Assembly (NCBI GenBank): GCA_905182235.1
Contig: CAJJAM010000016.1
Span: 1-64,000 of the forward strand
Origin: SAR86 cluster bacterium SAR86B
Lineage (GTDB): Bacteria; Pseudomonadota; Gammaproteobacteria; Magnimaribacterales; Magnimaribacteraceae
Direction: 5' to 3'
Length of the DNA stretch: 64,000 nt
The notes under the pieces: generated by a model
Database searches by the model: none
What the model saw: only the letters and a program-made list of their open reading frames with translations
What the model was told of the DNA's origin: nothing
Shown: in pieces, positions 1-64,000 of the stretch
Position numbering within the stretch: the stretch's first letter is position 1
Layout: every line of letters begins with the position of its first letter
Made by a program: the position numbers and the translations under genes

Positions 1-693
1 ATTCTATTCACTTCTTGCACAACAGAAAGACCATACCCTTGGTTGGAAGATCTAGATGCGAATAAAGGGTACTTAGATTCAGGCAAAGACCTAATGGCAG
101 TTAAGTTTGGACTTAACTCGTTAGAAATCAAAAAAAATACAGAAAGCCGTTTATTAATTGCTGTTCATGGAAGTAACAGTCCGGGCTATGAGTGGATCTA
201 CCCTCTTAAAACTTTAGACAATGAGGATACTTTAACCTTGTTTTTTAGATGGGATGATAATGGTTGTCCTGCTCCTTCTTTTAAAATTCTGAATGAACAG
301 ATTAATCAGATCCTCGACCTAAACAACAATGTAAATGGCATAACCATAATGGGTCACAGCTATGGTGCTCTTTTGGTGTCTATGTTTTCAGAGAGCTGGT
401 CAAATGATATACCGGTTGAAATACACTCTATTGCAGGTCCTTTGGCAGGCATTTCTAATTTAAATTCCCTTTGCGACTATCAACAACCTCGGTTTATTTC
501 AACCAACTTAAGATTTTATCAATGGAGAACTCTGCAACATTTGGATGGTGCATTTAAGGACTTAGACACCGATCCTCAAATAATCAATCTTCAAGACAGC
601 ATCGTGACCAGACTACCTGAGAATTATAGAGGAGAGCGACTAGGGCATAATTGGTCTATAAGTTGGGTAGCAGATGAATTAAATCAGAGATGA
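1..693 (+). CDS. alpha/beta-hydrolase-like putative lipoprotein, 5' end cut by window edge
   Basis: LLIAVHGSN and ITIMGHSYGALLVSMF (GxSxG elbow). The track start at 43 is TTG, but the frame is open to base 1 and reads ILFTSCTTERPYPW, with a lipobox-like FTSC. Confidence 0.7.
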   Translation: MLFTSCTTERPYPWLEDLDANKGYLDSGKDLMAVKFGLNSLEIKKNTESRLLIAVHGSNSPGYEWIYPLKTLDNEDTLTLFFRWDDNGCPAPSFKILNEQINQILDLNNNVNGITIMGHSYGALLVSMFSESWSNDIPVEIHSIAGPLAGISNLNSLCDYQQPRFISTNLRFYQWRTLQHLDGAFKDLDTDPQIINLQDSIVTRLPENYRGERLGHNWSISWVADELNQR

Positions 694-1061
694 ATGCTGA
701 TCAAGCCAGGAATTACTTCCTATCTTGTCCGGAAGCCATAGAAGACTTTCCTTTTGGCAACGAAGTGCACGTTTTTAAAATCAGAAAAAAAATGTTTGGT
801 TTTTTAGCTTACAGAGAGGGTTTTGCTCGTGTAAATCTTAAATGTGACCCTGACGAAGCCATCATGCTGAGGAGAAGATTTGAATCCGTCATACCAGGCT
901 ACCATATGAATAAAACCCACTGGAATACTTTGGTCCTAGACGGAACAATACCAAATGATGAAATTGAAGTGATGATTGAGAACTCTTATGATTTGGTGGT
1001 TAATAAACTCAAGAAAGTTGACCGTCTGTCGTTGAAGATTAGGTACCAGAAAACCATTTAA
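690..1061 (+). CDS. MmcQ/YjbR family protein
   Basis: 123 aa with the YjbR-like pattern PFGNEVHVFKIRKKMFGFLA...VNLKCDP...HMNKTHWNTL. 4-nt overlap with the upstream gene. Confidence 0.8.
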   Translation: MNADQARNYFLSCPEAIEDFPFGNEVHVFKIRKKMFGFLAYREGFARVNLKCDPDEAIMLRRRFESVIPGYHMNKTHWNTLVLDGTIPNDEIEVMIENSYDLVVNKLKKVDRLSLKIRYQKTI

Positions 1062-1195
1062 ATTTAGCTTAGTTGGTAGCAACCAACTCTTAGTGTATAT
1101 TGAAGTTCAATCGTGATTTGATCCTATTGCTACGATTTAAAAGAAAAGCTAAAACGGCCTAACTACCAAGGATTTATTAAAAAATAGAGGTTGCT

Positions 1196-1696
1196 GTGAG
1201 CAAACTATATAAAATAATTACTTTTTTATTCATGCTTGGAATAAACTCAATAAATTCAATGGAAATAATAAAAATACCTGAAAATGAGATTCTAAAAAAC
1301 CCCCTCCCTCTTCCGTATGAAAGAATAGAGGTAGAACAACAATCATTGTTGGATTTTATGAATGCCAGCAAAAAAGGAAAGCAATCCATTATAATATTTG
1401 GGGCCAATTGGTGCCCCGATTGCAGAATACTCGAAGCAACTCTCCAGCTTCCAACGGTGAGTAAATATTTAAATAAAAATTTTGAAATCCTTCACGTGGA
1501 TCTAGGAAAGTACGATATCAATATGAATCTTCTTGAAGTACTGGGTATTCCTCGCCGAGAAGGTGTTCCAAGAATAGTGATCTTTGGAGAAAACGGGGTG
1601 GCTCTAAACCTAGATTCAACAGATACAATGAGAACGGCTAGAGACACCAAACAACAAGATATATTTAATTATTTCCAAAAATATAAACTAGAATAA
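1196..1696 (+). CDS. thioredoxin-family secreted protein
   Basis: N-terminal signal-like segment, IIIFGANWCPDCRILEATL active site, GTG start preceded by AGAGG. Confidence 0.8.
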   Translation: MSKLYKIITFLFMLGINSINSMEIIKIPENEILKNPLPLPYERIEVEQQSLLDFMNASKKGKQSIIIFGANWCPDCRILEATLQLPTVSKYLNKNFEILHVDLGKYDINMNLLEVLGIPRREGVPRIVIFGENGVALNLDSTDTMRTARDTKQQDIFNYFQKYKLE

Positions 1697-1772
1697 AAAA
1701 ATTCTCTTCTCATAGCATAAAAGTAAAAAAGCCATTAATATTCAACCCCTTAATGCAACTGGATAATAACTT

Positions 1773-2945
1773 ATGGATATCGAACTAAGCTCAGAAGATC
1801 TCGCATTCACAAAAGAAGTCAGAGCCTTCTTTGAAGAAAATGAAATGGCGAAAGGCGAAGATTATTTTGTCTGGAGAAATAATTGGTTCGCAAAGGCTAA
1901 AGAGAAAGGCGGATGGGACGTACCTAAATGGCCAGCGAAATTTGGCGGGCCAGGTTGGACACCGACTCAACACTACATTTGGGAACAAGAAACTGCTAAG
2001 GCAAACATACCCTTTGATATTCCTTTTGGCCTAGGAATGTTGGCTCCTATTCTCATGGGTTACGGAAATGAAGAACAACAAGAAAGGTTTTTACCGGCCA
2101 TAAGAGAAAGGACTGTAAATTGGTGTCAAGGATACTCAGAATCTGGAGCGGGATCAGACCTAGCAAACTTAAAAACTAAAGCGGTTCTCTCTGAAGACGG
2201 TACTTACTACACGGTAAATGGATCAAAGATGTGGACCACACTTGCTCATGTTGCAGATTGGATATTTTGCCTAACAAGAACAGATGACAGTGGTATTAAG
2301 CAGAAAGGCATTACTTTTCTTCTCTTTCCCATGAAGCAAGAAGGAATAGAAGTTAAACCAATAATCACTCTAGGCGGGTCACACACAGTAAACACAGTTC
2401 ACTTTACTGATGTAAAAGTTCCTGTTGAAAACAGAATTGGTGAAGAAGGCAAAGGTTGGACGTATGCAAAAGGTCTACTTGAGCATGAAAGAACAGGATT
2501 GGCTGGTCTTTCCAAGTCTTTATTCGAACTTGAAAAATTGAAAGATCAAGCAAGAACAGTGACCAGAGGTAACGGCAACTTAATGGATGATTCAGGCTAT
2601 AAAGCAAAGATAGCAGAATTAGAAATAGATTTAATGGCTACTGAATATACTGAGTTACGCAGCCTTGCTAGCGCTGCAGCTGGGGGTAAGTTAGGGCCTG
2701 AATCTTCTATCTTAAAATTAAAAGGAACTGAAATTAAACAAAGAATACAAAAACTTACAGTTGAAGCTAGTGGTATTTATTCTCCTGCTTGGGGAGATAA
2801 AAATATTGGCTTACCTTTTGCCAAAGGTGGCACAGCAGGATATCTAAACAGTAGATATTTCACAATTTATGGCGGGGCCAGCGAAGTGCAAAAAGACGTG
2901 GTTGCAAAAAAAGTGCTTGGTCTTACTAAGGGGTCATCAAAATGA
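1773..2945 (+). CDS. acyl-CoA dehydrogenase
   Basis: 390 aa; CQGYSESGAGSDLANLKT, VNGSKMWTT, YGGASEVQKDVVAKKVLGL. Confidence 0.92.
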   Translation: MDIELSSEDLAFTKEVRAFFEENEMAKGEDYFVWRNNWFAKAKEKGGWDVPKWPAKFGGPGWTPTQHYIWEQETAKANIPFDIPFGLGMLAPILMGYGNEEQQERFLPAIRERTVNWCQGYSESGAGSDLANLKTKAVLSEDGTYYTVNGSKMWTTLAHVADWIFCLTRTDDSGIKQKGITFLLFPMKQEGIEVKPIITLGGSHTVNTVHFTDVKVPVENRIGEEGKGWTYAKGLLEHERTGLAGLSKSLFELEKLKDQARTVTRGNGNLMDDSGYKAKIAELEIDLMATEYTELRSLASAAAGGKLGPESSILKLKGTEIKQRIQKLTVEASGIYSPAWGDKNIGLPFAKGGTAGYLNSRYFTIYGGASEVQKDVVAKKVLGLTKGSSK

Positions 2946-4069
2946 ACTTTGAATTATCAGAAGAACAAAAAATGATTCAACAAAGCGTTGAACGTTTTGT
3001 TCAAGATAACTATGACTTAAATACAAGAATATCTCTAAGTGCCAATGACTTTGGTTACAGCAGCGATTTTTGGAAATCTATGGCAGAACTTGGCTGGCTT
3101 GGATTGCCGTTTGATGAATCCGATGGAGGCTTTGGAGGAAATCAAATTGATGTATTGGTAATCATGGAACAGTTTGGTAAAGGTCTTGTACTGGAACCCT
3201 TCTTAGCAAGCGTAGTAATGGGTGGAGGCGCTCTAAAGAAAGGTGCTTCGGAGTCTTTAAAAAATGAAATACTCCCAGGCTTAATCGAAGGCACTAAACA
3301 ATTATCATTTGCTTATGCAGAACAACAAAGTCGCTTTGATTTAGAAGACGTGATTACTTCTGCAAGAAAAGAAGGGGATGGCTTTATATTAAATGGACAG
3401 AAGTCCATGGTGCAAAATGCAGAAACGGCTGATCATATAATTGTTGCAGCTCGAACCAGCGGCGGTCAAATAGACGAAGATGGAATTACCTTATTTTTAA
3501 TAGACACCAATTCAGAAGGGTTATCTATGGATAATTTTCCCACGGTTGATGGCCTTAGAGCTTCTGAAATAATATTAGAAAATGTATCGGTTAGTGAAGA
3601 CAGAGTAATAGGCAATATTGATGAAGGGTTTGAGATATTACAATCCGTAGCTAATGACGCGATACTTGCACTTAGCGCTGAAGCGGTTGGAGCCATGGAA
3701 GTGCTCTATAAAGACACCGTTGAGTACACTCAGCAAAGAGAGCAATTTGATCATCCTATGTCAGAATTTCAAGTTCTACAGCATCGAATGGTTGATATGT
3801 TTATGGAATATGAGCAATGTAAATCCATGCTTTACAGAGCCACAATGGAAAGTGTTCAAGACCCAAAGGCTGCTCAAAGAACCATACATGGCTTAAAGCA
3901 TCTGATTGGTAAATCTGGTCTTTTTGTTGGTGAAAATGCCGTTCAACTTCACGGAGGAATGGGCGTGACTGAAGAGCTGAGAGTGGGCCACTTCTTTAAA
4001 CGACTTCTGGTTATTGACTCAATGTTTGGGAATGCAGATCATCACCTGCAGAAGTTTACAACTTATTAA
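2942..4069 (+). CDS. acyl-CoA dehydrogenase
   Basis: 375 aa; FELSEEQKMIQQSVERFV, LNGQKSMVQNA, QLHGGMGVTEE. ATGA overlap with the preceding dehydrogenase. Confidence 0.92.
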   Translation: MNFELSEEQKMIQQSVERFVQDNYDLNTRISLSANDFGYSSDFWKSMAELGWLGLPFDESDGGFGGNQIDVLVIMEQFGKGLVLEPFLASVVMGGGALKKGASESLKNEILPGLIEGTKQLSFAYAEQQSRFDLEDVITSARKEGDGFILNGQKSMVQNAETADHIIVAARTSGGQIDEDGITLFLIDTNSEGLSMDNFPTVDGLRASEIILENVSVSEDRVIGNIDEGFEILQSVANDAILALSAEAVGAMEVLYKDTVEYTQQREQFDHPMSEFQVLQHRMVDMFMEYEQCKSMLYRATMESVQDPKAAQRTIHGLKHLIGKSGLFVGENAVQLHGGMGVTEELRVGHFFKRLLVIDSMFGNADHHLQKFTTY

Positions 4070-5154
4070 ACAAGACCCAGTTGTATTTGAGAATTACCAG
4101 TAGCCAATAGGGTTTCTTCAATAGAATAGGTTTCTAAACCTAATTCACTTTGAGCCAGAGAACAATAAGATCTCGGTGAATCGTAAGTTGTATTTGTTGG
4201 CTTACCATCTGCCATTTGCTCTCCGCCCACGACGTCTATATCAGGAAATAATTCTTTAAGTTTTGCTTGAAGCTCCCAAGTAAACATTTCTCCAGACCTG
4301 TCACTGGCCGATAAAATATACCTAGAGCCGTTCTTAGCATTCAAGCTTTCAGCTGCCAATCGATGAGCTCTTGCCGCATCTCTCACATCAACCATGTTCC
4401 ACAACATAGTGCTTGGTCTAATTTGTTTATCGTCCCAGAAACCAAAATCTTTTCCTTTCAACAATTGCAGTATGAAAAATTGCCAACTGAAAAACTGATT
4501 ATGATTCTTTGACATCAGAGGGCCAACAACATGCAAAGGATTTATTGAAACCGCTTCAAACTTTCCATCTTCTTCAGCTGCCTTGTATATCATCTTTTCG
4601 GTATTGGCTTTTGCCATTGCATAGGCTATGTCCCTGTTCTTGGAGATATTATCTTCAGTCCATGCACCTTTATAGCCATCGACATTATCGCCGCACCAAT
4701 CTTTCTCACTGAAAACATAACCTTCAGGCCTCGGATGTCCGATAGCAGCAAAAGAGCTGGTAAAAACAAAGCGCTTAACCGAATTGGATTGCTTAATGGA
4801 ATTTAGGACATGTTCATTTTCCGTGAAACAACCATCGTATACCTCTTGTGGAGTCTCGCGATTAAAGCCAACCGTAGCTCCGGCGTGAATGACGGCCGAA
4901 CAACCAGAAAATGCCTTGTCATAACTCCCCTTCTTGAATAAGTCTCCTTCATACAACTCAACAGCACCACTCAATCCCCTCTTATTCATCTCATAAAGGT
5001 GGTCCGTCTTAATGGCACTACTTGCATCCCTCACGCATGCATTAACCGCATAACCCTGCTCAACTAAATCTTCTACAATTCTTGAGCCAATGTATCCACT
5101 AGCTCCTGTTACAGCGACAGGACCATCTTCTATTTTTATTTTTGTCTTACTCAT
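4066..5154 (-). CDS. NAD-dependent epimerase/dehydratase (dihydroflavonol-reductase-like extended SDR)
   Basis: VAVTGASGYIGSRIVEDLVEQGY (Rossmann), VFTSSFAAIG, YAMAKANTEK (YxxxK). Confidence 0.88.
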   Translation of the reverse strand: MSKTKIKIEDGPVAVTGASGYIGSRIVEDLVEQGYAVNACVRDASSAIKTDHLYEMNKRGLSGAVELYEGDLFKKGSYDKAFSGCSAVIHAGATVGFNRETPQEVYDGCFTENEHVLNSIKQSNSVKRFVFTSSFAAIGHPRPEGYVFSEKDWCGDNVDGYKGAWTEDNISKNRDIAYAMAKANTEKMIYKAAEEDGKFEAVSINPLHVVGPLMSKNHNQFFSWQFFILQLLKGKDFGFWDDKQIRPSTMLWNMVDVRDAARAHRLAAESLNAKNGSRYILSASDRSGEMFTWELQAKLKELFPDIDVVGGEQMADGKPTNTTYDSPRSYCSLAQSELGLETYSIEETLLATGNSQIQLGLV

Positions 5155-5170
5155 AAAATACCCATATTTT

Positions 5171-5692
5171 TTATTCTAAAATTGAACCTGACCAGTGAAT
5201 TTTCTTAACGTCTCTTTCTTCAGGTGTAAGAATTTTAATTCCATATTCTTCTCTAAGCGAAGTGACACTGATTTCCATCAGCTCATTTAGGCAAACAAAA
5301 GGCCATTTTTTTTTCTTGGACCTAAGATTACGTAAAACCTGAAAAAAAGGAATAATTGACCTAATTGTTAACATTACCATATTTATTAAACCCACTTCCT
5401 TCAATATATCTTTAGTAAAGTCTGATACTTCTTCTCTGCCGTTGTAAGCCATAATTTCTTTCCAAGTATAAGTCGCTCCGAATAAGACCCAGAAATTTAA
5501 CATCTGTTCCTCTTCAAGAGAAGTATCAAGCCCATAGATAACATGGGTTGCATCGTGACTTAAAATTGTTAGAGAGCCCTCTTGATCGTCTAGAACTTTT
5601 TTTCCATTTTTCATTAGGTATGCTCTGTAGTGCTCTACACCTTCTTTCAATGTAAGAGAACATTCTTGGTTTTGAAAATCGAGCATCTGCAT
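5171..5692 (-). CDS. Coq4-like protein (putative HDxxH-x11-E metal motif)
   Basis: ILSHDATHVIYGLDTSLEEEQML fits HDxxH-(x)11-E exactly; 173 aa. Confidence 0.6.
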   Translation of the reverse strand: MQMLDFQNQECSLTLKEGVEHYRAYLMKNGKKVLDDQEGSLTILSHDATHVIYGLDTSLEEEQMLNFWVLFGATYTWKEIMAYNGREEVSDFTKDILKEVGLINMVMLTIRSIIPFFQVLRNLRSKKKKWPFVCLNELMEISVTSLREEYGIKILTPEERDVKKIHWSGSILE

Positions 5693-5768
5693 AAAAGTGT
5701 TTTTTGTATATTATTATAATTAAGAGCTATAGTGAAATTATCACAGGTATAACTAATGTGGAAAGAAT

Positions 5769-8021
5769 ATGACAAAAAATAAACTCTTTATTCCTGGCTT
5801 GAGTTTACTGCTCACACTGCTTTTATTTGTGTTTCAATTTTATTCTCTGCAGTCACCAGAAGCTAAGCCAACATCTTCACCAGAAGATGAATTCTCTGGA
5901 GTCAGAGCTTACCAAATATTAGAAACTCTACTATCTGAAAATAAACCCCATCCTGTTGGCTCTAAACTTAACAAAGAAGTAAAAAAGAGGATCATTGTTG
6001 AGCTTAATAAGCTTGGGGTCTCTTTTGAAGAACAGCGAACATGGGCTTGTGGATCAAGATTCAATAATTGCGCCCCTGTTGAAAATATCATAGCCACCAT
6101 CCCGGGTTCAAACAAAGACTCTGTCATTGCTCTCATGGCTCACTATGATTCCGTAGAAATGGCACCCGGAGCCGGAGATGACGGTGCTGCAGTAGCAGCC
6201 ATCCTAGAAACCACCAGAGCACTTGTCCTGGATGCTCCTTTCAAGAACTCTGTAATGCTCATTTTTACAGACGGAGAAGAAGCAGGTTTACTCGGTGCTG
6301 AAGCATTTTTCAAGCAACACCCTTTAGCTAAAACAATTGATCTATTATTAAATTTTGAAGGCAGCGGCACCAAAGGCGGCAGCATGATATTAAGAACAAC
6401 CGAAGCCAATGAATTGTTGATTAAAGCCTATTCCGAATCATCAAAAAGTCCTTACGGGTTTTCTTTTGTTAAAGAGATATTTAAGAGAATGCCCAATGAC
6501 ACAGACTTTAGCGTTGTAATGCGAGCAGGCGTTGATGGCATGGATTTTGCTTTTGCAGGTGAGAGGAATCACTACCACTCGCCCAATGACAACTTAGAAA
6601 ATATAGACCTTGGAACCATCCAACACCACGGCGAAAATATGTTGCCGTTAACCAGAACGCTGGCTGACATGGACATTGATGAACTGGGGAGTAACGTTGT
6701 CTACGGGGGTTCAATCTATGGAATGTGGAGCCATTGGGCTTCTTCAAATAGCTATTTCCTAATTCTTTTAAGTATCCTTTTAATTAGCCTGGGTGTTTTT
6801 AAACTAAAGCCTTCAATCAAAGGGGCTTCTCTTGGCTTCTTTTTTTCTCCTGTAATACTTGTAAGCACTGTCTTGTTTGGTTTTTTTGGGTTTAAGCTTG
6901 TTGATCTAATATCAGGAACCGTTATTAGCTGGCCAGGCATAGATCTTCCGTATAGATTGCTTTTGCTGTCTTCTACTTCACTGGGAGCCTTGATCGTTAT
7001 CAATTTAATAAACCGTCTTGTTAATCAAAATGATCAGATTATTGGAGTTTGGATTTTCTGGTGGGCCTTATCATTCGTATGTTTAGTTCTCTTACCTGAT
7101 GCTGCGAATCTGTTAATCATTCCTACCTTAATGGCAGGAATTTTCTTAAGTATTGCTGCATTCGTAAGAACAGATTTGAAACCTTTTGTCTTCCTTGGTA
7201 CGTTAGTATTTGCCGTTCCTTCAACCCTAGGCCTAATTTATAGCCTAGAACAAAGCCAAGGCTATAGACTTATTGTTGCCGTGCTTCCCCTCATTGGTTT
7301 ATACGCAATTGCCTTAAGCCCCCTTTTGCATGGTGTAAATCTAAAAAAAGGAATGATTGTTTCTCTTACTGGAATAATAATTTCGCTATCAATAGTTGCT
7401 TACAAGCCTCTCTATACGGAATGGCGTCCTCAACACGTCAATATTAATTATATTGAAAATTTAGACTCAGGCACAGCCACCTACAACCTTCAGAGTCAAA
7501 ACCCCATTAGTGAGAACTTAAAGTCATCAATGGATTTTCAAGGGAACAGAAAAGCCTTATTGCCTTACACCAACAGGACTTCGAATAATTGGGCAGAAAC
7601 GATACCAACCAATTGGCAACAGCCTGATTTTAAAATATTAAATGAATCCATTGAAAACAATCAACGAGAAATAGAAATTGAAATAAGGAGTTTGCGTGCC
7701 GCGGATAAATTGCTTCTCGCAGTCCCTGCTAATTCTCAACTAAGAAAATTTAAATTGAATGAGATTGAGTATGAAGCGGTACTTAGCAGATATTTTTCAG
7801 ATGATTTCTTTGCCATTAGATTGGTGGGAATCTATGAAAAGCCTATAGTCTTAACATTAACTTTTGACTCAACCGCTCTAATAACGGGGGCATATTTAGC
7901 TGACATTAGCACTGAATTACCGGCCAACGCTGAGAAGATACTTAAAAACAGAACTAAATTGAGCGTTCCATCAGGGCATGGCGGAGACACTGCAACCTTG
8001 TTCAGAAGCATATCTTTTTAA
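5769..8021 (+). CDS. M28-family membrane metallopeptidase with C-terminal multi-TM region
   Basis: AHYDSVEMAPGAGDDGAAVAAILE, IFTDGEEAGLLGAEAF, PNDTDF, NHYHSPNDN; hydrophobic helices after about residue 320. Confidence 0.88.
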   Translation: MTKNKLFIPGLSLLLTLLLFVFQFYSLQSPEAKPTSSPEDEFSGVRAYQILETLLSENKPHPVGSKLNKEVKKRIIVELNKLGVSFEEQRTWACGSRFNNCAPVENIIATIPGSNKDSVIALMAHYDSVEMAPGAGDDGAAVAAILETTRALVLDAPFKNSVMLIFTDGEEAGLLGAEAFFKQHPLAKTIDLLLNFEGSGTKGGSMILRTTEANELLIKAYSESSKSPYGFSFVKEIFKRMPNDTDFSVVMRAGVDGMDFAFAGERNHYHSPNDNLENIDLGTIQHHGENMLPLTRTLADMDIDELGSNVVYGGSIYGMWSHWASSNSYFLILLSILLISLGVFKLKPSIKGASLGFFFSPVILVSTVLFGFFGFKLVDLISGTVISWPGIDLPYRLLLLSSTSLGALIVINLINRLVNQNDQIIGVWIFWWALSFVCLVLLPDAANLLIIPTLMAGIFLSIAAFVRTDLKPFVFLGTLVFAVPSTLGLIYSLEQSQGYRLIVAVLPLIGLYAIALSPLLHGVNLKKGMIVSLTGIIISLSIVAYKPLYTEWRPQHVNINYIENLDSGTATYNLQSQNPISENLKSSMDFQGNRKALLPYTNRTSNNWAETIPTNWQQPDFKILNESIENNQREIEIEIRSLRAADKLLLAVPANSQLRKFKLNEIEYEAVLSRYFSDDFFAIRLVGIYEKPIVLTLTFDSTALITGAYLADISTELPANAEKILKNRTKLSVPSGHGGDTATLFRSISF

Positions 8022-8062
8022 TCTTCTTTTAAATCAGTATAGTAAGAAAAAGGAAATTTATT

Positions 8063-9451
8063 ATGGACAGGTTATGTAAAAAAAGTGCAACCGAATTGGC
8101 AGAGTTAGTTCGTTCAAAAGAAGCCTCAAGCAAGGAAATAGTTGAAGCCCATTTCAATAGAATAAAAGAGGTGAATCCTGACATTAATGCAATCACTCTG
8201 ACCTTAGAAGAATCAGCCCTTAAGCTCGCAGATCAAGCAGACTCTGCTAGTGAAGAAGATAGAAAGAGACCCTTTCACGGAGTCCCTTTTACAATAAAAG
8301 AGAACATAGATTTTATGGGAACTCCCACAACCAATGGAATTCCTCTTTTAGCTGAATCCATGCCCCCAAGAAACGCACCCATAGTAGACCGCATGCTTGG
8401 AGCAGGAGCAATACCAATCGGCAGAACAAATCTACCTGAGATGGGCATGCGTCTTGACACTGACAATCCATTGAGAGGAAGAACATTCAATCCTTGGAAT
8501 AAAGCACTGACGCCTGGCGGCTCCAGTGGCGGAGAGGCAGCTTCGATAGCTACAGGAATGAGTCCTTTTGGTTTAGGTAATGACATCGGAGGCTCTTTAA
8601 GAAATCCAGCTTACTGTTGCGGGATTGCCTCACTCAATCCTTCTATCGGCCGTATTCCTTTTGTAAATTCAATAGAAGGCTTTATAGACATGGGAATTTC
8701 TGGTGCTTTTTTATCCGATGGCCCCATGGCAAGATCGGTTGAAGATTTAAGAACCGGTTTATCAATAATGGCTGGAAGGCATATTGATGATCCTCAGTCA
8801 GTGAACACTCCATTATCAGGACCGATTCCTAAAAAACCCAAAGCGGCATTGGTAAAAGAAATTGCTAATTTTAATCTCCCAGATGCAACCAAAAGAGAGA
8901 TAGACAGAGCAGGATCTATACTGTCCAACAACGGATGGTCAATTGAAGAAGTTGAAGCACCGGAAGTTGAAAGAGTCTATGAGATTTGGGGAACCGTTTT
9001 AAACAGTGGAATGCTTGATGCAATGCCTGAAGAGGTATTCAAACCTGAAACCGCAGCTTACTTACATCGTTTTGCTGAACCTTTCTTATCCAATGATCTG
9101 AACCTGGATCAAGCTTTAATAGAAAGGAGAAGACTCAGACGTCTTTGGTCTGCTTTTTTAACCGATTATCAAGTGTGCATAGGACCAACTTGGGCAAATC
9201 TACCTTGGCCAATTGATACTGATCTTGATCCTGAAAAGGGTATTGAAGTCCTGAGGCAAAGTTTTGCCTTTATCGCGCCTGGAAACTGTCTTGGCCTTCC
9301 TTCCGTTGCACTGCCCATGGGAGTATCAGACGGACTGCCTACTGGCATCCAAATCTACTCTGAATTGTACAGAGAAGATCTCTGCCTTTTAGCCGCTGAA
9401 TTGATTGAAAGAGACACGGTTTGCCCCACCCCCATTGACCCTGTAAGTTGA
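8063..9451 (+). CDS. amidase (amidase signature family)
   Basis: GVPFTIKENIDFMG...LTPGGSSGGEAASIATGMSPFGLGNDIGGSLRNPA. Confidence 0.92.
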   Translation: MDRLCKKSATELAELVRSKEASSKEIVEAHFNRIKEVNPDINAITLTLEESALKLADQADSASEEDRKRPFHGVPFTIKENIDFMGTPTTNGIPLLAESMPPRNAPIVDRMLGAGAIPIGRTNLPEMGMRLDTDNPLRGRTFNPWNKALTPGGSSGGEAASIATGMSPFGLGNDIGGSLRNPAYCCGIASLNPSIGRIPFVNSIEGFIDMGISGAFLSDGPMARSVEDLRTGLSIMAGRHIDDPQSVNTPLSGPIPKKPKAALVKEIANFNLPDATKREIDRAGSILSNNGWSIEEVEAPEVERVYEIWGTVLNSGMLDAMPEEVFKPETAAYLHRFAEPFLSNDLNLDQALIERRRLRRLWSAFLTDYQVCIGPTWANLPWPIDTDLDPEKGIEVLRQSFAFIAPGNCLGLPSVALPMGVSDGLPTGIQIYSELYREDLCLLAAELIERDTVCPTPIDPVS

Positions 9452-9482
9452 TTACATAAAGAAAACCCTCTAAAGGCTCAAT

Positions 9483-10169
9483 CTACATGAGCTCAAATAG
9501 AATTATTTCTAAATCTGCATCATTCATGTTCTTGCCAGAATGGGTCACTTCTTCTCTCCAATTTACACTTCCAGCTTTTAAATTAACTTCGGATACATCT
9601 CCATCAATTGAAGTATGCATGGTTTTTTGATCCGTTAATGATACAGTCACTCCAGCTCCATGAGAGTGCATCGGGGATCCGCCGCCCACCGGTGCTTTTG
9701 ATCTTATAACCCTTATCCCATGCTCTTCCATCTCCACTTTACTGTTCATAGAATCTATTAAAATTGAGTTGGGGATATCTGATCCTATAGAAGGATATTT
9801 CTGTTTCACCTCCACAAAGATTAATTCTTCAAAGCCTTTAGAGATACTAAGAACAGAATGAGTCTCGCCGCCATCGGATAAAATGTCACCTGCAAAGTTC
9901 TCTGGTCTGGTTTCAGCATTACCATCTACATCAGTAAATATACCTTGACCGCCGGTTAAAGTTACTCCTACTAGAGGCTTATGGGAGTGCATTGCAGATG
10001 ATTCTCCAGGATTATATGTTACCCTTATAACTCTTACGTATTCGTTCTCGAACTCCACCTTGTAATGCTCCGAAGCAGCATCAATAGCATGTCCTATTGT
10101 TGCTTGAGTGTCTTGGTTACAACCAGCAATAAAAAATGCCATCGATATAAAAACTAGCAATCTATTCAT
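9483..10169 (-). CDS. cupin-domain lipoprotein with two tandem cupin-like repeats
   Basis: MNRLLVFISMAFFIAGCNQ lipobox; SAMHSHKPLVGVTL and SPMHSHGAGVTVSL repeats. Confidence 0.7.
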   Translation of the reverse strand: MNRLLVFISMAFFIAGCNQDTQATIGHAIDAASEHYKVEFENEYVRVIRVTYNPGESSAMHSHKPLVGVTLTGGQGIFTDVDGNAETRPENFAGDILSDGGETHSVLSISKGFEELIFVEVKQKYPSIGSDIPNSILIDSMNSKVEMEEHGIRVIRSKAPVGGGSPMHSHGAGVTVSLTDQKTMHTSIDGDVSEVNLKAGSVNWREEVTHSGKNMNDADLEIILFELM

Positions 10170-10320
10170 TATTATTTCCTTATTTATTTATAAATTAAAT
10201 TAGTAACTCAACTATATCATTAATATTAATCGATGGAGGTCTGCAAAATCATCTATAAGGGATATTGAAACAGTTACTGATTAAGGTTAAAAGAATTAAT
10301 GATAAAAGGCTCATAGTCAG

Positions 10321-10333
10321 TATACTGCGCAGC
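10321..10333 (+). promoter_or_regulatory. putative rhlE promoter -10 with GCGC discriminator
   Basis: TATACT-GCGCAGC, 60 nt upstream of the rhlE ATG. Confidence 0.4.
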
Positions 10334-10392
10334 AATTCGGATAAACAATAATTAGATAACTGTCACAATCTTAGTTATCAACAAGAGATAAT

Positions 10393-11670
10393 ATGTCATT
10401 TAACACCTTAGGCCTTTCTCCTGAGCTTAAACAAGCCATTGAAAGTAAGGGCTATACCGATCCTTCTGAGATCCAACAACAGGCTATTCCTTCCATCCTG
10501 CAAGGTAACGACATTATGGCTGGTGCTCAGACTGGAACGGGTAAAACAGCGGCGTTTGCATTGCCTATATTGCAGAGACTGCAAAATGATGAATCCAAAA
10601 GAAGAAGGGTAAGAACTTTAGTCTTAGTACCCACAAGAGAATTAGCCTCCCAGGTAGGTGATAGTTTCAGAAGCTATGGTAAAAATTTAAGATTTAGGAC
10701 TTCTACTTTATATGGCGGAGTTAGTATAAAAACTCAGATTGATAAGCTTAAAAAAGGAGTAGATATTGTTGTAGCAACTCCAGGTAGACTTTTAGACCAT
10801 CTGGATAAAAGAACTTTAGATTTATCTGAATTGGAAGTGCTTGTTTTGGATGAAGCAGACCGAATGCTAGACATGGGATTTATTCGAGATATTAAGAAAA
10901 TTTTTAAATATCTTCCTAAGAAAAAACAAAACCTACTGTTTTCTGCTACCTTCCCTAAGGAAATACAGGCGTTGGCTGATAGTTTACTGAATTCTCCAAA
11001 AAGGATTCAAGTTGCTTCAAGTAATTCTACGGCAGATAAAGTAGTACAAGTTATTTATCCGGTAGATAAATCGAGAAAAAGAGAATTATTAACTTATTGC
11101 ATAAAAGAAGAAGGTTGGTTCCAAGTTTTAGTTTTTTCAAGAACAAAACACGGTGCGAATAAGCTAGCAAGTCAATTAAGCAAAGAAGGCATAAATGCAG
11201 ATGCTTTTCATGGGAATAAATCTCAATCCCAAAGAACCAGAGCATTAAAAGACTTTAAGGATTCTAAAACACAGGTTCTAGTCGCTACTGATATTGCAGC
11301 CAGAGGTATAGATATTAATCTACTGCCCCAGGTAGTTAATTTTGATCTTCCTTACGTACCGGAAGACTACATTCATCGCATAGGAAGGACAGCTAGAGCC
11401 GGTCAAGAAGGAAAAGCCGTATCTCTTGTAAGTGCTGATGAGCATAAATTATTGTCCGATATTGAAAGGCTACTTAAAAAAGAAATTCCTCGAGAAATTA
11501 TCCAAGGTTTTGAACCCACACAAAATTTAAGATCGGAACCTCCTAAGCCAAAACCAAATAATAGAGGGAAAGGAAGACCTCAAGGAGGCTTCAGGGGTGC
11601 AGGGAAAGGAAAACCTTCGAGAAGCAAAGGACCTTGGCATAAAAAAAGACCGAAGAAAAACTCTAATTAG
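10393..11670 (+). CDS. rhlE: DEAD-box ATP-dependent RNA helicase (RhlE-like)
   Basis: [46 protein letters not shown], basic C-terminal tail. Confidence 0.9.
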
Positions 11671-11716
11671 ATTTTAAATCTTATTTCAGTGCTCCAAAAA
11701 TAATAAGTCAGCAGAT

Positions 11717-11941
11717 CTATTCGGACTCATACATCTCTCTCATTTTCTTCATGTCTTCCCTTTCTCCATCTTCTTTAGGTTTTTCTTGCGAATCAAAGGA
11801 TGGGTTAATATTACCCAGTTCTTCTAGCACTTCTTCTCGGGTAAACATTTCTTGTATAGGAAAAAGTGTCATTTCTTTTTCCCAATAAAGTTTACCAAAG
11901 ACAAGATGGAAAACCTTTTCTATAAATTCTTCATTTTTCAT
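11717..11941 (-). CDS. small acidic hypothetical protein
   Basis: 74 aa ORF with ATG, between rhlE and tRNA-Lys; no family recognised. Confidence 0.45.
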   Translation of the reverse strand: MKNEEFIEKVFHLVFGKLYWEKEMTLFPIQEMFTREEVLEELGNINPSFDSQEKPKEDGEREDMKKMREMYESE

Positions 11942-11971
11942 TTTTATACCTCAGAATTAAGACGAATAATC

Positions 11972-12047
11972 TGGTGCCCCCTGTAGGATTCGAACCTACG
12001 ACCAAAAGATTAAGAGTCTTCTGCTCTACCAACTGAGCTAAGGAGGC
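11972..12047 (-). tRNA. tRNA-Lys (anticodon CTT)
   Basis: Reverse complement GCCTCCTTAGCTCAGTTGGTAGAGCAGAAGACTCTTAATCTTTTGGTCGTAGGTTCGAATCCTACAGGGGGCACCA; 7-bp acceptor stem, loop CTCTTAA, encoded CCA. Confidence 0.95.
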
Positions 12048-12070
12048 TAAATTAATTCTCTAAATATTTT

Positions 12071-13528
12071 CTATTTAAAGCCAGAAGGCTTCATTTTATA
12101 GAAGTTAGTTTTACTTTCAAAAAGATGCGCTATTTTTAGAAGCTCTATGTCACCACGAGGCTTACCTACCAGCTGAACCCCTACGGGAAGTCCTTCTTTA
12201 GTGAACCCACCGGGAACGGAAATAGCCGGCAGTCCAGTGACCGTGATCATGCAACAAACTGACATCCAGTCTATATAAGTGTCTAATTTAGTACCTTCAA
12301 TTTCTTCTACCCACTCTTTAGAAAGATCAAAAGGTGGCACTTGAGCCGAAGGTAATAATAAAACATCGTATTCTTCAAAAAAGCTGGCCATTTTCGCATA
12401 GATATTGGTGCGAATCATTTCAGCTTTTATCATCTCGTCAATCGATAAGGATTGACCTTTCTTAATATTCCAAATGACTGTTTCTTTAGCGTATTGACGC
12501 CAGTTATCTACACTTTGATCTAACATTTTTCCCAAACCTCTCAAACCAACCGCTCGCTGGATTTGAAAGGCTTCCATGGCACCTTCTAAAGGAGGATCGG
12601 CGTAAGTTATTTCAGCGCCTAGGTTCTTAAAGGTATCTCCTGCTGCATGAATAATGTCCACAACTTGCCCATCAATGGGCAGCTCTCCCAGACAAGGGCT
12701 TACTGCAACCTTTAAAGGCTTATTTTTATTTATTTTATACGGGGTAAGCGCTTCTAAGAAATCTTCATCAGAATCAGATAAGTTTAAAGGGTCAGAAATA
12801 TCAGAACCAGACATAACGGACATAAGCAGTGCAGTATCTTGAACAGTTTTAGCCATGGGTCCGGTGGTTACAAGCCTTCCGTACCAAGCGGCTCCTAAAT
12901 TCTTCTGTGTCCTTCCGATGGAAGGTCTAAAACCAACAACATTACAAAAACTTGCCGGGTTACGAAGCGAACCTCCCATGTCGCTTCCATCTGCAAGAGG
13001 CAACATATCGGTGGCTAATGCTGCTGCTGCACCTCCGCTGCTTCCTCCAGCTGTCTTACTTAAGTCATAGGGATTGTGCGTAGCTCCAAACACAGAGTTG
13101 AAAGTATTAGAACCCAAACCAAATTCTGGCATGTTCGTGTGCCCTATAAATATCACTCCTGCTTTACGCATTCTCTCAGCAAGAGGGCTATCCTGAGTCT
13201 CAATTCTTTCTGCATACGGCTGAAACCCTAAGGTAGTTGCAAACCCTTTAATAGCCACTGAATCTTTCATTGCCATGGGAAGTCCATGCAGAATACCTCT
13301 TTCAGACAAAGGAACATTATCAGCATGCCTAGCCAACTCTATGGCCTCTTTTTCAGGCAGGAGGTTAACAATTGCATTTACTTGAGGATTGATCTGATTA
13401 ATTCTTTGATAGATATTTGTCATCAAATCTTCAGCAGAAACGTTACCGGCCCTAAGGTCTTCACAGATCGTTATAGCATCAGTCCAAATAGGATCAGGGA
13501 GTTCTGTTGGGTTAAAAATTTCTTTCAT
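12071..13528 (-). CDS. amidase (amidase signature family)
   Basis: GLPMAMKDSVAIKG...SKTAGGSSGGAAAALATDMLPLADGSDMGGSLRNPASFCNVVGFRPS. Confidence 0.92.
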   Translation of the reverse strand: MKEIFNPTELPDPIWTDAITICEDLRAGNVSAEDLMTNIYQRINQINPQVNAIVNLLPEKEAIELARHADNVPLSERGILHGLPMAMKDSVAIKGFATTLGFQPYAERIETQDSPLAERMRKAGVIFIGHTNMPEFGLGSNTFNSVFGATHNPYDLSKTAGGSSGGAAAALATDMLPLADGSDMGGSLRNPASFCNVVGFRPSIGRTQKNLGAAWYGRLVTTGPMAKTVQDTALLMSVMSGSDISDPLNLSDSDEDFLEALTPYKINKNKPLKVAVSPCLGELPIDGQVVDIIHAAGDTFKNLGAEITYADPPLEGAMEAFQIQRAVGLRGLGKMLDQSVDNWRQYAKETVIWNIKKGQSLSIDEMIKAEMIRTNIYAKMASFFEEYDVLLLPSAQVPPFDLSKEWVEEIEGTKLDTYIDWMSVCCMITVTGLPAISVPGGFTKEGLPVGVQLVGKPRGDIELLKIAHLFESKTNFYKMKPSGFK

Positions 13529-13652
13529 CTTGTTTTATTAATCTTCGGTTACAGGCGGGCATTCTAAATAATGAAGATCTCTTAAATCAGCTTTATTCAT
13601 ATCTTTCACTTTGTCTAAATCTAAGTATTTTCTATGATAACATCATTAAATA

Positions 13653-14636
13653 ATGATTTTAGATTACGGACCAGGTCCCACTGCAGATACCGAACAAGCA
13701 AAAATAGACTTAAGAAAATTTGGATTTTGTCTTATAAAAGACGCTATAACCGGTGAATTCTTTACAGAATCAAAAGCCAGACTTCTTGAACAGGCTACCG
13801 CAGAAGAAGAAATGGGTTTATCTTTTAGAGACGGAGGTCCAGACCAAGAAATAAAAATGAAAGACGATAGAATTGACCAATCTTCATTCAGTAAAGGAAA
13901 TGGCGGGGTCAATCAAAGGTTATGGATGTTAGCCAACAAAGGAAAGTGCTTTAGAGATATGATTGTTCATCCTCTAGTGGATGAATTAGTTGGTCATATT
14001 CTTGGGCAAGAATTTATTCTTTCCACGCATTCAGCAAATATAGCCAAGCCTGGGGGCGTAAGAATGGGACTTCACACAGATCAATGGTGGATGCCGCAAC
14101 CTATCAAGCCTCAAGAAGACTATCTAAGACCATCAGAAATAAAAAGATCGGCAGCTTCTTCTTTTGTAGAACCAGATAAGACCCTAGGAATTTCTCCACC
14201 GGTTGTAGCCAATTGCATGTGGATGTTGTCTGACTTTTCAAAAAGTAACGGAGCCACTGAATTAGTGGCTGGTTCGCATTTATCCGGTGCACATCCCAAT
14301 CAGCAAGATCAAACTATCTACCCGATATTAAATGCGGAAGCCAAAGCTGGAACGTTAATGGTTTTTGATGGGAGATTGTGGCACGGCACGGGGGCAAATA
14401 CTGGCAACTCAGATAGATTGGGCGTTTTAACCACTTTTTGCTCTCCTCAATTTCGTCAACAAGAAAATCAGACATTGGGTTTAGACAGGGATTTATGGGA
14501 ATCTTGCTCAGAAAAACTAAAATCCAGACTTGGTTTTAAGGTTTGGAACGCTTACGGCAGAATTGAAAGCTCCATGGATCATATTATTGATATAGAACCC
14601 AATCGCATAAAAGAATTGAAGCCAAACAAGAAGTAA
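13653..14636 (+). CDS. phytanoyl-CoA dioxygenase (PhyH) family protein
   Basis: GLHTDQWW (HxD), MVFDGRLWHGTGANTGNSDRLGVLTTF. Confidence 0.85.
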   Translation: MILDYGPGPTADTEQAKIDLRKFGFCLIKDAITGEFFTESKARLLEQATAEEEMGLSFRDGGPDQEIKMKDDRIDQSSFSKGNGGVNQRLWMLANKGKCFRDMIVHPLVDELVGHILGQEFILSTHSANIAKPGGVRMGLHTDQWWMPQPIKPQEDYLRPSEIKRSAASSFVEPDKTLGISPPVVANCMWMLSDFSKSNGATELVAGSHLSGAHPNQQDQTIYPILNAEAKAGTLMVFDGRLWHGTGANTGNSDRLGVLTTFCSPQFRQQENQTLGLDRDLWESCSEKLKSRLGFKVWNAYGRIESSMDHIIDIEPNRIKELKPNKK

Positions 14637-14854
14637 TGTTCTTAATAAAAAAAACTATCCCCTTACTATTCTTATTTCTTCTTATAACCTCAGGGCAATT
14701 ATCTGCAAAAGGGTATTATTTATACGTAAAGCCTTGTATTGATTGCGGCTGGTTTCAATACCTTCAGCCTTTCAGAATACGAGAGCAATGTGAAACAGCA
14801 AGAAGTGGGATCTTTGTTAAAGGCATGACCAAATGCTTAAAAGAGGAAGAATAA
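14636..14854 (+). CDS. small secreted four-cysteine protein, unknown function
   Basis: 72 aa; signal peptide MFLIKKTIPLLFLFLLITSGQLSA then KPCIDC...EQC...TKC; start overlaps the PhyH stop (TAATG). Confidence 0.6.
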   Translation: MFLIKKTIPLLFLFLLITSGQLSAKGYYLYVKPCIDCGWFQYLQPFRIREQCETARSGIFVKGMTKCLKEEE

Positions 14855-14867
14855 AGCTTTATTCTTC
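14846..14867. terminator. 22-nt perfect palindrome at convergent gene junction, possible bidirectional terminator
   Basis: GAAGAATAAAGCTTTATTCTTC spans both stop codons. Confidence 0.45.
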
Positions 14868-15830
14868 TGCAGACGTGTACTTGCTAAAAAAAGACCAGAC
14901 TTCTTTGCTGGTATCAATGTCATTGTTTCCCGTCATTTCATAATTTACATAATACCAAGCAAGAGGGTTCTTCCACCACTTCACGTCCATCTTCCATCCT
15001 GGCCACGTATGAGTCCCGCCTTCCACTTTATAAAACCAGACTTCATTAACATTATCCTCAACGAAATGACGGTCAAAAGTAATAACACTTCCGTCTTCCA
15101 TATCTTTATCATCTAACTGGTTGGAATCCATTTCCGTTAATTTGTGTTGTTTTACCCAAAAGGAAATAGTTGAAGGCAAATCGTAATACGCTCCCCACCC
15201 TCCTTCATTCTTCATATCGCCTTCAAAAAGTGACACTTGATCTTCTGTTCCGTGTATCTCAAAAATTGGAATAGGTCTTAATGGATTACAAGATTCAAGA
15301 GTCTCTTTCATCATCACTCCGGCAATTGGAGCCACTGCCCTAAACAAATCTGAAGAAGTGCATGCTAAAAGGAAACTCATATCTCCGCCATTAGACATAC
15401 CAGTAGCAAAGGTCTTTTCTGAGCTAGTCCGGTAAGTAATTTGAAGCTGCGTCACCAGGGCTCTAATATAAGCAACGTCATCAACCGTAGATTCTGCATG
15501 GAAATCATAACCTACATTAAAAAAAGTATTTTCACGTGTATCAACTGTCCCTTGAGGATAAACAATCACAAAGCCATTCTGGTCTGCTAAATTGTTCATT
15601 TTTGAGTAATCCATAATGCCTTTAGCCGAACCGGTATAGCCGTGAATTACTACCATCAACGGTGCGTTTTCCTTTAGCCCTTCAGGTACATGTAAAAAGT
15701 AAGAACGCTCTAATTCTTGATGCATTATTTTCTTTTCACCTGTAAAAGACTCAAAGCCCACTCCGGAATAAAGATTGCCTTGGAAAATAGTAAATAAGAA
15801 AGTGAGAAAAAATAAGATTATTTTATTCAT
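14859..15830 (-). CDS. secreted PHB depolymerase/feruloyl-esterase-like (LpqC-type) esterase
   Basis: Signal peptide, PLMVVIHGYTGSAKGIMDYS, FATGMSNGGDMSFLLAC, EIHGTEDQVS, GGTHTWPG. Confidence 0.85.
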   Translation of the reverse strand: MNKIILFFLTFLFTIFQGNLYSGVGFESFTGEKKIMHQELERSYFLHVPEGLKENAPLMVVIHGYTGSAKGIMDYSKMNNLADQNGFVIVYPQGTVDTRENTFFNVGYDFHAESTVDDVAYIRALVTQLQITYRTSSEKTFATGMSNGGDMSFLLACTSSDLFRAVAPIAGVMMKETLESCNPLRPIPIFEIHGTEDQVSLFEGDMKNEGGWGAYYDLPSTISFWVKQHKLTEMDSNQLDDKDMEDGSVITFDRHFVEDNVNEVWFYKVEGGTHTWPGWKMDVKWWKNPLAWYYVNYEMTGNNDIDTSKEVWSFFSKYTSAEE

Positions 15831-15911
15831 AGTTTTTTAAATTATTACGGAAAACTATAGACGGATCAGCTTACTTTATACAAATCTAAATTTTCTGATA
15901 CTCTTACGCAC

Positions 15912-16973
15912 ATGACGCAATGGACTAAAGACAAAGCTGATTCTTGGTACGGAAAACAACCGTGGTTGGTTGGATGCAACTTCTTACCGAGCTCAGCCAT
16001 TAATCAACTGGAAATGTTTCAAGATGAAACATTTGATATTGATTTAATAAATAAAGAAATAGGATGGGCAAAAGATCTTGGTTTCAATAGCTTAAGAGTT
16101 TATTTGCATGATCTGCTGTGGGACGATCCAAACAATTTTTCTAATAAATTGGATACTTTTTTAGATGTTTGCTCCACGAACTCAATCAAACCCATCTTAG
16201 TTTTATTCGATGACTGCCACAGGCCTTACCCAAAAAAAGGGAGGCAACCATTACCGGTTACTGGTGTGCATAACTCTGGCTGGAAGCAAAGTCCAGGAAT
16301 GGAACTGGTTCATGCAATTCATGACGAAACAATCACGCCAGCAGAATTAATAAGACTCGAAACTTTTGTAAAAGGAATTCTAAAAAAATACAAAACAGAT
16401 AATAGGATTTTAATGTGGGATTTGTATAATGAACCCGGTCAGTTTGGAGTTGGAGAAAAATCTCTAACACTTCTTAAGCTAACCTGGGAGTGGGCTCAAT
16501 CTATAAGACCTTCTCAGCCGTTAACGTCTTGCATGGATGGGTCTGTTGGAGAAGAAATCATTGAACTGAATGCCAAGAATTCAGACGTTATAACATTTCA
16601 TACCTACGAATCAGGCAAACTTGAGGAGACCATAGTTAAACTAAAGAAAATAGGAAGGCCTGTAATGTGCACAGAGTACATGGCAAGAGAATTTGGTACT
16701 ACATTTCAATTCAGTATGCCTATTTTTAAAAATTACAATATTGGTTGTTATAACTGGGGCTTAGTTGCCGGCAAGAGCCAAACCCATTTTGGATGGGCAA
16801 CCATATTGGACCTTCATAAGAAAAAGGAGAACGGAGACCTTCTTCAAGAGGGAGATAACATTCCTGAACCCAAAGTCTGGTTTCACGATATCCTTAGAGT
16901 GAACGGATCCCCTTACGATAAAGAAGAAGTCGCTTTTATAAAGAAAATAACCGCTTTTAAAAAACCGCTATAG
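15912..16973 (+). CDS. glycoside-hydrolase-like (beta/alpha)8 protein (cellulase/xylanase-type annotation)
   Basis: LGFNSLRVYLHDLLW, RILMWDLYNEPGQ (NEP acid), RPVMCTEYMAREFGTTF. Confidence 0.75.
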   Translation: MTQWTKDKADSWYGKQPWLVGCNFLPSSAINQLEMFQDETFDIDLINKEIGWAKDLGFNSLRVYLHDLLWDDPNNFSNKLDTFLDVCSTNSIKPILVLFDDCHRPYPKKGRQPLPVTGVHNSGWKQSPGMELVHAIHDETITPAELIRLETFVKGILKKYKTDNRILMWDLYNEPGQFGVGEKSLTLLKLTWEWAQSIRPSQPLTSCMDGSVGEEIIELNAKNSDVITFHTYESGKLEETIVKLKKIGRPVMCTEYMAREFGTTFQFSMPIFKNYNIGCYNWGLVAGKSQTHFGWATILDLHKKKENGDLLQEGDNIPEPKVWFHDILRVNGSPYDKEEVAFIKKITAFKKPL

Positions 16974-17961
16974 GGTTTAGGGGACTTCCTGTTGCTCCTT
17001 TAACTCTCATGGGGGCTGCTACAAAAAGGAAAGTATTTCTTTTTTCCTTAGTGGCAACACGAGCTAATTCTTCTAAATCTAAATTATCAAAAATTGGCAT
17101 GCCCAGCCCAACTAAAACCAATTCATGAAGCGGGTTAAGCCTGCCTTCTACGCCAGAAGGCATCACATCAGATACGCCATCACATCCTATTGCTGCTACA
17201 TCTCTCTCTTTCAACCAAGTTGCTACTGAGGCATGCATGCCCGCAGCTTCTTCAATAAAATTCCACAACCCGTCTATTTCAACTTGCTTCCAACGTCCGG
17301 TCCTAATAAGCAATACGTCTCCTGAAGAAACTTTAACTCTGGCTGCTTTTTCCCAGGCCTCTAAGTCTTCCACTGTTAGTGCTTGGCCTGGCTGGAGGTA
17401 ATCTTTTCCCAAGAATTTAGGGAAATCCATTAAAACCCCTCTGGTGAAGATTCCTTCTTTACCAATATTCTCTATTCCTAGGTTGCTAAAACCATTAGGT
17501 ATATTAGGATCAAAAGGAAACCCGTTGTACATTTTTCCTTTCACAGCAAAGTGGTTAATTCCGTCTAAATGAGAATGTCCAAACCCATGGTAATCAATTT
17601 TGAATACATCCCCGGCTGCTTGTGTTGCACCCATTTCTAGCCCTTCAAATGACTCTTCTCCTCCAAAAACAAAGACTTCATGCTCAAAAGGTTTTTGATT
17701 AACCATGTCTTGGACCTTGTTGAGTTCTAGCGCTAACGATACAGATATCCCTTTCTTGACCAGTCTAGAAGCTTTTACTTTTTTTCTTGGTGTTATGGTA
17801 TTGAGAGTTCCTAACTGATCGTCATCACCCCATCTGCCCCAATTAGATATATCTTTAAGGATCTGATTAAATTCCTTGTCGTCCATGGGTGCTGGATCTC
17901 CCAGAGCAAAGCTGCTCAATGAAAATACGGACACCAGCATTAGTAAAATTAAACCTTTCAT
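16957..17961 (-). CDS. cyclase family metal-dependent hydrolase, exported
   Basis: Signal peptide; GFGHSHLDGINHFAVKGKMYNG resembles the cyclase-family HxGTHxDxxxH motif; GDVLLIRTG. Confidence 0.82.
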   Translation of the reverse strand: MKGLILLMLVSVFSLSSFALGDPAPMDDKEFNQILKDISNWGRWGDDDQLGTLNTITPRKKVKASRLVKKGISVSLALELNKVQDMVNQKPFEHEVFVFGGEESFEGLEMGATQAAGDVFKIDYHGFGHSHLDGINHFAVKGKMYNGFPFDPNIPNGFSNLGIENIGKEGIFTRGVLMDFPKFLGKDYLQPGQALTVEDLEAWEKAARVKVSSGDVLLIRTGRWKQVEIDGLWNFIEEAAGMHASVATWLKERDVAAIGCDGVSDVMPSGVEGRLNPLHELVLVGLGMPIFDNLDLEELARVATKEKRNTFLFVAAPMRVKGATGSPLNPIAVF

Positions 17962-18092
17962 AAGACGCTCCTTTCTAAAAATTAATTATTGTCTATTTAT
18001 AACATCTTAAGAGATCAATATCTTAGTTTACAAATTATAAATTGAAAAATTACAATAAATTAACCTATAGTATTGATTGGATTGGAAGTTTT

Positions 18093-19274
18093 ATGGATAG
18101 AATTAAAGAATTTACCAAAGAGCATGTTGACCAAAACTCTACACAAGAGAACGGCTTGTTCTATGATTTCTTGCATTCTAAAGAGCCGTACCAATCTATC
18201 TTTAAGAACAACCCTTGGATGATACCGCCAGATTTAAAAAAACCTTTGGAATGGAGGGGAGATCATTATTGGGACACTACCGTTGCTAGAAAGCATGAAT
18301 ATTGGAAAGAATTTGACCTTCCGAAACCAACAAAAGATATTAATCAGATAAGGAAAGACTTCCTTGAATGGGGATTTGCATTAATAGAAGATGCTATGTC
18401 CAAAGAACAGACAAATAATTTTTTAAACCGCTTAGTAGAGCAAGCCGAAGGAGAACGACTAGCCGAAGTAGAAAATCTAACACCTTCGGGTCAATACGTT
18501 AATACCTTGATTAATAAAGGTAAATTATTTGTTCAATGCATTGAACAAGAACCTGAAGCCGTGCAAGCCGGGCCTTTAATTGAGCAGCTTTTAAATGAAT
18601 CTCTTGGTAAAGGATGGATCTGTCATAGTTTTCTTGCCAACGGCTCAGACCCAGGAGGCTACCCGCAAGGGCTGCACATGGATCAAGGACCTTTATCTCC
18701 ATGGATAACTCAAGAAGCTCCGGCTCTTGTTAATACCATGTATATCCCACAAGATATAAATGAGGAAAATGGAGGAACTCTTGTCATCCCCGGTAGCCAT
18801 AAGATAATGATTGAAGCTGGAAGTGACGGTCAAATCGGGAAGCTGCCACCTGCAATAAATTTAGAAGCTAAAGCCGGGACTGTGGTGTTTTTTGATGGGA
18901 GGCTTCTTCACGGAACTGGAGTTAATAGAACGGACCAGCCAAGATTTGTTGCTACCCAGAGTAACGTAAAATCTTGGATGAGGACTCAAGAAAATTGGGT
19001 ACTCTCAGTTGCTCCTGAAATACTTAAAGATGCCTCACCAAAACTGCTCCATAGAATTGGCCTCCAAGCTCTTACTTACGGAAGTACTATTGAAGGATTT
19101 GGCCTAGGAGCCAGCGGAAAAATTGGAGATAAATGGGGAGCAATTCAACAATTCAGGGTTGCTTATGATGAAGGAAACTATCAAAGAGTTAGAGAGCTAT
19201 CCTCCTCCTCAACTAAAGAAGAACTATCTAAGAGCTACACGGTAAAAACTGCTTGGAAAAACACTCGAAAGTAG
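18093..19274 (+). CDS. phytanoyl-CoA dioxygenase (PhyH) family protein
   Basis: GLHMDQGPLSPW (HxD), VVFFDGRLLHGTGVNRTDQPRFVATQ. Track start 18042 is TTG without an RBS; ATG at 18093 follows TTGGAAG. Confidence 0.8.
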   Translation: MDRIKEFTKEHVDQNSTQENGLFYDFLHSKEPYQSIFKNNPWMIPPDLKKPLEWRGDHYWDTTVARKHEYWKEFDLPKPTKDINQIRKDFLEWGFALIEDAMSKEQTNNFLNRLVEQAEGERLAEVENLTPSGQYVNTLINKGKLFVQCIEQEPEAVQAGPLIEQLLNESLGKGWICHSFLANGSDPGGYPQGLHMDQGPLSPWITQEAPALVNTMYIPQDINEENGGTLVIPGSHKIMIEAGSDGQIGKLPPAINLEAKAGTVVFFDGRLLHGTGVNRTDQPRFVATQSNVKSWMRTQENWVLSVAPEILKDASPKLLHRIGLQALTYGSTIEGFGLGASGKIGDKWGAIQQFRVAYDEGNYQRVRELSSSSTKEELSKSYTVKTAWKNTRK

Positions 19275-19287
19275 AATTAAATTAGCT

Positions 19288-20919
19288 TTAACCGCCTGAA
19301 TGTAAGAAACTTTTTCCTCTTATGTGATCAGAAATCTTTTCTGCCATCATAATGGTAGGGGCATTTGTGTTGCCGCCTATCAACGTTGGCATTAATGAAG
19401 CATCAACAACCCGTAAACCACTTAGACCATGCACCTGTCCATGTTCATTGGTTACGGACATGTCATCAGAACCCATCTTACAAGTTCCTATTGGGTGGTA
19501 TAAAGTTTCACCAGTTTCTCTTATCCATTGATCCAACTCTTGATCATCATCTATGTTGACATCCAATCCCGGCTTGAGCTGATCGCCCCTGTATTCGTCA
19601 AAAGCTTCTTGCATAAACACCCTTCGTGTTTCACGAAAACCATTTCGCGTATCAATTAAATCTTGTTCTTCAGACAAGTAATTTGGAAACATGAGAGGCG
19701 CATCCTTTGCATTGGAACTTTTTAAAGTTAAATGCCCTCTGCTTTGGGGTCTGCACGCATAAACTATAGAAGAAAATCCATGCTCTGTTGGTATGTCTGC
19801 CCTTCCATGAACATCAGGGACCGCTATAGAAACATAATGTATTTGCATGTCTGGAATCTCTTTGTCCGGATGAGACTTAATAAAAGCCCCTCCTGCTGTC
19901 GGAGGATTCGCTGCATCTCCGGTGCCCAATAATAAATATTGAATTCCCGCCAACGCAGTTCTGAACATTGTGGCCGATCTGTGCAAAGTCACTGGTTTAG
20001 TCGAAGCAAATTGACTCACTACGCCTATATGATCTTGTAAATTCTTTCCAACTCCTTTTAATTCATGATTCATTTGAATTCCATGAGGGACAATATCTTC
20101 AGCATCTCCAACACCGCTTCTCATTAGAATTTGAGGAGAGTTTACTGCGCCTGCAGATAAAATAACTTCTTTGTTTGCTTTGCAAACAACCTTCTTTCCT
20201 TTGATTATATATTCAACTCCCACCGCTTTTTTGCCCTCAAAAATAACCTTGTCTACTGTTAGATTTGTTTCTGTAAATAAATTTTTTCTTTTTAAAACCG
20301 GATGCAGGTATGCCCTAGCTGAACTACAACGCTTAGAGCCCTTAATGGTATGTTCGTAACGAGAGAAACCTTCCTGTTGTTTGCCGTTAAAGTCTGGGGT
20401 TAATGGAAACCCAGCCTGTTGTCCGGCTTCAATAAATTTATCAAGTAATAAATCATCCGTTGTATCTGACTTCTTAACAGACAGCGGTCCTTCAAATCCA
20501 TGATAATCAGAATCGCCTTCACCTTGAAAATTTTCTGCCCTTTTGAAATAAGGCAGCACATCATCATAAGACCACCCTGGATTTCCCAGTTGGCGCCACT
20601 GATCATAATCCGAAGCATGTCCTCTTATATAGACCATCGCATTTATTGAAGATGAACCTCCCCACCCTTTGCCTCTTGGCCAATACATTTTTCTTCTGGA
20701 TGTTGTTTCTTCTGGTTCAGTTTCAAATCCAAAATTTTGTTTATTGGCTTCAGGTACTATTTGAGAATAGCCAGAAGGCATGTGAATAAACATACTTGAG
20801 TCCTTACCTCCTGCTTCAATGAGAAGAACACTATTATCATCATCTTCCGATAACTTATTAGCCAAAACGCATCCCGCACTACCCGCGCCAACTATTACAT
20901 AATCAAATTCTCTATCCAT
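19288..20919 (-). CDS. GMC-family FAD oxidoreductase (choline dehydrogenase-like)
   Basis: DYVIVGAGSAGCVLANKLSED, WPRGKGWGGSSSINAMVYIRG, HPIGTCKMGSD, VDASLMPTLIGGNTNAPTIMMAEK. Confidence 0.93.
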   Translation of the reverse strand: MDREFDYVIVGAGSAGCVLANKLSEDDDNSVLLIEAGGKDSSMFIHMPSGYSQIVPEANKQNFGFETEPEETTSRRKMYWPRGKGWGGSSSINAMVYIRGHASDYDQWRQLGNPGWSYDDVLPYFKRAENFQGEGDSDYHGFEGPLSVKKSDTTDDLLLDKFIEAGQQAGFPLTPDFNGKQQEGFSRYEHTIKGSKRCSSARAYLHPVLKRKNLFTETNLTVDKVIFEGKKAVGVEYIIKGKKVVCKANKEVILSAGAVNSPQILMRSGVGDAEDIVPHGIQMNHELKGVGKNLQDHIGVVSQFASTKPVTLHRSATMFRTALAGIQYLLLGTGDAANPPTAGGAFIKSHPDKEIPDMQIHYVSIAVPDVHGRADIPTEHGFSSIVYACRPQSRGHLTLKSSNAKDAPLMFPNYLSEEQDLIDTRNGFRETRRVFMQEAFDEYRGDQLKPGLDVNIDDDQELDQWIRETGETLYHPIGTCKMGSDDMSVTNEHGQVHGLSGLRVVDASLMPTLIGGNTNAPTIMMAEKISDHIRGKSFLHSGG

Positions 20920-21057
20920 AACGCTTCCTTACTCTCTTATTTCTACCCATAACAAACAAACTTCTAGCCTCTTAATATCTACCAAAAACCTTGCCATTGC
21001 CTGCTCCTTGTACAAAAACTGTGTATTGGTCTTTAAAATTATTTGAAGTCATTGTCT

Positions 21058-21966
21058 TTATATAGACATTACTACCCACAAAGAAACAGGAATAACAGTG
21101 CACCAGATGCCTAGCGCGAGGAGTAAAGGCTTAATTGTTATGTTCTTTAAAGAATCTTTATCAATTTGTGTTCCTATGCAGAATAAACCTGCTAAAAGAA
21201 ATGTTTTATTGAGCATTTTTAAGAAATACAGAACTTCTTCAGACGGATTGAGAGTTGTATTTAAAGCTACAGCTAGAACAAAGAAAATGATAAAAATAGG
21301 TAATGCCGATCCTTGCTTTTCTGACTTAAAATACAAAGCTGATAAAAAGACCAAAGGAACTATCCATAACGTTCTTAACAACTTTAGTGTGGCTGCTACT
21401 TCCACTGCATCAAATCCAACTACAGAAGCTGCTCCAACAACTGAAGCAGTATCATGAATTGCAAGTGCTGCCCAAGTACCAAACTGCTCTTGGTTTAAGT
21501 TCAACCATTCACCTATTAAAGGAAAAGTTATTACAGCAATGGCATTGAGTAAAAATACTATACTTAGTGTTGTAGTTAAATCTTCAGGCTTAGCTTTGAT
21601 TGCAGGGGCCACAGCAGCCATAGCAGTTCCGCCACATATAGCAGTTCCTGAGGCAAGTAAATAAGCTTGTTTCTTTTCAACGCCTAATAGCTTTCCTAAG
21701 AAGATAGCGGCTAAGAAAGTAGTAGCAACAAACAAGGAGATCCAGGGCATATAAGTACCATTCAATTCAACGACGGTGCGCAGACTAATACTTCCCCCCA
21801 AAAAAACTATACCTGTCTGGAGTAGTTTTGAACCTATTCTCTTGGTAAAGAATTTAGAAGGAAACTTAGGGACATAAGTTAAAGAAATTCCTAACAATAG
21901 TGCAATAGCAGCATGTCCGCTCAACAAGGCGATACTTAATAGAATGGCTGCGAATATATAAAACAT
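21058..21966 (-). CDS. YeiH-family putative sulfate exporter (UPF0324-like membrane protein)
   Basis: Multi-TM; LLQTGIVFLGGSISLRTV, SGTAICGGTAMAAVAPAIKA, ALAIHDTASVVGAASVVG. Start set to the ATG at 21966, since the track start falls inside the tRNA. Confidence 0.85.
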   Translation of the reverse strand: MFYIFAAILLSIALLSGHAAIALLLGISLTYVPKFPSKFFTKRIGSKLLQTGIVFLGGSISLRTVVELNGTYMPWISLFVATTFLAAIFLGKLLGVEKKQAYLLASGTAICGGTAMAAVAPAIKAKPEDLTTTLSIVFLLNAIAVITFPLIGEWLNLNQEQFGTWAALAIHDTASVVGAASVVGFDAVEVAATLKLLRTLWIVPLVFLSALYFKSEKQGSALPIFIIFFVLAVALNTTLNPSEEVLYFLKMLNKTFLLAGLFCIGTQIDKDSLKNITIKPLLLALGIWCTVIPVSLWVVMSI

Positions 21967-21974
21967 TAAGAATC

Positions 21975-22051
21975 TGGTGGGCCCGGAAGGACTCGAACCT
22001 TCGACCAATGGATTATGAGTCCACTGCTCTAACCAACTGAGCTACAGGCCC
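21975..22051 (-). tRNA. tRNA with CAT anticodon (Met or lysidine-modified Ile2)
   Basis: Reverse complement GGGCCTGTAGCTCAGTTGGTTAGAGCAGTGGACTCATAATCCATTGGTCGAAGGTTCGAGTCCTTCCGGGCCCACCA; acceptor GGGCCTG/CGGGCCC, loop CTCATAA, encoded CCA. Confidence 0.93.
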
Positions 22052-22096
22052 TAAAAAAACCTAATTAAACAATGACTGAGTCCTGCTAGCAATAAC

Positions 22097-23953
22097 TTAT
22101 TCGTCCAAAAACCCTTTAAGGTGAGAAGAGCGAGTTGGATGCCTTAGTTTTCTTAAAGCTTTTGCCTCTATTTGTCTAATTCTTTCTCTCGTAACATCAA
22201 ACTGTTTTCCTACCTCTTCAAGGGTGTGGTCAGTGTTCATACCGATGCCAAACCTCATCCTTAAAACTTTTGCTTCTCTGGCAGTTAAACTACCAAGAAT
22301 ATCATCAGTAGCATCTGTTAGATTATCATTAGTTGCAGTTTCATCTGGGGAGCTTATGTTGGTGTCTTCTATAAAATCGCCTAATGTTGTATCTTCTTCA
22401 TCACCTATTGGGGTTTCCGTTGAGATTGGTTCTTTGGCTATTTTAAGAACACGCCTTACTTTATCTTCTGGTAACTCCATTCTTATGCCTAGCTCTTCAG
22501 GTGTTGGTTCTCTACCCATTTCCTGAACCATTTGTCTGGAAACTCTGTTCAGCTTATTAATAGTTTCTATCATGTGAACTGGTATACGAATAGTTCGAGC
22601 CTGGTCAGCAATAGACCTAGTGATGGCTTGTCTTATCCACCAAGTTGCATAAGTTGAAAACTTATAACCTCTTCTGTATTCAAATTTATCCACGGCCTTC
22701 ATTAAGCCGATATTGCCTTCTTGAATTAGATCCAAGAACTGCAATCCACGATTTGTATATTTCTTAGCAATTGATATAACCAAACGAAGGTTGGCTTCAA
22801 CCATGTCTTTCTTTGCTCTTCTTATTTTAGCTTCGCCAATAGACATTTTTCTATTAATGTCCTTTATATCAGCAACATCAAGTTCTACAATTCTTTCAAG
22901 CTTTGCTAGCTTATTTTGTAATCGAACAATTTCCGGTAAATTTTCTCTGGTTTGTGCTGCCCAAGGTTTTCTAGATCTGGCAATACTTTCTGCCCATGAA
23001 CTATCTGATTCATTACCCGAAAAGCTATTAATAAATTCCTTACGAGGCATCTTTCCTCTTTTTACTAGGATGGTAAAAATAAACTTTTCACTCTCTCTTA
23101 TTATGTCTAAAGCATCTCTTGCAGGGTTGGCAATTTTTTCAAATTGAGTAGGAGATAGTTTTATAAACTTAAATATTTCACCTAACTTCTCTTGCTCGGC
23201 AAGAGCTTTCTTTGATTTTCTTGTTTTATCGCAGGCTTTCTCAGTTTTATTGTATTGCCTCTTAAGTGCGCTAAATCTTTTTTTGACTTCAACTGGATCT
23301 GGTCCTGTTTGTTCTTCTTCATCAGAATCTTCTTTTTCTTTTTTCTGCGCCATTGCTGGGGGTGGTATTCCTTCTTCAATATCCATGAACCCAACCATTA
23401 CTTCAGATAACCTCTTTTCTTCTGCAACCACTAACTGGTAGTCATCTAATATGCGGTTTACGATTCCTGGATAAAAACAACAAGCAGATAACAGCTCTCT
23501 GGCACCTTCTTCTATTCTCTTCGCAATAGCAATCTCACCTTCACGAGTAAGAAGGTCCACTGTCCCCATCTCTCTCATGTAAAGACGTACAGGATCTGTT
23601 GTTCTTCCTACTTCTGATTCAACAGTTGTTAATGTTGTTCTTGTATCGGCGATTGTCTCTGGAGCAGCATCAGAGTTATCTTCGCCCGTTCCAGAAGTCG
23701 TCTCTATGACTTCAATGCCAATATCTATTAACATTTGAATAGTCTCTTCAACTTGATCAGGATCAGAGATGTCCTCTGGTAACATTGCGTTAATGTCTTG
23801 GTAAGTCAAGAAGCCTTGATCTTTTCCTTTATCAAGAAGTTCGGTAAGACCAGATGTTTCTAGGTCTTCTTCACTTATAGATTTTTCCTCCACTTCAGGA
23901 GAAGCTTCGATTACTTTTTCTTCGGTAACTATTTTTTTAGATTTTTTTGCCAT
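22097..23953 (-). CDS. rpoD: RNA polymerase sigma factor RpoD (sigma-70)
   Basis: [85 protein letters not shown]. Confidence 0.98.
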
Positions 23954-23966
23954 ATCAATTTTAAAA

Positions 23967-23980
23967 CGTCGGGCATTATA
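23967..23980 (-). promoter_or_regulatory. putative rpoD promoter -10 with GC-rich discriminator
   Basis: Minus strand TATAAT-GCCCGACG just upstream of the rpoD start; no clear -35. Confidence 0.4.
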
Positions 23981-24028
23981 TTAGTTTTTAGACCTAAGCG
24001 CTCTATATTATGAATAATAATCATGAAG

Positions 24029-25861
24029 TTATAGGTTTCTGTTAGCTTTACTGAGACTTCTTAGTAAAAGTCTGTCTTCTTCTTGCAGGCTTTCTAAGCT
24101 TGATAAAAGGTGTTGCTGCAACTCAAAAGTCTCATCTTCACTTAATTTTCCAGAAGATAAGACTAATTTTAAATCATTTATCCGTGCCTTAGAATTTGAT
24201 TTCTTTAAGAGATCTAAACAATCACAAAAATAAAGAAGAGCATTCTTTTCCTCTAATGCAGGAGTTGTTGCTAGCAAAGTACCTATAAATGAAGATGAAT
24301 CTGACCTTAGGGAGCTTAAAAGGTCTGTGATTGTGCTATTTGGGTTTGAAGAAAAGAACTCAGCTACTTCAATTAGCAGGTTTGTTTCAGGCTGATCCAA
24401 TTCTCTTAACCAAGCCATGTCCTCAAGCTCACTGATAAGACCAGGATAGAATATCAATGCTGAAAGAGCTTTTGAGCCAAGACCCGATTGTTCAAATACT
24501 CTCTCCTGTTGCTCGTTATTAATATCTTCAGCAGATAATGCAGACCGTCTTTTTTGATACGTTTTGGTTATATTGTGAGTTTGTATGTCTTCTTTCTTTA
24601 AACCAGTGACCTTGGAGACTTCTTCTTCCAGCAGTTTCTTAATCGAGCTTTCTGGCATAGACATCAAAAGTTGCATGGCTCTGGAAGCTAAAGACGCTTT
24701 CTTTTCCAGCGAGGTGACACCAACCGCCTCTGCTAAGCGTTGAATGAAGTATTGTGACAGCAACAGTGAACTTTCCGACCTGCTTCTAAATTCTTCTTTA
24801 GATTCCTTCTCAAGCAAGCTGGCAGGATCTTCGCCTTCGGGTAAAAATAAGAAGCGTATCTCCGTTCCATCTCCTACCACCGGTAAAACATTTTTTAAAG
24901 CTCCCCAAGCAGCACCTCTTCCAGCATCATCTCCGTCAAAACAAAAAGTAATTTCATTGACTAATTGAAGTAATTTTTGAACATGGAATCTATTGGTAGC
25001 AATACCCAGTGTAGCAACAGCATTGTTTATCTTATTTTCCGACATCGCCACAGCATCCATGTATCCTTCAACAACGTAGATATCTTTCAAGTCTCTTCTG
25101 TTTTCTAATGACTCGAAGAGCCCATACAGTTCTTTTCCTTTTTGAAACACGGGCGTATCGCCTGTGTTTAAGTACTTTGGTTGATCCTCAGGACTCATTA
25201 CACGACCTCCAAAGCCAACCACCCTGCCCTTACGATCTCTTATAGGAAAAATTAATCTGTCTCTAAACACATCGTAAAGACCTCCATCTTTATTTTTCTT
25301 AACAAGACCGGCTTTTATTAAAACTGTTTCATCAAAATTTTGTTTTTTAAGCTCATCACTTAAAGTATTCCATGAATTGGGGGCATAACCAATAGCATAT
25401 CTTCTGCATGTTTCGCCAGAAATTTTACGTTCATCCTTCAGATAATCCCTGACGTGTTGAGCGTCATTTTTATTTGCAAGAACAGATTCATAAAAGGCAG
25501 CAGAAGCTTCTAAAGCTTTAAAAATTGGCTCTCTTTCGTCTTTATGATTCCTTGCATTTTCATAAGGAACTTCTAAACCTGCTTTTGAGGCAAGTGCTTC
25601 TACTGACTCAACAAAATCAAAACCTTGGTGTGCCTGCAGGAAACTAATTACATTGCCGGTCGCACGACATTTAAAACAATAATAAAACTGCTTTTGTTCG
25701 CTGACACTAAAAGAAGGATTATTGCCGTCATCGCAAAAGGGGCAAATACCCCAATGATCCTTTCCTTTTTTCTTTAAGGGCATATAACTGTCTATCAGCG
25801 AAACTATTTCACTTACGTCAACTATTTCTCTAACAAAATCTGAAGGTATTGATCCTGCCAC
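24029..25861 (-). CDS. dnaG: DNA primase
   Basis: FCDDGNNPSFSVSEQKQFYYCFKC zinc region, VVGFGGRVM, YVVEGYMDAVAM, FCFDGDDAGRGAA. GTG start overlaps the ruvX stop by 1 nt. Confidence 0.96.
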   Translation of the reverse strand: MAGSIPSDFVREIVDVSEIVSLIDSYMPLKKKGKDHWGICPFCDDGNNPSFSVSEQKQFYYCFKCRATGNVISFLQAHQGFDFVESVEALASKAGLEVPYENARNHKDEREPIFKALEASAAFYESVLANKNDAQHVRDYLKDERKISGETCRRYAIGYAPNSWNTLSDELKKQNFDETVLIKAGLVKKNKDGGLYDVFRDRLIFPIRDRKGRVVGFGGRVMSPEDQPKYLNTGDTPVFQKGKELYGLFESLENRRDLKDIYVVEGYMDAVAMSENKINNAVATLGIATNRFHVQKLLQLVNEITFCFDGDDAGRGAAWGALKNVLPVVGDGTEIRFLFLPEGEDPASLLEKESKEEFRSRSESSLLLSQYFIQRLAEAVGVTSLEKKASLASRAMQLLMSMPESSIKKLLEEEVSKVTGLKKEDIQTHNITKTYQKRRSALSAEDINNEQQERVFEQSGLGSKALSALIFYPGLISELEDMAWLRELDQPETNLLIEVAEFFSSNPNSTITDLLSSLRSDSSSFIGTLLATTPALEEKNALLYFCDCLDLLKKSNSKARINDLKLVLSSGKLSEDETFELQQHLLSSLESLQEEDRLLLRSLSKANRNL

Positions 25862-26286
25862 TAGCTTGCCCTTCTAAACCAATCTTCAAGAATAATTTGT
25901 GCAGATAAACTGTGTTTGTCTGCAGAAGATTCCTTAAATTCCGTTCCTTTCATTTTTAATCTTTCCGTGGCTTCTCTTGTTGACAGTCTTTCATCCATTA
26001 ATTCAAAAGGCACGTCGTATCTTGAACTTATTTTAGAAGCAAAATTATCACTTTGTATCTTTATTTTACTAACAGAACCATCCATATTTAAAGGATCACC
26101 AACTACGAAGAGGCTTGGCTTCCAATCTTTAACAATTGTATCTAATTCTAACCACCTAGGCTGTCCATCATCAGCTTTAATTGAATAAAAAGTGTGAGCA
26201 GTTCTAGTCACTTCTTGCCCTATAGCAAGTCCTATATTGCGCAAGCCAAAATCAAAAGCCATAACAATCCTGGGGGAGTCTCTCAC
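25861..26286 (-). CDS. ruvX: Holliday junction resolvase-like RuvX/YqgF
   Basis: RIVMAFDFGLRNIGLAIGQ, VVGDPLNMDGS, DERLSTREA. Preferred GTG start at 26286 forms a GTGA overlap with gshB; track start 26313 is TTG. Confidence 0.9.
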   Translation of the reverse strand: MRDSPRIVMAFDFGLRNIGLAIGQEVTRTAHTFYSIKADDGQPRWLELDTIVKDWKPSLFVVGDPLNMDGSVSKIKIQSDNFASKISSRYDVPFELMDERLSTREATERLKMKGTEFKESSADKHSLSAQIILEDWFRRAS

Positions 26287-27230
26287 CCTTGATTCACTAT
26301 ATTTTCTACACAATCCATTAATTTTCTTGATACCTCAATATCACATAAACTCTTATATTCTCTAAAGCAAGTTGGGCTTGTAACATTAATTTCTGTTAAA
26401 TAATCTCCAATTACATCGAGACCTACCAGAACCAAGCCAAGCTCTTTTAATTTTGGTCCTACTTGAGAACAAATCCACAAGTCTCGCTCTGTCAAAGATT
26501 TTGCAATTGCAGTTGCTCCAGCGGCCAGATTTCCTCTCAACTCACCTTTTGCAGGGACTCTTGCAATAGCAGCACCCATTGGTTCTCCATTGATCATCAA
26601 TATCCTCTTATCTCCTTCCACAATCTCTGGTATATACCTCTGAATCATAACTTTACTCTTGTAAAAAGAGGTTATTGTTTCTAGCACTACTGCAATGTTG
26701 GGGTCATTCTCTCTTAACCTAAAAATAGAAGAACCACCCATACCATCAAGCGGCTTAATAACAGTATCTTTGTTTATTTGAATGAAATCTCTTAACAAGA
26801 ATTGGTCGCTGGCAACTAAAAATGGAGTACAACATTCAGGAAATTCAGTGGCAAAAACTTTTTCATTACAATCCCTTAAGCTTCTTGGTCTATTTATTAC
26901 ACTCACCCCATCTTTTTCTGCGGCTTCAAGAACATAGGTGTTGTAAATATAATCAGAATCAAAGGGCGGATCTTGCCTCATCATTATTACGTCTAAATTA
27001 GAAAGTTTCTTAGCTGAAATTTCCTCAAGATGAAACCACTTATCAGCATTATTAAATACCTTGATCTCATTCATTAAGGCATGAGACCCTTCTTCGTTTA
27101 TGTACAACGACGAGGGTTCAATGTAAAAGAGTTCATGTCCTCTCTCCTGAGCTTCAATCATAATGTCTAACGAGCTATCTTTTTTAAAATTGATAGCTTC
27201 AATCGGATCCATAACCACGCCAAATTTCAT
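26283..27230 (-). CDS. gshB: glutathione synthetase
   Basis: MKFGVVMDPIEAINFKKDSS, MRQDPPFDSDYIYNTYVLE, VIKPLDGMGGSSIFRL, LVGLDVIGDYLTEINVTSPTC. Confidence 0.96.
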   Translation of the reverse strand: MKFGVVMDPIEAINFKKDSSLDIMIEAQERGHELFYIEPSSLYINEEGSHALMNEIKVFNNADKWFHLEEISAKKLSNLDVIMMRQDPPFDSDYIYNTYVLEAAEKDGVSVINRPRSLRDCNEKVFATEFPECCTPFLVASDQFLLRDFIQINKDTVIKPLDGMGGSSIFRLRENDPNIAVVLETITSFYKSKVMIQRYIPEIVEGDKRILMINGEPMGAAIARVPAKGELRGNLAAGATAIAKSLTERDLWICSQVGPKLKELGLVLVGLDVIGDYLTEINVTSPTCFREYKSLCDIEVSRKLMDCVENIVNQG

Positions 27231-27267
27231 TTTTTAATTCCTAATCTATAAATCATTATAAGTCTTT

Positions 27268-28017
27268 TTAAAATTCCCCAGCTAATGTTCTTATTGTACT
27301 GAGAGCAGATATCACTGCTGTTTCTGCCCTTAAGATTCTGCTGCCCATTGAGACAGGAATGTAATCTTCTTTAATTAGGCTTTCTATCTCACTTGAAGAG
27401 AAATCACCTTCCGGGCCAATTGCCAATGTCACTGAATTTTTAAATTCTATATCAGATATTTTAACTTCTGCGCCAGGGTATAAAACAATTTTATGATCTG
27501 ACCGCAGTTCATCTGACCAGTCTCTAAGAGCAACAGGATTATTTATTTTAGGTAACCAATTTTGACCACATTGTTCACAAGCACCCTGAGCTATGACTTG
27601 CCATTTTTGTCTTTTTTTGTCGTAAGATTCTTTATTAAGCTTTGCAGTAGATCTTTCGGTTATTAAAGGTGTAATAAAATCTACACCTAACTCTGTGGCC
27701 TTTTGAATAGATAAGTTAAATGGGTCTGGTTTGATTAAGGCCTGCCCAAGATTGATTGATATTCCTTGCCGTGCAGAAAAAGATATTTTACCCACAATTA
27801 AAATGGTTACTTCGGAAGGTTTTATAGAAAGTATCTTTGCCAGGCATGAAGTGCCCTTTCCATCGAAGACCTCTATCTCGTCTCCTTCCTTCTTTCTTAA
27901 AACTCTCACTAAATGGTGAGCTGAACTAGCACCTAAAACTACAACAGCACCTGGGCTATAATCTTCATCAAGATAGTTTCGTGTTAAGTTCATAAATGTA
28001 ATAAGTCTGAAGAACAT
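27268..28017 (-). CDS. rsmE: 16S rRNA (uracil1498-N3)-methyltransferase
   Basis: AHHLVRVLRKKEGDEIEVFDGKG, QKATELGVDFITPL, LAIGPEGDFSSSE, SMGSRILRAETA. True start may be MNLTRN at 27993. Confidence 0.93.
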   Translation of the reverse strand: MFFRLITFMNLTRNYLDEDYSPGAVVVLGASSAHHLVRVLRKKEGDEIEVFDGKGTSCLAKILSIKPSEVTILIVGKISFSARQGISINLGQALIKPDPFNLSIQKATELGVDFITPLITERSTAKLNKESYDKKRQKWQVIAQGACEQCGQNWLPKINNPVALRDWSDELRSDHKIVLYPGAEVKISDIEFKNSVTLAIGPEGDFSSSEIESLIKEDYIPVSMGSRILRAETAVISALSTIRTLAGEF

Positions 28018-28047
28018 ATCTTACAACAAGAATCTTAATAGGAGATT

Positions 28048-28623
28048 ATGATGTCAAAAAATGATGAAATAAATATTTACTTAGTGCGTCACGGAGAGGC
28101 AGGAAAATCTTGGGATGAAGATCGTGACCCAGGATTAAGTGATAAAGGCAAAGAACAATCAAGAAAACTTGTATCGCGACTGAATGATGATTTTGCACTT
28201 TTAAATTTTAAAGCCATTTCTAGTCCGCTTGCGAGGGCACAAGAAACTGCCATACCACTCCAAGAGAAACATGGTTTTGATATTGAAATCTGTAAAACTT
28301 TTGCTGAAATACCATCTCCTGGCATAGAGATGTCACAAAGAAGTGCCTGGTTAAAAGAAATGTTCAAAGTAAAAGTTGGTGATCTGGAAAGTCCGCAACA
28401 AAAATGGAGAAGTTCTATTGTCCACTCAATCCAAGACCTACGGGAGGACACTATTATCTTCTCACACTTCATGGTTATTAACTGCGTGGTGGGTTGGATA
28501 AATAATTTTGATAATTTAGTTGGATTTTATCCTGATAATTGTTCCATTACTAAAATTCTTAACCACAATGGAAAATTAGAATTAACACAAGTAGGAAATG
28601 AATTATCAACCGTTGTCCAATAA
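28048..28623 (+). CDS. phosphohistidine phosphatase SixA-like / histidine phosphatase family
   Basis: IYLVRHGEAGKSWDEDRDPGLSDKGKEQ, ISSPLARAQETA. Confidence 0.85.
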   Translation: MMSKNDEINIYLVRHGEAGKSWDEDRDPGLSDKGKEQSRKLVSRLNDDFALLNFKAISSPLARAQETAIPLQEKHGFDIEICKTFAEIPSPGIEMSQRSAWLKEMFKVKVGDLESPQQKWRSSIVHSIQDLREDTIIFSHFMVINCVVGWINNFDNLVGFYPDNCSITKILNHNGKLELTQVGNELSTVVQ

Positions 28624-28730
28624 CCTAAAAAATAAATAGGCAATTAACCGGAATTCTCTTGAAAGAATTCTTAGGATAAGTATTATTCACAACTCTAAAA
28701 CAAATTTTCATCTGACTAAAAATTAAACAC

Positions 28731-28994
28731 ATGGCAAAGAAAGACATCAAAAAATTTAACGGCGAAGGAAGGCAGTTAAGTTCTCAAGTCTCAAAAAGCA
28801 TGCGTAAATATTTTAAAGAACTTGAAGGTGAAAAAGCCAAAGATCTCTACAGCATGGTCTTAAAGGAAGTTGAACTTCCACTACTTCAGATTGTTATGGA
28901 ACAATGTAAGGACAACCAAACCCAAGCAAGTCAAATATTAGGGCTTAACAGAGGTACTCTTCGGAATAAGCTTAAAGAATATAAATTACTATAA
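28731..28994 (+). CDS. fis: Fis-family nucleoid/transcription factor
   Basis: VELPLLQIVMEQCKDNQTQASQILGLNRGTLRNKLKEYKLL C-terminal Fis HTH. Confidence 0.93.
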   Translation: MAKKDIKKFNGEGRQLSSQVSKSMRKYFKELEGEKAKDLYSMVLKEVELPLLQIVMEQCKDNQTQASQILGLNRGTLRNKLKEYKLL

Positions 28995-29007
28995 ATATTT
29001 ATAATTA

Positions 29008-30579
29008 ATGGCACCAACAGCCAATCCCAAAATTAAAAGAGCATTGATAAGCGTTTCTAACAAGGAAGGTCTTGTAGAGCTTGGCACAAAACTCGTTAAT
29101 GATTTTGGAATTGAAATAATCTCAACCGGCGGAACTCTAAAAACTCTCCTTGAAGGAGAAGTTCAAGCAACAGATATTACCGACTTTACGGGATTCCCTG
29201 AAATGATGGATGGTAGAGTAAAAACACTTCACCCAAAAGTACACGGGGGCATCCTTGCAAGGAGAGAACTGGATCAAGTGGTAATGAATGATAATGGTAT
29301 AAAGGGTATTGATCTTGTCGTTGTTAACCTTTACCCGTTTGTAGAAACCATTTCAAAACCCGAAACAACTCTGGAAGAGGCAATAGAAAACATAGATATA
29401 GGCGGTCCCAGCATGCTTAGATCGGCTGCTAAAAATAATAAATATGTTGGTGTTGTGGTAGATCCGGAAGATTACAACCAATTGTTAAAAGAAATGCAGG
29501 AAACCGAAGGGTCTCTGACTCAAAAAACAAGAAGCATCTTCGCTACTAAAGCCTTCACTCATACCGCGGCTTACGACACTGCTATTTCCGGTTACTTATC
29601 TTCAATCCATGAAGAAGATTTTCCAGAAAAAATATTTTCAAAGTATCAGCTGAAGGAGGTCTTGCGTTACGGAGAAAACCCTCATCAAAAAGCTGCTTTC
29701 TATAGCGATCTTAGTGATAGCAAGATAAGCGGAGTTTCCAACTCCTCTCAACTTCAAGGTAAGCAACTTTCTTATAACAATATAGCTGATACTGATGCTG
29801 CTTATGAATGCGTGAAAGCTTTTGATGAACCTGCATGCGTAATAGTTAAACATGCAAATCCTTGTGGAATAGCTGCGGATAAAAATATCACTGTGGCTTA
29901 TGAAAAAGCTTTTGCTTCCGATTCTACGTCCGCATTTGGAGGTATTATTGCCTTAAATAGGAAACTGGAAGAAGAAACTGCAGAAAGGATCATTAATAAT
30001 CAATTTGTAGAAGTTATTATTGTACCGGGCATAAGTGAAGCTGCTCTTGCAATAACTAAGACTAAAGAGAACGTTAGAGTTCTTGATGCCAAAGAACTTG
30101 GATCTCCAGCTAAAGGATATAAGTATTTAAGTGTTACGGATGGTTTATTAATCCAAGAAACAGATAATCAGATAATTACAAGGGCAGATCTGACTGTGGT
30201 GTCAAAAAGACAGCCCTCGAACTTGGAAATTGAAAACTGCCTTTTTGCATGGAAAGTTTGTAAATTTGTTAAGTCCAATGCAATAGTTTATACGAGAGAT
30301 AATCAAACTATTGGCATAGGGGCAGGACAAATGAGTAGAATTGACAGCGCCAAAATTGCTGCCTCTAAGGCTATAGAAAGGGGGTTTGAAACATCAGGCT
30401 GTTCCATGGCATCTGATGCTTTTTTTCCTTTTAGAGATGGCATAGATGCAGCTGCCGAAATAGGTATCACTTCAGTAATACAACCTGGCGGTTCAATGAG
30501 GGACGAAGAAGTTATTCAAGCTGCAGATGAAGCAGATATGGTTATGCTTTTTACAGGGGTAAGGCATTTCCGCCATTAG
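29008..30579 (+). CDS. purH: bifunctional AICAR transformylase/IMP cyclohydrolase
   Basis: RALISVSNKEGLVELG, MMDGRVKTLHPKVHGGILARR, IVKHANPCGIA, SDAFFPFRDGID. Confidence 0.98.
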   Translation: MAPTANPKIKRALISVSNKEGLVELGTKLVNDFGIEIISTGGTLKTLLEGEVQATDITDFTGFPEMMDGRVKTLHPKVHGGILARRELDQVVMNDNGIKGIDLVVVNLYPFVETISKPETTLEEAIENIDIGGPSMLRSAAKNNKYVGVVVDPEDYNQLLKEMQETEGSLTQKTRSIFATKAFTHTAAYDTAISGYLSSIHEEDFPEKIFSKYQLKEVLRYGENPHQKAAFYSDLSDSKISGVSNSSQLQGKQLSYNNIADTDAAYECVKAFDEPACVIVKHANPCGIAADKNITVAYEKAFASDSTSAFGGIIALNRKLEEETAERIINNQFVEVIIVPGISEAALAITKTKENVRVLDAKELGSPAKGYKYLSVTDGLLIQETDNQIITRADLTVVSKRQPSNLEIENCLFAWKVCKFVKSNAIVYTRDNQTIGIGAGQMSRIDSAKIAASKAIERGFETSGCSMASDAFFPFRDGIDAAAEIGITSVIQPGGSMRDEEVIQAADEADMVMLFTGVRHFRH

Positions 30580-30581
30580 AA

Positions 30582-31862
30582 ATGAAAGTTCTCATAGTCG
30601 GAAGTGGCGGTAGAGAACATGCCCTTGCCTGGAAAGCTTCCCAAAGCCAAACAGTAACTCAAATATTTGTTGCTCCTGGGAATGGAGGAACAAAACAAGA
30701 ACCAAAGGTTACCAACGTATCCATCCCTTCAAACAATGTTGATGAACTTGCAGAATTTGCGATGGAAAACAATATTGATATAACGATCGTAGGTCCTGAA
30801 GACCCTCTAGTTTTAGGAATAACTGATAAATTTAAATCTTTAGGTCTAAATTGTTTTGGTCCTTCTATGGGCGCAGCACAACTCGAAGGCTCTAAAGAAT
30901 TCATGAAAGATTTCTTAATGAGACACAACATACCAACTGCGGCCTTTCAAAGCTTTACGAATGCAGAATCCGCGATAGCTCACATAAAGAGTATCGGTTG
31001 CCCTTTAGTCATAAAAGCTGATGGCCTGGCAGCTGGAAAAGGCGTGACAGTTGCTCTTGAAGAAAAGGAAGCCATAAGGGCTGTCCAAGAGTGTCTTACA
31101 GATAATATTTTTGGAAGGGCAGGGAAAAAATTAATCGTTGAGGAATTTTTAGAAGGAGAAGAAGCAAGTTTTATTGTCATGACTGACGGAGAGGTCGTTG
31201 TTCCTTTTGCATCATCACAAGATCATAAAGCTAGAGATAATAATGACTTGGGTCCTAATACCGGAGGCATGGGAGCCTACTCACCAGCCCCTGTGGTTAC
31301 AGAAGATATTCATAATAAGATTATGAATGAAGTAATTATTCCCACTATCAAAGGAATGAAAAATGAAGGTTTGAACTACTGTGGTTTTTTGTATGCAGGC
31401 GTGATGATTGATTCTAAAAATAATCTTAAAGTATTAGAATTTAACTGCAGATTAGGAGACCCAGAAACACAACCCATCATGATGAGATTAAATTCTGATA
31501 TAGCAAACCTCTGCCTGGAAGCAACTACCGGAGCTCTAAAAGAACAATCGTTAGAATGGAAAGAAGAAACTTCTCTTGGTGTAGTAATGGCATCAGGAGG
31601 TTACCCAGGAGATTATATAATAGGTAAAGAAATTCTTAATTTACCCATCGAAACAAAAAGAATAAAAGTCTTTCATGCTGGGACGTCCTTCAAAGAAGGT
31701 AAAACATTCACTTCAGGTGGGAGAGTTTTGTGCGTCACTGCATTGGGTACTAGCGCTACCGAAGCAAAAGAAGAAGCCTATAAAGCAGTAAATTGTATAA
31801 AATGGGAAAATTGTTTTTACAGATCTGACATAGGATATAGGGCAGTAGAAAGAGAGAAATGA
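30582..31862 (+). CDS. purD: phosphoribosylamine--glycine ligase
   Basis: MKVLIVGSGGREHALAWK, VIKADGLAAGKGV, LGPNTGGMGAYSPAP. Confidence 0.98.
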   Translation: MKVLIVGSGGREHALAWKASQSQTVTQIFVAPGNGGTKQEPKVTNVSIPSNNVDELAEFAMENNIDITIVGPEDPLVLGITDKFKSLGLNCFGPSMGAAQLEGSKEFMKDFLMRHNIPTAAFQSFTNAESAIAHIKSIGCPLVIKADGLAAGKGVTVALEEKEAIRAVQECLTDNIFGRAGKKLIVEEFLEGEEASFIVMTDGEVVVPFASSQDHKARDNNDLGPNTGGMGAYSPAPVVTEDIHNKIMNEVIIPTIKGMKNEGLNYCGFLYAGVMIDSKNNLKVLEFNCRLGDPETQPIMMRLNSDIANLCLEATTGALKEQSLEWKEETSLGVVMASGGYPGDYIIGKEILNLPIETKRIKVFHAGTSFKEGKTFTSGGRVLCVTALGTSATEAKEEAYKAVNCIKWENCFYRSDIGYRAVEREK

Positions 31863-32491
31863 ATAATATTATAGACATATTAATAGATGAAATTGATAAA
31901 GGGCTCAAGTATTCAACCCAAAATTATCAATTAAACAAAAGAGATTATCCGGCAAAAGATATTGAGGACTCAAATCTAACGGAACTAGAGAAGCATCATT
32001 CAGCTGGGTTGATGCGCGTTAATCATGCGGGTGAAGTTTGTGCCCAAGCCCTTTATAGGGGTCAAGCATTAACAGCCCAATTAAACGGTGTTAAAGAGAA
32101 AATGAACGAAGCTGCTTCGGAAGAGTTAGATCATCTTGCTTGGTGTAACAAGCGACTAGAAGAGCTTGATCAGAAACCAAGTGTTCTTAATCCTCTCTGG
32201 TATGGAATGTCCTTCGCCCTTGGTGCTGTGGCAGGTTTGGCTGGTGATAAGTGGAGCCTTGGCTTCGTTGAAGAAACTGAAGAGCAGGTTGTAAAACATC
32301 TAGATGGGCACATGCAAAACGTTTCTTCAAATGATAATAAAACTAAAGCCATCATGAAACAAATGCGTGAAGATGAAGAAGCTCATGCTTTAGCTGCGCA
32401 GGAAGCTGGAGCTGCAGAGCTTCCAGCGGAAATAAAAGAGGTTATGTCAACAGTTGCAAAGATCATGACTTCAACAAGTTACCAAATTTAA
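31859..32491 (+). CDS. coq7: 2-nonaprenyl-3-methyl-6-methoxy-1,4-benzoquinol hydroxylase (Coq7-type)
   Basis: RVNHAGEVCAQALYRGQ, SEELDHLAWCNKRLEEL, EDEEAHALAAQEAGA. ATGA overlap with purD. Confidence 0.95.
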   Translation: MNNIIDILIDEIDKGLKYSTQNYQLNKRDYPAKDIEDSNLTELEKHHSAGLMRVNHAGEVCAQALYRGQALTAQLNGVKEKMNEAASEELDHLAWCNKRLEELDQKPSVLNPLWYGMSFALGAVAGLAGDKWSLGFVEETEEQVVKHLDGHMQNVSSNDNKTKAIMKQMREDEEAHALAAQEAGAAELPAEIKEVMSTVAKIMTSTSYQI

Positions 32492-32517
32492 AAAGTTATT
32501 TAATAAAAAATTATTAG

Positions 32518-32545
32518 TTGCGAATTAAAACAACTTCAGTATAGT
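32518..32545 (+). promoter_or_regulatory. putative sigma-70 promoter for the first RRM gene
   Basis: TTGCGA, 16-nt spacer, TATAGT, followed by discriminator GGCGCGCG. Confidence 0.5.
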
Positions 32546-32592
32546 GGCGCGCGTAACAGTTGGTTACATAGTTAATTAGGAATAAATAGATA

Positions 32593-32838
32593 ATGAATCT
32601 TTACGTTGGAAATCTTCCCTGGGGTATCTCAGAAGAAGAACTTGAATCTCATTTTGCTCAGCACGGAAGTGTTAAAGCAGTCAGAATAATTACTGAAGGT
32701 GATTCAGGTCGATCTAAAGGTTTTGGATTTGTTGAAATGGAATCAGGCGAAGCCGGTCAGGCTGCAATTGATAACCTTGACGGCAAAGATTTTGGTGGAA
32801 GGGACTTAAAAGTCAACGAAGCTAAACCTAGAGATTAA
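32593..32838 (+). CDS. small RRM-domain RNA-binding protein (copy 1)
   Basis: NLYVGNLPW (RNP2), SKGFGFVEM (RNP1), 81 aa. Confidence 0.93.
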   Translation: MNLYVGNLPWGISEEELESHFAQHGSVKAVRIITEGDSGRSKGFGFVEMESGEAGQAAIDNLDGKDFGGRDLKVNEAKPRD

Positions 32839-32966
32839 TCTCCCTTATAGATACCCTGTCTTACCTTTCTGCTCTTTATTGAAATAATTTACAACAAACG
32901 AGCTATCAACTTTCAATTAAATGTTACGCATTAACCCTTTATTTTAGTTACATAGGAAAAAATATA

Positions 32967-33212
32967 ATGAATTTATATGTTGGAAACTTACCGTGGACCT
33001 GTTCAGAAGAAGAAATTGAAGCATTATTTGCTCAGTACGGAGACGTCAAAACAGTTAGAATCATCACCGATCGCGATTCAGGTCGCTCAAAAGGTTTTGG
33101 TTTTGTTGAAATGACAGATTCAAATGGCGGCACTGCTGCTATTGAAGCTCTTGACGGAAATGATTTTTCTGGAAGAGACCTTAGAGTCAACGAAGCAAAA
33201 GAAAGAAGCTAG
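32967..33212 (+). CDS. small RRM-domain RNA-binding protein (copy 2)
   Basis: NLYVGNLPW, SKGFGFVEM; about 58 of 81 residues match copy 1 by hand alignment. Confidence 0.93.
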   Translation: MNLYVGNLPWTCSEEEIEALFAQYGDVKTVRIITDRDSGRSKGFGFVEMTDSNGGTAAIEALDGNDFSGRDLRVNEAKERS

Positions 33213-33224
33213 TTAATTCTGTCT

Positions 33225-33247
33225 ATCAATGAACTGAGTTCATTGAT
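33225..33247. terminator. strong hairpin, possible terminator of the RRM gene
   Basis: ATCAATGAAC-TGA-GTTCATTGAT, 10-bp perfect stem, no clear T tract. Confidence 0.4.
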
Positions 33248-33259
33248 TTCTCATCGGAT

Positions 33260-33288
33260 TTAATGGTCTTACCTTGTAAGGCCATTAA
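33260..33288. repeat. 13-bp-stem inverted repeat
   Basis: TTAATGGTCTTAC-CTT-GTAAGGCCATTAA, one G-T pair. Confidence 0.6.
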
Positions 33289-33336
33289 TCTTGATGACCT
33301 AAAAGCCTACACAGGCTTACATTAATACTTAAAAAG

Positions 33337-33354
33337 AGTATTTTTAAAAATACT
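33337..33354. repeat. 18-nt perfect palindrome
   Basis: AGTATTTTTAAAAATACT. Confidence 0.6.
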
Positions 33355-33376
33355 GATTTCTTGCCTGAAAGGCTTG

Positions 33377-34177
33377 CTATGTTTTCTTCAATGAGAACAG
33401 GTTCTGCAATTCCTGCCCTGGATCTTTAGATCGCATAAAAGACTCACCAACCAGGAATGAACTAACGCCGCACTCTAGGACACGGCTGATATCCTCCTTT
33501 GTTCTAATACCGCTCTCTGAAATACATAAAATTTCATCTGGAATAAGATCTGATAGCCTTTCTGTAGTGTTTAAATCAACTTCAAAGCTGTTCAGGTTTC
33601 TATTATTAATTCCTATAAAATGCGGACTAATCTCTAGAGCTCTTTTTATTTCTTCCTCGTCATGAACCTCAACCAAAACATCCATTCCCAACTCAGAGGC
33701 TAGATCATAATACTCAGAAAGTTGTGAACTGGTTAAAGCGGCAACAATTAATAAAATACAATCAGCCCCTGATAACCTACTTTCATATATCTGGTAGTCA
33801 TCTACTATAAAATCTTTTCTTAAAAGGGGAATATTCACTGATGCCTTTATCGCTTCTAGGTGCGAAAGCGACCCCTTAAAAAATTCTTCATTGGTCAACA
33901 CACTCATGCAAGTAGCATTATTATCATAATAAGATTGTGCTATCTGTACTGGATCATAATTTTCACGGATAAGCCCTTGACTGGGAGATGCTTGCTTTGA
34001 TTCGGCAATAACTGAAACTAGACCGGCTCTTCTTCTTTTATTAATGCTATCAATGAAGCGGCTAGGTTCTTCTAGATCTTTAATCTTTGATTTAATTGTC
34101 AGATAAGGTTGTGCAATCTTATCTAATAGGACTTTCTCTTTTGAGGATTCTAATATCTTATCTAAATAAGAAATCAT
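33377..34177 (-). CDS. trpC: indole-3-glycerol phosphate synthase
   Basis: LVSVIAESKQASPSQGLIRENYDPVQIA, PLLRKDFIVDDYQIYESR, GINNRNLNSFEVDL, ISESGIRTKEDI. Confidence 0.97.
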   Translation of the reverse strand: MISYLDKILESSKEKVLLDKIAQPYLTIKSKIKDLEEPSRFIDSINKRRRAGLVSVIAESKQASPSQGLIRENYDPVQIAQSYYDNNATCMSVLTNEEFFKGSLSHLEAIKASVNIPLLRKDFIVDDYQIYESRLSGADCILLIVAALTSSQLSEYYDLASELGMDVLVEVHDEEEIKRALEISPHFIGINNRNLNSFEVDLNTTERLSDLIPDEILCISESGIRTKEDISRVLECGVSSFLVGESFMRSKDPGQELQNLFSLKKT

Positions 34178-35193
34178 GACAATGATTTGCTGAAGATCAC
34201 TAACTCATCGAGTTTCTTTAGACCTTCACCGCTCTCGACACAGTTTTTTGCTTCCGAAACGCCTTCTTTTAAACTACCAGCAACTCCAGAAGCATATAAA
34301 GCTGCTCCTGAATTCATAGCAATCATGGAGGATGCTGCATAGTTTTTATTTAATAAGCCTTGTTTTATTATGGATAAACTTTCTGAAGCCGAAGAAACCA
34401 TAAGAGAATCAAGCGGTTTTTTACTAAAACCAAAATCTTCTGGTCCAATGACATATTCTTTAATGGATCCATTAATCAATTCAGCAACATAAGTCTCTTC
34501 CGCTATACTTATCTCATCCAAGTGATCCTTTGAATGAACCACCAGAACATGGTTACTGCCTAGCTCTTTAAGTACTTCTGCAATCGGCCTAACCCACTTC
34601 TTGGCGTAGACGCCTATCACTTGATTGAGCGCACCAGCAGGATTAGTTAGAGGGCCTAGTAAATTAAATATGGTTTTTAAACCCATCTCCTTTCTTGGAC
34701 CAATAGCATGTTTCATTGCGCTATGGTGGGCAGGTGCAAACATAAAGCCCACGCCTACCTCTTCAATGCACCTAGATACATCTTTTGGACTTAATTCTAG
34801 AGATAAACCCGCATGTTCGAGTAAATCAGCACTTCCGCTGCTTCTGGTGGCGCTTCTATTGCCATGCTTAGCTACTTTTGCTCCACATGCACAAGCGATA
34901 AAAGCTGCTGCCGTGGAAACATTAAAAATACCTACACCCGTTCCTCCGGTCCCACAAGTATCCACTAAATGATGGCTGCTTACTTCTACCTTCTCTGAAA
35001 GTTCTCTCATGACATTAACAGCGCCTACAACCTCGTTTACTGATTCTCCTTTAATATTAAGCGCCACTAAAAAAGCTCCTATTTGAGCGTCAGTGGACCT
35101 TCCTTCTAGGATTTGAAGCATGACAGAGGTCATGTCCTCTCTGCGCAGGTCGTTACCCTTAATTATCTCCGAAAGTGCTTCTTTTATTTCCAT
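34174..35193 (-). CDS. trpD: anthranilate phosphoribosyltransferase
   Basis: VDTCGTGGTGVGIFNVSTAAAF, KHGNRSATRSSGSADLLE, MFAPAHHSAMKH, FNLLGPLTNPA. Confidence 0.97.
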   Translation of the reverse strand: MEIKEALSEIIKGNDLRREDMTSVMLQILEGRSTDAQIGAFLVALNIKGESVNEVVGAVNVMRELSEKVEVSSHHLVDTCGTGGTGVGIFNVSTAAAFIACACGAKVAKHGNRSATRSSGSADLLEHAGLSLELSPKDVSRCIEEVGVGFMFAPAHHSAMKHAIGPRKEMGLKTIFNLLGPLTNPAGALNQVIGVYAKKWVRPIAEVLKELGSNHVLVVHSKDHLDEISIAEETYVAELINGSIKEYVIGPEDFGFSKKPLDSLMVSSASESLSIIKQGLLNKNYAASSMIAMNSGAALYASGVAGSLKEGVSEAKNCVESGEGLKKLDELVIFSKSLS

Positions 35194-35195
35194 TT

Positions 35196-35762
35196 TTAAA
35201 ACATATTTAAAAAATTATCTAGTAATTGCACGCCAGAATCTGTAGCTATTGATTCTGGATGAAACTGTAAGCCAACTAGCGGTAGAGAATTGTGCTGGAT
35301 GGCCATGATAGTATCGTCTTTTGTTCTTGCAGTGATGTCAAAATCAGGGCTTAAAGTCTCGGGTTCAATTACTAAAGAATGGTATCGTACTGCCATAAAC
35401 TCTAAAGGCATCCCTTTAAAAATTCCAGTACCTTCGTGTTCAATTTTAGATAATTTTCCATGCATCAACTCAGTAGCTCTTACTATCTCTGATCCAAAAG
35501 CAGACCCTATGCATTGATGGCCCAAACATACTCCTAATATAGGAATACTTTCCTTAAAATGTTTAATTGCTTCGACGGAGATACCTGCTTCTTTCGGAGT
35601 ACACGGCCCTGGAGAAATAACCAAAAACTCAGGTTTAAGTTTTTCAATCTCTTCAAGTGAAATCATGTCATTCCTTACAACTTCTACCTGTTGCCCAAGC
35701 TGATAAAAGTACTGCACAAGGTTGTAGGTAAAAGAATCATAATTATCTATCATTAATAACAT
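35196..35762 (-). CDS. trpG: anthranilate synthase glutamine amidotransferase component II
   Basis: MLLMIDNYDSFTYNLVQYFYQLG, ISPGPCTPKEAG, GVCLGHQCIG, LQFHPESI. Confidence 0.96.
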   Translation of the reverse strand: MLLMIDNYDSFTYNLVQYFYQLGQQVEVVRNDMISLEEIEKLKPEFLVISPGPCTPKEAGISVEAIKHFKESIPILGVCLGHQCIGSAFGSEIVRATELMHGKLSKIEHEGTGIFKGMPLEFMAVRYHSLVIEPETLSPDFDITARTKDDTIMAIQHNSLPLVGLQFHPESIATDSGVQLLDNFLNMF

Positions 35763-35764
35763 AA

Positions 35765-37213
35765 TCAGCCCTCTAATTTTTCTTGGACCATTTCTGCAGC
35801 TTTAAAAATTGCTCGCCCTTTATTTAGAGACTCTTTCCATTCTAAATCGGGGTTAGAATCAGCAACCCAACCTCCCCCTGCTTGAATATATAGCATGCTG
35901 TCCTTTATGACTGCAGTCCTTATAGCAATAGCCATGTCCATATTGCCTTGCCAAGAAAGATAGCCAACAGCGCCTCCATAAATACCTCTTTTAACAGGTT
36001 CAATTTCGTCTATTATTTCCATGGCCCTAATTTTAGGTGCTCCTGAAACTGTTCCTGCTGGAAAAGTGGCCCTGAAAACATCCATTGCAGTCAAACCTTT
36101 TTTTATTTTAGCTTTTACATTCGAAACCATGTGCATCACATGGCTGTACTTTTCAACACCAAACTTCTGGGTTACTTCAACGCTTCCAGGCTCGGCTACT
36201 TTACCTATATCATTTCTACCTAAATCAATGAGCATTAAGTGTTCTGCTATCTCTTTAGGGTCATTCAGCATATCTGATTCCATGGCCAAATCATCATCTT
36301 CATCGTGCCCTCTTCTTCTTGTACCTGCAATTGGTCTGACCGTTACTTCCTCATCCTCTAAGCGGGCAAGTATTTCAGGTGACGAACCAACAATATAAAA
36401 ATCTTCTAAATTTAGATAATATAAATACGGAGAAGGGTTTAGATGTCTTATGGCCCTATAAAGCGCTATGGGATCTGCTGTGAAAGGAATAGACATTCTT
36501 TGAGATCCAACAACCTGCATAACATCCCCGGAGTATATGTATTCTTTAACTCTTCTTACTGAAGCTTTAAATTTATTTTCACCAAAACTTGAAATGAAAT
36601 CAGACTCATCTATCGATTGTTCAGGCTGTATCAATGCTTGATCAGAAAGGGGTGACTGCAATTGTTTTTCGAGGTCATCCAGCCTGACTTCTGCTAATTC
36701 CTTTTGCTCCTCAGAATCCGAGTCCACGAGAACAATAAGATACAGTTTGTTCTTTAAGTTATCAAAAACTGCCACTTCTTCCGAAACCATAAAGAGGATA
36801 TCAGGAGTGCCCAAGGTGTCAGTAGGTTGAGAGTCTTTTAATCTAGGCTCGATGTACCGTACACAGTCATAACCAAAGTACCCCACCAAACCACCATTAA
36901 ATTTAGGCAGACCTTGTATTTCATTAATTTGAAATTCTTTCTGATAATTTTCAATAAACTCTAATGGGTCACTAATTTCTTTTGATTCTATAATTCTGCC
37001 CTTATGGGTAACCTCTAAATGGTTTCCTGAGATCCTAATAATTTTATCAGCAGGAAGACCAATCAACGAGTACCTGGCCCACTTATCCCCTCCTTCAACT
37101 GACTCAAATAGGTACGAGAATGGAGCGTTGGCCAATTTTTGATAGACGCTTAAAGGAGTCTCCATATCAGCTAGGATTTCTCTAGAAATAGGTACTTTGT
37201 TTTGAATGGCCAC
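35765..37213 (-). CDS. trpE: anthranilate synthase component I
   Basis: RRGHDEDDDLAMESDMLNDPKEIAEHLMLIDLGRNDIGKV, FPAGTVSGAPKIRAMEIIDE. Confidence 0.97.
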   Translation of the reverse strand: MAIQNKVPISREILADMETPLSVYQKLANAPFSYLFESVEGGDKWARYSLIGLPADKIIRISGNHLEVTHKGRIIESKEISDPLEFIENYQKEFQINEIQGLPKFNGGLVGYFGYDCVRYIEPRLKDSQPTDTLGTPDILFMVSEEVAVFDNLKNKLYLIVLVDSDSEEQKELAEVRLDDLEKQLQSPLSDQALIQPEQSIDESDFISSFGENKFKASVRRVKEYIYSGDVMQVVGSQRMSIPFTADPIALYRAIRHLNPSPYLYYLNLEDFYIVGSSPEILARLEDEEVTVRPIAGTRRRGHDEDDDLAMESDMLNDPKEIAEHLMLIDLGRNDIGKVAEPGSVEVTQKFGVEKYSHVMHMVSNVKAKIKKGLTAMDVFRATFPAGTVSGAPKIRAMEIIDEIEPVKRGIYGGAVGYLSWQGNMDMAIAIRTAVIKDSMLYIQAGGGWVADSNPDLEWKESLNKGRAIFKAAEMVQEKLEG

Positions 37214-37218
37214 TGAAA

Positions 37219-37896
37219 TTAGCTTACCGCTAGTAAAGCTTCCCTCATTCTAATGATTATATCTTGATAATTATCTTCATTAAAAATTGCAGATCCGGAA
37301 ACAAAAGTATCAGCACCAGCTGCAGCGACATCCGCTATGTTATTCAGTTTTATTCCACCATCGACTTCTAGTCTTATATCCAAACCCCTTTCATCAATCA
37401 TCGATCTTAATTTAACAACTTTTTCAAGAACAGGCGTGATGAACTCTTGACCACCAAAACCTGGATTAACTGACATAAGAAGAACCATGTCTAGCTTATC
37501 CCAGCAGTTTTCCAATACGCTTAATGAAGTGGCGGGGTTTAAAACAAGACCCGCTTTGCAGTTTTTTGATTTAATGAGTTGCAGAGACCTGTCTACATGG
37601 TCCGAAGCCTCTGGATGGAAAGTGATGTAAGTTGCTCCTGCATGAGCAAAAGTTTCTATAAGAGAGTCAACTGGCTTTACCATGAGATGAACATCTATAG
37701 GGGCATTTATCCCGTGCTTTCTCAGAGCTTCGCAGACCATGGGGCCTATCGTTAAATTAGGTACGTAATGATTGTCCATTACATCAAAATGCACCCAATC
37801 TGCCCCAGCAGTTAAGACATTATCAACTTCCTCGCCTAATCTAGCAAAATCTGCAGATAAAATTGATGGAGCTATTATATATTCTTGTTTTGCCAT
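37219..37896 (-). CDS. rpe: ribulose-phosphate 3-epimerase
   Basis: [54 protein letters not shown]. Confidence 0.97.
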
Positions 37897-37921
37897 TACA
37901 TTACCGGGGAATGAAGCAAGT

Positions 37922-38590
37922 TTACCCTTCGTTCAATAAAGCGTCTAATTTTTCTATATCCTTGGGCGTGTTTATATTGAAGAGAGTCCCACCATAAAGT
38001 CTTCCAGTTACAAGGTCTTTAGAGCAAGCAGGCTTTAAAATAGATTCCCATAAGCCATACTTCCTTCCTTTTACAGCATTAAATAAACAAGGGTCCATAA
38101 GGGCTATTCCAGAGAAAGTTAACCTTAAAGCTTCTATGGAATCTCTTACCAGGCCCTCTTGAAGCGAGACATCTCCCTCGGGGTGATCTTCAGGGTTGTT
38201 CTTTAGTATCAAATGAGCTGACTTAGATTCCTCAAGTGCCATCTCACTAAAGTCTAAATCTGTCCACACATCCGCACTCATTAAAAGAAACACGTCTTGA
38301 CCCAATAAACACAAAGAGTTGCCTATCCCTCCTCCAGTCCCTAGCAGCTCCTCTTCTTCAGAATATTGAATATTCACTCCGTATTTTGAGCCATCACCCA
38401 GAAACTCTTTAATTTGCTCACCTTTATGAAAAAGATTAATAACAAAGTCTTTTATACCGCATTCTCTGAGCCTTTCTATGTTCCAGAGTATTAGCGGCTT
38501 ACCTTTTATTTTTATCAGCGGCTTAGGTAAATTCGAGTTAAGCGACCTTAGTCTAGTGCCTTTACCCGCTGCAAGTATAAAAGCCTTCAT
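37922..38590 (-). CDS. murU: nucleotidyltransferase, probable N-acetylmuramate 1-phosphate uridylyltransferase
   Basis: [41 protein letters not shown]; adjacent to an AmgK-like kinase. Confidence 0.82.
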
Positions 38591-39603
38591 GAATTAGTTT
38601 TTAGTTTTGATTCTAAAGCCGGCAGGATTTTCTTTTGTAAAAAAACACTAAGTTTACTTAAGTTTTCATAACGTGAGGATGCATCAATCATGTAAAGCAG
38701 AGTCTGTTTAAGATCTACAAGTCTATATGATTTACCATCCCTTAAATGCAACCTAGTTAAAGTACCTAATATTCTTAATTGCCTCTGAAGGCCTGCTAAA
38801 TCTATCCATCTCTTCATCATATTGTCATCCACATCCGGTAACACCCCTGCAGCTTGAGCTTTAAGAACATAATCACTTAAGAATTGGTTAAATTCTTCGG
38901 GCTTCCAGACGTTATCTAAATCTTTAAGTAATGAAACAGGATCTAAAAAGACAGGTCCTATCACCGCATCTTGGAAATCAAGTATCCCAGCACAACCGTC
39001 TTCAAGAACCATAATGTTCCTGGATTCAAAGTCAAAATGACAAAGTACTTGAGGTTGTTCAAAGAAAGTCTGCAAGATAATCTCATAAGACTCTTTCAAT
39101 AAAATAGATTCTGCATCTTGCAGATCAAAATTTAAGAATCCCTTAAGGAACCATTCTTCAAAAAGCATTATTTGTTCAGCTGCCTGATCATAACTTAACG
39201 TTTCTAAGGAAGAACTGGGAATGCTAGTTTGTATAGCAATCATTTCATCTAAAGCAGCTGAATATAAACTATGAGCATTCTTTCTACTTAACTCAAACTG
39301 ATAAAGCTTGTCTCCAAAGTCCTCTAAAACCATGAAACCTTTCTTAAAATCATGATAAATAACTTGAGGGACCCTGACTTGATTCTCTTTAAAGAATTGA
39401 GAGAAAAACAAGAACCTCTCATTGGATTCTTTATCAGGTGGAGAAAATACTCCTATTAAAGTATCTGAATCTCTTATTAATCTAAAATACTTTCTAAAAC
39501 TTGCCTCTTCTCTTAAGGGAACAGCTTTCTTCACCAGACTATCTCCGGCAGACAGTAATTGCTTATTTGCCCAAGTAAGGAGGCCTTCTGGTATGTTTAT
39601 CAT
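38587..39603 (-). CDS. amgK: aminoglycoside-phosphotransferase-fold kinase, probable N-acetylmuramate/N-acetylglucosamine anomeric kinase
   Basis: VLCHFDFESRNIMVLEDGCAGILDFQDAVIGPVFLDPVSLL; adjacency to murU and lptD. Confidence 0.82.
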   Translation of the reverse strand: MINIPEGLLTWANKQLLSAGDSLVKKAVPLREEASFRKYFRLIRDSDTLIGVFSPPDKESNERFLFFSQFFKENQVRVPQVIYHDFKKGFMVLEDFGDKLYQFELSRKNAHSLYSAALDEMIAIQTSIPSSSLETLSYDQAAEQIMLFEEWFLKGFLNFDLQDAESILLKESYEIILQTFFEQPQVLCHFDFESRNIMVLEDGCAGILDFQDAVIGPVFLDPVSLLKDLDNVWKPEEFNQFLSDYVLKAQAAGVLPDVDDNMMKRWIDLAGLQRQLRILGTLTRLHLRDGKSYRLVDLKQTLLYMIDASSRYENLSKLSVFLQKKILPALESKLKTNS

Positions 39604-39695
39604 TTGTCTATTTTAACTAACCTTGCCATGCATTATGATCTAATGGCAATAATTATTGGAACCTTGAATTTAATTCTTGCTCTAACAGAATAATC

Positions 39696-41909
39696 ATGCA
39701 GAAGAATACAATACTCAAAATCCTAATTGCTTGTTCAATTTATCTAGTTTGCGTGGGCAATATATCTGCTAATCAAGAACCTATAAAAATTGAATCAATT
39801 GATGCTAAAAATGTCAGCACCGATGAATTAGGCAATTTAAAATTGTCCGGCAATGTTTACATAAAAACCAATTATCTAGAGTTTTGGAGTCAGCAAGCTA
39901 CTTACAACACTGAGAATCAAAGTTTTAAATTAGAGGGTAAAGTAAAAGCGCTTTCAAAGAACTTGTCTATAGATGCCAATGAGTTGGTCGCAAACCTTTC
40001 CAATCAAACCTTTTTTCTTTCAAAAACTTCCTACACGCTTCTTGATAGGACCTTTGGTCAAGCCGATGAATTTAGTGTTTTAGCCACAGGAAATATAGAA
40101 CTTCTCAATACTTCATTTAATAATTGCTCTAAAGATGACCCCTTTTGGGAAGTTTCTGCAAAGAAAATAACTCTTCTTAAAGATGAGCAAAATATCGTTA
40201 TTAGAGACATAAAGCTCAAAATAGGAAAAGTGCCTGTGTTCTATTTTCCATACTTAAGATCCGCAATTGGGAAAGAGCGTCTATCTGGATTCTTAACTCC
40301 AAGTGTAAGGCAAGGAAAGGATGGCTTGGATCTTACCTTCCCATATTATTTCAACCTAGCCCCAAATAAGGACTTAACTTTAGCGCCGAGATACATAGAA
40401 GAAAGGGGTAGCGGCTTGGGTTTGTCTTACAGGTATTTAAGTAAAGTTAATAGAGGTGAAATCTCTTTGTCTGCTTTATCTAAAGACAGGAAATTTAAAC
40501 AAGAAACTGGAGAGGAGTCCACAAGGTGGAAAGGAAGTTGGTCTCAAACTTCAAACATTAACAATAAAATATTTTCGGAAGTAAAATACGAAGATGCCAG
40601 CGACGAATTCTACTTTAGAGACATTAATGATGACTTGATTGGCAACTCTAGAAAAGACTATCTACAACGCGATGTAAATATTTGGTGGAACACTCCCAAA
40701 GTAAAACTTGGTCTTTCCTTAAAAGAATCTCAATCTTTGAATCCATTTTCAGTTGAAGGTTATAAATCTATTCCCGTCATAAGCTTAAGTACTTTCAAAA
40801 AAAGAAATGACTTTTTATTTATATTTTCTTCAGATTATGGAGTCTTTGAACAGAGCGGAGTAAATAAACTTTTTCAGAACCCAAAAAGGATAAAGCGTTC
40901 ATCATTTAAACCTGAACTGCGATACAAGAAGAATTTTAATAGCTCTGATTTCACTCTATCTTTAGGCTCTGAAGAAACCATCTATCGTGTTAATAATAAT
41001 AAAATAGAGAGATCAACGCCTTGGTTGGAATTTGAATACAAGGTTTTCTTAGAAAAGAACAATAAAGAATTTTACAGCCTTCTCACGCCAGTTTTTAAAT
41101 ACATAAACATAAAAGAAAATAGTCATACAAATAACCCGCAAATAGACACTAGGTATCGAAGTCAAAGTTTTCAAAACCTTTATAAAAGAAATTGGTTTTC
41201 AGGCGGAGATTTGATAACAAATCAGAACAGAGTAATTATAGGCTTAGAACACCTAACATCTTATAAAAAAGATGGTTCTAGCAATTATTTTTCCTTAGGC
41301 AAGGCCTTTCTAAGGGAGGATAGTAAACCCTTAAGCCTTCCAAATGACGTCAACGGCTCAGCACTTGTTGGGGAATTTAAGTCTTTCCTTAATCATAAAA
41401 CTTGGTTATCAGGAATGATGGAATGGAACAACAATAAAAATCAGATAAATTCTGGATTTATCGATATAACTCATGAGTCTGATACAGGATTCAGCTTAAA
41501 CATACGATCCTCCTTTAGAAGAAACTTCTCGGCAGCTAACTTAGTTCCTTGGGCAGATCGCAATGAACCCATGAAGCACATTGAGATATCTTCTCAGTGG
41601 CCCTTGTTTGAGAGTCTTACTGTCTTTACAAAACTTAAAAAAGACCTAGAGAGGTCATCATCGTCAGATATCTTATATGGGTTTCAATATTCAAATTGTT
41701 GCCTTAAAGCAGGTCTCATGAAGAGAAAATGGAAAGAACAAGATTTCTTCTCATGGCAAATGGATTACTCAGATCCTTTCTCAGCTTTATCTAACGGCTA
41801 TGACCCTATAAAAGAAAGAGATAATATTTATATATTTTTTGAATTTAAACAATTAGGTAGATTGGGAAAAGAAATCTCTGATGTAATCTCTTCAACTTTA
41901 TTAGAATAA
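39696..41909 (+). CDS. lptD: LPS-assembly protein LptD
   Basis: Signal peptide, OstA-like N-terminal repeats, PVFYFPYLRSAIGKERLSGFLTPSV, C-terminal YSNCCLKAGL; followed by surA. Confidence 0.93.
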   Translation: MQKNTILKILIACSIYLVCVGNISANQEPIKIESIDAKNVSTDELGNLKLSGNVYIKTNYLEFWSQQATYNTENQSFKLEGKVKALSKNLSIDANELVANLSNQTFFLSKTSYTLLDRTFGQADEFSVLATGNIELLNTSFNNCSKDDPFWEVSAKKITLLKDEQNIVIRDIKLKIGKVPVFYFPYLRSAIGKERLSGFLTPSVRQGKDGLDLTFPYYFNLAPNKDLTLAPRYIEERGSGLGLSYRYLSKVNRGEISLSALSKDRKFKQETGEESTRWKGSWSQTSNINNKIFSEVKYEDASDEFYFRDINDDLIGNSRKDYLQRDVNIWWNTPKVKLGLSLKESQSLNPFSVEGYKSIPVISLSTFKKRNDFLFIFSSDYGVFEQSGVNKLFQNPKRIKRSSFKPELRYKKNFNSSDFTLSLGSEETIYRVNNNKIERSTPWLEFEYKVFLEKNNKEFYSLLTPVFKYINIKENSHTNNPQIDTRYRSQSFQNLYKRNWFSGGDLITNQNRVIIGLEHLTSYKKDGSSNYFSLGKAFLREDSKPLSLPNDVNGSALVGEFKSFLNHKTWLSGMMEWNNNKNQINSGFIDITHESDTGFSLNIRSSFRRNFSAANLVPWADRNEPMKHIEISSQWPLFESLTVFTKLKKDLERSSSSDILYGFQYSNCCLKAGLMKRKWKEQDFFSWQMDYSDPFSALSNGYDPIKERDNIYIFFEFKQLGRLGKEISDVISSTLLE

Positions 41910-41950
41910 TTGCATCGTTATCAAACAAAGAAGACAATACGAACTTATAT

Positions 41951-43264
41951 ATGAAATACAAATTAATTAAATTCCAAAAAATCTATCAAGGGTGCGCCTT
42001 ATTTCTAACTGTGCTCCTTTTCTCAGTGCAAGCGCATGCCAAGATAGAGTTATTGGATAGAGTGATAGCTGTTGTTGATTCTGGGGTCGTCATGGAATCT
42101 GAGTTGAATAAGAGGGTAAAAGAAATTGTTGATAGATTGCGACAGACTGATACTGAACTACCCCCTCTGAGTGTTTTAGAAGAGCAAGTTCTTGAAAGGT
42201 TAATTACAGAAGAAATTCAAATGCAGATTGCAGAAAGAGCAGGAATTAAAATAAGTGACACTGAATTGAATAAAACATTGTTAGGCATAGCATCTCAAAA
42301 TTCACTCAGCTTAGAAGAATTTAGGACTGACATAGAGGGTCAAGGTGCCTCGTACCGTGATTTTAGAGATACGGTAAGAAAAGAAATGATTATTCAACGA
42401 GTACAAAGAGGCAAGGTTGGAGGAAGAGTAGAGATATCAGAGCAAGAGCTAGAAAATTTTATAAATTCTGAGGAAGGTAGAACAAAACTAGCTGAGGAAT
42501 ATAACGTACAGCAGATTTTGATTTCTATTCCGAGTAAAGCTAATGAAGATCAGGTCGGGAAGGCAAAAAATCAAGCATTAGATATTCTCTTGAGAATTAG
42601 AGCTGGAGAAGATTTTAGTAAGCTTGCTACAACTTATTCATCCGGACAAAACGCTTTGGAGGGGGGATATCTTGGCTGGAGAAAGGAAACAGAGCTGCCT
42701 TCACTTTTTGCTAATGAAGTTTCAAACTTAAAAGTTGGTCAGACTTCTGAACCTTTAAGAAGCGGCGCAGGATTTCATTTAATTCACCTAGCAGAAAAAA
42801 GAGGCAACACAGTTAAATTTGAAGACCAGACCCTTGCAAGACATATTCTTGTGCAAAGTTCAGAAATTAGAACCGAGACTCAAACCAAACTGCTTATCGA
42901 AGATATTGCAGGCAGATTAAAGGCAGGCGAAGATTTTAAACAACTGGCCAGACAGTTTTCTGAAGACCCTGGTTCAAAAATGGATGGTGGAGAGCTCGGA
43001 TGGAACAAAGAAGGAGATTATGACGCTGCTTTTGAAGAGGTATTGAATAAAACAGCTATTGGCGAAATATCAGAACCTTTGAAATCTTCTTTTGGATGGC
43101 ACATCATCGAAGTGCTTGATAGGAGAAATGAAGACGTTAGCAGTGAAGAGCAAAAGAATAGAGCCTACCAAATAATTTATAAACGAAAGTTTGAGCAGGA
43201 GCTGCAAAGCACACTCGTTGAATTAAGAGCTGAGGCTTATGTTGATATAAAACTGGAGTCATGA
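41951..43264 (+). CDS. surA: periplasmic chaperone/peptidyl-prolyl isomerase SurA
   Basis: ELLDRVIAVVDSGVVMESEL, two parvulin domains (EGGYLGWRKETELPSLF and DGGELGWNKEGDYDAAF). Confidence 0.96.
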   Translation: MKYKLIKFQKIYQGCALFLTVLLFSVQAHAKIELLDRVIAVVDSGVVMESELNKRVKEIVDRLRQTDTELPPLSVLEEQVLERLITEEIQMQIAERAGIKISDTELNKTLLGIASQNSLSLEEFRTDIEGQGASYRDFRDTVRKEMIIQRVQRGKVGGRVEISEQELENFINSEEGRTKLAEEYNVQQILISIPSKANEDQVGKAKNQALDILLRIRAGEDFSKLATTYSSGQNALEGGYLGWRKETELPSLFANEVSNLKVGQTSEPLRSGAGFHLIHLAEKRGNTVKFEDQTLARHILVQSSEIRTETQTKLLIEDIAGRLKAGEDFKQLARQFSEDPGSKMDGGELGWNKEGDYDAAFEEVLNKTAIGEISEPLKSSFGWHIIEVLDRRNEDVSSEEQKNRAYQIIYKRKFEQELQSTLVELRAEAYVDIKLES

Positions 43265-44244
43265 CGAAATTAGCTGTCTCCTCTGGAGACCCAGCTGGCA
43301 TTGGTCCAGATATTTGCATCAAAGCCTTTGGAACTAAAACTAAATTAAAGTACTCACCAGTAATTTTTGGTGATCCTGTTTTATTTAAAGAAAGAGCAAA
43401 GATTTTAGGTCAAAAGATAGATTTGCAGATTTATCAAGGCGAGAACGAAAAATATTTATCTAATGACTGTCTTTGGATCAAACCTCACAATTTAAAACAA
43501 CCTATCAAGCCAGGTGAACCTGACTCTGCTTATGCAGGCTATCTAATGGATCTTTTTGAAGATGCAATTGAAAGAACTATATCGAACGAATTTGATGGCC
43601 TAGTAACGGGGCCTATTAATAAAGAGTTAATGAATAAAGGAGGAGCTCCCTTTCAAGGTCACACAGAAGTACTGGCAAGAGTCTCAAAAACTCAAAAAGT
43701 GCTAATGATGCTTGCAAGCAAAGACCTGAGAGTTGCACTTGCAACCACGCACATATCTATAGCTGAAGTTCCTAAAATGATTACACGCGACAATCTCCTA
43801 AATTGCCTAACGATATTAAGGGATGATTTAAGAACTAAATGGAACATAAAGAATCCATGTATAAAGGTTCTTGGTCTTAACCCACATGCTGGCGATGGAG
43901 GTTTTATTGGTAAAGAAGATCAAGAAATTATAGCGCCCCTTGTTTCTGATCTTAATCAAAAGGACTTCAATATAATTGGTCCCGTGTCTGCTGATACGGC
44001 ATTTATTAAGAAATATGACAAGCAAAAAGTAGATGCAATTTTAGCTATGTTTCACGATCAAGGCTTACCAGTCATAAAAACTTTAGGGTTTGGGAAATTA
44101 GTAAACATAACCCTTGGATTGCCCTTTATCAGAACATCCGTGGACCATGGTACTGCCTATGATATGGCAGGAAGCGATCAGGTTGATGAGAGCAGCATGC
44201 TTGAAGCAGCAAACCTTGCAGCCTTGATAACAAGTTATCAATAA
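43261..44244 (+). CDS. pdxA: 4-hydroxythreonine-4-phosphate dehydrogenase
   Basis: LAVSSGDPAGIGPDICIKA, GHTEVLA, LGLNPHAGDGGFIGKED, TSVDHGTAYDMAG. Confidence 0.97.
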   Translation: MTKLAVSSGDPAGIGPDICIKAFGTKTKLKYSPVIFGDPVLFKERAKILGQKIDLQIYQGENEKYLSNDCLWIKPHNLKQPIKPGEPDSAYAGYLMDLFEDAIERTISNEFDGLVTGPINKELMNKGGAPFQGHTEVLARVSKTQKVLMMLASKDLRVALATTHISIAEVPKMITRDNLLNCLTILRDDLRTKWNIKNPCIKVLGLNPHAGDGGFIGKEDQEIIAPLVSDLNQKDFNIIGPVSADTAFIKKYDKQKVDAILAMFHDQGLPVIKTLGFGKLVNITLGLPFIRTSVDHGTAYDMAGSDQVDESSMLEAANLAALITSYQ

Positions 44245-44245
44245 A

Positions 44246-45025
44246 GTGTATAAAGCAAAGAAAAACTTAGGACAAAACTTCCTGGAAGATCAGTCTGTAC
44301 TTCAAGAAATAATTGATTCCATTAAACCTCAAATTGAAAACGATTTTCTAGAAATTGGCCCTGGAAAGGGCTCTTTAACCGAATTAATTTTAGGAAAAGT
44401 AAATACGTTAAACGTTGTAGAGTTGGATAGGGATTTAATTTTAGGATTAAAATTGATGGCTCAGAAAGTTCATAATTTATCTATTCATAATGAGAATATT
44501 TTAGATTTTAAGATTGATGAAACTCTTAAACCTAAAAAAAAATTAAGGGTAATTGGTAACTTGCCGTATAACATTTCATCTTCCATTATGCTCTGGAGTT
44601 TCCGCAATCAAAATAAGTTTGAAGATATGCATTATATGTTTCAGAAAGAATTTGGCCAAAGATTGTCTTCAGATACAAAAAGTAAAAGCTATGGCAGGCT
44701 CAGTGTTTTAACTCAATACATGACTAAAGTATCAAGCCTCTTTGTGGTAAGCCCAGAAAGCTTTAAACCTGCTCCTGCTGTAGAGAGTATATTTATAAAA
44801 TTAACTCCAATCCCTGGAAGAGATTTAAACTCTCCTGTTGCAAAGAAACTTCAAGAAGTTACTCAAATAGCATTTTCTAAAAGAAGAAAGATGCTCAGCA
44901 AATCCTACAAAGACATTTTAGGAAAAGAAGACTTTGAATACCTTAATATTGAGTCTTCTCTAAGGCCTGAAGATTTAACAGTAGAAGAATTCCTTAAGAT
45001 ATCCAATTTACTGATTAAAACTTGA
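44246..45025 (+). CDS. rsmA: 16S rRNA (adenine1518-N6/1519-N6)-dimethyltransferase
   Basis: KKNLGQNFLEDQSVLQEI, FLEIGPGKGSLTELIL, IGNLPYNISSSIM. GTG start. Confidence 0.96.
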   Translation: MYKAKKNLGQNFLEDQSVLQEIIDSIKPQIENDFLEIGPGKGSLTELILGKVNTLNVVELDRDLILGLKLMAQKVHNLSIHNENILDFKIDETLKPKKKLRVIGNLPYNISSSIMLWSFRNQNKFEDMHYMFQKEFGQRLSSDTKSKSYGRLSVLTQYMTKVSSLFVVSPESFKPAPAVESIFIKLTPIPGRDLNSPVAKKLQEVTQIAFSKRRKMLSKSYKDILGKEDFEYLNIESSLRPEDLTVEEFLKISNLLIKT

Positions 45026-45026
45026 A

Positions 45027-45863
45027 ATGGCTAATTACGCGATAGGAGATATTCAAGGCTGTTATCAAGAACTTATCCTGCTTTTAGATAAGATTAATTT
45101 TGATACTTCTAAAGATAGACTCTGGCTTTGTGGAGATTTAGTCAACAGGGGGCCTGACTCCTTAGAGTGCATAGAATTCTTATACTCTATCAAAGAAAAT
45201 TGTTTAATAACGCTGGGCAACCACGATCTTCACTTAATAGCTTTAGCTGAAGGTGTAATGGAACCCAATGAAACAGATACCTTAGATAAGCTCCTTAGAG
45301 CCCATAATATTAACCTTTACATAGACTGGCTAAAGCAGCTGCCTTTGATTCAAAGCGACACTATTGCTACTCAAGGTGTGAAAAAAAAATACATAATGAC
45401 CCACGCTGGGATACCTCCCCATTGGTCCTTTGAAGAAGCTAACCAGCACTCAATGGAGATAACAAATAGCCTTCGTTCATCAACCTACTGCAAACACTTT
45501 TTAAAAATTATGTATGGAAATAAACCCTCTTTAGAGAGTAAAAATTTATCAAAAGATGAGTGTCTTAGATTATATACAAACTATTTTACTCGTATGAGAT
45601 TCTGTAATGAGCATGGTGAAATTGAATTAATGCATAAAGGCAGTCCTGCAGATTCTCCAAAAGGTTTTAAGCCTTGGTTCAGACATAAATTAACAATCAT
45701 GGAAGAGTCAACTCATCTGTTATTTGGTCATTGGGCCGCTTTAGAAGGAATAACGGGAGTTGATAATATAACAGCCCTTGATACAGGGTGTGTTTGGGGC
45801 AAGAAATTAACTGCAATAAATCTAGAAGATGGTCGAGTCTTCAGTTGCAATCGGTTAAATTAA
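45027..45863 (+). CDS. apaH: symmetrical bis(5'-nucleosyl)-tetraphosphatase
   Basis: NYAIGDIQGCYQELILLLDKI, LWLCGDLVNRGPDSLECI, LGNHDLHLIALAEG, HWAALEG. Confidence 0.96.
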   Translation: MANYAIGDIQGCYQELILLLDKINFDTSKDRLWLCGDLVNRGPDSLECIEFLYSIKENCLITLGNHDLHLIALAEGVMEPNETDTLDKLLRAHNINLYIDWLKQLPLIQSDTIATQGVKKKYIMTHAGIPPHWSFEEANQHSMEITNSLRSSTYCKHFLKIMYGNKPSLESKNLSKDECLRLYTNYFTRMRFCNEHGEIELMHKGSPADSPKGFKPWFRHKLTIMEESTHLLFGHWAALEGITGVDNITALDTGCVWGKKLTAINLEDGRVFSCNRLN

Positions 45864-45867
45864 GTAA

Positions 45868-46926
45868 ATGAAAATCTATTTAGTAGGTGGAGCGGTTAGA
45901 GACTCGTTACTTAAAATTCCTTTTGAAGAGAAAGATTGGGTTGTTGTGGGATCTTCACCGGAAGAATTATCTGAACAAGGTTATATGCCCGTGGGCAGTC
46001 AGTTCCCTGTTTTTCTTCACCCAACAACCAAAGAAGAGTATGCATTGGCTAGAACAGAAAGGAAATCTGGTAAAGGGCATAAAGGTTTCATTTTTCATAC
46101 AGACCCAAGCGTAACGCTCGAAGAAGATCTTATAAGAAGAGACATAACTATTAACGCAATTGCTCAAGATTCAGATGGGAACCTCATAGACCCGTATGAA
46201 GGGAGAAAAGACATAAATGATAGAAAAATTAGAAAGGTATCTGATGCCTTCAAAGAAGACCCACTAAGAGTTTATAGGATCTGCAGATTCGAAGCAAAAT
46301 TGCACCATTTAGGCTTTACCATTGAAGAGGAAACTTTAAGTTCCATGAAAGAGATAGTGCTTTCAGGAGAATTAGAAACTTTGCCGAAAGAGAGAATATG
46401 GATGGAAACCATCAAAGCCCTTAATTGCGAGAGTCCGGACAAATATTTTAAAACATTAAGAACTTGTGGGGCCCTCAAGACTCTTATAAAAGAGGACTCC
46501 CTTAACATAGAGTCTTTGGCTGTAATAAAAAATAAAACTATAAACCCCGAAATGAGATGGGCTGCACTTTTAAGCAATACCAAGCAAATAAAAGATGTAA
46601 ACAACGAATTCAATGCGCCTAAAACTTTTATGCAGCTTTCAGAAGTCTTAAGACACTTCACTCTTTTTATGTCCAAGGTAGATTTCAGTCCTGAAAAAAT
46701 ATTAAGCCTTCTTCAAACTACTGATGCCTTTAGAAGACCAGAAAGGTTTATGACTGCTATTGATGCTTTCAAGTTAATTAAAGACTCGAAAGGAACAATC
46801 AATTGGAGTGATCTTTTATCAAATTTAAGTTCCGTGCGACCTTCTACAAACACCAAAAAAGGGAATGAAATTGCTCAAGATCTTAAAGAAAAGAGACTGG
46901 AAGCAATCAATAAATTCATACAATAA
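45868..46926 (+). CDS. cca: CCA tRNA nucleotidyltransferase
   Basis: [47 protein letters not shown]. Confidence 0.93.
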
Positions 46927-46928
46927 AA

Positions 46929-47654
46929 ATGAGAAAAAAAACCGTATTTATTACCGGTGGAGCAAAGAGAATCGGCGCCTCAATGGTAAATTATTTTCAC
47001 GAACAAAATTACAAAGTTATTTTCCACTACAATCATTCCAAGAAGGAAGCAGAAAAACTCTCCTTAGAGCTTAATGTAAAAGAAGCAGGTTCTTGCTATG
47101 CCATACAAGCAGATTTTGCTTCAAAAGAATCGATAGACTCTACTGTTGCTGAATTTTATAAAGTATCGAAAGAGATTGATGTCTTAATAAATAATGCTTC
47201 AAGTTTTTACCCTACTCCGCTTGAAAATGCTACTGAAGAAGAATGGATCAATTTATTAAACACCAATACAACTACGCCGCTGTTCCTAATAAAAGGCTTT
47301 CAGGAAGGCCTTACTAAGAACAAGGGCTGTGTTATAAATATTTCAGACTCTTTAGCGCCAAGAGGGATAAAAAACTTCAGTCTGTACTCCGGAGCAAAAG
47401 GAGCCCTTGAAGCCCTAACAAAATCTCTTGCAAAAGAACTGGCTCCTGCTGTAAGAATTAATGCCGTAGCTCCTGGTATTATTTTATGGCCTGAAAATGG
47501 AGAAATTGACGATGAAGAAAAAGAAAAAATCCTTAAGAATGTGGATCTTGGAAGAGCGGGAGATCCCATTGATGTATCTTCTGCGGTTTATTTCTTAACT
47601 CAAGCAAATTACATTACCGGACAAACTTTAAGAGTGGACGGTGGACGGTCATAA
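46929..47654 (+). CDS. SDR oxidoreductase, pteridine reductase-like
   Basis: VFITGGAKRIGASMVNYF, VLINNASSFYPTPLENA, YSGAKGALEALTKSLAKELAP. Confidence 0.83.
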   Translation: MRKKTVFITGGAKRIGASMVNYFHEQNYKVIFHYNHSKKEAEKLSLELNVKEAGSCYAIQADFASKESIDSTVAEFYKVSKEIDVLINNASSFYPTPLENATEEEWINLLNTNTTTPLFLIKGFQEGLTKNKGCVINISDSLAPRGIKNFSLYSGAKGALEALTKSLAKELAPAVRINAVAPGIILWPENGEIDDEEKEKILKNVDLGRAGDPIDVSSAVYFLTQANYITGQTLRVDGGRS

Positions 47655-47738
47655 AAAATCTTATAAATTTAATAGACTTTAATTATTTACTTTTGAACTT
47701 CTTTTATCTATCTTCAATGATTCAAAATAAGGATAAAC

Positions 47739-48791
47739 ATGGAATTAGATGATGAAAATATAGGTACGATGCCAGTCTTGGAACGACATGTATTTAATAT
47801 TTCTGCATTGGAAGATTATATGAATTCTAATGTTGACGGCTTTAAAGGCCCTATAAAGGTCGAGGAATTTAAAGGGGGTCAATCAAATCCAACCTACAAG
47901 ATCACAAGCCAAAACCAAGCCTACGTATTAAGAAGAAAACCTCCGGGAAAATTATTAAAGTCGGCGCATGCCGTTGATCGAGAATACAAGGTTATCACTG
48001 CACTTAACGAGACTGATGTACCGGTGCCTAAAAGCTATGCTCTCTGTGAAGATGAAGATATTATTGGTACGCCTTTTTATATTATGGAATTTAAAGACGG
48101 AAGGGTTTTATGGGACCCTGCTATGGAGGAATCAGACTTTGAAGAAGCTAAAGGTGTTTATCTCTCTATGAATGCATCTATAGCAAAACTTCACTCCGTT
48201 AATTATGAGGAAGTAGGACTCGAAGATTTTGGAAAACCCGGGAATTACGTCGGAAGACAGGTTTCTAGATGGTCTAAACAATACATTGATTCAGAAACTG
48301 AGAATATCGAATCAATGAACAATTTAATAAAATGGCTACCTGAAAACCTACCTAAAGAAAAACAAACAAGTATTGTTCATGGTGATTATAGTTTGAGTAA
48401 CGTTATGGTTGGAGCAAGGGACCCAAATGTAATAGCTATATTAGATTGGGAATTATCCACTCTTGGAGACCCTTGCGCTGATTTTAACTACCATTGTCTG
48501 CAATACACCTTGAACCCCAAAATGGCAGATGCTAGTTATTGCAAAGAAAAAGGCATACCGGTCATCCAAGACTACGTAAAGATCTACAGTGATAATATTG
48601 GCATAGACTTAGCGGAAGAATGGGACTTATATACGGCCTATAATCTTTTTAAGCTGGCTGGCATTTTACAAGGGATAATGGGGAGAGTAAGAGACGGAAC
48701 TGCAGCGAGCAAGCAGGCAGCTGAAAGAGCCAGTGGAGCAAGAGGATTAGCTGATTCTGGATGGGAATTAATTGAGAAGAATTTTAAATAG
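47739..48791 (+). CDS. phosphotransferase-family protein (acyl-CoA-dehydrogenase-associated APH fold)
   Basis: GGQSNPTYKI, YVLRRKPPGKLLKSAHAVDREYKV, SIVHGDYSLSNVMV, AILDWELSTLGDPCADF. Confidence 0.88.
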   Translation: MELDDENIGTMPVLERHVFNISALEDYMNSNVDGFKGPIKVEEFKGGQSNPTYKITSQNQAYVLRRKPPGKLLKSAHAVDREYKVITALNETDVPVPKSYALCEDEDIIGTPFYIMEFKDGRVLWDPAMEESDFEEAKGVYLSMNASIAKLHSVNYEEVGLEDFGKPGNYVGRQVSRWSKQYIDSETENIESMNNLIKWLPENLPKEKQTSIVHGDYSLSNVMVGARDPNVIAILDWELSTLGDPCADFNYHCLQYTLNPKMADASYCKEKGIPVIQDYVKIYSDNIGIDLAEEWDLYTAYNLFKLAGILQGIMGRVRDGTAASKQAAERASGARGLADSGWELIEKNFK

Positions 48792-48799
48792 GAGAAAAA

Positions 48800-49300
48800 A
48801 TGGCAGTAGATAAATTTTTAATTGAAGCTAGTCACATAATGATGTTTGCAAGATCCGTCGGTGACAGCAATCCAATTTATCATGATGAAGAATATGCAAA
48901 AAGTTCAGAACTGGGAGGTATTATTCCTCCTCCAACTTTTGCTCAATCAAGTGCACAATTTGATCCTGAATATTTCTTAAGACCTAAAGTTGGAGGTGAT
49001 GGATGGTTTGGATCGGGTAAAGAGGCCACAGGAAGCAAGCCCTCTTCTGGTTCTGGAGGCGGAGGTGGAGCTGCTATGGGTTTACACGCAGAACAACACT
49101 TTGAGTACCACCTACCCGTCAAAGCTGGTGACACGTTAAGCGCCACTACAAAACCAGGTAAAGCTTGGGAAAAAGAAAGTAAAAGAGCTGGGAAGCTTAA
49201 ATTCAGTGAAAGCGTTACTGAGTACAGAAATCAAAATGGTGAATTAGTAATCACAGCTACTGGAGTCGGTGTTCAAACTGAAAGAGCTGTGGATAGTTAG
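48800..49300 (+). CDS. MaoC-like N-terminal hotdog dehydratase family protein
   Basis: FARSVGDSNPIYHDEEYAKSSELGGIIPPPTFA; internal SGKEATGSKPSSGSGGGGGAAMG stretch; paired with MaoC. Confidence 0.83.
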   Translation: MAVDKFLIEASHIMMFARSVGDSNPIYHDEEYAKSSELGGIIPPPTFAQSSAQFDPEYFLRPKVGGDGWFGSGKEATGSKPSSGSGGGGGAAMGLHAEQHFEYHLPVKAGDTLSATTKPGKAWEKESKRAGKLKFSESVTEYRNQNGELVITATGVGVQTERAVDS

Positions 49301-49309
49301 GAGTATTAA

Positions 49310-49729
49310 ATGTTAAAAGAAAACGAAATAAATATAGGTGACACCCATACAGCCACGCTAGTTGAAGATCTTAAAAGAACCCAAATAGTTCAATATGCAG
49401 GAGCATCTGGAGACTACAATCCGCTACATACGGATGAAATCTTTACAACACAAGTGGCAGGATACCCAAGTGTTTTTGCTCATGGCATGCTATCAATGGG
49501 ACTTACCGGAACAATGCTAACGGACTATGTAGGAGATGGCGCTTTAAAGAAATACGGAGTTAGGTTTACTAATCAAGTATGGCCAGGCGATACTCTTAAA
49601 AGCACCACCACAATAGTAGGTATTAGAGATCAAGACGGCGAGAGGGTTGTAGATCTTGAAGTGGTTACAACCAATCAAAATGAAGTCCCTGTTGTGACTG
49701 GAAATGCAACTGCAAAAATAGAATCCTAA
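49310..49729 (+). CDS. MaoC family dehydratase
   Basis: VQYAGASGDYNPLHTDEIFTTQVAGYPSVFAHGMLSMG. Confidence 0.88.
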   Translation: MLKENEINIGDTHTATLVEDLKRTQIVQYAGASGDYNPLHTDEIFTTQVAGYPSVFAHGMLSMGLTGTMLTDYVGDGALKKYGVRFTNQVWPGDTLKSTTTIVGIRDQDGERVVDLEVVTTNQNEVPVVTGNATAKIES

Positions 49730-49770
49730 ATTAAATATCAGAGCTTTAAGCTCCACCAATAGGGGAAATT

Positions 49771-51351
49771 ATGTCTGAGAAAGAAGATTCTGTAGTAGGC
49801 GGTCGTCACGCAAAAATAGCATTGGGACTGCTTGTCGTAGTCTACATCTTTAATTTTGTAGATCGACAAATCATATCAATTCTCGCGGAGGATATAAAAG
49901 CTGATCTTGGTATCTCGAACAGCGATATTGGGTTCTTATTCGGTACTGCCTTTGGAGTTTTTTACTCAGTTGTAGGTATTCCTATGGGGAAATTAGCTGA
50001 TTCTTGGAATAGAAAGAATCTTATCAGTGCCGGCTTAGCTTTCTGGAGTTTAATGACTTTCTTATCTGGAACTGCGAAATCTTTCTTAAGCCTTTCCATA
50101 TATCGCTTCGGTGTAGGTATAGGAGAGTCCACTGCAACACCTTCGGCTTACTCACTTTTATCTGATTACTTCTCTCCTAGAGTTCGGGCTACGGTCCTTT
50201 CCATTTACTCTAGCGGTCTCTATCTTGGTGCCGGAATTGGGTTATTTCTTGGGGGGTGGATTTTAGATACATGGAATTCTTCTTACCCGGATATCTCACA
50301 AGCTCCTTTTGGACTTAAAGGATGGCAAGCCGCCTTCATGGGAGTTGGCCTTCCAGGAGTATTTCTCTCTATTGTCACCTATTTTTTTATAAAAGAACCA
50401 ATAAGAGGGTTAAGCGAAGATATTGTCACCGAGCCAAGCAAACATCCTTTCAAAGATACTTTTAAAGAGTTCATTGGGCTTACTCCTTTGTCTTTTATTG
50501 GATCGGAAAATGTAACCAAAGCCTTAATAACTAATTTTGTCATAGCATCAACAATTTTTATATTATGTTTTTCCCTTTATACCATTACAGGTGATTTCTT
50601 ACAGTGGGTAGCTTGGGGAATCGGGGCCTATTTAGTATGTACTTGGATACAAAGCCTCAACCACAGAGACATTGTTGCTTTTACTTTAATGTTTAAGAGT
50701 AAGGCCATAGTTTATTCTTTTATCTCTTTTCCATGCATACCTTTTGTTGGATATGCTTACTCTGCTTTTACGCCATCCTTTTATATAAATTATCATGGCA
50801 TGACGGCCTTAGAAATAGGGACTCTAGTTGGTCTTTTAACTGCAATAGGATCTTTTATTGGCGTTATTGGAGGTGGCTTTATCGGAGATAAACTTAGAGA
50901 TAAGTATGTTGGAGGAAGGTTATACGTAATCTTTGTTGGAGGAGTTTTAATAACTGCCATAGGTTGCCTAGGAATGATTTATTCAGAATCTAGAAATATA
51001 TCGATTGCCTTTAACTTTTTCTACCATATAGGAAGTGCGGTTTATGTGGGTTGTGCTGCAACAACGGTTACGAACTTAGTCCTTCCAAGAATGAGAGCAA
51101 TGGCAGGAGCTTTCTTTATTTTAACCCTAAGCATGATTGGCTTGGCTCTAGGTCCTTACGCCCTAGGAAGAATAAGTGATCTATTTGAATCTCAAGGATA
51201 TGCAGCAGGTGAAGCCATGCAGACCTCAATGGGATTAATACTTTTCATTCTAATTATTCCATCAATCACGCTATTTCTCGCCGTCAAGCACCTTAAAGCC
51301 GATGAAGAATCGGTTTTGGAAAGAGCACGAGCCCTAGGAGAGAATATTTAA
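49771..51351 (+). CDS. MFS transporter (spinster-like)
   Basis: NFVDRQIISILAEDIKADLGISNSDIGFLFGTAFGVFYSVVGIPMGKLADSWNRKNLI; multi-TM. Confidence 0.88.
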   Translation: MSEKEDSVVGGRHAKIALGLLVVVYIFNFVDRQIISILAEDIKADLGISNSDIGFLFGTAFGVFYSVVGIPMGKLADSWNRKNLISAGLAFWSLMTFLSGTAKSFLSLSIYRFGVGIGESTATPSAYSLLSDYFSPRVRATVLSIYSSGLYLGAGIGLFLGGWILDTWNSSYPDISQAPFGLKGWQAAFMGVGLPGVFLSIVTYFFIKEPIRGLSEDIVTEPSKHPFKDTFKEFIGLTPLSFIGSENVTKALITNFVIASTIFILCFSLYTITGDFLQWVAWGIGAYLVCTWIQSLNHRDIVAFTLMFKSKAIVYSFISFPCIPFVGYAYSAFTPSFYINYHGMTALEIGTLVGLLTAIGSFIGVIGGGFIGDKLRDKYVGGRLYVIFVGGVLITAIGCLGMIYSESRNISIAFNFFYHIGSAVYVGCAATTVTNLVLPRMRAMAGAFFILTLSMIGLALGPYALGRISDLFESQGYAAGEAMQTSMGLILFILIIPSITLFLAVKHLKADEESVLERARALGENI

Positions 51352-51377
51352 AGGATGCTGCTGAGATAAAATTAGTT

Positions 51378-51833
51378 TTAATTATTCTCCTTTAATCTTC
51401 TTAAAAGTTCTAAAAACGTGACTTTAAGAATGGGGTGCTTAAGGTCTCCTGCTATCTCAGCTAGAGGTTCAAGCACAAAGCGACATTCTTGAATATCATT
51501 GCTGGGTATGGCGATCTCATCATCATCAATTATTAAGTCCCCGTATAAAATAATATCCAAATCCACAACCCTGCTAGACATTCCTTTTTGATCTTCCGTT
51601 CTTCCCATGTCTACTTCTATAGATTTTAAAACTCCCTTTAAAGCCATTGGCTTTATATCTGTATTAAAACCAACAACTGCATTTAAAAAATTATTTCCTC
51701 TAAACCCTTCCGATTTTGTTTCATAAGTTGTCGAATATTCGCATTCAAAGAGATCATTTAAATTAACCTTAACAAGTTCTAGGTTAATTTCTGGCTCTAT
51801 ATTGCTACCAATACTTACAAAAACTCTTTGCAT
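51378..51833 (-). CDS. folK: 2-amino-4-hydroxy-6-hydroxymethyldihydropteridine diphosphokinase
   Basis: VFVSIGSNIEPEINLE, FLNAVVGFNT, SRVVDLDIILYGDLII, ECRFVLEPLAEI. Confidence 0.95.
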   Translation of the reverse strand: MQRVFVSIGSNIEPEINLELVKVNLNDLFECEYSTTYETKSEGFRGNNFLNAVVGFNTDIKPMALKGVLKSIEVDMGRTEDQKGMSSRVVDLDIILYGDLIIDDDEIAIPSNDIQECRFVLEPLAEIAGDLKHPILKVTFLELLRRLKENN

Positions 51834-52180
51834 CAGGGCCTTGTTATTGAGATCCCTACTGACTCAGAACCCCTCAATGCTCCAGGCTTGTTTAATGTAA
51901 GTACCAGCCTAGAAACAGGAAATTCTTTCAAAATAATCTTAGCAACCTTTTCTGCAAGACTCTCTACCAATTTAGCTTTCGAACCTTGAATATACGCTGA
52001 AACTCTCTTACCTACTTTTTTATAATCAAGTGCGTCTTTTATATCATCTGATCTTGCAGCTTTTTTGTTGTCAAAGTCCATTTCTATATCAACTGAGATT
52101 ATTTGCTTGACCTCTCTTTCCCATTGAAATATTCCAATGATTGCCTCAACTTCTAAATTTTTTATATGAACTTTGTCCAT
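51833..52180 (-). CDS. folB: dihydroneopterin aldolase
   Basis: MDKVHIKNLEVEAIIGIFQWEREVKQ, DALDYKKVGKRV, LVESLAEKVAKIIL. Confidence 0.94.
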   Translation of the reverse strand: MDKVHIKNLEVEAIIGIFQWEREVKQIISVDIEMDFDNKKAARSDDIKDALDYKKVGKRVSAYIQGSKAKLVESLAEKVAKIILKEFPVSRLVLTLNKPGALRGSESVGISITRP

Positions 52181-52183
52181 TAA

Positions 52184-53185
52184 TTACAGCTCCGATAAAT
52201 TCCATTTTGGTCTAATTATTATATCGCTCGAAATATTTGTTTTATTTAATCTGTAGTGGCCGGTGATAGCTACCATTGCTCCATTGTCTGTGCATCTGTT
52301 TATGGGAGGGAAGAATATTTTATTACCTTTAAGACCTTCTATTAACCTTTTTCTAATGTATTTATTTGAAGCAACTCCCCCTCCTATTACTAGTTGATCT
52401 AGACCATTCTGCTCCATTGCCTTTTTAGATTTTAAAAATAGAGTGTCTGCTACTGCTTCCTGAAAAGAGGCGGCTAAGTCAGCCTTAAAAGTCTCCGATG
52501 GGTTTTCTTCATTTCTAACCGTATACAAGACTGCGGTTTTTAAACCACTAAAACTAAAATCAAGGTGTGGTTCTTTTGTCATTGGTCTGGGGAGGTTAAA
52601 TGCATTGGGGTCTCCTTTGGTGGCTAGCTCTTCTATTTTGGGTCCTCCTGGATAACCCAAATCAAGTAATTTAGCCACTTTATCAAAAGCCTCTCCAACT
52701 GCATCATCTCTGCTTTGACCTAAAACTTCATATTCACCAAAATTATTAGCTCTAATAATTAAGCAGTGTCCCCCTGAAATTAGCAGCGTAAGGAAAGGGA
52801 AAGATGGTGCTGGATCTTCTAATAAATTAATTAATAAATGAGCTTCCATGTGATGTATGCCTACACAAGGAATGCCCCATCCAAGACTCAAGGCTTGTGC
52901 TAAAGCTGCTCCTGTTAATAAAGGTCCTCTCAGGCCTGGGCCAGCTGTATAAGCAATGCCATCAAGAGCATCTGCTTTAATACCTGACTCTTTTATCGTA
53001 TCAGAGAGCAAAGGTATCAATTTTCTTACATGATCTCGTGAGGCGAGCTCTGGAACAACTCCACCGTAATCTGAATGCTTAGCAGCTTGACTGAATAGCT
53101 TCTCAGCTATGATCTGATTGGAGTTGCCATCATAAATAGCTATGCCAGTTTCATCACAAGATGTTTCTATACCTAATACTTTCAT
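52184..53185 (-). CDS. tsaD: tRNA N6-adenosine threonylcarbamoyltransferase
   Basis: MKVLGIETSCDETGIAIYD, GVVPELASRDHVRKL, GIHHMEAHLL, LISGGHCLI, VIGGGVASNKYIRKRL. Confidence 0.98.
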   Translation of the reverse strand: MKVLGIETSCDETGIAIYDGNSNQIIAEKLFSQAAKHSDYGGVVPELASRDHVRKLIPLLSDTIKESGIKADALDGIAYTAGPGLRGPLLTGAALAQALSLGWGIPCVGIHHMEAHLLINLLEDPAPSFPFLTLLISGGHCLIIRANNFGEYEVLGQSRDDAVGEAFDKVAKLLDLGYPGGPKIEELATKGDPNAFNLPRPMTKEPHLDFSFSGLKTAVLYTVRNEENPSETFKADLAASFQEAVADTLFLKSKKAMEQNGLDQLVIGGGVASNKYIRKRLIEGLKGNKIFFPPINRCTDNGAMVAITGHYRLNKTNISSDIIIRPKWNLSEL

Positions 53186-53260
53186 TTGATTATCTACTTA
53201 ACATACATTCTGAGGACAAATAAAAAAAAAGAAAGGCTTTCCAAAATAAAAAGGCTTCTA

Positions 53261-53276
53261 TAGAATTGCGCAACCC
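53261..53276 (+). promoter_or_regulatory. putative rpsU promoter -10 with GCGC discriminator
   Basis: TAGAATTGCGCAACCC upstream of the rpsU ATG. Confidence 0.5.
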
Positions 53277-53292
53277 AAAGCGGTTAAAGTAT

Positions 53293-53508
53293 ATGCCATC
53301 AATAAAAATTAGACCTAACGAATCATTTGACATTGGACTCAGAAAGTTCAAACGTGCTGTAGAAAAAGCAGGAATTATTCCTGAAGTAAGGAAAAGAGAA
53401 TTCTACGAAAAACCTACAGCAGTTTTAAAAAGAAAGAAGGCCGCTGCTGTTAAGAGAGAACAAAAAAATCATAAAAGCAACAAATTGGGACGCCCTCCTC
53501 GTTTCTAA
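53293..53508 (+). CDS. rpsU: 30S ribosomal protein S21
   Basis: [55 protein letters not shown]; start moved from track TTG 53266 to ATG 53293 (71 aa). Confidence 0.96.
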
Positions 53509-53526
53509 GGTAATTATTTTAAATCT

Positions 53527-53979
53527 ATGGCGGAAATAACACTTCTACCGCTAATTCAAGAGGCTGTAAAATCAGCCATGAGAAATCGTGATAAAGAAAT
53601 TGTAACGACTCTTCGTATGGCTATTTCTGAATTAAAGAAAGAAGAAATAGATAATAAAGTAACCCTTGATGATCCTTTTGTAATTTCTATCCTCCAAAGG
53701 ATGATTAAGCAAAGAAAAGATGCTGCTTCTCAATTCCAAGATGCCAGCCGACCAGAATTGGCTGAAAAAGAGAGAAATGAAATTACCATGCTGTCTGAGT
53801 TTCTACCAGAACAACTGTCTGAAGATGATCTTTTACAAATTGTTAAAGAAGAAATTATTAGTTCTGAGGCAAGCTCTATGCAAGATATCGGAAAGGTTAT
53901 GGGCAGTTTAAAGCCTAAACTGCTAGGGCAAGCTGACATGTCAACGGTCAGTAAGCTCGTAAAAGATCAGCTTTCTTAA
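53527..53979 (+). CDS. yqeY: GatB/YqeY domain-containing protein
   Basis: VKSAMRNRDKEIVTTLRMAISELKKEEID, MIKQRKDAASQF, MLSEFLPEQLSEDDL. Confidence 0.93.
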   Translation: MAEITLLPLIQEAVKSAMRNRDKEIVTTLRMAISELKKEEIDNKVTLDDPFVISILQRMIKQRKDAASQFQDASRPELAEKERNEITMLSEFLPEQLSEDDLLQIVKEEIISSEASSMQDIGKVMGSLKPKLLGQADMSTVSKLVKDQLS

Positions 53980-53985
53980 TAATAA

Positions 53986-55200
53986 CTAGTCTAAATTCAG
54001 ATATCTGTCTCTTAAGCGAGTAGATCTCGACTCATTGGACATTAGCTTCCCAGAGATATAAATCTGCTCTGCAAAAGCAGAGATCTCAAGAGGATCTTTG
54101 CCCCAAATTATTAAATCAGCCTTGTATCCTATTTCGATCATGCCAATCTTTTTTAAACCAAAAACCTCAGCAACGTTGCTTGTTAAAGATTTAAGGGCTA
54201 CATCCCAAGGCAACCCATATGAAACAGCTATTCCAGCAGCCTGTCGACTCAGGTAACTGTTATGGGTTTCATGAGAAGCTATTAGAATCTTCACTCCTGC
54301 TTTTTCAAGCAAGGACGCATTGTCTAATCTGGCACCCAATTGGTTAAAAGAGCTAGGGAGATTGTTAATTGGCTCAAGAATAACCGGTGTCTTTGTATTG
54401 GCTAATTGTTTTGCCACCATCCAAGCTTCCGAACCTCCCCTTATTATTAATCTAATATTTTTTTCTACAGAAAAATTAATTAAAAACAGGATATCAGATG
54501 CTCTGTCAGCCCTTACTATGAGAGGTATTTCTCTAGTAAGAACTCTTTTCAAAGCGGCAATATCTCTGCTGGAATAACTTGAAGAAGATGGCAGGCCTTT
54601 TTCATTACTCCAACTATCTGTTTCTATGACTCTAGAGGCTACGTCCAGACTGTCTTCAAGTAAAAGGATTTTAGCTGCCCTTGAATCTTCTCCGGAACTT
54701 ATGCTGCTGAATAAAGCGATGTCCTGACTGATTAAACTTCCCTCTAAACTACTTGATAAAGAAAAAGCAGAAGCCAGTCCGGCATACAACCCTGAGCTGC
54801 TAGGTACAGAAAGGGCAGTTGTTATGCCTCCTCTGAGATTATAGGGAATTAAAGTTGAGTGAGGATTAAAAGCTGAAACAATACTCAGACCTGAGGAATA
54901 TATTTTTGAGCTGTCATCTCTAGTCTCGGCTATAGCTCCAATCTCCACTATGCCAAGCTGAGAATAAGGAGCTATAAAACCAGGGGTAACAATTTTTCCA
55001 TTTAAATCTTTTATGCGAGAAGCGCTGATGTTTAAATTCTTCCCTATTTTACTTATTTTTCCATCTTCTATATAAATATCAGTATTTTCTAGCACCCCTC
55101 CAGGGCCAGCCGTATAAACATTACCTCCTTTTAAGAGCAAATCTTCACCATTAACAGTAAAAGAAAAAATCATAGATAAAAGAAGAATTAATTTTTTCAT
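53986..55200 (-). CDS. exported amidohydrolase-fold protein with degenerate metal site
   Basis: Signal peptide; LLLKGGNVYTAGPGGVLENTDIYIEDGKISKIG; TPGFIAPYSQLG in place of a DxHxH motif; C-terminal GYKADLIIWGKDPLE. Confidence 0.8.
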   Translation of the reverse strand: MKKLILLLSMIFSFTVNGEDLLLKGGNVYTAGPGGVLENTDIYIEDGKISKIGKNLNISASRIKDLNGKIVTPGFIAPYSQLGIVEIGAIAETRDDSSKIYSSGLSIVSAFNPHSTLIPYNLRGGITTALSVPSSSGLYAGLASAFSLSSSLEGSLISQDIALFSSISSGEDSRAAKILLLEDSLDVASRVIETDSWSNEKGLPSSSSYSSRDIAALKRVLTREIPLIVRADRASDILFLINFSVEKNIRLIIRGGSEAWMVAKQLANTKTPVILEPINNLPSSFNQLGARLDNASLLEKAGVKILIASHETHNSYLSRQAAGIAVSYGLPWDVALKSLTSNVAEVFGLKKIGMIEIGYKADLIIWGKDPLEISAFAEQIYISGKLMSNESRSTRLRDRYLNLD

Positions 55201-56546
55201 AATCTATTTTCTTCTGGTTTTATAAGCCCCAATTCAAAATCCGTTGGTTTTGGCGTTGAAGGGTCTTCGTGATCATAGTGGACCAGGCCATCAATAAAAA
55301 CTTTTTCTGTTTTTGCATAAACACTAAAAGGGTCTTGATCCCATATAACAATATCAGCCATTTTTCCAGGTTCCAAAGTTCCAACTTCTTCTAAAATTCC
55401 TAGAGCTTTTGCTGGGTTTTTTGTTATCCATTGAATAGCCCTAGATCTTGGAATATCAAACCCCGCCCTAACTCCAGCCGATCTAGCTTTTTCAGCTTCT
55501 TGATTTAATCGTTGAATGCCAATTGGTGAATCTGAATGAACTATTGCACAGCCCGTTGCATTATTAGCTTGATCAACAATTGCTACGTTTTCCCAAACCA
55601 TATCGAAAGCTTCGTGTTTAAATCCCCACCAATCTGCCCACATAGCAGCACATACTCCATTTTTTGCCAATAGATCAGCAACTTTGTAAGCTTCTATAGC
55701 ATGATGAAAAGTGGTTACCTTGTAATTAAATTCATTAGCAATATCAAGCATAACGGCCATCTCTTCACCTCTATAACAGTGGTTCTGAATTAGAATCTCG
55801 CCATCTAATACTCCTGCGAGAGTTTCAAGTTTTAGGTCCCTAGTAGCTCCTCGTTGCTCTTTATATTTCTCTGCCTGTATCCAGGCTTTTCTATACCCTG
55901 CAACATTGCCCATTCTGGTGGAGGGCTCTCTGTTTTTATTTCCATAGACTCTTTTAGGATTCTCGCCACAAGCCATCTTGAGCGTATAAGGGGCATTAGG
56001 AAATTTCATTCCTTGCATAGTCCTTGACCAGACATTCTTAAGAGTTACCCCTCTTCCTCCAAAAAGATTGGCTGAACCAGGAAGAACATGAAAAGTTGTT
56101 ATTCCCCCTTTAAGAGCTAAAGGCATTTGAGTATCTTGAGTCCACACAGAATGCTCAGCCCAAACATGTGGTGTAACAGGATCTGTGGCTTCGTTACCGT
56201 CCGAACTTGACCTAAGACTTGGTGATGGGTAAACACCCATATGTGAATGGATGTCTATTATCCCAGGGGTCAACCATTTACCAGTTGCATCTATTAATCT
56301 CATGTCTTTTGGATAATTTAGATCAACTCCAACTAGTTTTATTTTATTATTGGATACCCAAATATCAGCTGAAGGGTAATCTTCTCCTGTTCCAGTTAAA
56401 ATTCTAGCCCCTATTATTACAAAGTCTCCGCTATTATCAGGACTGTAGGTAGATTCATAATTCTTTGCTGAATCCGAATTAAAAGGATCGTCCGAACCAC
56501 AAGAAATAAATAAAAAAGCAAGAACGATAACAAAATATTTCAACAT
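55197..56546 (-). CDS. amidohydrolase-family lipoprotein
   Basis: MLKYFVIVLAFLFISCGSDD lipobox; TPGIIDIHSHMGVYPS intact HxH; TLEPGKMADIVIWDQDPF. Confidence 0.88.
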   Translation of the reverse strand: MLKYFVIVLAFLFISCGSDDPFNSDSAKNYESTYSPDNSGDFVIIGARILTGTGEDYPSADIWVSNNKIKLVGVDLNYPKDMRLIDATGKWLTPGIIDIHSHMGVYPSPSLRSSSDGNEATDPVTPHVWAEHSVWTQDTQMPLALKGGITTFHVLPGSANLFGGRGVTLKNVWSRTMQGMKFPNAPYTLKMACGENPKRVYGNKNREPSTRMGNVAGYRKAWIQAEKYKEQRGATRDLKLETLAGVLDGEILIQNHCYRGEEMAVMLDIANEFNYKVTTFHHAIEAYKVADLLAKNGVCAAMWADWWGFKHEAFDMVWENVAIVDQANNATGCAIVHSDSPIGIQRLNQEAEKARSAGVRAGFDIPRSRAIQWITKNPAKALGILEEVGTLEPGKMADIVIWDQDPFSVYAKTEKVFIDGLVHYDHEDPSTPKPTDFELGLIKPEENRL

Positions 56547-56571
56547 TCTATCTAGCTTACGGAGAATCTAA

Positions 56572-57171
56572 CTATCCATCAAGTCTTGTTTCTGCTGCCT
56601 TAAAAGCAGCTATTGTAGTTTGGTCTATCTCAATATTGACTAGACCATTTTTCTGAATAAGAGAAAGGTTAGTAGAAGAGAGAGTTTCCGGTATGAGAAA
56701 GACAGAAAAACCTTCTTGTGAAACTTTAGCCACAGTTAAGCTAGCACCGTTAACTGCTACGTAGCCTTTAAGAATAATGTATTTTCTCCACTCACTGGGG
56801 CAGATAATAATTAGCTCTGTTTCTCCTTCTTGATTTTCTAATATTGCTTCTCCAGTGCAAGAAACATGACCAGAAAGAATATGGCCGCCTACTTCATCAC
56901 CAAATTTTAATGATCTCTCCAGGTTGACTAGATCTCTTAATTCTAAGGAATCTAGGTTTGTAATTCTCATGGTCTCTTTTATTACATCAAAAGAAATGCA
57001 ATCCTCATCAAATTTAGTAACGGTCAAACAACATCCATTAACTGCAATGCTTGCTCCTCTTAACAGTCCAGAAGAGAATCCTTTCTGAACTTTAACCTCT
57101 AAAGAAAAACCTGATTCTGTTTCAAGAACAGAATTAACAATGCCTAATTCCTGAACAATTCCAGTAAACAT
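56572..57171 (-). CDS. ribE: riboflavin synthase alpha chain
   Basis: MFTGIVQELGIV, GASIAVNGCCLTV, VNLERSLKFGDEVGGHILSGHVSC, VNGASLTVAKV. Confidence 0.96.
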   Translation of the reverse strand: MFTGIVQELGIVNSVLETESGFSLEVKVQKGFSSGLLRGASIAVNGCCLTVTKFDEDCISFDVIKETMRITNLDSLELRDLVNLERSLKFGDEVGGHILSGHVSCTGEAILENQEGETELIIICPSEWRKYIILKGYVAVNGASLTVAKVSQEGFSVFLIPETLSSTNLSLIQKNGLVNIEIDQTTIAAFKAAETRLDG

Positions 57172-57803
57172 TATTCAAAGTAATGTCGTTTAATTAAATC
57201 AGCTTGTTCTTGCAGATTTTCTTGTTCTAAAAAATTAGTCAGTCTTGAAATAGAAGCTATTGACCTGATTGGTATATTAAGTTCTCCCTCTAGGCTTTCT
57301 TTGACAGTTCCTGCATCTTTGTTTTTTTCTTCTCTATCTAAAGCCACCACAGCTGCTACAACTTTACCACCCGATTCATTAACCAGTTTTATTGCATTCC
57401 TCAAAGCGCTACCGGCAGTTAAAACGTCATCAACGACCAACACTCTCTTGTTTTCAACAGAGCCAATGAGAACTCCGCCTTCCCCGTGGTCCTTTTCTTC
57501 TTTTCTATCAAAACAAACTGGATAGGCTTTAGAGTTTTTTAAACCTAATTGAGTAGCAAGACTGGATGCTATAGGTATGCCTTTGTAAGCTGGTCCAAAA
57601 ATTACCTCATAAGGTTCTTCTAGTTGCTCCACAACGTCTAAGTACATCAAAGAAAGTTCATGTAAAAAGCCACCTTCTAGCAATGCGGCAATATTAAAAA
57701 AATATGGGCTTTTTTTTCCGGATTTCAATGTAAAGTCACCAAATAGAAGAGCCTGCTCTTTAATAGCTAAAGAAAAAAAATTATTTTGTGTCTTATTCAT
57801 CAA
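57171..57803 (-). CDS. pyrE: orotate phosphoribosyltransferase
   Basis: FTLKSGKKSPYFFNIAAL, IFGPAYKGIPIA, RKEEKDHGEGG, VLVVDDVLTAGSALRNAI. Confidence 0.96.
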   Translation of the reverse strand: MMNKTQNNFFSLAIKEQALLFGDFTLKSGKKSPYFFNIAALLEGGFLHELSLMYLDVVEQLEEPYEVIFGPAYKGIPIASSLATQLGLKNSKAYPVCFDRKEEKDHGEGGVLIGSVENKRVLVVDDVLTAGSALRNAIKLVNESGGKVVAAVVALDREEKNKDAGTVKESLEGELNIPIRSIASISRLTNFLEQENLQEQADLIKRHYFE

Positions 57804-57877
57804 CTTGATTGTAAAAAGATCTATTTGATAATCTATTTTAATTGTATTTAACCTACAATAAACTCCTTTTATTTAAT

Positions 57878-58492
57878 ATGAGCAAACTATTTGTAATTTC
57901 AGCACCTTCCGGAGCAGGAAAAACCACCTTAATTAAATCCTTACTTGAGAATTCATCAAGGAATCTTAGGCTTGGTATTTCATGCACGACGAGGTCAAAA
58001 AGGAAAAATGAAATAAACGGTGAATCCTATTTTTTCAAAACGAAAACAGAATTTGCTGAAATGGTTAAAAATGGAGACCTCTTAGAATCTGCAGAAGTTT
58101 TCGGTAATCTTTATGGAACACCAAAAAAATGGGTACAAGAACAACTCAGCCAAGATGTAGATATTATCCTAGAGTTGGATTGGCAGGGTGCAAAACAGAT
58201 GAAAGAGAATTATCCAGATGCTGTTTTAATATTTATTTTACCTCCTTCTCTTAAAGCCCTACAAGAAAGGCTAAATAAAAGAAATCAAGATTCAGAAGGT
58301 GATATAGAAAAGAGGCTTGCTCAAGCTAAGATAGAAATAACAAATGGCAGCTCCTTTGACCAGGTCATCATTAATGACAATTTTGAATTAGCCATAAATG
58401 ATTTAAACTTAATTATTCACCTTAATAAGAAAATTCCTCAAGAAAGACAAGATCTGGTTAAAAACTCTTTAAGCCAATTGCTGGATCAATAG
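57878..58492 (+). CDS. gmk: guanylate kinase
   Basis: [57 protein letters not shown]. Start moved from TTG 57842 to ATG 57878. Confidence 0.96.
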
Positions 58493-58504
58493 AGTGCTAT
58501 CGAG

Positions 58505-58519
58505 TAGAATGCGCAACCC
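58505..58519 (+). promoter_or_regulatory. putative rpoZ promoter -10 with GCGC discriminator
   Basis: TAGAATGCGCAACCC, nearly identical to TAGAATTGCGCAACCC upstream of rpsU. Confidence 0.5.
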
Positions 58520-58539
58520 TTAATCAACGATATAGAGAT

Positions 58540-58812
58540 ATGGCAAGAATTACAGTAGAGGATGCTTTAGAAAAAGTATCTACTAGATACGAACTAATTA
58601 TTCTAGCTTCCAAAAGAGCTAGGCAGCTCGCAACTGGTGGCAGAAGAGCCACTCTGGAGTGGGATGATGACAAACCTACTGTTATGGCTTTAAGAGAAAT
58701 AGAAGCCGGTACTGTCACTGTAGAAAACATCAATGACCTTAAAGTTGATATTGCTGACCTAGAACAAGAATTTTCTGAAGAATTATCAGCTGAAGATTTC
58801 CCTAAAAGATAA
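58540..58812 (+). CDS. rpoZ: RNA polymerase omega subunit
   Basis: [34 protein letters not shown]. Confidence 0.97.
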
Positions 58813-58879
58813 TTTCCTTCCCTTTTATTAGCCAATAGGCTCAAAAATAGAGATACTCTATTTATATTTTTGAATAACT

Positions 58880-61024
58880 ATGGACTCAATAAGCGCATTA
58901 TCAAAAAAACTTTCCGATTACTTGGAACCGAAACAGGTTGAACAAGTGCAGAGGGCTTATAAATTAGCTTGTGAAGCCCACTCGGGTCAGTTCCGATCAA
59001 GCGGAGATCCCTACGTTAGTCACCCAATTGCTGTAGCTAGTATTTTAGGTTCATTTAGAATGGATGAAGATAGCCTTTCAGCTGCGATGTTACATGATGT
59101 AATAGAAGACTCAGGTATTCCAAAAAGTCTTATTGAAAAAAAATTCAATAAGGACGTTGCTAATCTGGTCGATGGAGTAAGCAAACTTGATCAACTAAAA
59201 ATTTCTACTCAAACTGAAGCTCAAGCTGAGAATTTCCAAAAAATGGTACTTGCTATGGCTAAAGACATTAGAGTTATTGTCGTTAAGCTTGCAGACAGAC
59301 TGCACAATATGCGTACCTTGTTTTATTTAGACAGAGAAAAACAATTAAGAATAGCTAAGGAAACGTTGGAAATTTATTCTCCTATAGCACATCGAATAGG
59401 AATGAATAGTGTATATAGAGAGCTTGAAGATTTAGCTTTTCAAACAATTTACCCTACTAGACATGAGCGACTTACCTCTGCAATAAAAAAGAACAGGGGT
59501 AGCCAAAATAAAGTTATTAAAAAGATGCAAAAAGACCTCGAAAAAAGACTCCATCAGGGTGGCTTGCCTGCTTTGATTGAAGGACGAGAAAAACACGTTT
59601 ACAGCATTTATCGAAAAATGAAGGAAAGAAAAAGATCTTTTGATGAAATCATGGATGTTTTTGCTCTAAAAATTATCGTAGATACACCAGCAAATTGTTA
59701 TAAAGCACTTGGTCTAGTTCATGGCATTTACAAACCTGTGGATGGCAGGTTTAAAGACTACATTGCCCTGCCTAAATCTAATGGTTATCAATCTATCCAC
59801 ACTGGAGTCGTAGGAATTGAAGGGCTTTCAGTAGAAATCCAATTAAAAACTCAAGAAATGGATGATATGGCAGAAAATGGCATTGCGTCTCACTGGCTCT
59901 ATAAATCAGGCAATAAATCCGATACTAGCCCTCAAGTAAAAGCAAGAAGATGGGTTGCAAACCTATTAGAGATGAGCGAAAGTTATGATTCATCTAAAGA
60001 ATTCATAGAATCGGTAAAAACCGATATATTTCCTGACGAGATCTATGTTTTTACCCCTCAAGGAAAGATCATGGAAATGTCTGCAGGCTCAACAGCTATA
60101 GATTTTGCCTACGCCGTGCATACAGATATAGGTCATCATTGCAGAGCTTGCAGAATTAATAGAAAACTTGCTCCTTTAAGTGTCCCCTTAGAAAGCGGCC
60201 AGACTATAGAAATACTCCGAGACCCTCTACCTCAAACTTCACCTGCTTGGCTAAATTTTGCTGTTACCCCTAGAGCAAGAAACAGCATTAGACATTATCT
60301 GAGTAATTTAAAAACTTCAGAAGCAAAGAAATTTGGAAAAAAACTATTAGATCAATCTCTTCAATCAATGAGTATAAGGTTAAGGGATTTAGATAAAGAT
60401 GATCTAAGAAGTGCCCTGGATAGTCTTGGAGTAAGAAGTTTAAATAAACTTCTAGAAGAAATCGGATTAGGAAAAAGAGTAGGCAATATCGTAGCCATGC
60501 AAATATCCAACTCTTTAAACCAGACAGGAAATAAGAAGTCAAAAGATGTCGTTCCTCTTGAAATTACTGGCTCAGAAGGACTGATAGTTAACTTTGCGAT
60601 TTGTTGTAAGCCCATACCTGGCGACTCAGTTATAGGTCATTTTACAGCTGAAAGAGGCCTAGTTGTTCACCAAGAACGATGCAAAAATATTTTAGCAGTG
60701 AGAGAAGATCCAACGCAGTGCTTCCCTCTCAATTGGCATCAAGAATTAAGTAGAACTTTCTCAGTTGAGATAAAGATAATCGCTAATGACGAACCGGGAC
60801 TTCTGGCTAATATAGCATCATCTATTGCCCAAGCAGGTACTGATATCTCTTCTATAAAGACTCATGAACCAGAATCAGGAATCTATGAATTTAATCTTGA
60901 CCTGCAAGTCTCTGACAGACTGCACTTATCGAAAGTAATTAGAAGACTGAAGACTCTTAAGGCAATAATATCGGTAAATCGAATACATGATCAAGAAATG
61001 CGAAAAATAAAAACCCTTCATTAG
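58880..61024 (+). CDS. spoT: bifunctional (p)ppGpp synthetase/hydrolase (SpoT/RSH)
   Basis: SHPIAVASIL...AAMLHDVIEDSG (HD), GREKHVYSIYRKMK, GRFKDYIALPKSNGYQSIHT, TGS and ACT-like C-terminus. Confidence 0.96.
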   Translation: MDSISALSKKLSDYLEPKQVEQVQRAYKLACEAHSGQFRSSGDPYVSHPIAVASILGSFRMDEDSLSAAMLHDVIEDSGIPKSLIEKKFNKDVANLVDGVSKLDQLKISTQTEAQAENFQKMVLAMAKDIRVIVVKLADRLHNMRTLFYLDREKQLRIAKETLEIYSPIAHRIGMNSVYRELEDLAFQTIYPTRHERLTSAIKKNRGSQNKVIKKMQKDLEKRLHQGGLPALIEGREKHVYSIYRKMKERKRSFDEIMDVFALKIIVDTPANCYKALGLVHGIYKPVDGRFKDYIALPKSNGYQSIHTGVVGIEGLSVEIQLKTQEMDDMAENGIASHWLYKSGNKSDTSPQVKARRWVANLLEMSESYDSSKEFIESVKTDIFPDEIYVFTPQGKIMEMSAGSTAIDFAYAVHTDIGHHCRACRINRKLAPLSVPLESGQTIEILRDPLPQTSPAWLNFAVTPRARNSIRHYLSNLKTSEAKKFGKKLLDQSLQSMSIRLRDLDKDDLRSALDSLGVRSLNKLLEEIGLGKRVGNIVAMQISNSLNQTGNKKSKDVVPLEITGSEGLIVNFAICCKPIPGDSVIGHFTAERGLVVHQERCKNILAVREDPTQCFPLNWHQELSRTFSVEIKIIANDEPGLLANIASSIAQAGTDISSIKTHEPESGIYEFNLDLQVSDRLHLSKVIRRLKTLKAIISVNRIHDQEMRKIKTLH

Positions 61025-61028
61025 AATT

Positions 61029-61412
61029 ATGAAACAAAAAATTGAAACTCCAGAAGCTCCGAGCGCTATAGGACCGTACTCTCAAGCAATTAAAGTGGGT
61101 GATAGTATTTTTCTTTCGGGACAAATACCTCTAGACCCAGCAACAATGAAGCTGGTTGAAGGTGAAGAGAATCAAATAAGAAGGGTATTTGATAATATTC
61201 AAGCCGTTTGTAAGGCAGCTGATTGCAGTCTTAACGATATTGTAAAACTAAATGTTTCTCTAAAAGATTTGTCGATATTCGGCAAAGTAAATGAAATCAT
61301 GCTGGATTACTTTGAAGAACCCTACCCAGCACGCGCTGCTCTTCAAGTCGCTAGATTGCCTCTAGACTCATTGATAGAAGTGGAAGCAATTATTATCAAG
61401 GAAAAAGACTAG
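61029..61412 (+). CDS. ridA: RidA family reactive enamine/imine deaminase
   Basis: APSAIGPYSQAIKVGDSIFLSGQIPLDP, PYPARAALQVARLPLDSLIEVEAI. Confidence 0.95.
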   Translation: MKQKIETPEAPSAIGPYSQAIKVGDSIFLSGQIPLDPATMKLVEGEENQIRRVFDNIQAVCKAADCSLNDIVKLNVSLKDLSIFGKVNEIMLDYFEEPYPARAALQVARLPLDSLIEVEAIIIKEKD

Positions 61413-61421
61413 TACTGATCC

Positions 61422-63506
61422 ATGCCTGAAGGCAACACCACCGCACATCACGTTAAGGAACTTAAAGGAGTAGGGCCAAAAGTATCTGAATCTCTTTCTT
61501 TATTGGGCATTAAAACCGTACAAGATGCTGTTTTTCATCTTCCTTATCGTTATGAAGACAGGACCAAGCTTACTGCTCTAGGAGAAGCGCCGTATGAAAT
61601 TCCTCTTCTCATAGAAGGAGAGATAATAAAATCAACGGTTGTTTTCAGAGGGAGACGAATGTTATTCACTGAGATTTATGACGGAACTGGTCGACTAACA
61701 ATGAGAATGTTCAATTTTGCCTTTGCGCAGCATAAAGCCCTTAAAAAGGGATCTAGAATACGATGCTACGGAACCATAAGGCACGGACCTTCTGGAAAAG
61801 AAATGATTCATCCTCAATACCAAGTATTTGAAAGAACGGATTCCGTAGAAGTGGATAAAAGTCTTACGCCTGTTTACGCATCTACTTCAAAGCTTCAACA
61901 AGGAAGGTTGAGAAAAATTATTTCTGGAGCCATTAGCTATTGTGAGGCGAATAACTTATTTAAAGAAGAAAGGACAAAAGAATCTGATGATGAATTTTCA
62001 GACATATTTCAAGCACTGAAGTTTATACACAATCCACCAGCAGATATAGATCTTAATGTCCTGTTAAGTGGGAATCATCCTGCTCAAAAGAAACTTATCA
62101 AAGAAGAACTTATTGCACACATGCTCTGTGCAGGAATACTTAAAAATGAGCTGGAAGGCAGAGAAGGTCCAATAATGCGAACCAAATCTTCTAAAGAAGG
62201 TCTATTTCTTAAATCCTTAGATTTCCAACTAACCAACGCACAAAATAGATGTTGGGACGAAATTTGTAATGATTTAACTGCTCAGTCTCCTATGCGCAGA
62301 CTGCTTCAAGGGGATGTTGGTTCTGGTAAAACTCTAGTGGGTGCTTTAGCAGCACTTCATACCGCTGATAATGATTGGCAAACAGCTTTTATGTGCCCCA
62401 CAGAGATACTAGCTGAACAACATCACCAGACTTTATCTGAGTGGTTTAGCCCTCTTGATCTAAAAGTTGCAATTCTCACTGGCTCTACCACAGCTTCTAA
62501 AAGAAAAAAGATAGTTTCAGAATTAGAAGAAGGTGTAATAGATATTCTTGTCGGCACTCATGCTCTTTTTCAAAAAGATGTAATCTTTAATAGGTTGGGC
62601 TTAACTATAATAGATGAACAGCACAGATTTGGAGTGCATCAAAGATTTTCTATGTTAGAAAAAGGAGGTTCAAAAAAACGCAGCCCTCACCAATTGATAA
62701 TGACAGCCACTCCAATACCTAGAACTCTAGCAATGACTGTGTATGGCTCTCTGGAGACCTCCATTATTGATGAATTACCACCAGGCAGAAAACCGGTTAC
62801 AACCTCTTCAAGGCCAAGCTCTATGAGAGACAAAGTAATGAAAAGAATTGAAGAAGTGTGTCTTGAAGGCCAAAGGGTCTATTGGGTATGTACCTTAATT
62901 GAAGAATCAGAAGAATTAGAAGCTCAGTCTGCAGAAGAACTGTTTTTAGATATCAAGAAGTCTGTCCCAAACATAAAAACTGGGCTAGTGCATGGCCGTC
63001 TTAAAAAGAAAGAAAAAGATAAAGTTATCAATGAATTCCGTGAGGGCGAGATACAGCTCTTAGTCTGTACTACGGTTATAGAGGTAGGTGTTGATGTACC
63101 GGAAGCAACATTAATGATTATTGAGAATCCTGAAAGATTAGGTCTATCACAGCTTCATCAACTAAGAGGCAGAGTGGGCAGAAAAGCAGACTCAGATTCA
63201 CATTGCCTTTTGCTTTATAAAGATCCTCTAACTGCAATTGCGCAAGAGAGAATCAAAACCATGGAAGAAACTAATGATGGTTTTGTTATAGCAGAAAAGG
63301 ACCTAGAGCTCAGAGGGTCAGGTGACATTTACGGAGTAAGACAATCTGGGCTTATGGACTTAAAAATAGCCGATCCTATACGAGACTCTGACTTATTAGA
63401 ATTCGCCCAAGAAGAAGCTATAAGAATTGCCAAAACAGATGAACCATTTGCTAAAATTTTAGTGGACAGATGGGTAGGGACTAAAGTTGATTACTCTGAA
63501 TCGTAA
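61422..63506 (+). CDS. recG: ATP-dependent DNA helicase RecG
   Basis: LKGVGPKVSESLSLLGI, QGDVGSGKTLVGALAAL, IIDEQHRFGVHQR, MTATPIPRTLAMTVYG, ENPERLGLSQLHQLRGRVGR. Confidence 0.98.
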   Translation: MPEGNTTAHHVKELKGVGPKVSESLSLLGIKTVQDAVFHLPYRYEDRTKLTALGEAPYEIPLLIEGEIIKSTVVFRGRRMLFTEIYDGTGRLTMRMFNFAFAQHKALKKGSRIRCYGTIRHGPSGKEMIHPQYQVFERTDSVEVDKSLTPVYASTSKLQQGRLRKIISGAISYCEANNLFKEERTKESDDEFSDIFQALKFIHNPPADIDLNVLLSGNHPAQKKLIKEELIAHMLCAGILKNELEGREGPIMRTKSSKEGLFLKSLDFQLTNAQNRCWDEICNDLTAQSPMRRLLQGDVGSGKTLVGALAALHTADNDWQTAFMCPTEILAEQHHQTLSEWFSPLDLKVAILTGSTTASKRKKIVSELEEGVIDILVGTHALFQKDVIFNRLGLTIIDEQHRFGVHQRFSMLEKGGSKKRSPHQLIMTATPIPRTLAMTVYGSLETSIIDELPPGRKPVTTSSRPSSMRDKVMKRIEEVCLEGQRVYWVCTLIEESEELEAQSAEELFLDIKKSVPNIKTGLVHGRLKKKEKDKVINEFREGEIQLLVCTTVIEVGVDVPEATLMIIENPERLGLSQLHQLRGRVGRKADSDSHCLLLYKDPLTAIAQERIKTMEETNDGFVIAEKDLELRGSGDIYGVRQSGLMDLKIADPIRDSDLLEFAQEEAIRIAKTDEPFAKILVDRWVGTKVDYSES

Positions 63507-64000
63507 TAACAACAAACTTTCTTAAAGGAGCCGGAAAACCTTCTATTGTTCTCTCGGGGTTGCCCTCCTCTAAAGCAGATTCAAAAGATCTGAAGGGCAT
63601 CCATTGGGTAGCCCTTTGTTCTTCAACGGTAGTCATTACGGCTTCAGTAGAGTCAATAATTTCAAGACCCTGTTCAAGGATAATTTTTTCTAAACCTATC
63701 TCGTTATGGACTGACCACACATTCGGCATATTTGCATACCTGTCACTAGGAACAAGAACTTCTTTATAATCTTCAGGAGTTACTATGGTTTCGATAACAA
63801 TTCTCCCTTCTTTTTTTAAGTGGGATGCTAACAATCTGAGGTGTTCTCCTGGATCTCTTTGATGGTATAAAAGACCCATGCTAAATATCACATCAAAATA
63901 AGGCTTATCTATCTCAATAGACTCCAGTCTCTCAGGTAACATTTGTATTTTCTTAGATTGAGCAAAGTTATTTATAGCCAGGAATTGAGAAAAATGGGTC
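63481..64000 (-). CDS. cmoB: tRNA U34 carboxymethyltransferase CmoB, 5' part beyond window
   Basis: FDVIFSMGLLYHQRDPGEHLRLLASHLKKEGRIVIETIV, VLVPSDRYANMPNVW, TTVEEQRATQWM, TIEGFPAPLR. The frame stays open upstream of 63942 to the edge (THFSQFLAINNFAQSKKIQ). Confidence 0.9.
   Translation of the reverse strand, partial: THFSQFLAINNFAQSKKIQMLPERLESIEIDKPYFDVIFSMGLLYHQRDPGEHLRLLASHLKKEGRIVIETIVTPEDYKEVLVPSDRYANMPNVWSVHNEIGLEKIILEQGLEIIDSTEAVMTTVEEQRATQWMPFRSFESALEEGNPERTIEGFPAPLRKFVVITIQSNQL

Follow-up and report, generated by a model that had tools for sequence, protein, structure and literature searches.

A G/C-rich discriminator is a known signature of starvation-sensitive growth genes. In E. 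coli the rrnB P1 promoter reads TATAATGCGCCACCAC and the DksA/TraR pathway activates amino-acid biosynthesis promoters (PMC6970531), and at genome scale the G/C content of the discriminator is linked to both ppGpp and supercoiling (PMC8422995). A literature search gave nothing directly usable, whether on the promoters of SAR86 or on control of rpsU by ppGpp/DksA. Bacteria of the SAR86 cluster abound in the surface ocean and can scarcely be obtained as cultures, so that what is understood of their growth control comes chiefly from sequence. The predicted SAR86 promoters described here resemble E. coli rrnB P1 and the stringent stable-RNA promoters in that a -10 element is followed by GCGC..CC at rRNA, ribosomal and RNA-polymerase genes, and they differ in that several amino-acid biosynthesis genes carry a G/C-rich discriminator too. 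They are probably ordinary sigma-70 promoters with the G/C-rich, C-rich discriminators of the rRNA (stringent, growth-rate-controlled) type.

The window, that is, the whole stretch of DNA analysed, comprises 64,000 nt of SAR86 cluster bacterium SAR86B, whose own genome (G000) amounts to 1,062,435 bases in 44 contigs. An earlier note on this DNA had quoted five sequences, all of which are present: TAGAATTGCGCAACCC at rpsU (53261-53276, + strand), TAGAATGCGCAACCC at rpoZ (58505-58519, +), TATACTGCGCAGC at rhlE (10321-10333, +), TATAGTGGCGCGCG at the first of two RRM genes (32540-32553, +) and TATAATGCCCGACG at rpoD (23967-23980, - strand). Family models confirmed the identity of rpsU, rpoZ, spoT, rpoD and both RRM genes; the helicase at the rhlE locus is RhlE-like, with a score under the curated cut-off. 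The rpsU, rpoZ, rpoD and RRM elements lie ~20-50 bases 5' of the start codons. Comparison with a plasmid collection returned a single distant match only.

The rpsU gene (53293..53508, +; ribosomal protein S21, TIGR00030, E 3e-20) is preceded by a predicted -35 element, TTTCCA (53238..53243, +), proposed from sequence and conservation and replaced by TTTGCA in several relatives, and, at a distance of 17 nt, by a predicted -10 element, TAGAAT (53261..53266, +), followed by the G/C-rich discriminator TGCGCA (53267..53272, +), which is conserved in the family. TATAGAATTGC is invariant among 23 distinct family leaders gathered by searching for TATAGAATTG, a pattern present at all but one (L245) of 38 loci, and the conservation of TATAGAATTGC is also visible in a family comparison made without that selection. 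An A-tract resembling an UP element (AAATAAAAAAAAAGAAA, 53218..53234, +), conserved in the upstream regions of the family, lies 5' of the -35 in the short divergent gap between tsaD and rpsU. At rpoZ (58540..58812, +; omega subunit, TIGR00690), which is directly followed by spoT (58880-61024, +; TIGR00691), the predicted -10 is again TAGAAT (58505..58510, +) and the -35 is weak. TAGAATGC is retained there in most of the family, and the discriminator with the predicted start region, GCGCAACCC (58511..58519, +), is G/C- and C-rich in relatives, its exact letters drifting. The neighbours are those of E. coli, where tsaD is likewise divergent to rpsU and the order gmk-rpoZ-spoT is the same; E. coli rpsU (TATACT-CCTCACCC) and rpoZ (TATCAT-GCCCAGTC) are also G/C- or C-rich after a -10-like site. 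The two differ in that the E. coli rpsU gene, at the head of dnaG-rpoD, is preceded by a long leader, whereas the rpsU leader of SAR86 measures ~20 nt and bears a terminal hairpin, with rpoD ~29 kb off.

Within the genome the rpsU and rpoZ elements are identical at 15 of 16 positions and GCGCAACCC is rare, with 5 copies in 1.06 Mb against 0 for the reversed control: the rpsU and rpoZ promoters, one copy within 16S rRNA and two apparently internal to other sequence. Both points would favour a dedicated operator shared by the two genes for a specific regulator. Yet rpoZ in same-genus relatives already reads GCCCAACCC or GCGCTCCCC, with CAACCC changed, and the CCC of rpsU belongs to a hairpin in which it covaries with the partner arm. 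The operator, largely refuted by this drift, strikes us as very improbable. Because near relatives alter CAACCC yet keep the -10 and the G/C-rich discriminator, the exact identity is, on these comparisons, mostly a local coincidence, and it is only in its -10 and discriminator that the shared rpsU/rpoZ element proposed in the earlier note is conserved. Relatives retain the -10 element together with a G/C-rich discriminator and, in many cases, a C run near the expected start.

Conservation in place extends to the -10 elements and G/C-rich discriminators of rpsU, rpoZ, rpoD and the first RRM gene across ~30 family genomes. The rpoD element of the window, TATAAT-GCCCGACG, is TATAAT-TGCGCACCC in relatives, and in those of two other genera it is TATAATTGCGCACCC or TATAATTGCCCACCC, nearer to the rpsU element than is the window's own rpoD; the first RRM gene keeps TATAGT and a G/C-rich stretch (GGCGCGCG in the window) throughout the family. 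The rhlE element (TATACT-GCGCAGC) was sought in the family and is absent even from the nearest relative, which has TATAATGGTCTCGC, and rhlE was for that reason rejected as a member of the class; the related GCGC discriminators once suggested for rpoD, RRM and rhlE are thus conserved at the first two only. The loose motif TANAATNGCGC, with one mismatch allowed, is not enriched in the 64-kb window (7 found, 10 expected). Broad-motif enrichment was rejected on these counts; because the broad motif stands at chance level, the case rests on position and conservation and not on raw counts. Chance matches in an AT-rich genome would account for such numbers as well as for the unconserved rhlE site, for which this reading stands. 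As an explanation of the whole set it is scarcely credible: the alignment of orthologous upstream regions, a check proposed in the earlier note, found four of the five sites conserved in place, which refutes chance for rpsU, rpoZ, rpoD and RRM, and the correlation of discriminator G+C between orthologous promoters (see below) also speaks against it.

The genome's own rRNA promoter, upstream of 16S, is TATACT-GCGCGTCCC (TATACTGCGCGTCCC; G000:C30:29524-29538, - strand, locus L004), and TATACTGCGCGTCCC has one match in the genome and none for the reversed control. This promoter carries the same discriminator element as the growth-gene sites. In a relative, G007, TATACTGCGCTGCCC stands at the rRNA promoter, G/C-rich discriminators occur at tRNA-Tyr, tRNA-Thr and tRNA-Cys, and the rpsL promoter shows TACAATTCGCGACC without change in G000 and G007 alike. 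Immediately after TATACTGCGCGTCCC at L004 comes a hairpin, CCCTTCT-GAAG-AGAAGGGG, where the rRNA transcript is expected to begin.

Genome-wide statistics drew on about half of G007, on pattern searches across all of G000 and on ~442 kb of G000 sequence, the window included. In the G007 half, a discriminator G+C of at least 0.75 after TANAAT was found in 18 of 289 cases upstream of genes versus 19 of 913 inside them (Fisher p = 0.001). Counts of TANAAT-GCGC are tiny, 3 versus 1 (p = 0.045). The 18 genes are hisB, atpB, cytochrome c, pseudoazurin, aroC, argC, rpoZ, rpoD, typA, rhodanese, rpsU, aroG, coxB, rpsL, an aminotransferase, a MiaB-type gene (start uncertain), an HpcH-type aldolase and photolyase; a sample of genes with AT-rich discriminators is mainly catabolic and miscellaneous. 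Growth functions (translation, RNA polymerase, respiration, ATP synthase and amino-acid synthesis) account for 13/18 of the G/C-rich genes versus 6/19, p = 0.02, with classes assigned by hand after the lists were seen. Translation and RNA polymerase alone do not differ significantly among these G007 genes (5/18 versus 2/19, p = 0.23).

Across 60 orthologous promoter pairs of G000 and G007 the discriminator G+C is correlated (rho 0.48, p = 9e-5), and the spacer G+C of the same pairs shows no significant correlation (rho 0.15, p = 0.25). Both discriminators are high in G+C in 11 pairs, against 3.25 expected: RRM, pseudoazurin, rpoD, rpoZ, rpsL, acyl-CoA dehydrogenase, argC (a doubtful pairing, since in G000 a site other than the obvious one was computed), rpsU, metK, a TonB receptor and threonine dehydratase. 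Translation and RNA-polymerase genes make up five of these 11 conserved cases, and none was recognised among the 11 AT-rich ones, 10 of which could be named. Judged by these comparisons, the promoter class is genuine, with a bias towards growth functions. It does not form the private translation/RNA polymerase regulon which the earlier note had envisaged, because hisB, argC, aroC, aroG, atpB and cytochrome genes share the discriminator; with coxB, the TonB receptor and acyl-CoA dehydrogenase also carrying the element, the class takes in amino-acid biosynthesis and respiration. The G/C-rich discriminators of hisB, argC, aroG and aroC (G007 loci L087, L133, L138 and L146) run contrary to the expectation from E. 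coli.

As in the setting of the E. coli stringent promoters, SAR86 possesses DksA and residues that contact ppGpp; that its promoters respond to ppGpp we infer. DksA was found in 22 of the 25 genomes searched, G000 among them, and on alignment to the E. coli protein it keeps D74, A76, R91, L95, K98 and K139. The beta-prime fragment keeps R417, K615, D622, Y626, N680 and K681, as counted on an alignment sharing the E. coli chain numbering range, with R362 outside the fragment, and the omega N-terminus is MARIT. We take the residues listed to be ppGpp contacts or residues of DksA function. Conserved predicted promoters with a -10 and a G/C-rich discriminator, an rRNA promoter of like form, a ppGpp synthase (SpoT), DksA and the tested contact residues are thus all found together, in keeping with the stringent-type promoters that had been suggested, which are not restricted to the genes originally listed.

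An alternative is that the discriminators mark supercoiling-sensitive, or merely strong, housekeeping promoters and that SAR86 has no special ppGpp control. The presence of atpB, coxB, cytochrome c and biosynthetic genes in the set would fit this, and discriminator G/C sets the supercoiling response independently of ppGpp (PMC8422995). We consider it rather unlikely, given that SAR86 retains DksA, SpoT and every ppGpp-contact residue tested, and that rRNA, rpsU and rpoD have the rRNA-like form GCGC..CCC in common.

Under the preferred reading, promoters of the rRNA type, for which ppGpp regulation and all transcription starts are predictions, a G/C-rich discriminator would give short-lived open complexes, and transcription of rpsU, rpoZ-spoT, rpoD, rpsL, rRNA and other growth genes would therefore fall when ppGpp and DksA act on RNA polymerase or when supercoiling drops. 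The equation of "G/C-rich" with "ppGpp-repressed" may not transfer simply, because hisB, argC, aroC and aroG carry the discriminator, yet DksA/TraR activates such promoters in E. coli. The set is best read as real and conserved, and mostly as a fresh example of known stringent or growth-rate control, which here extends to amino-acid synthesis genes and is accompanied by two candidate leader RNAs. Its conserved rRNA-like discriminators provide a testable list of genes expected to drop in starvation, and suggest that an oligotroph with a small genome may switch its biosynthesis genes with ribosomes and not against them.

Control of rpsU and the first RRM gene is likely to include a further, post-transcriptional layer, in which a short 5' hairpin could protect the 5' end of the message. 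In Flavobacterium johnsoniae bS21 is autoregulated through an extended Shine-Dalgarno sequence sensed by ribosomes without bS21 (PMC9976891). Control of rpsU translation start around the ribosome-binding sequence would be a feature common to both organisms, although for SAR86 we infer it only; SAR86 belongs to another phylum and its rpsU has a short hairpin and no extended Shine-Dalgarno.

The predicted rpsU transcript begins at or beside a 3-5-pair stem, which in the window is AACC/GGTT (53272..53285, +) and in relatives shows compensatory changes: AACCC/GGGTT in the genus and TCCC/GGGA, TTCC/GGAA, CTC/GAG, GACCT/GGGTT or GACTT/AGGTT elsewhere. Its mean stem score and folding energy beat all shuffles (0/5000 and 0/300), a significance which relatedness inflates; slid versions, which preserve relatedness, all score lower on the machine alignment. 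On that alignment, in which some loops are misplaced, 72.5% of cells are paired versus 63.1%, with 21 compensatory cells versus 8.6, and on a hand alignment, which favours structure, 87 of 105 cells pair versus 65 when shuffled. The hairpin is lost in 3 of 23 distinct leaders. Stronger than this is the 5'-proximal hairpin of the first RRM mRNA, GTAAC/GTTAC (32553..32567, +): 88.5% of its cells are paired, 17 are compensatory where shuffling gives 5.3, no slid version exceeds 62.5% paired and the MFE z is -7.9.

Folding of the rpoZ and rpoD leaders revealed no hairpins, both folding less than shuffles; a leader structure common to all sites was rejected, and since these two leaders are unstructured the shared leader element of the earlier note is absent. 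Nor was there an excess of 5'-terminal hairpins at G/C-discriminator promoters generally in G007, and such hairpins were rejected as a general trait of these promoters. A literature search found nothing on bacterial RRM leaders.

The 3' arm of the rpsU hairpin, ~8-14 nt 5' of the start codon, sits near, or overlaps, the ribosome-binding region, and the hairpin may on that account limit translation as well; at the RRM gene the likely AGGA site is 3' of the hairpin, which makes protection of the end or binding of a protein the likelier role. A broader proposal is that these family-specific hairpins control the translation or stability of their own messages, the ribosome-binding region of rpsU being masked according to S21 or ribosome state, and that amino-acid synthesis is under stringent-type repression, unlike in E. 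coli; taken as a whole it seems to us doubtful. Each of the two compensating hairpins is a concrete candidate for a new small regulatory RNA element, that of the first RRM gene as an autoregulatory or stability element. Rfam detected no ribosomal-protein leader family in the window, its only two matches being tRNA genes at 21978-22051 and 11975-12047 (- strand). The products of the two RRM genes, which lie in tandem (32593-32838 and 32967-33212, +), are RRM-domain proteins that match the NCBIfam "RNA-binding regulator" model, with a score just below the cut-off for the first and above it for the second.
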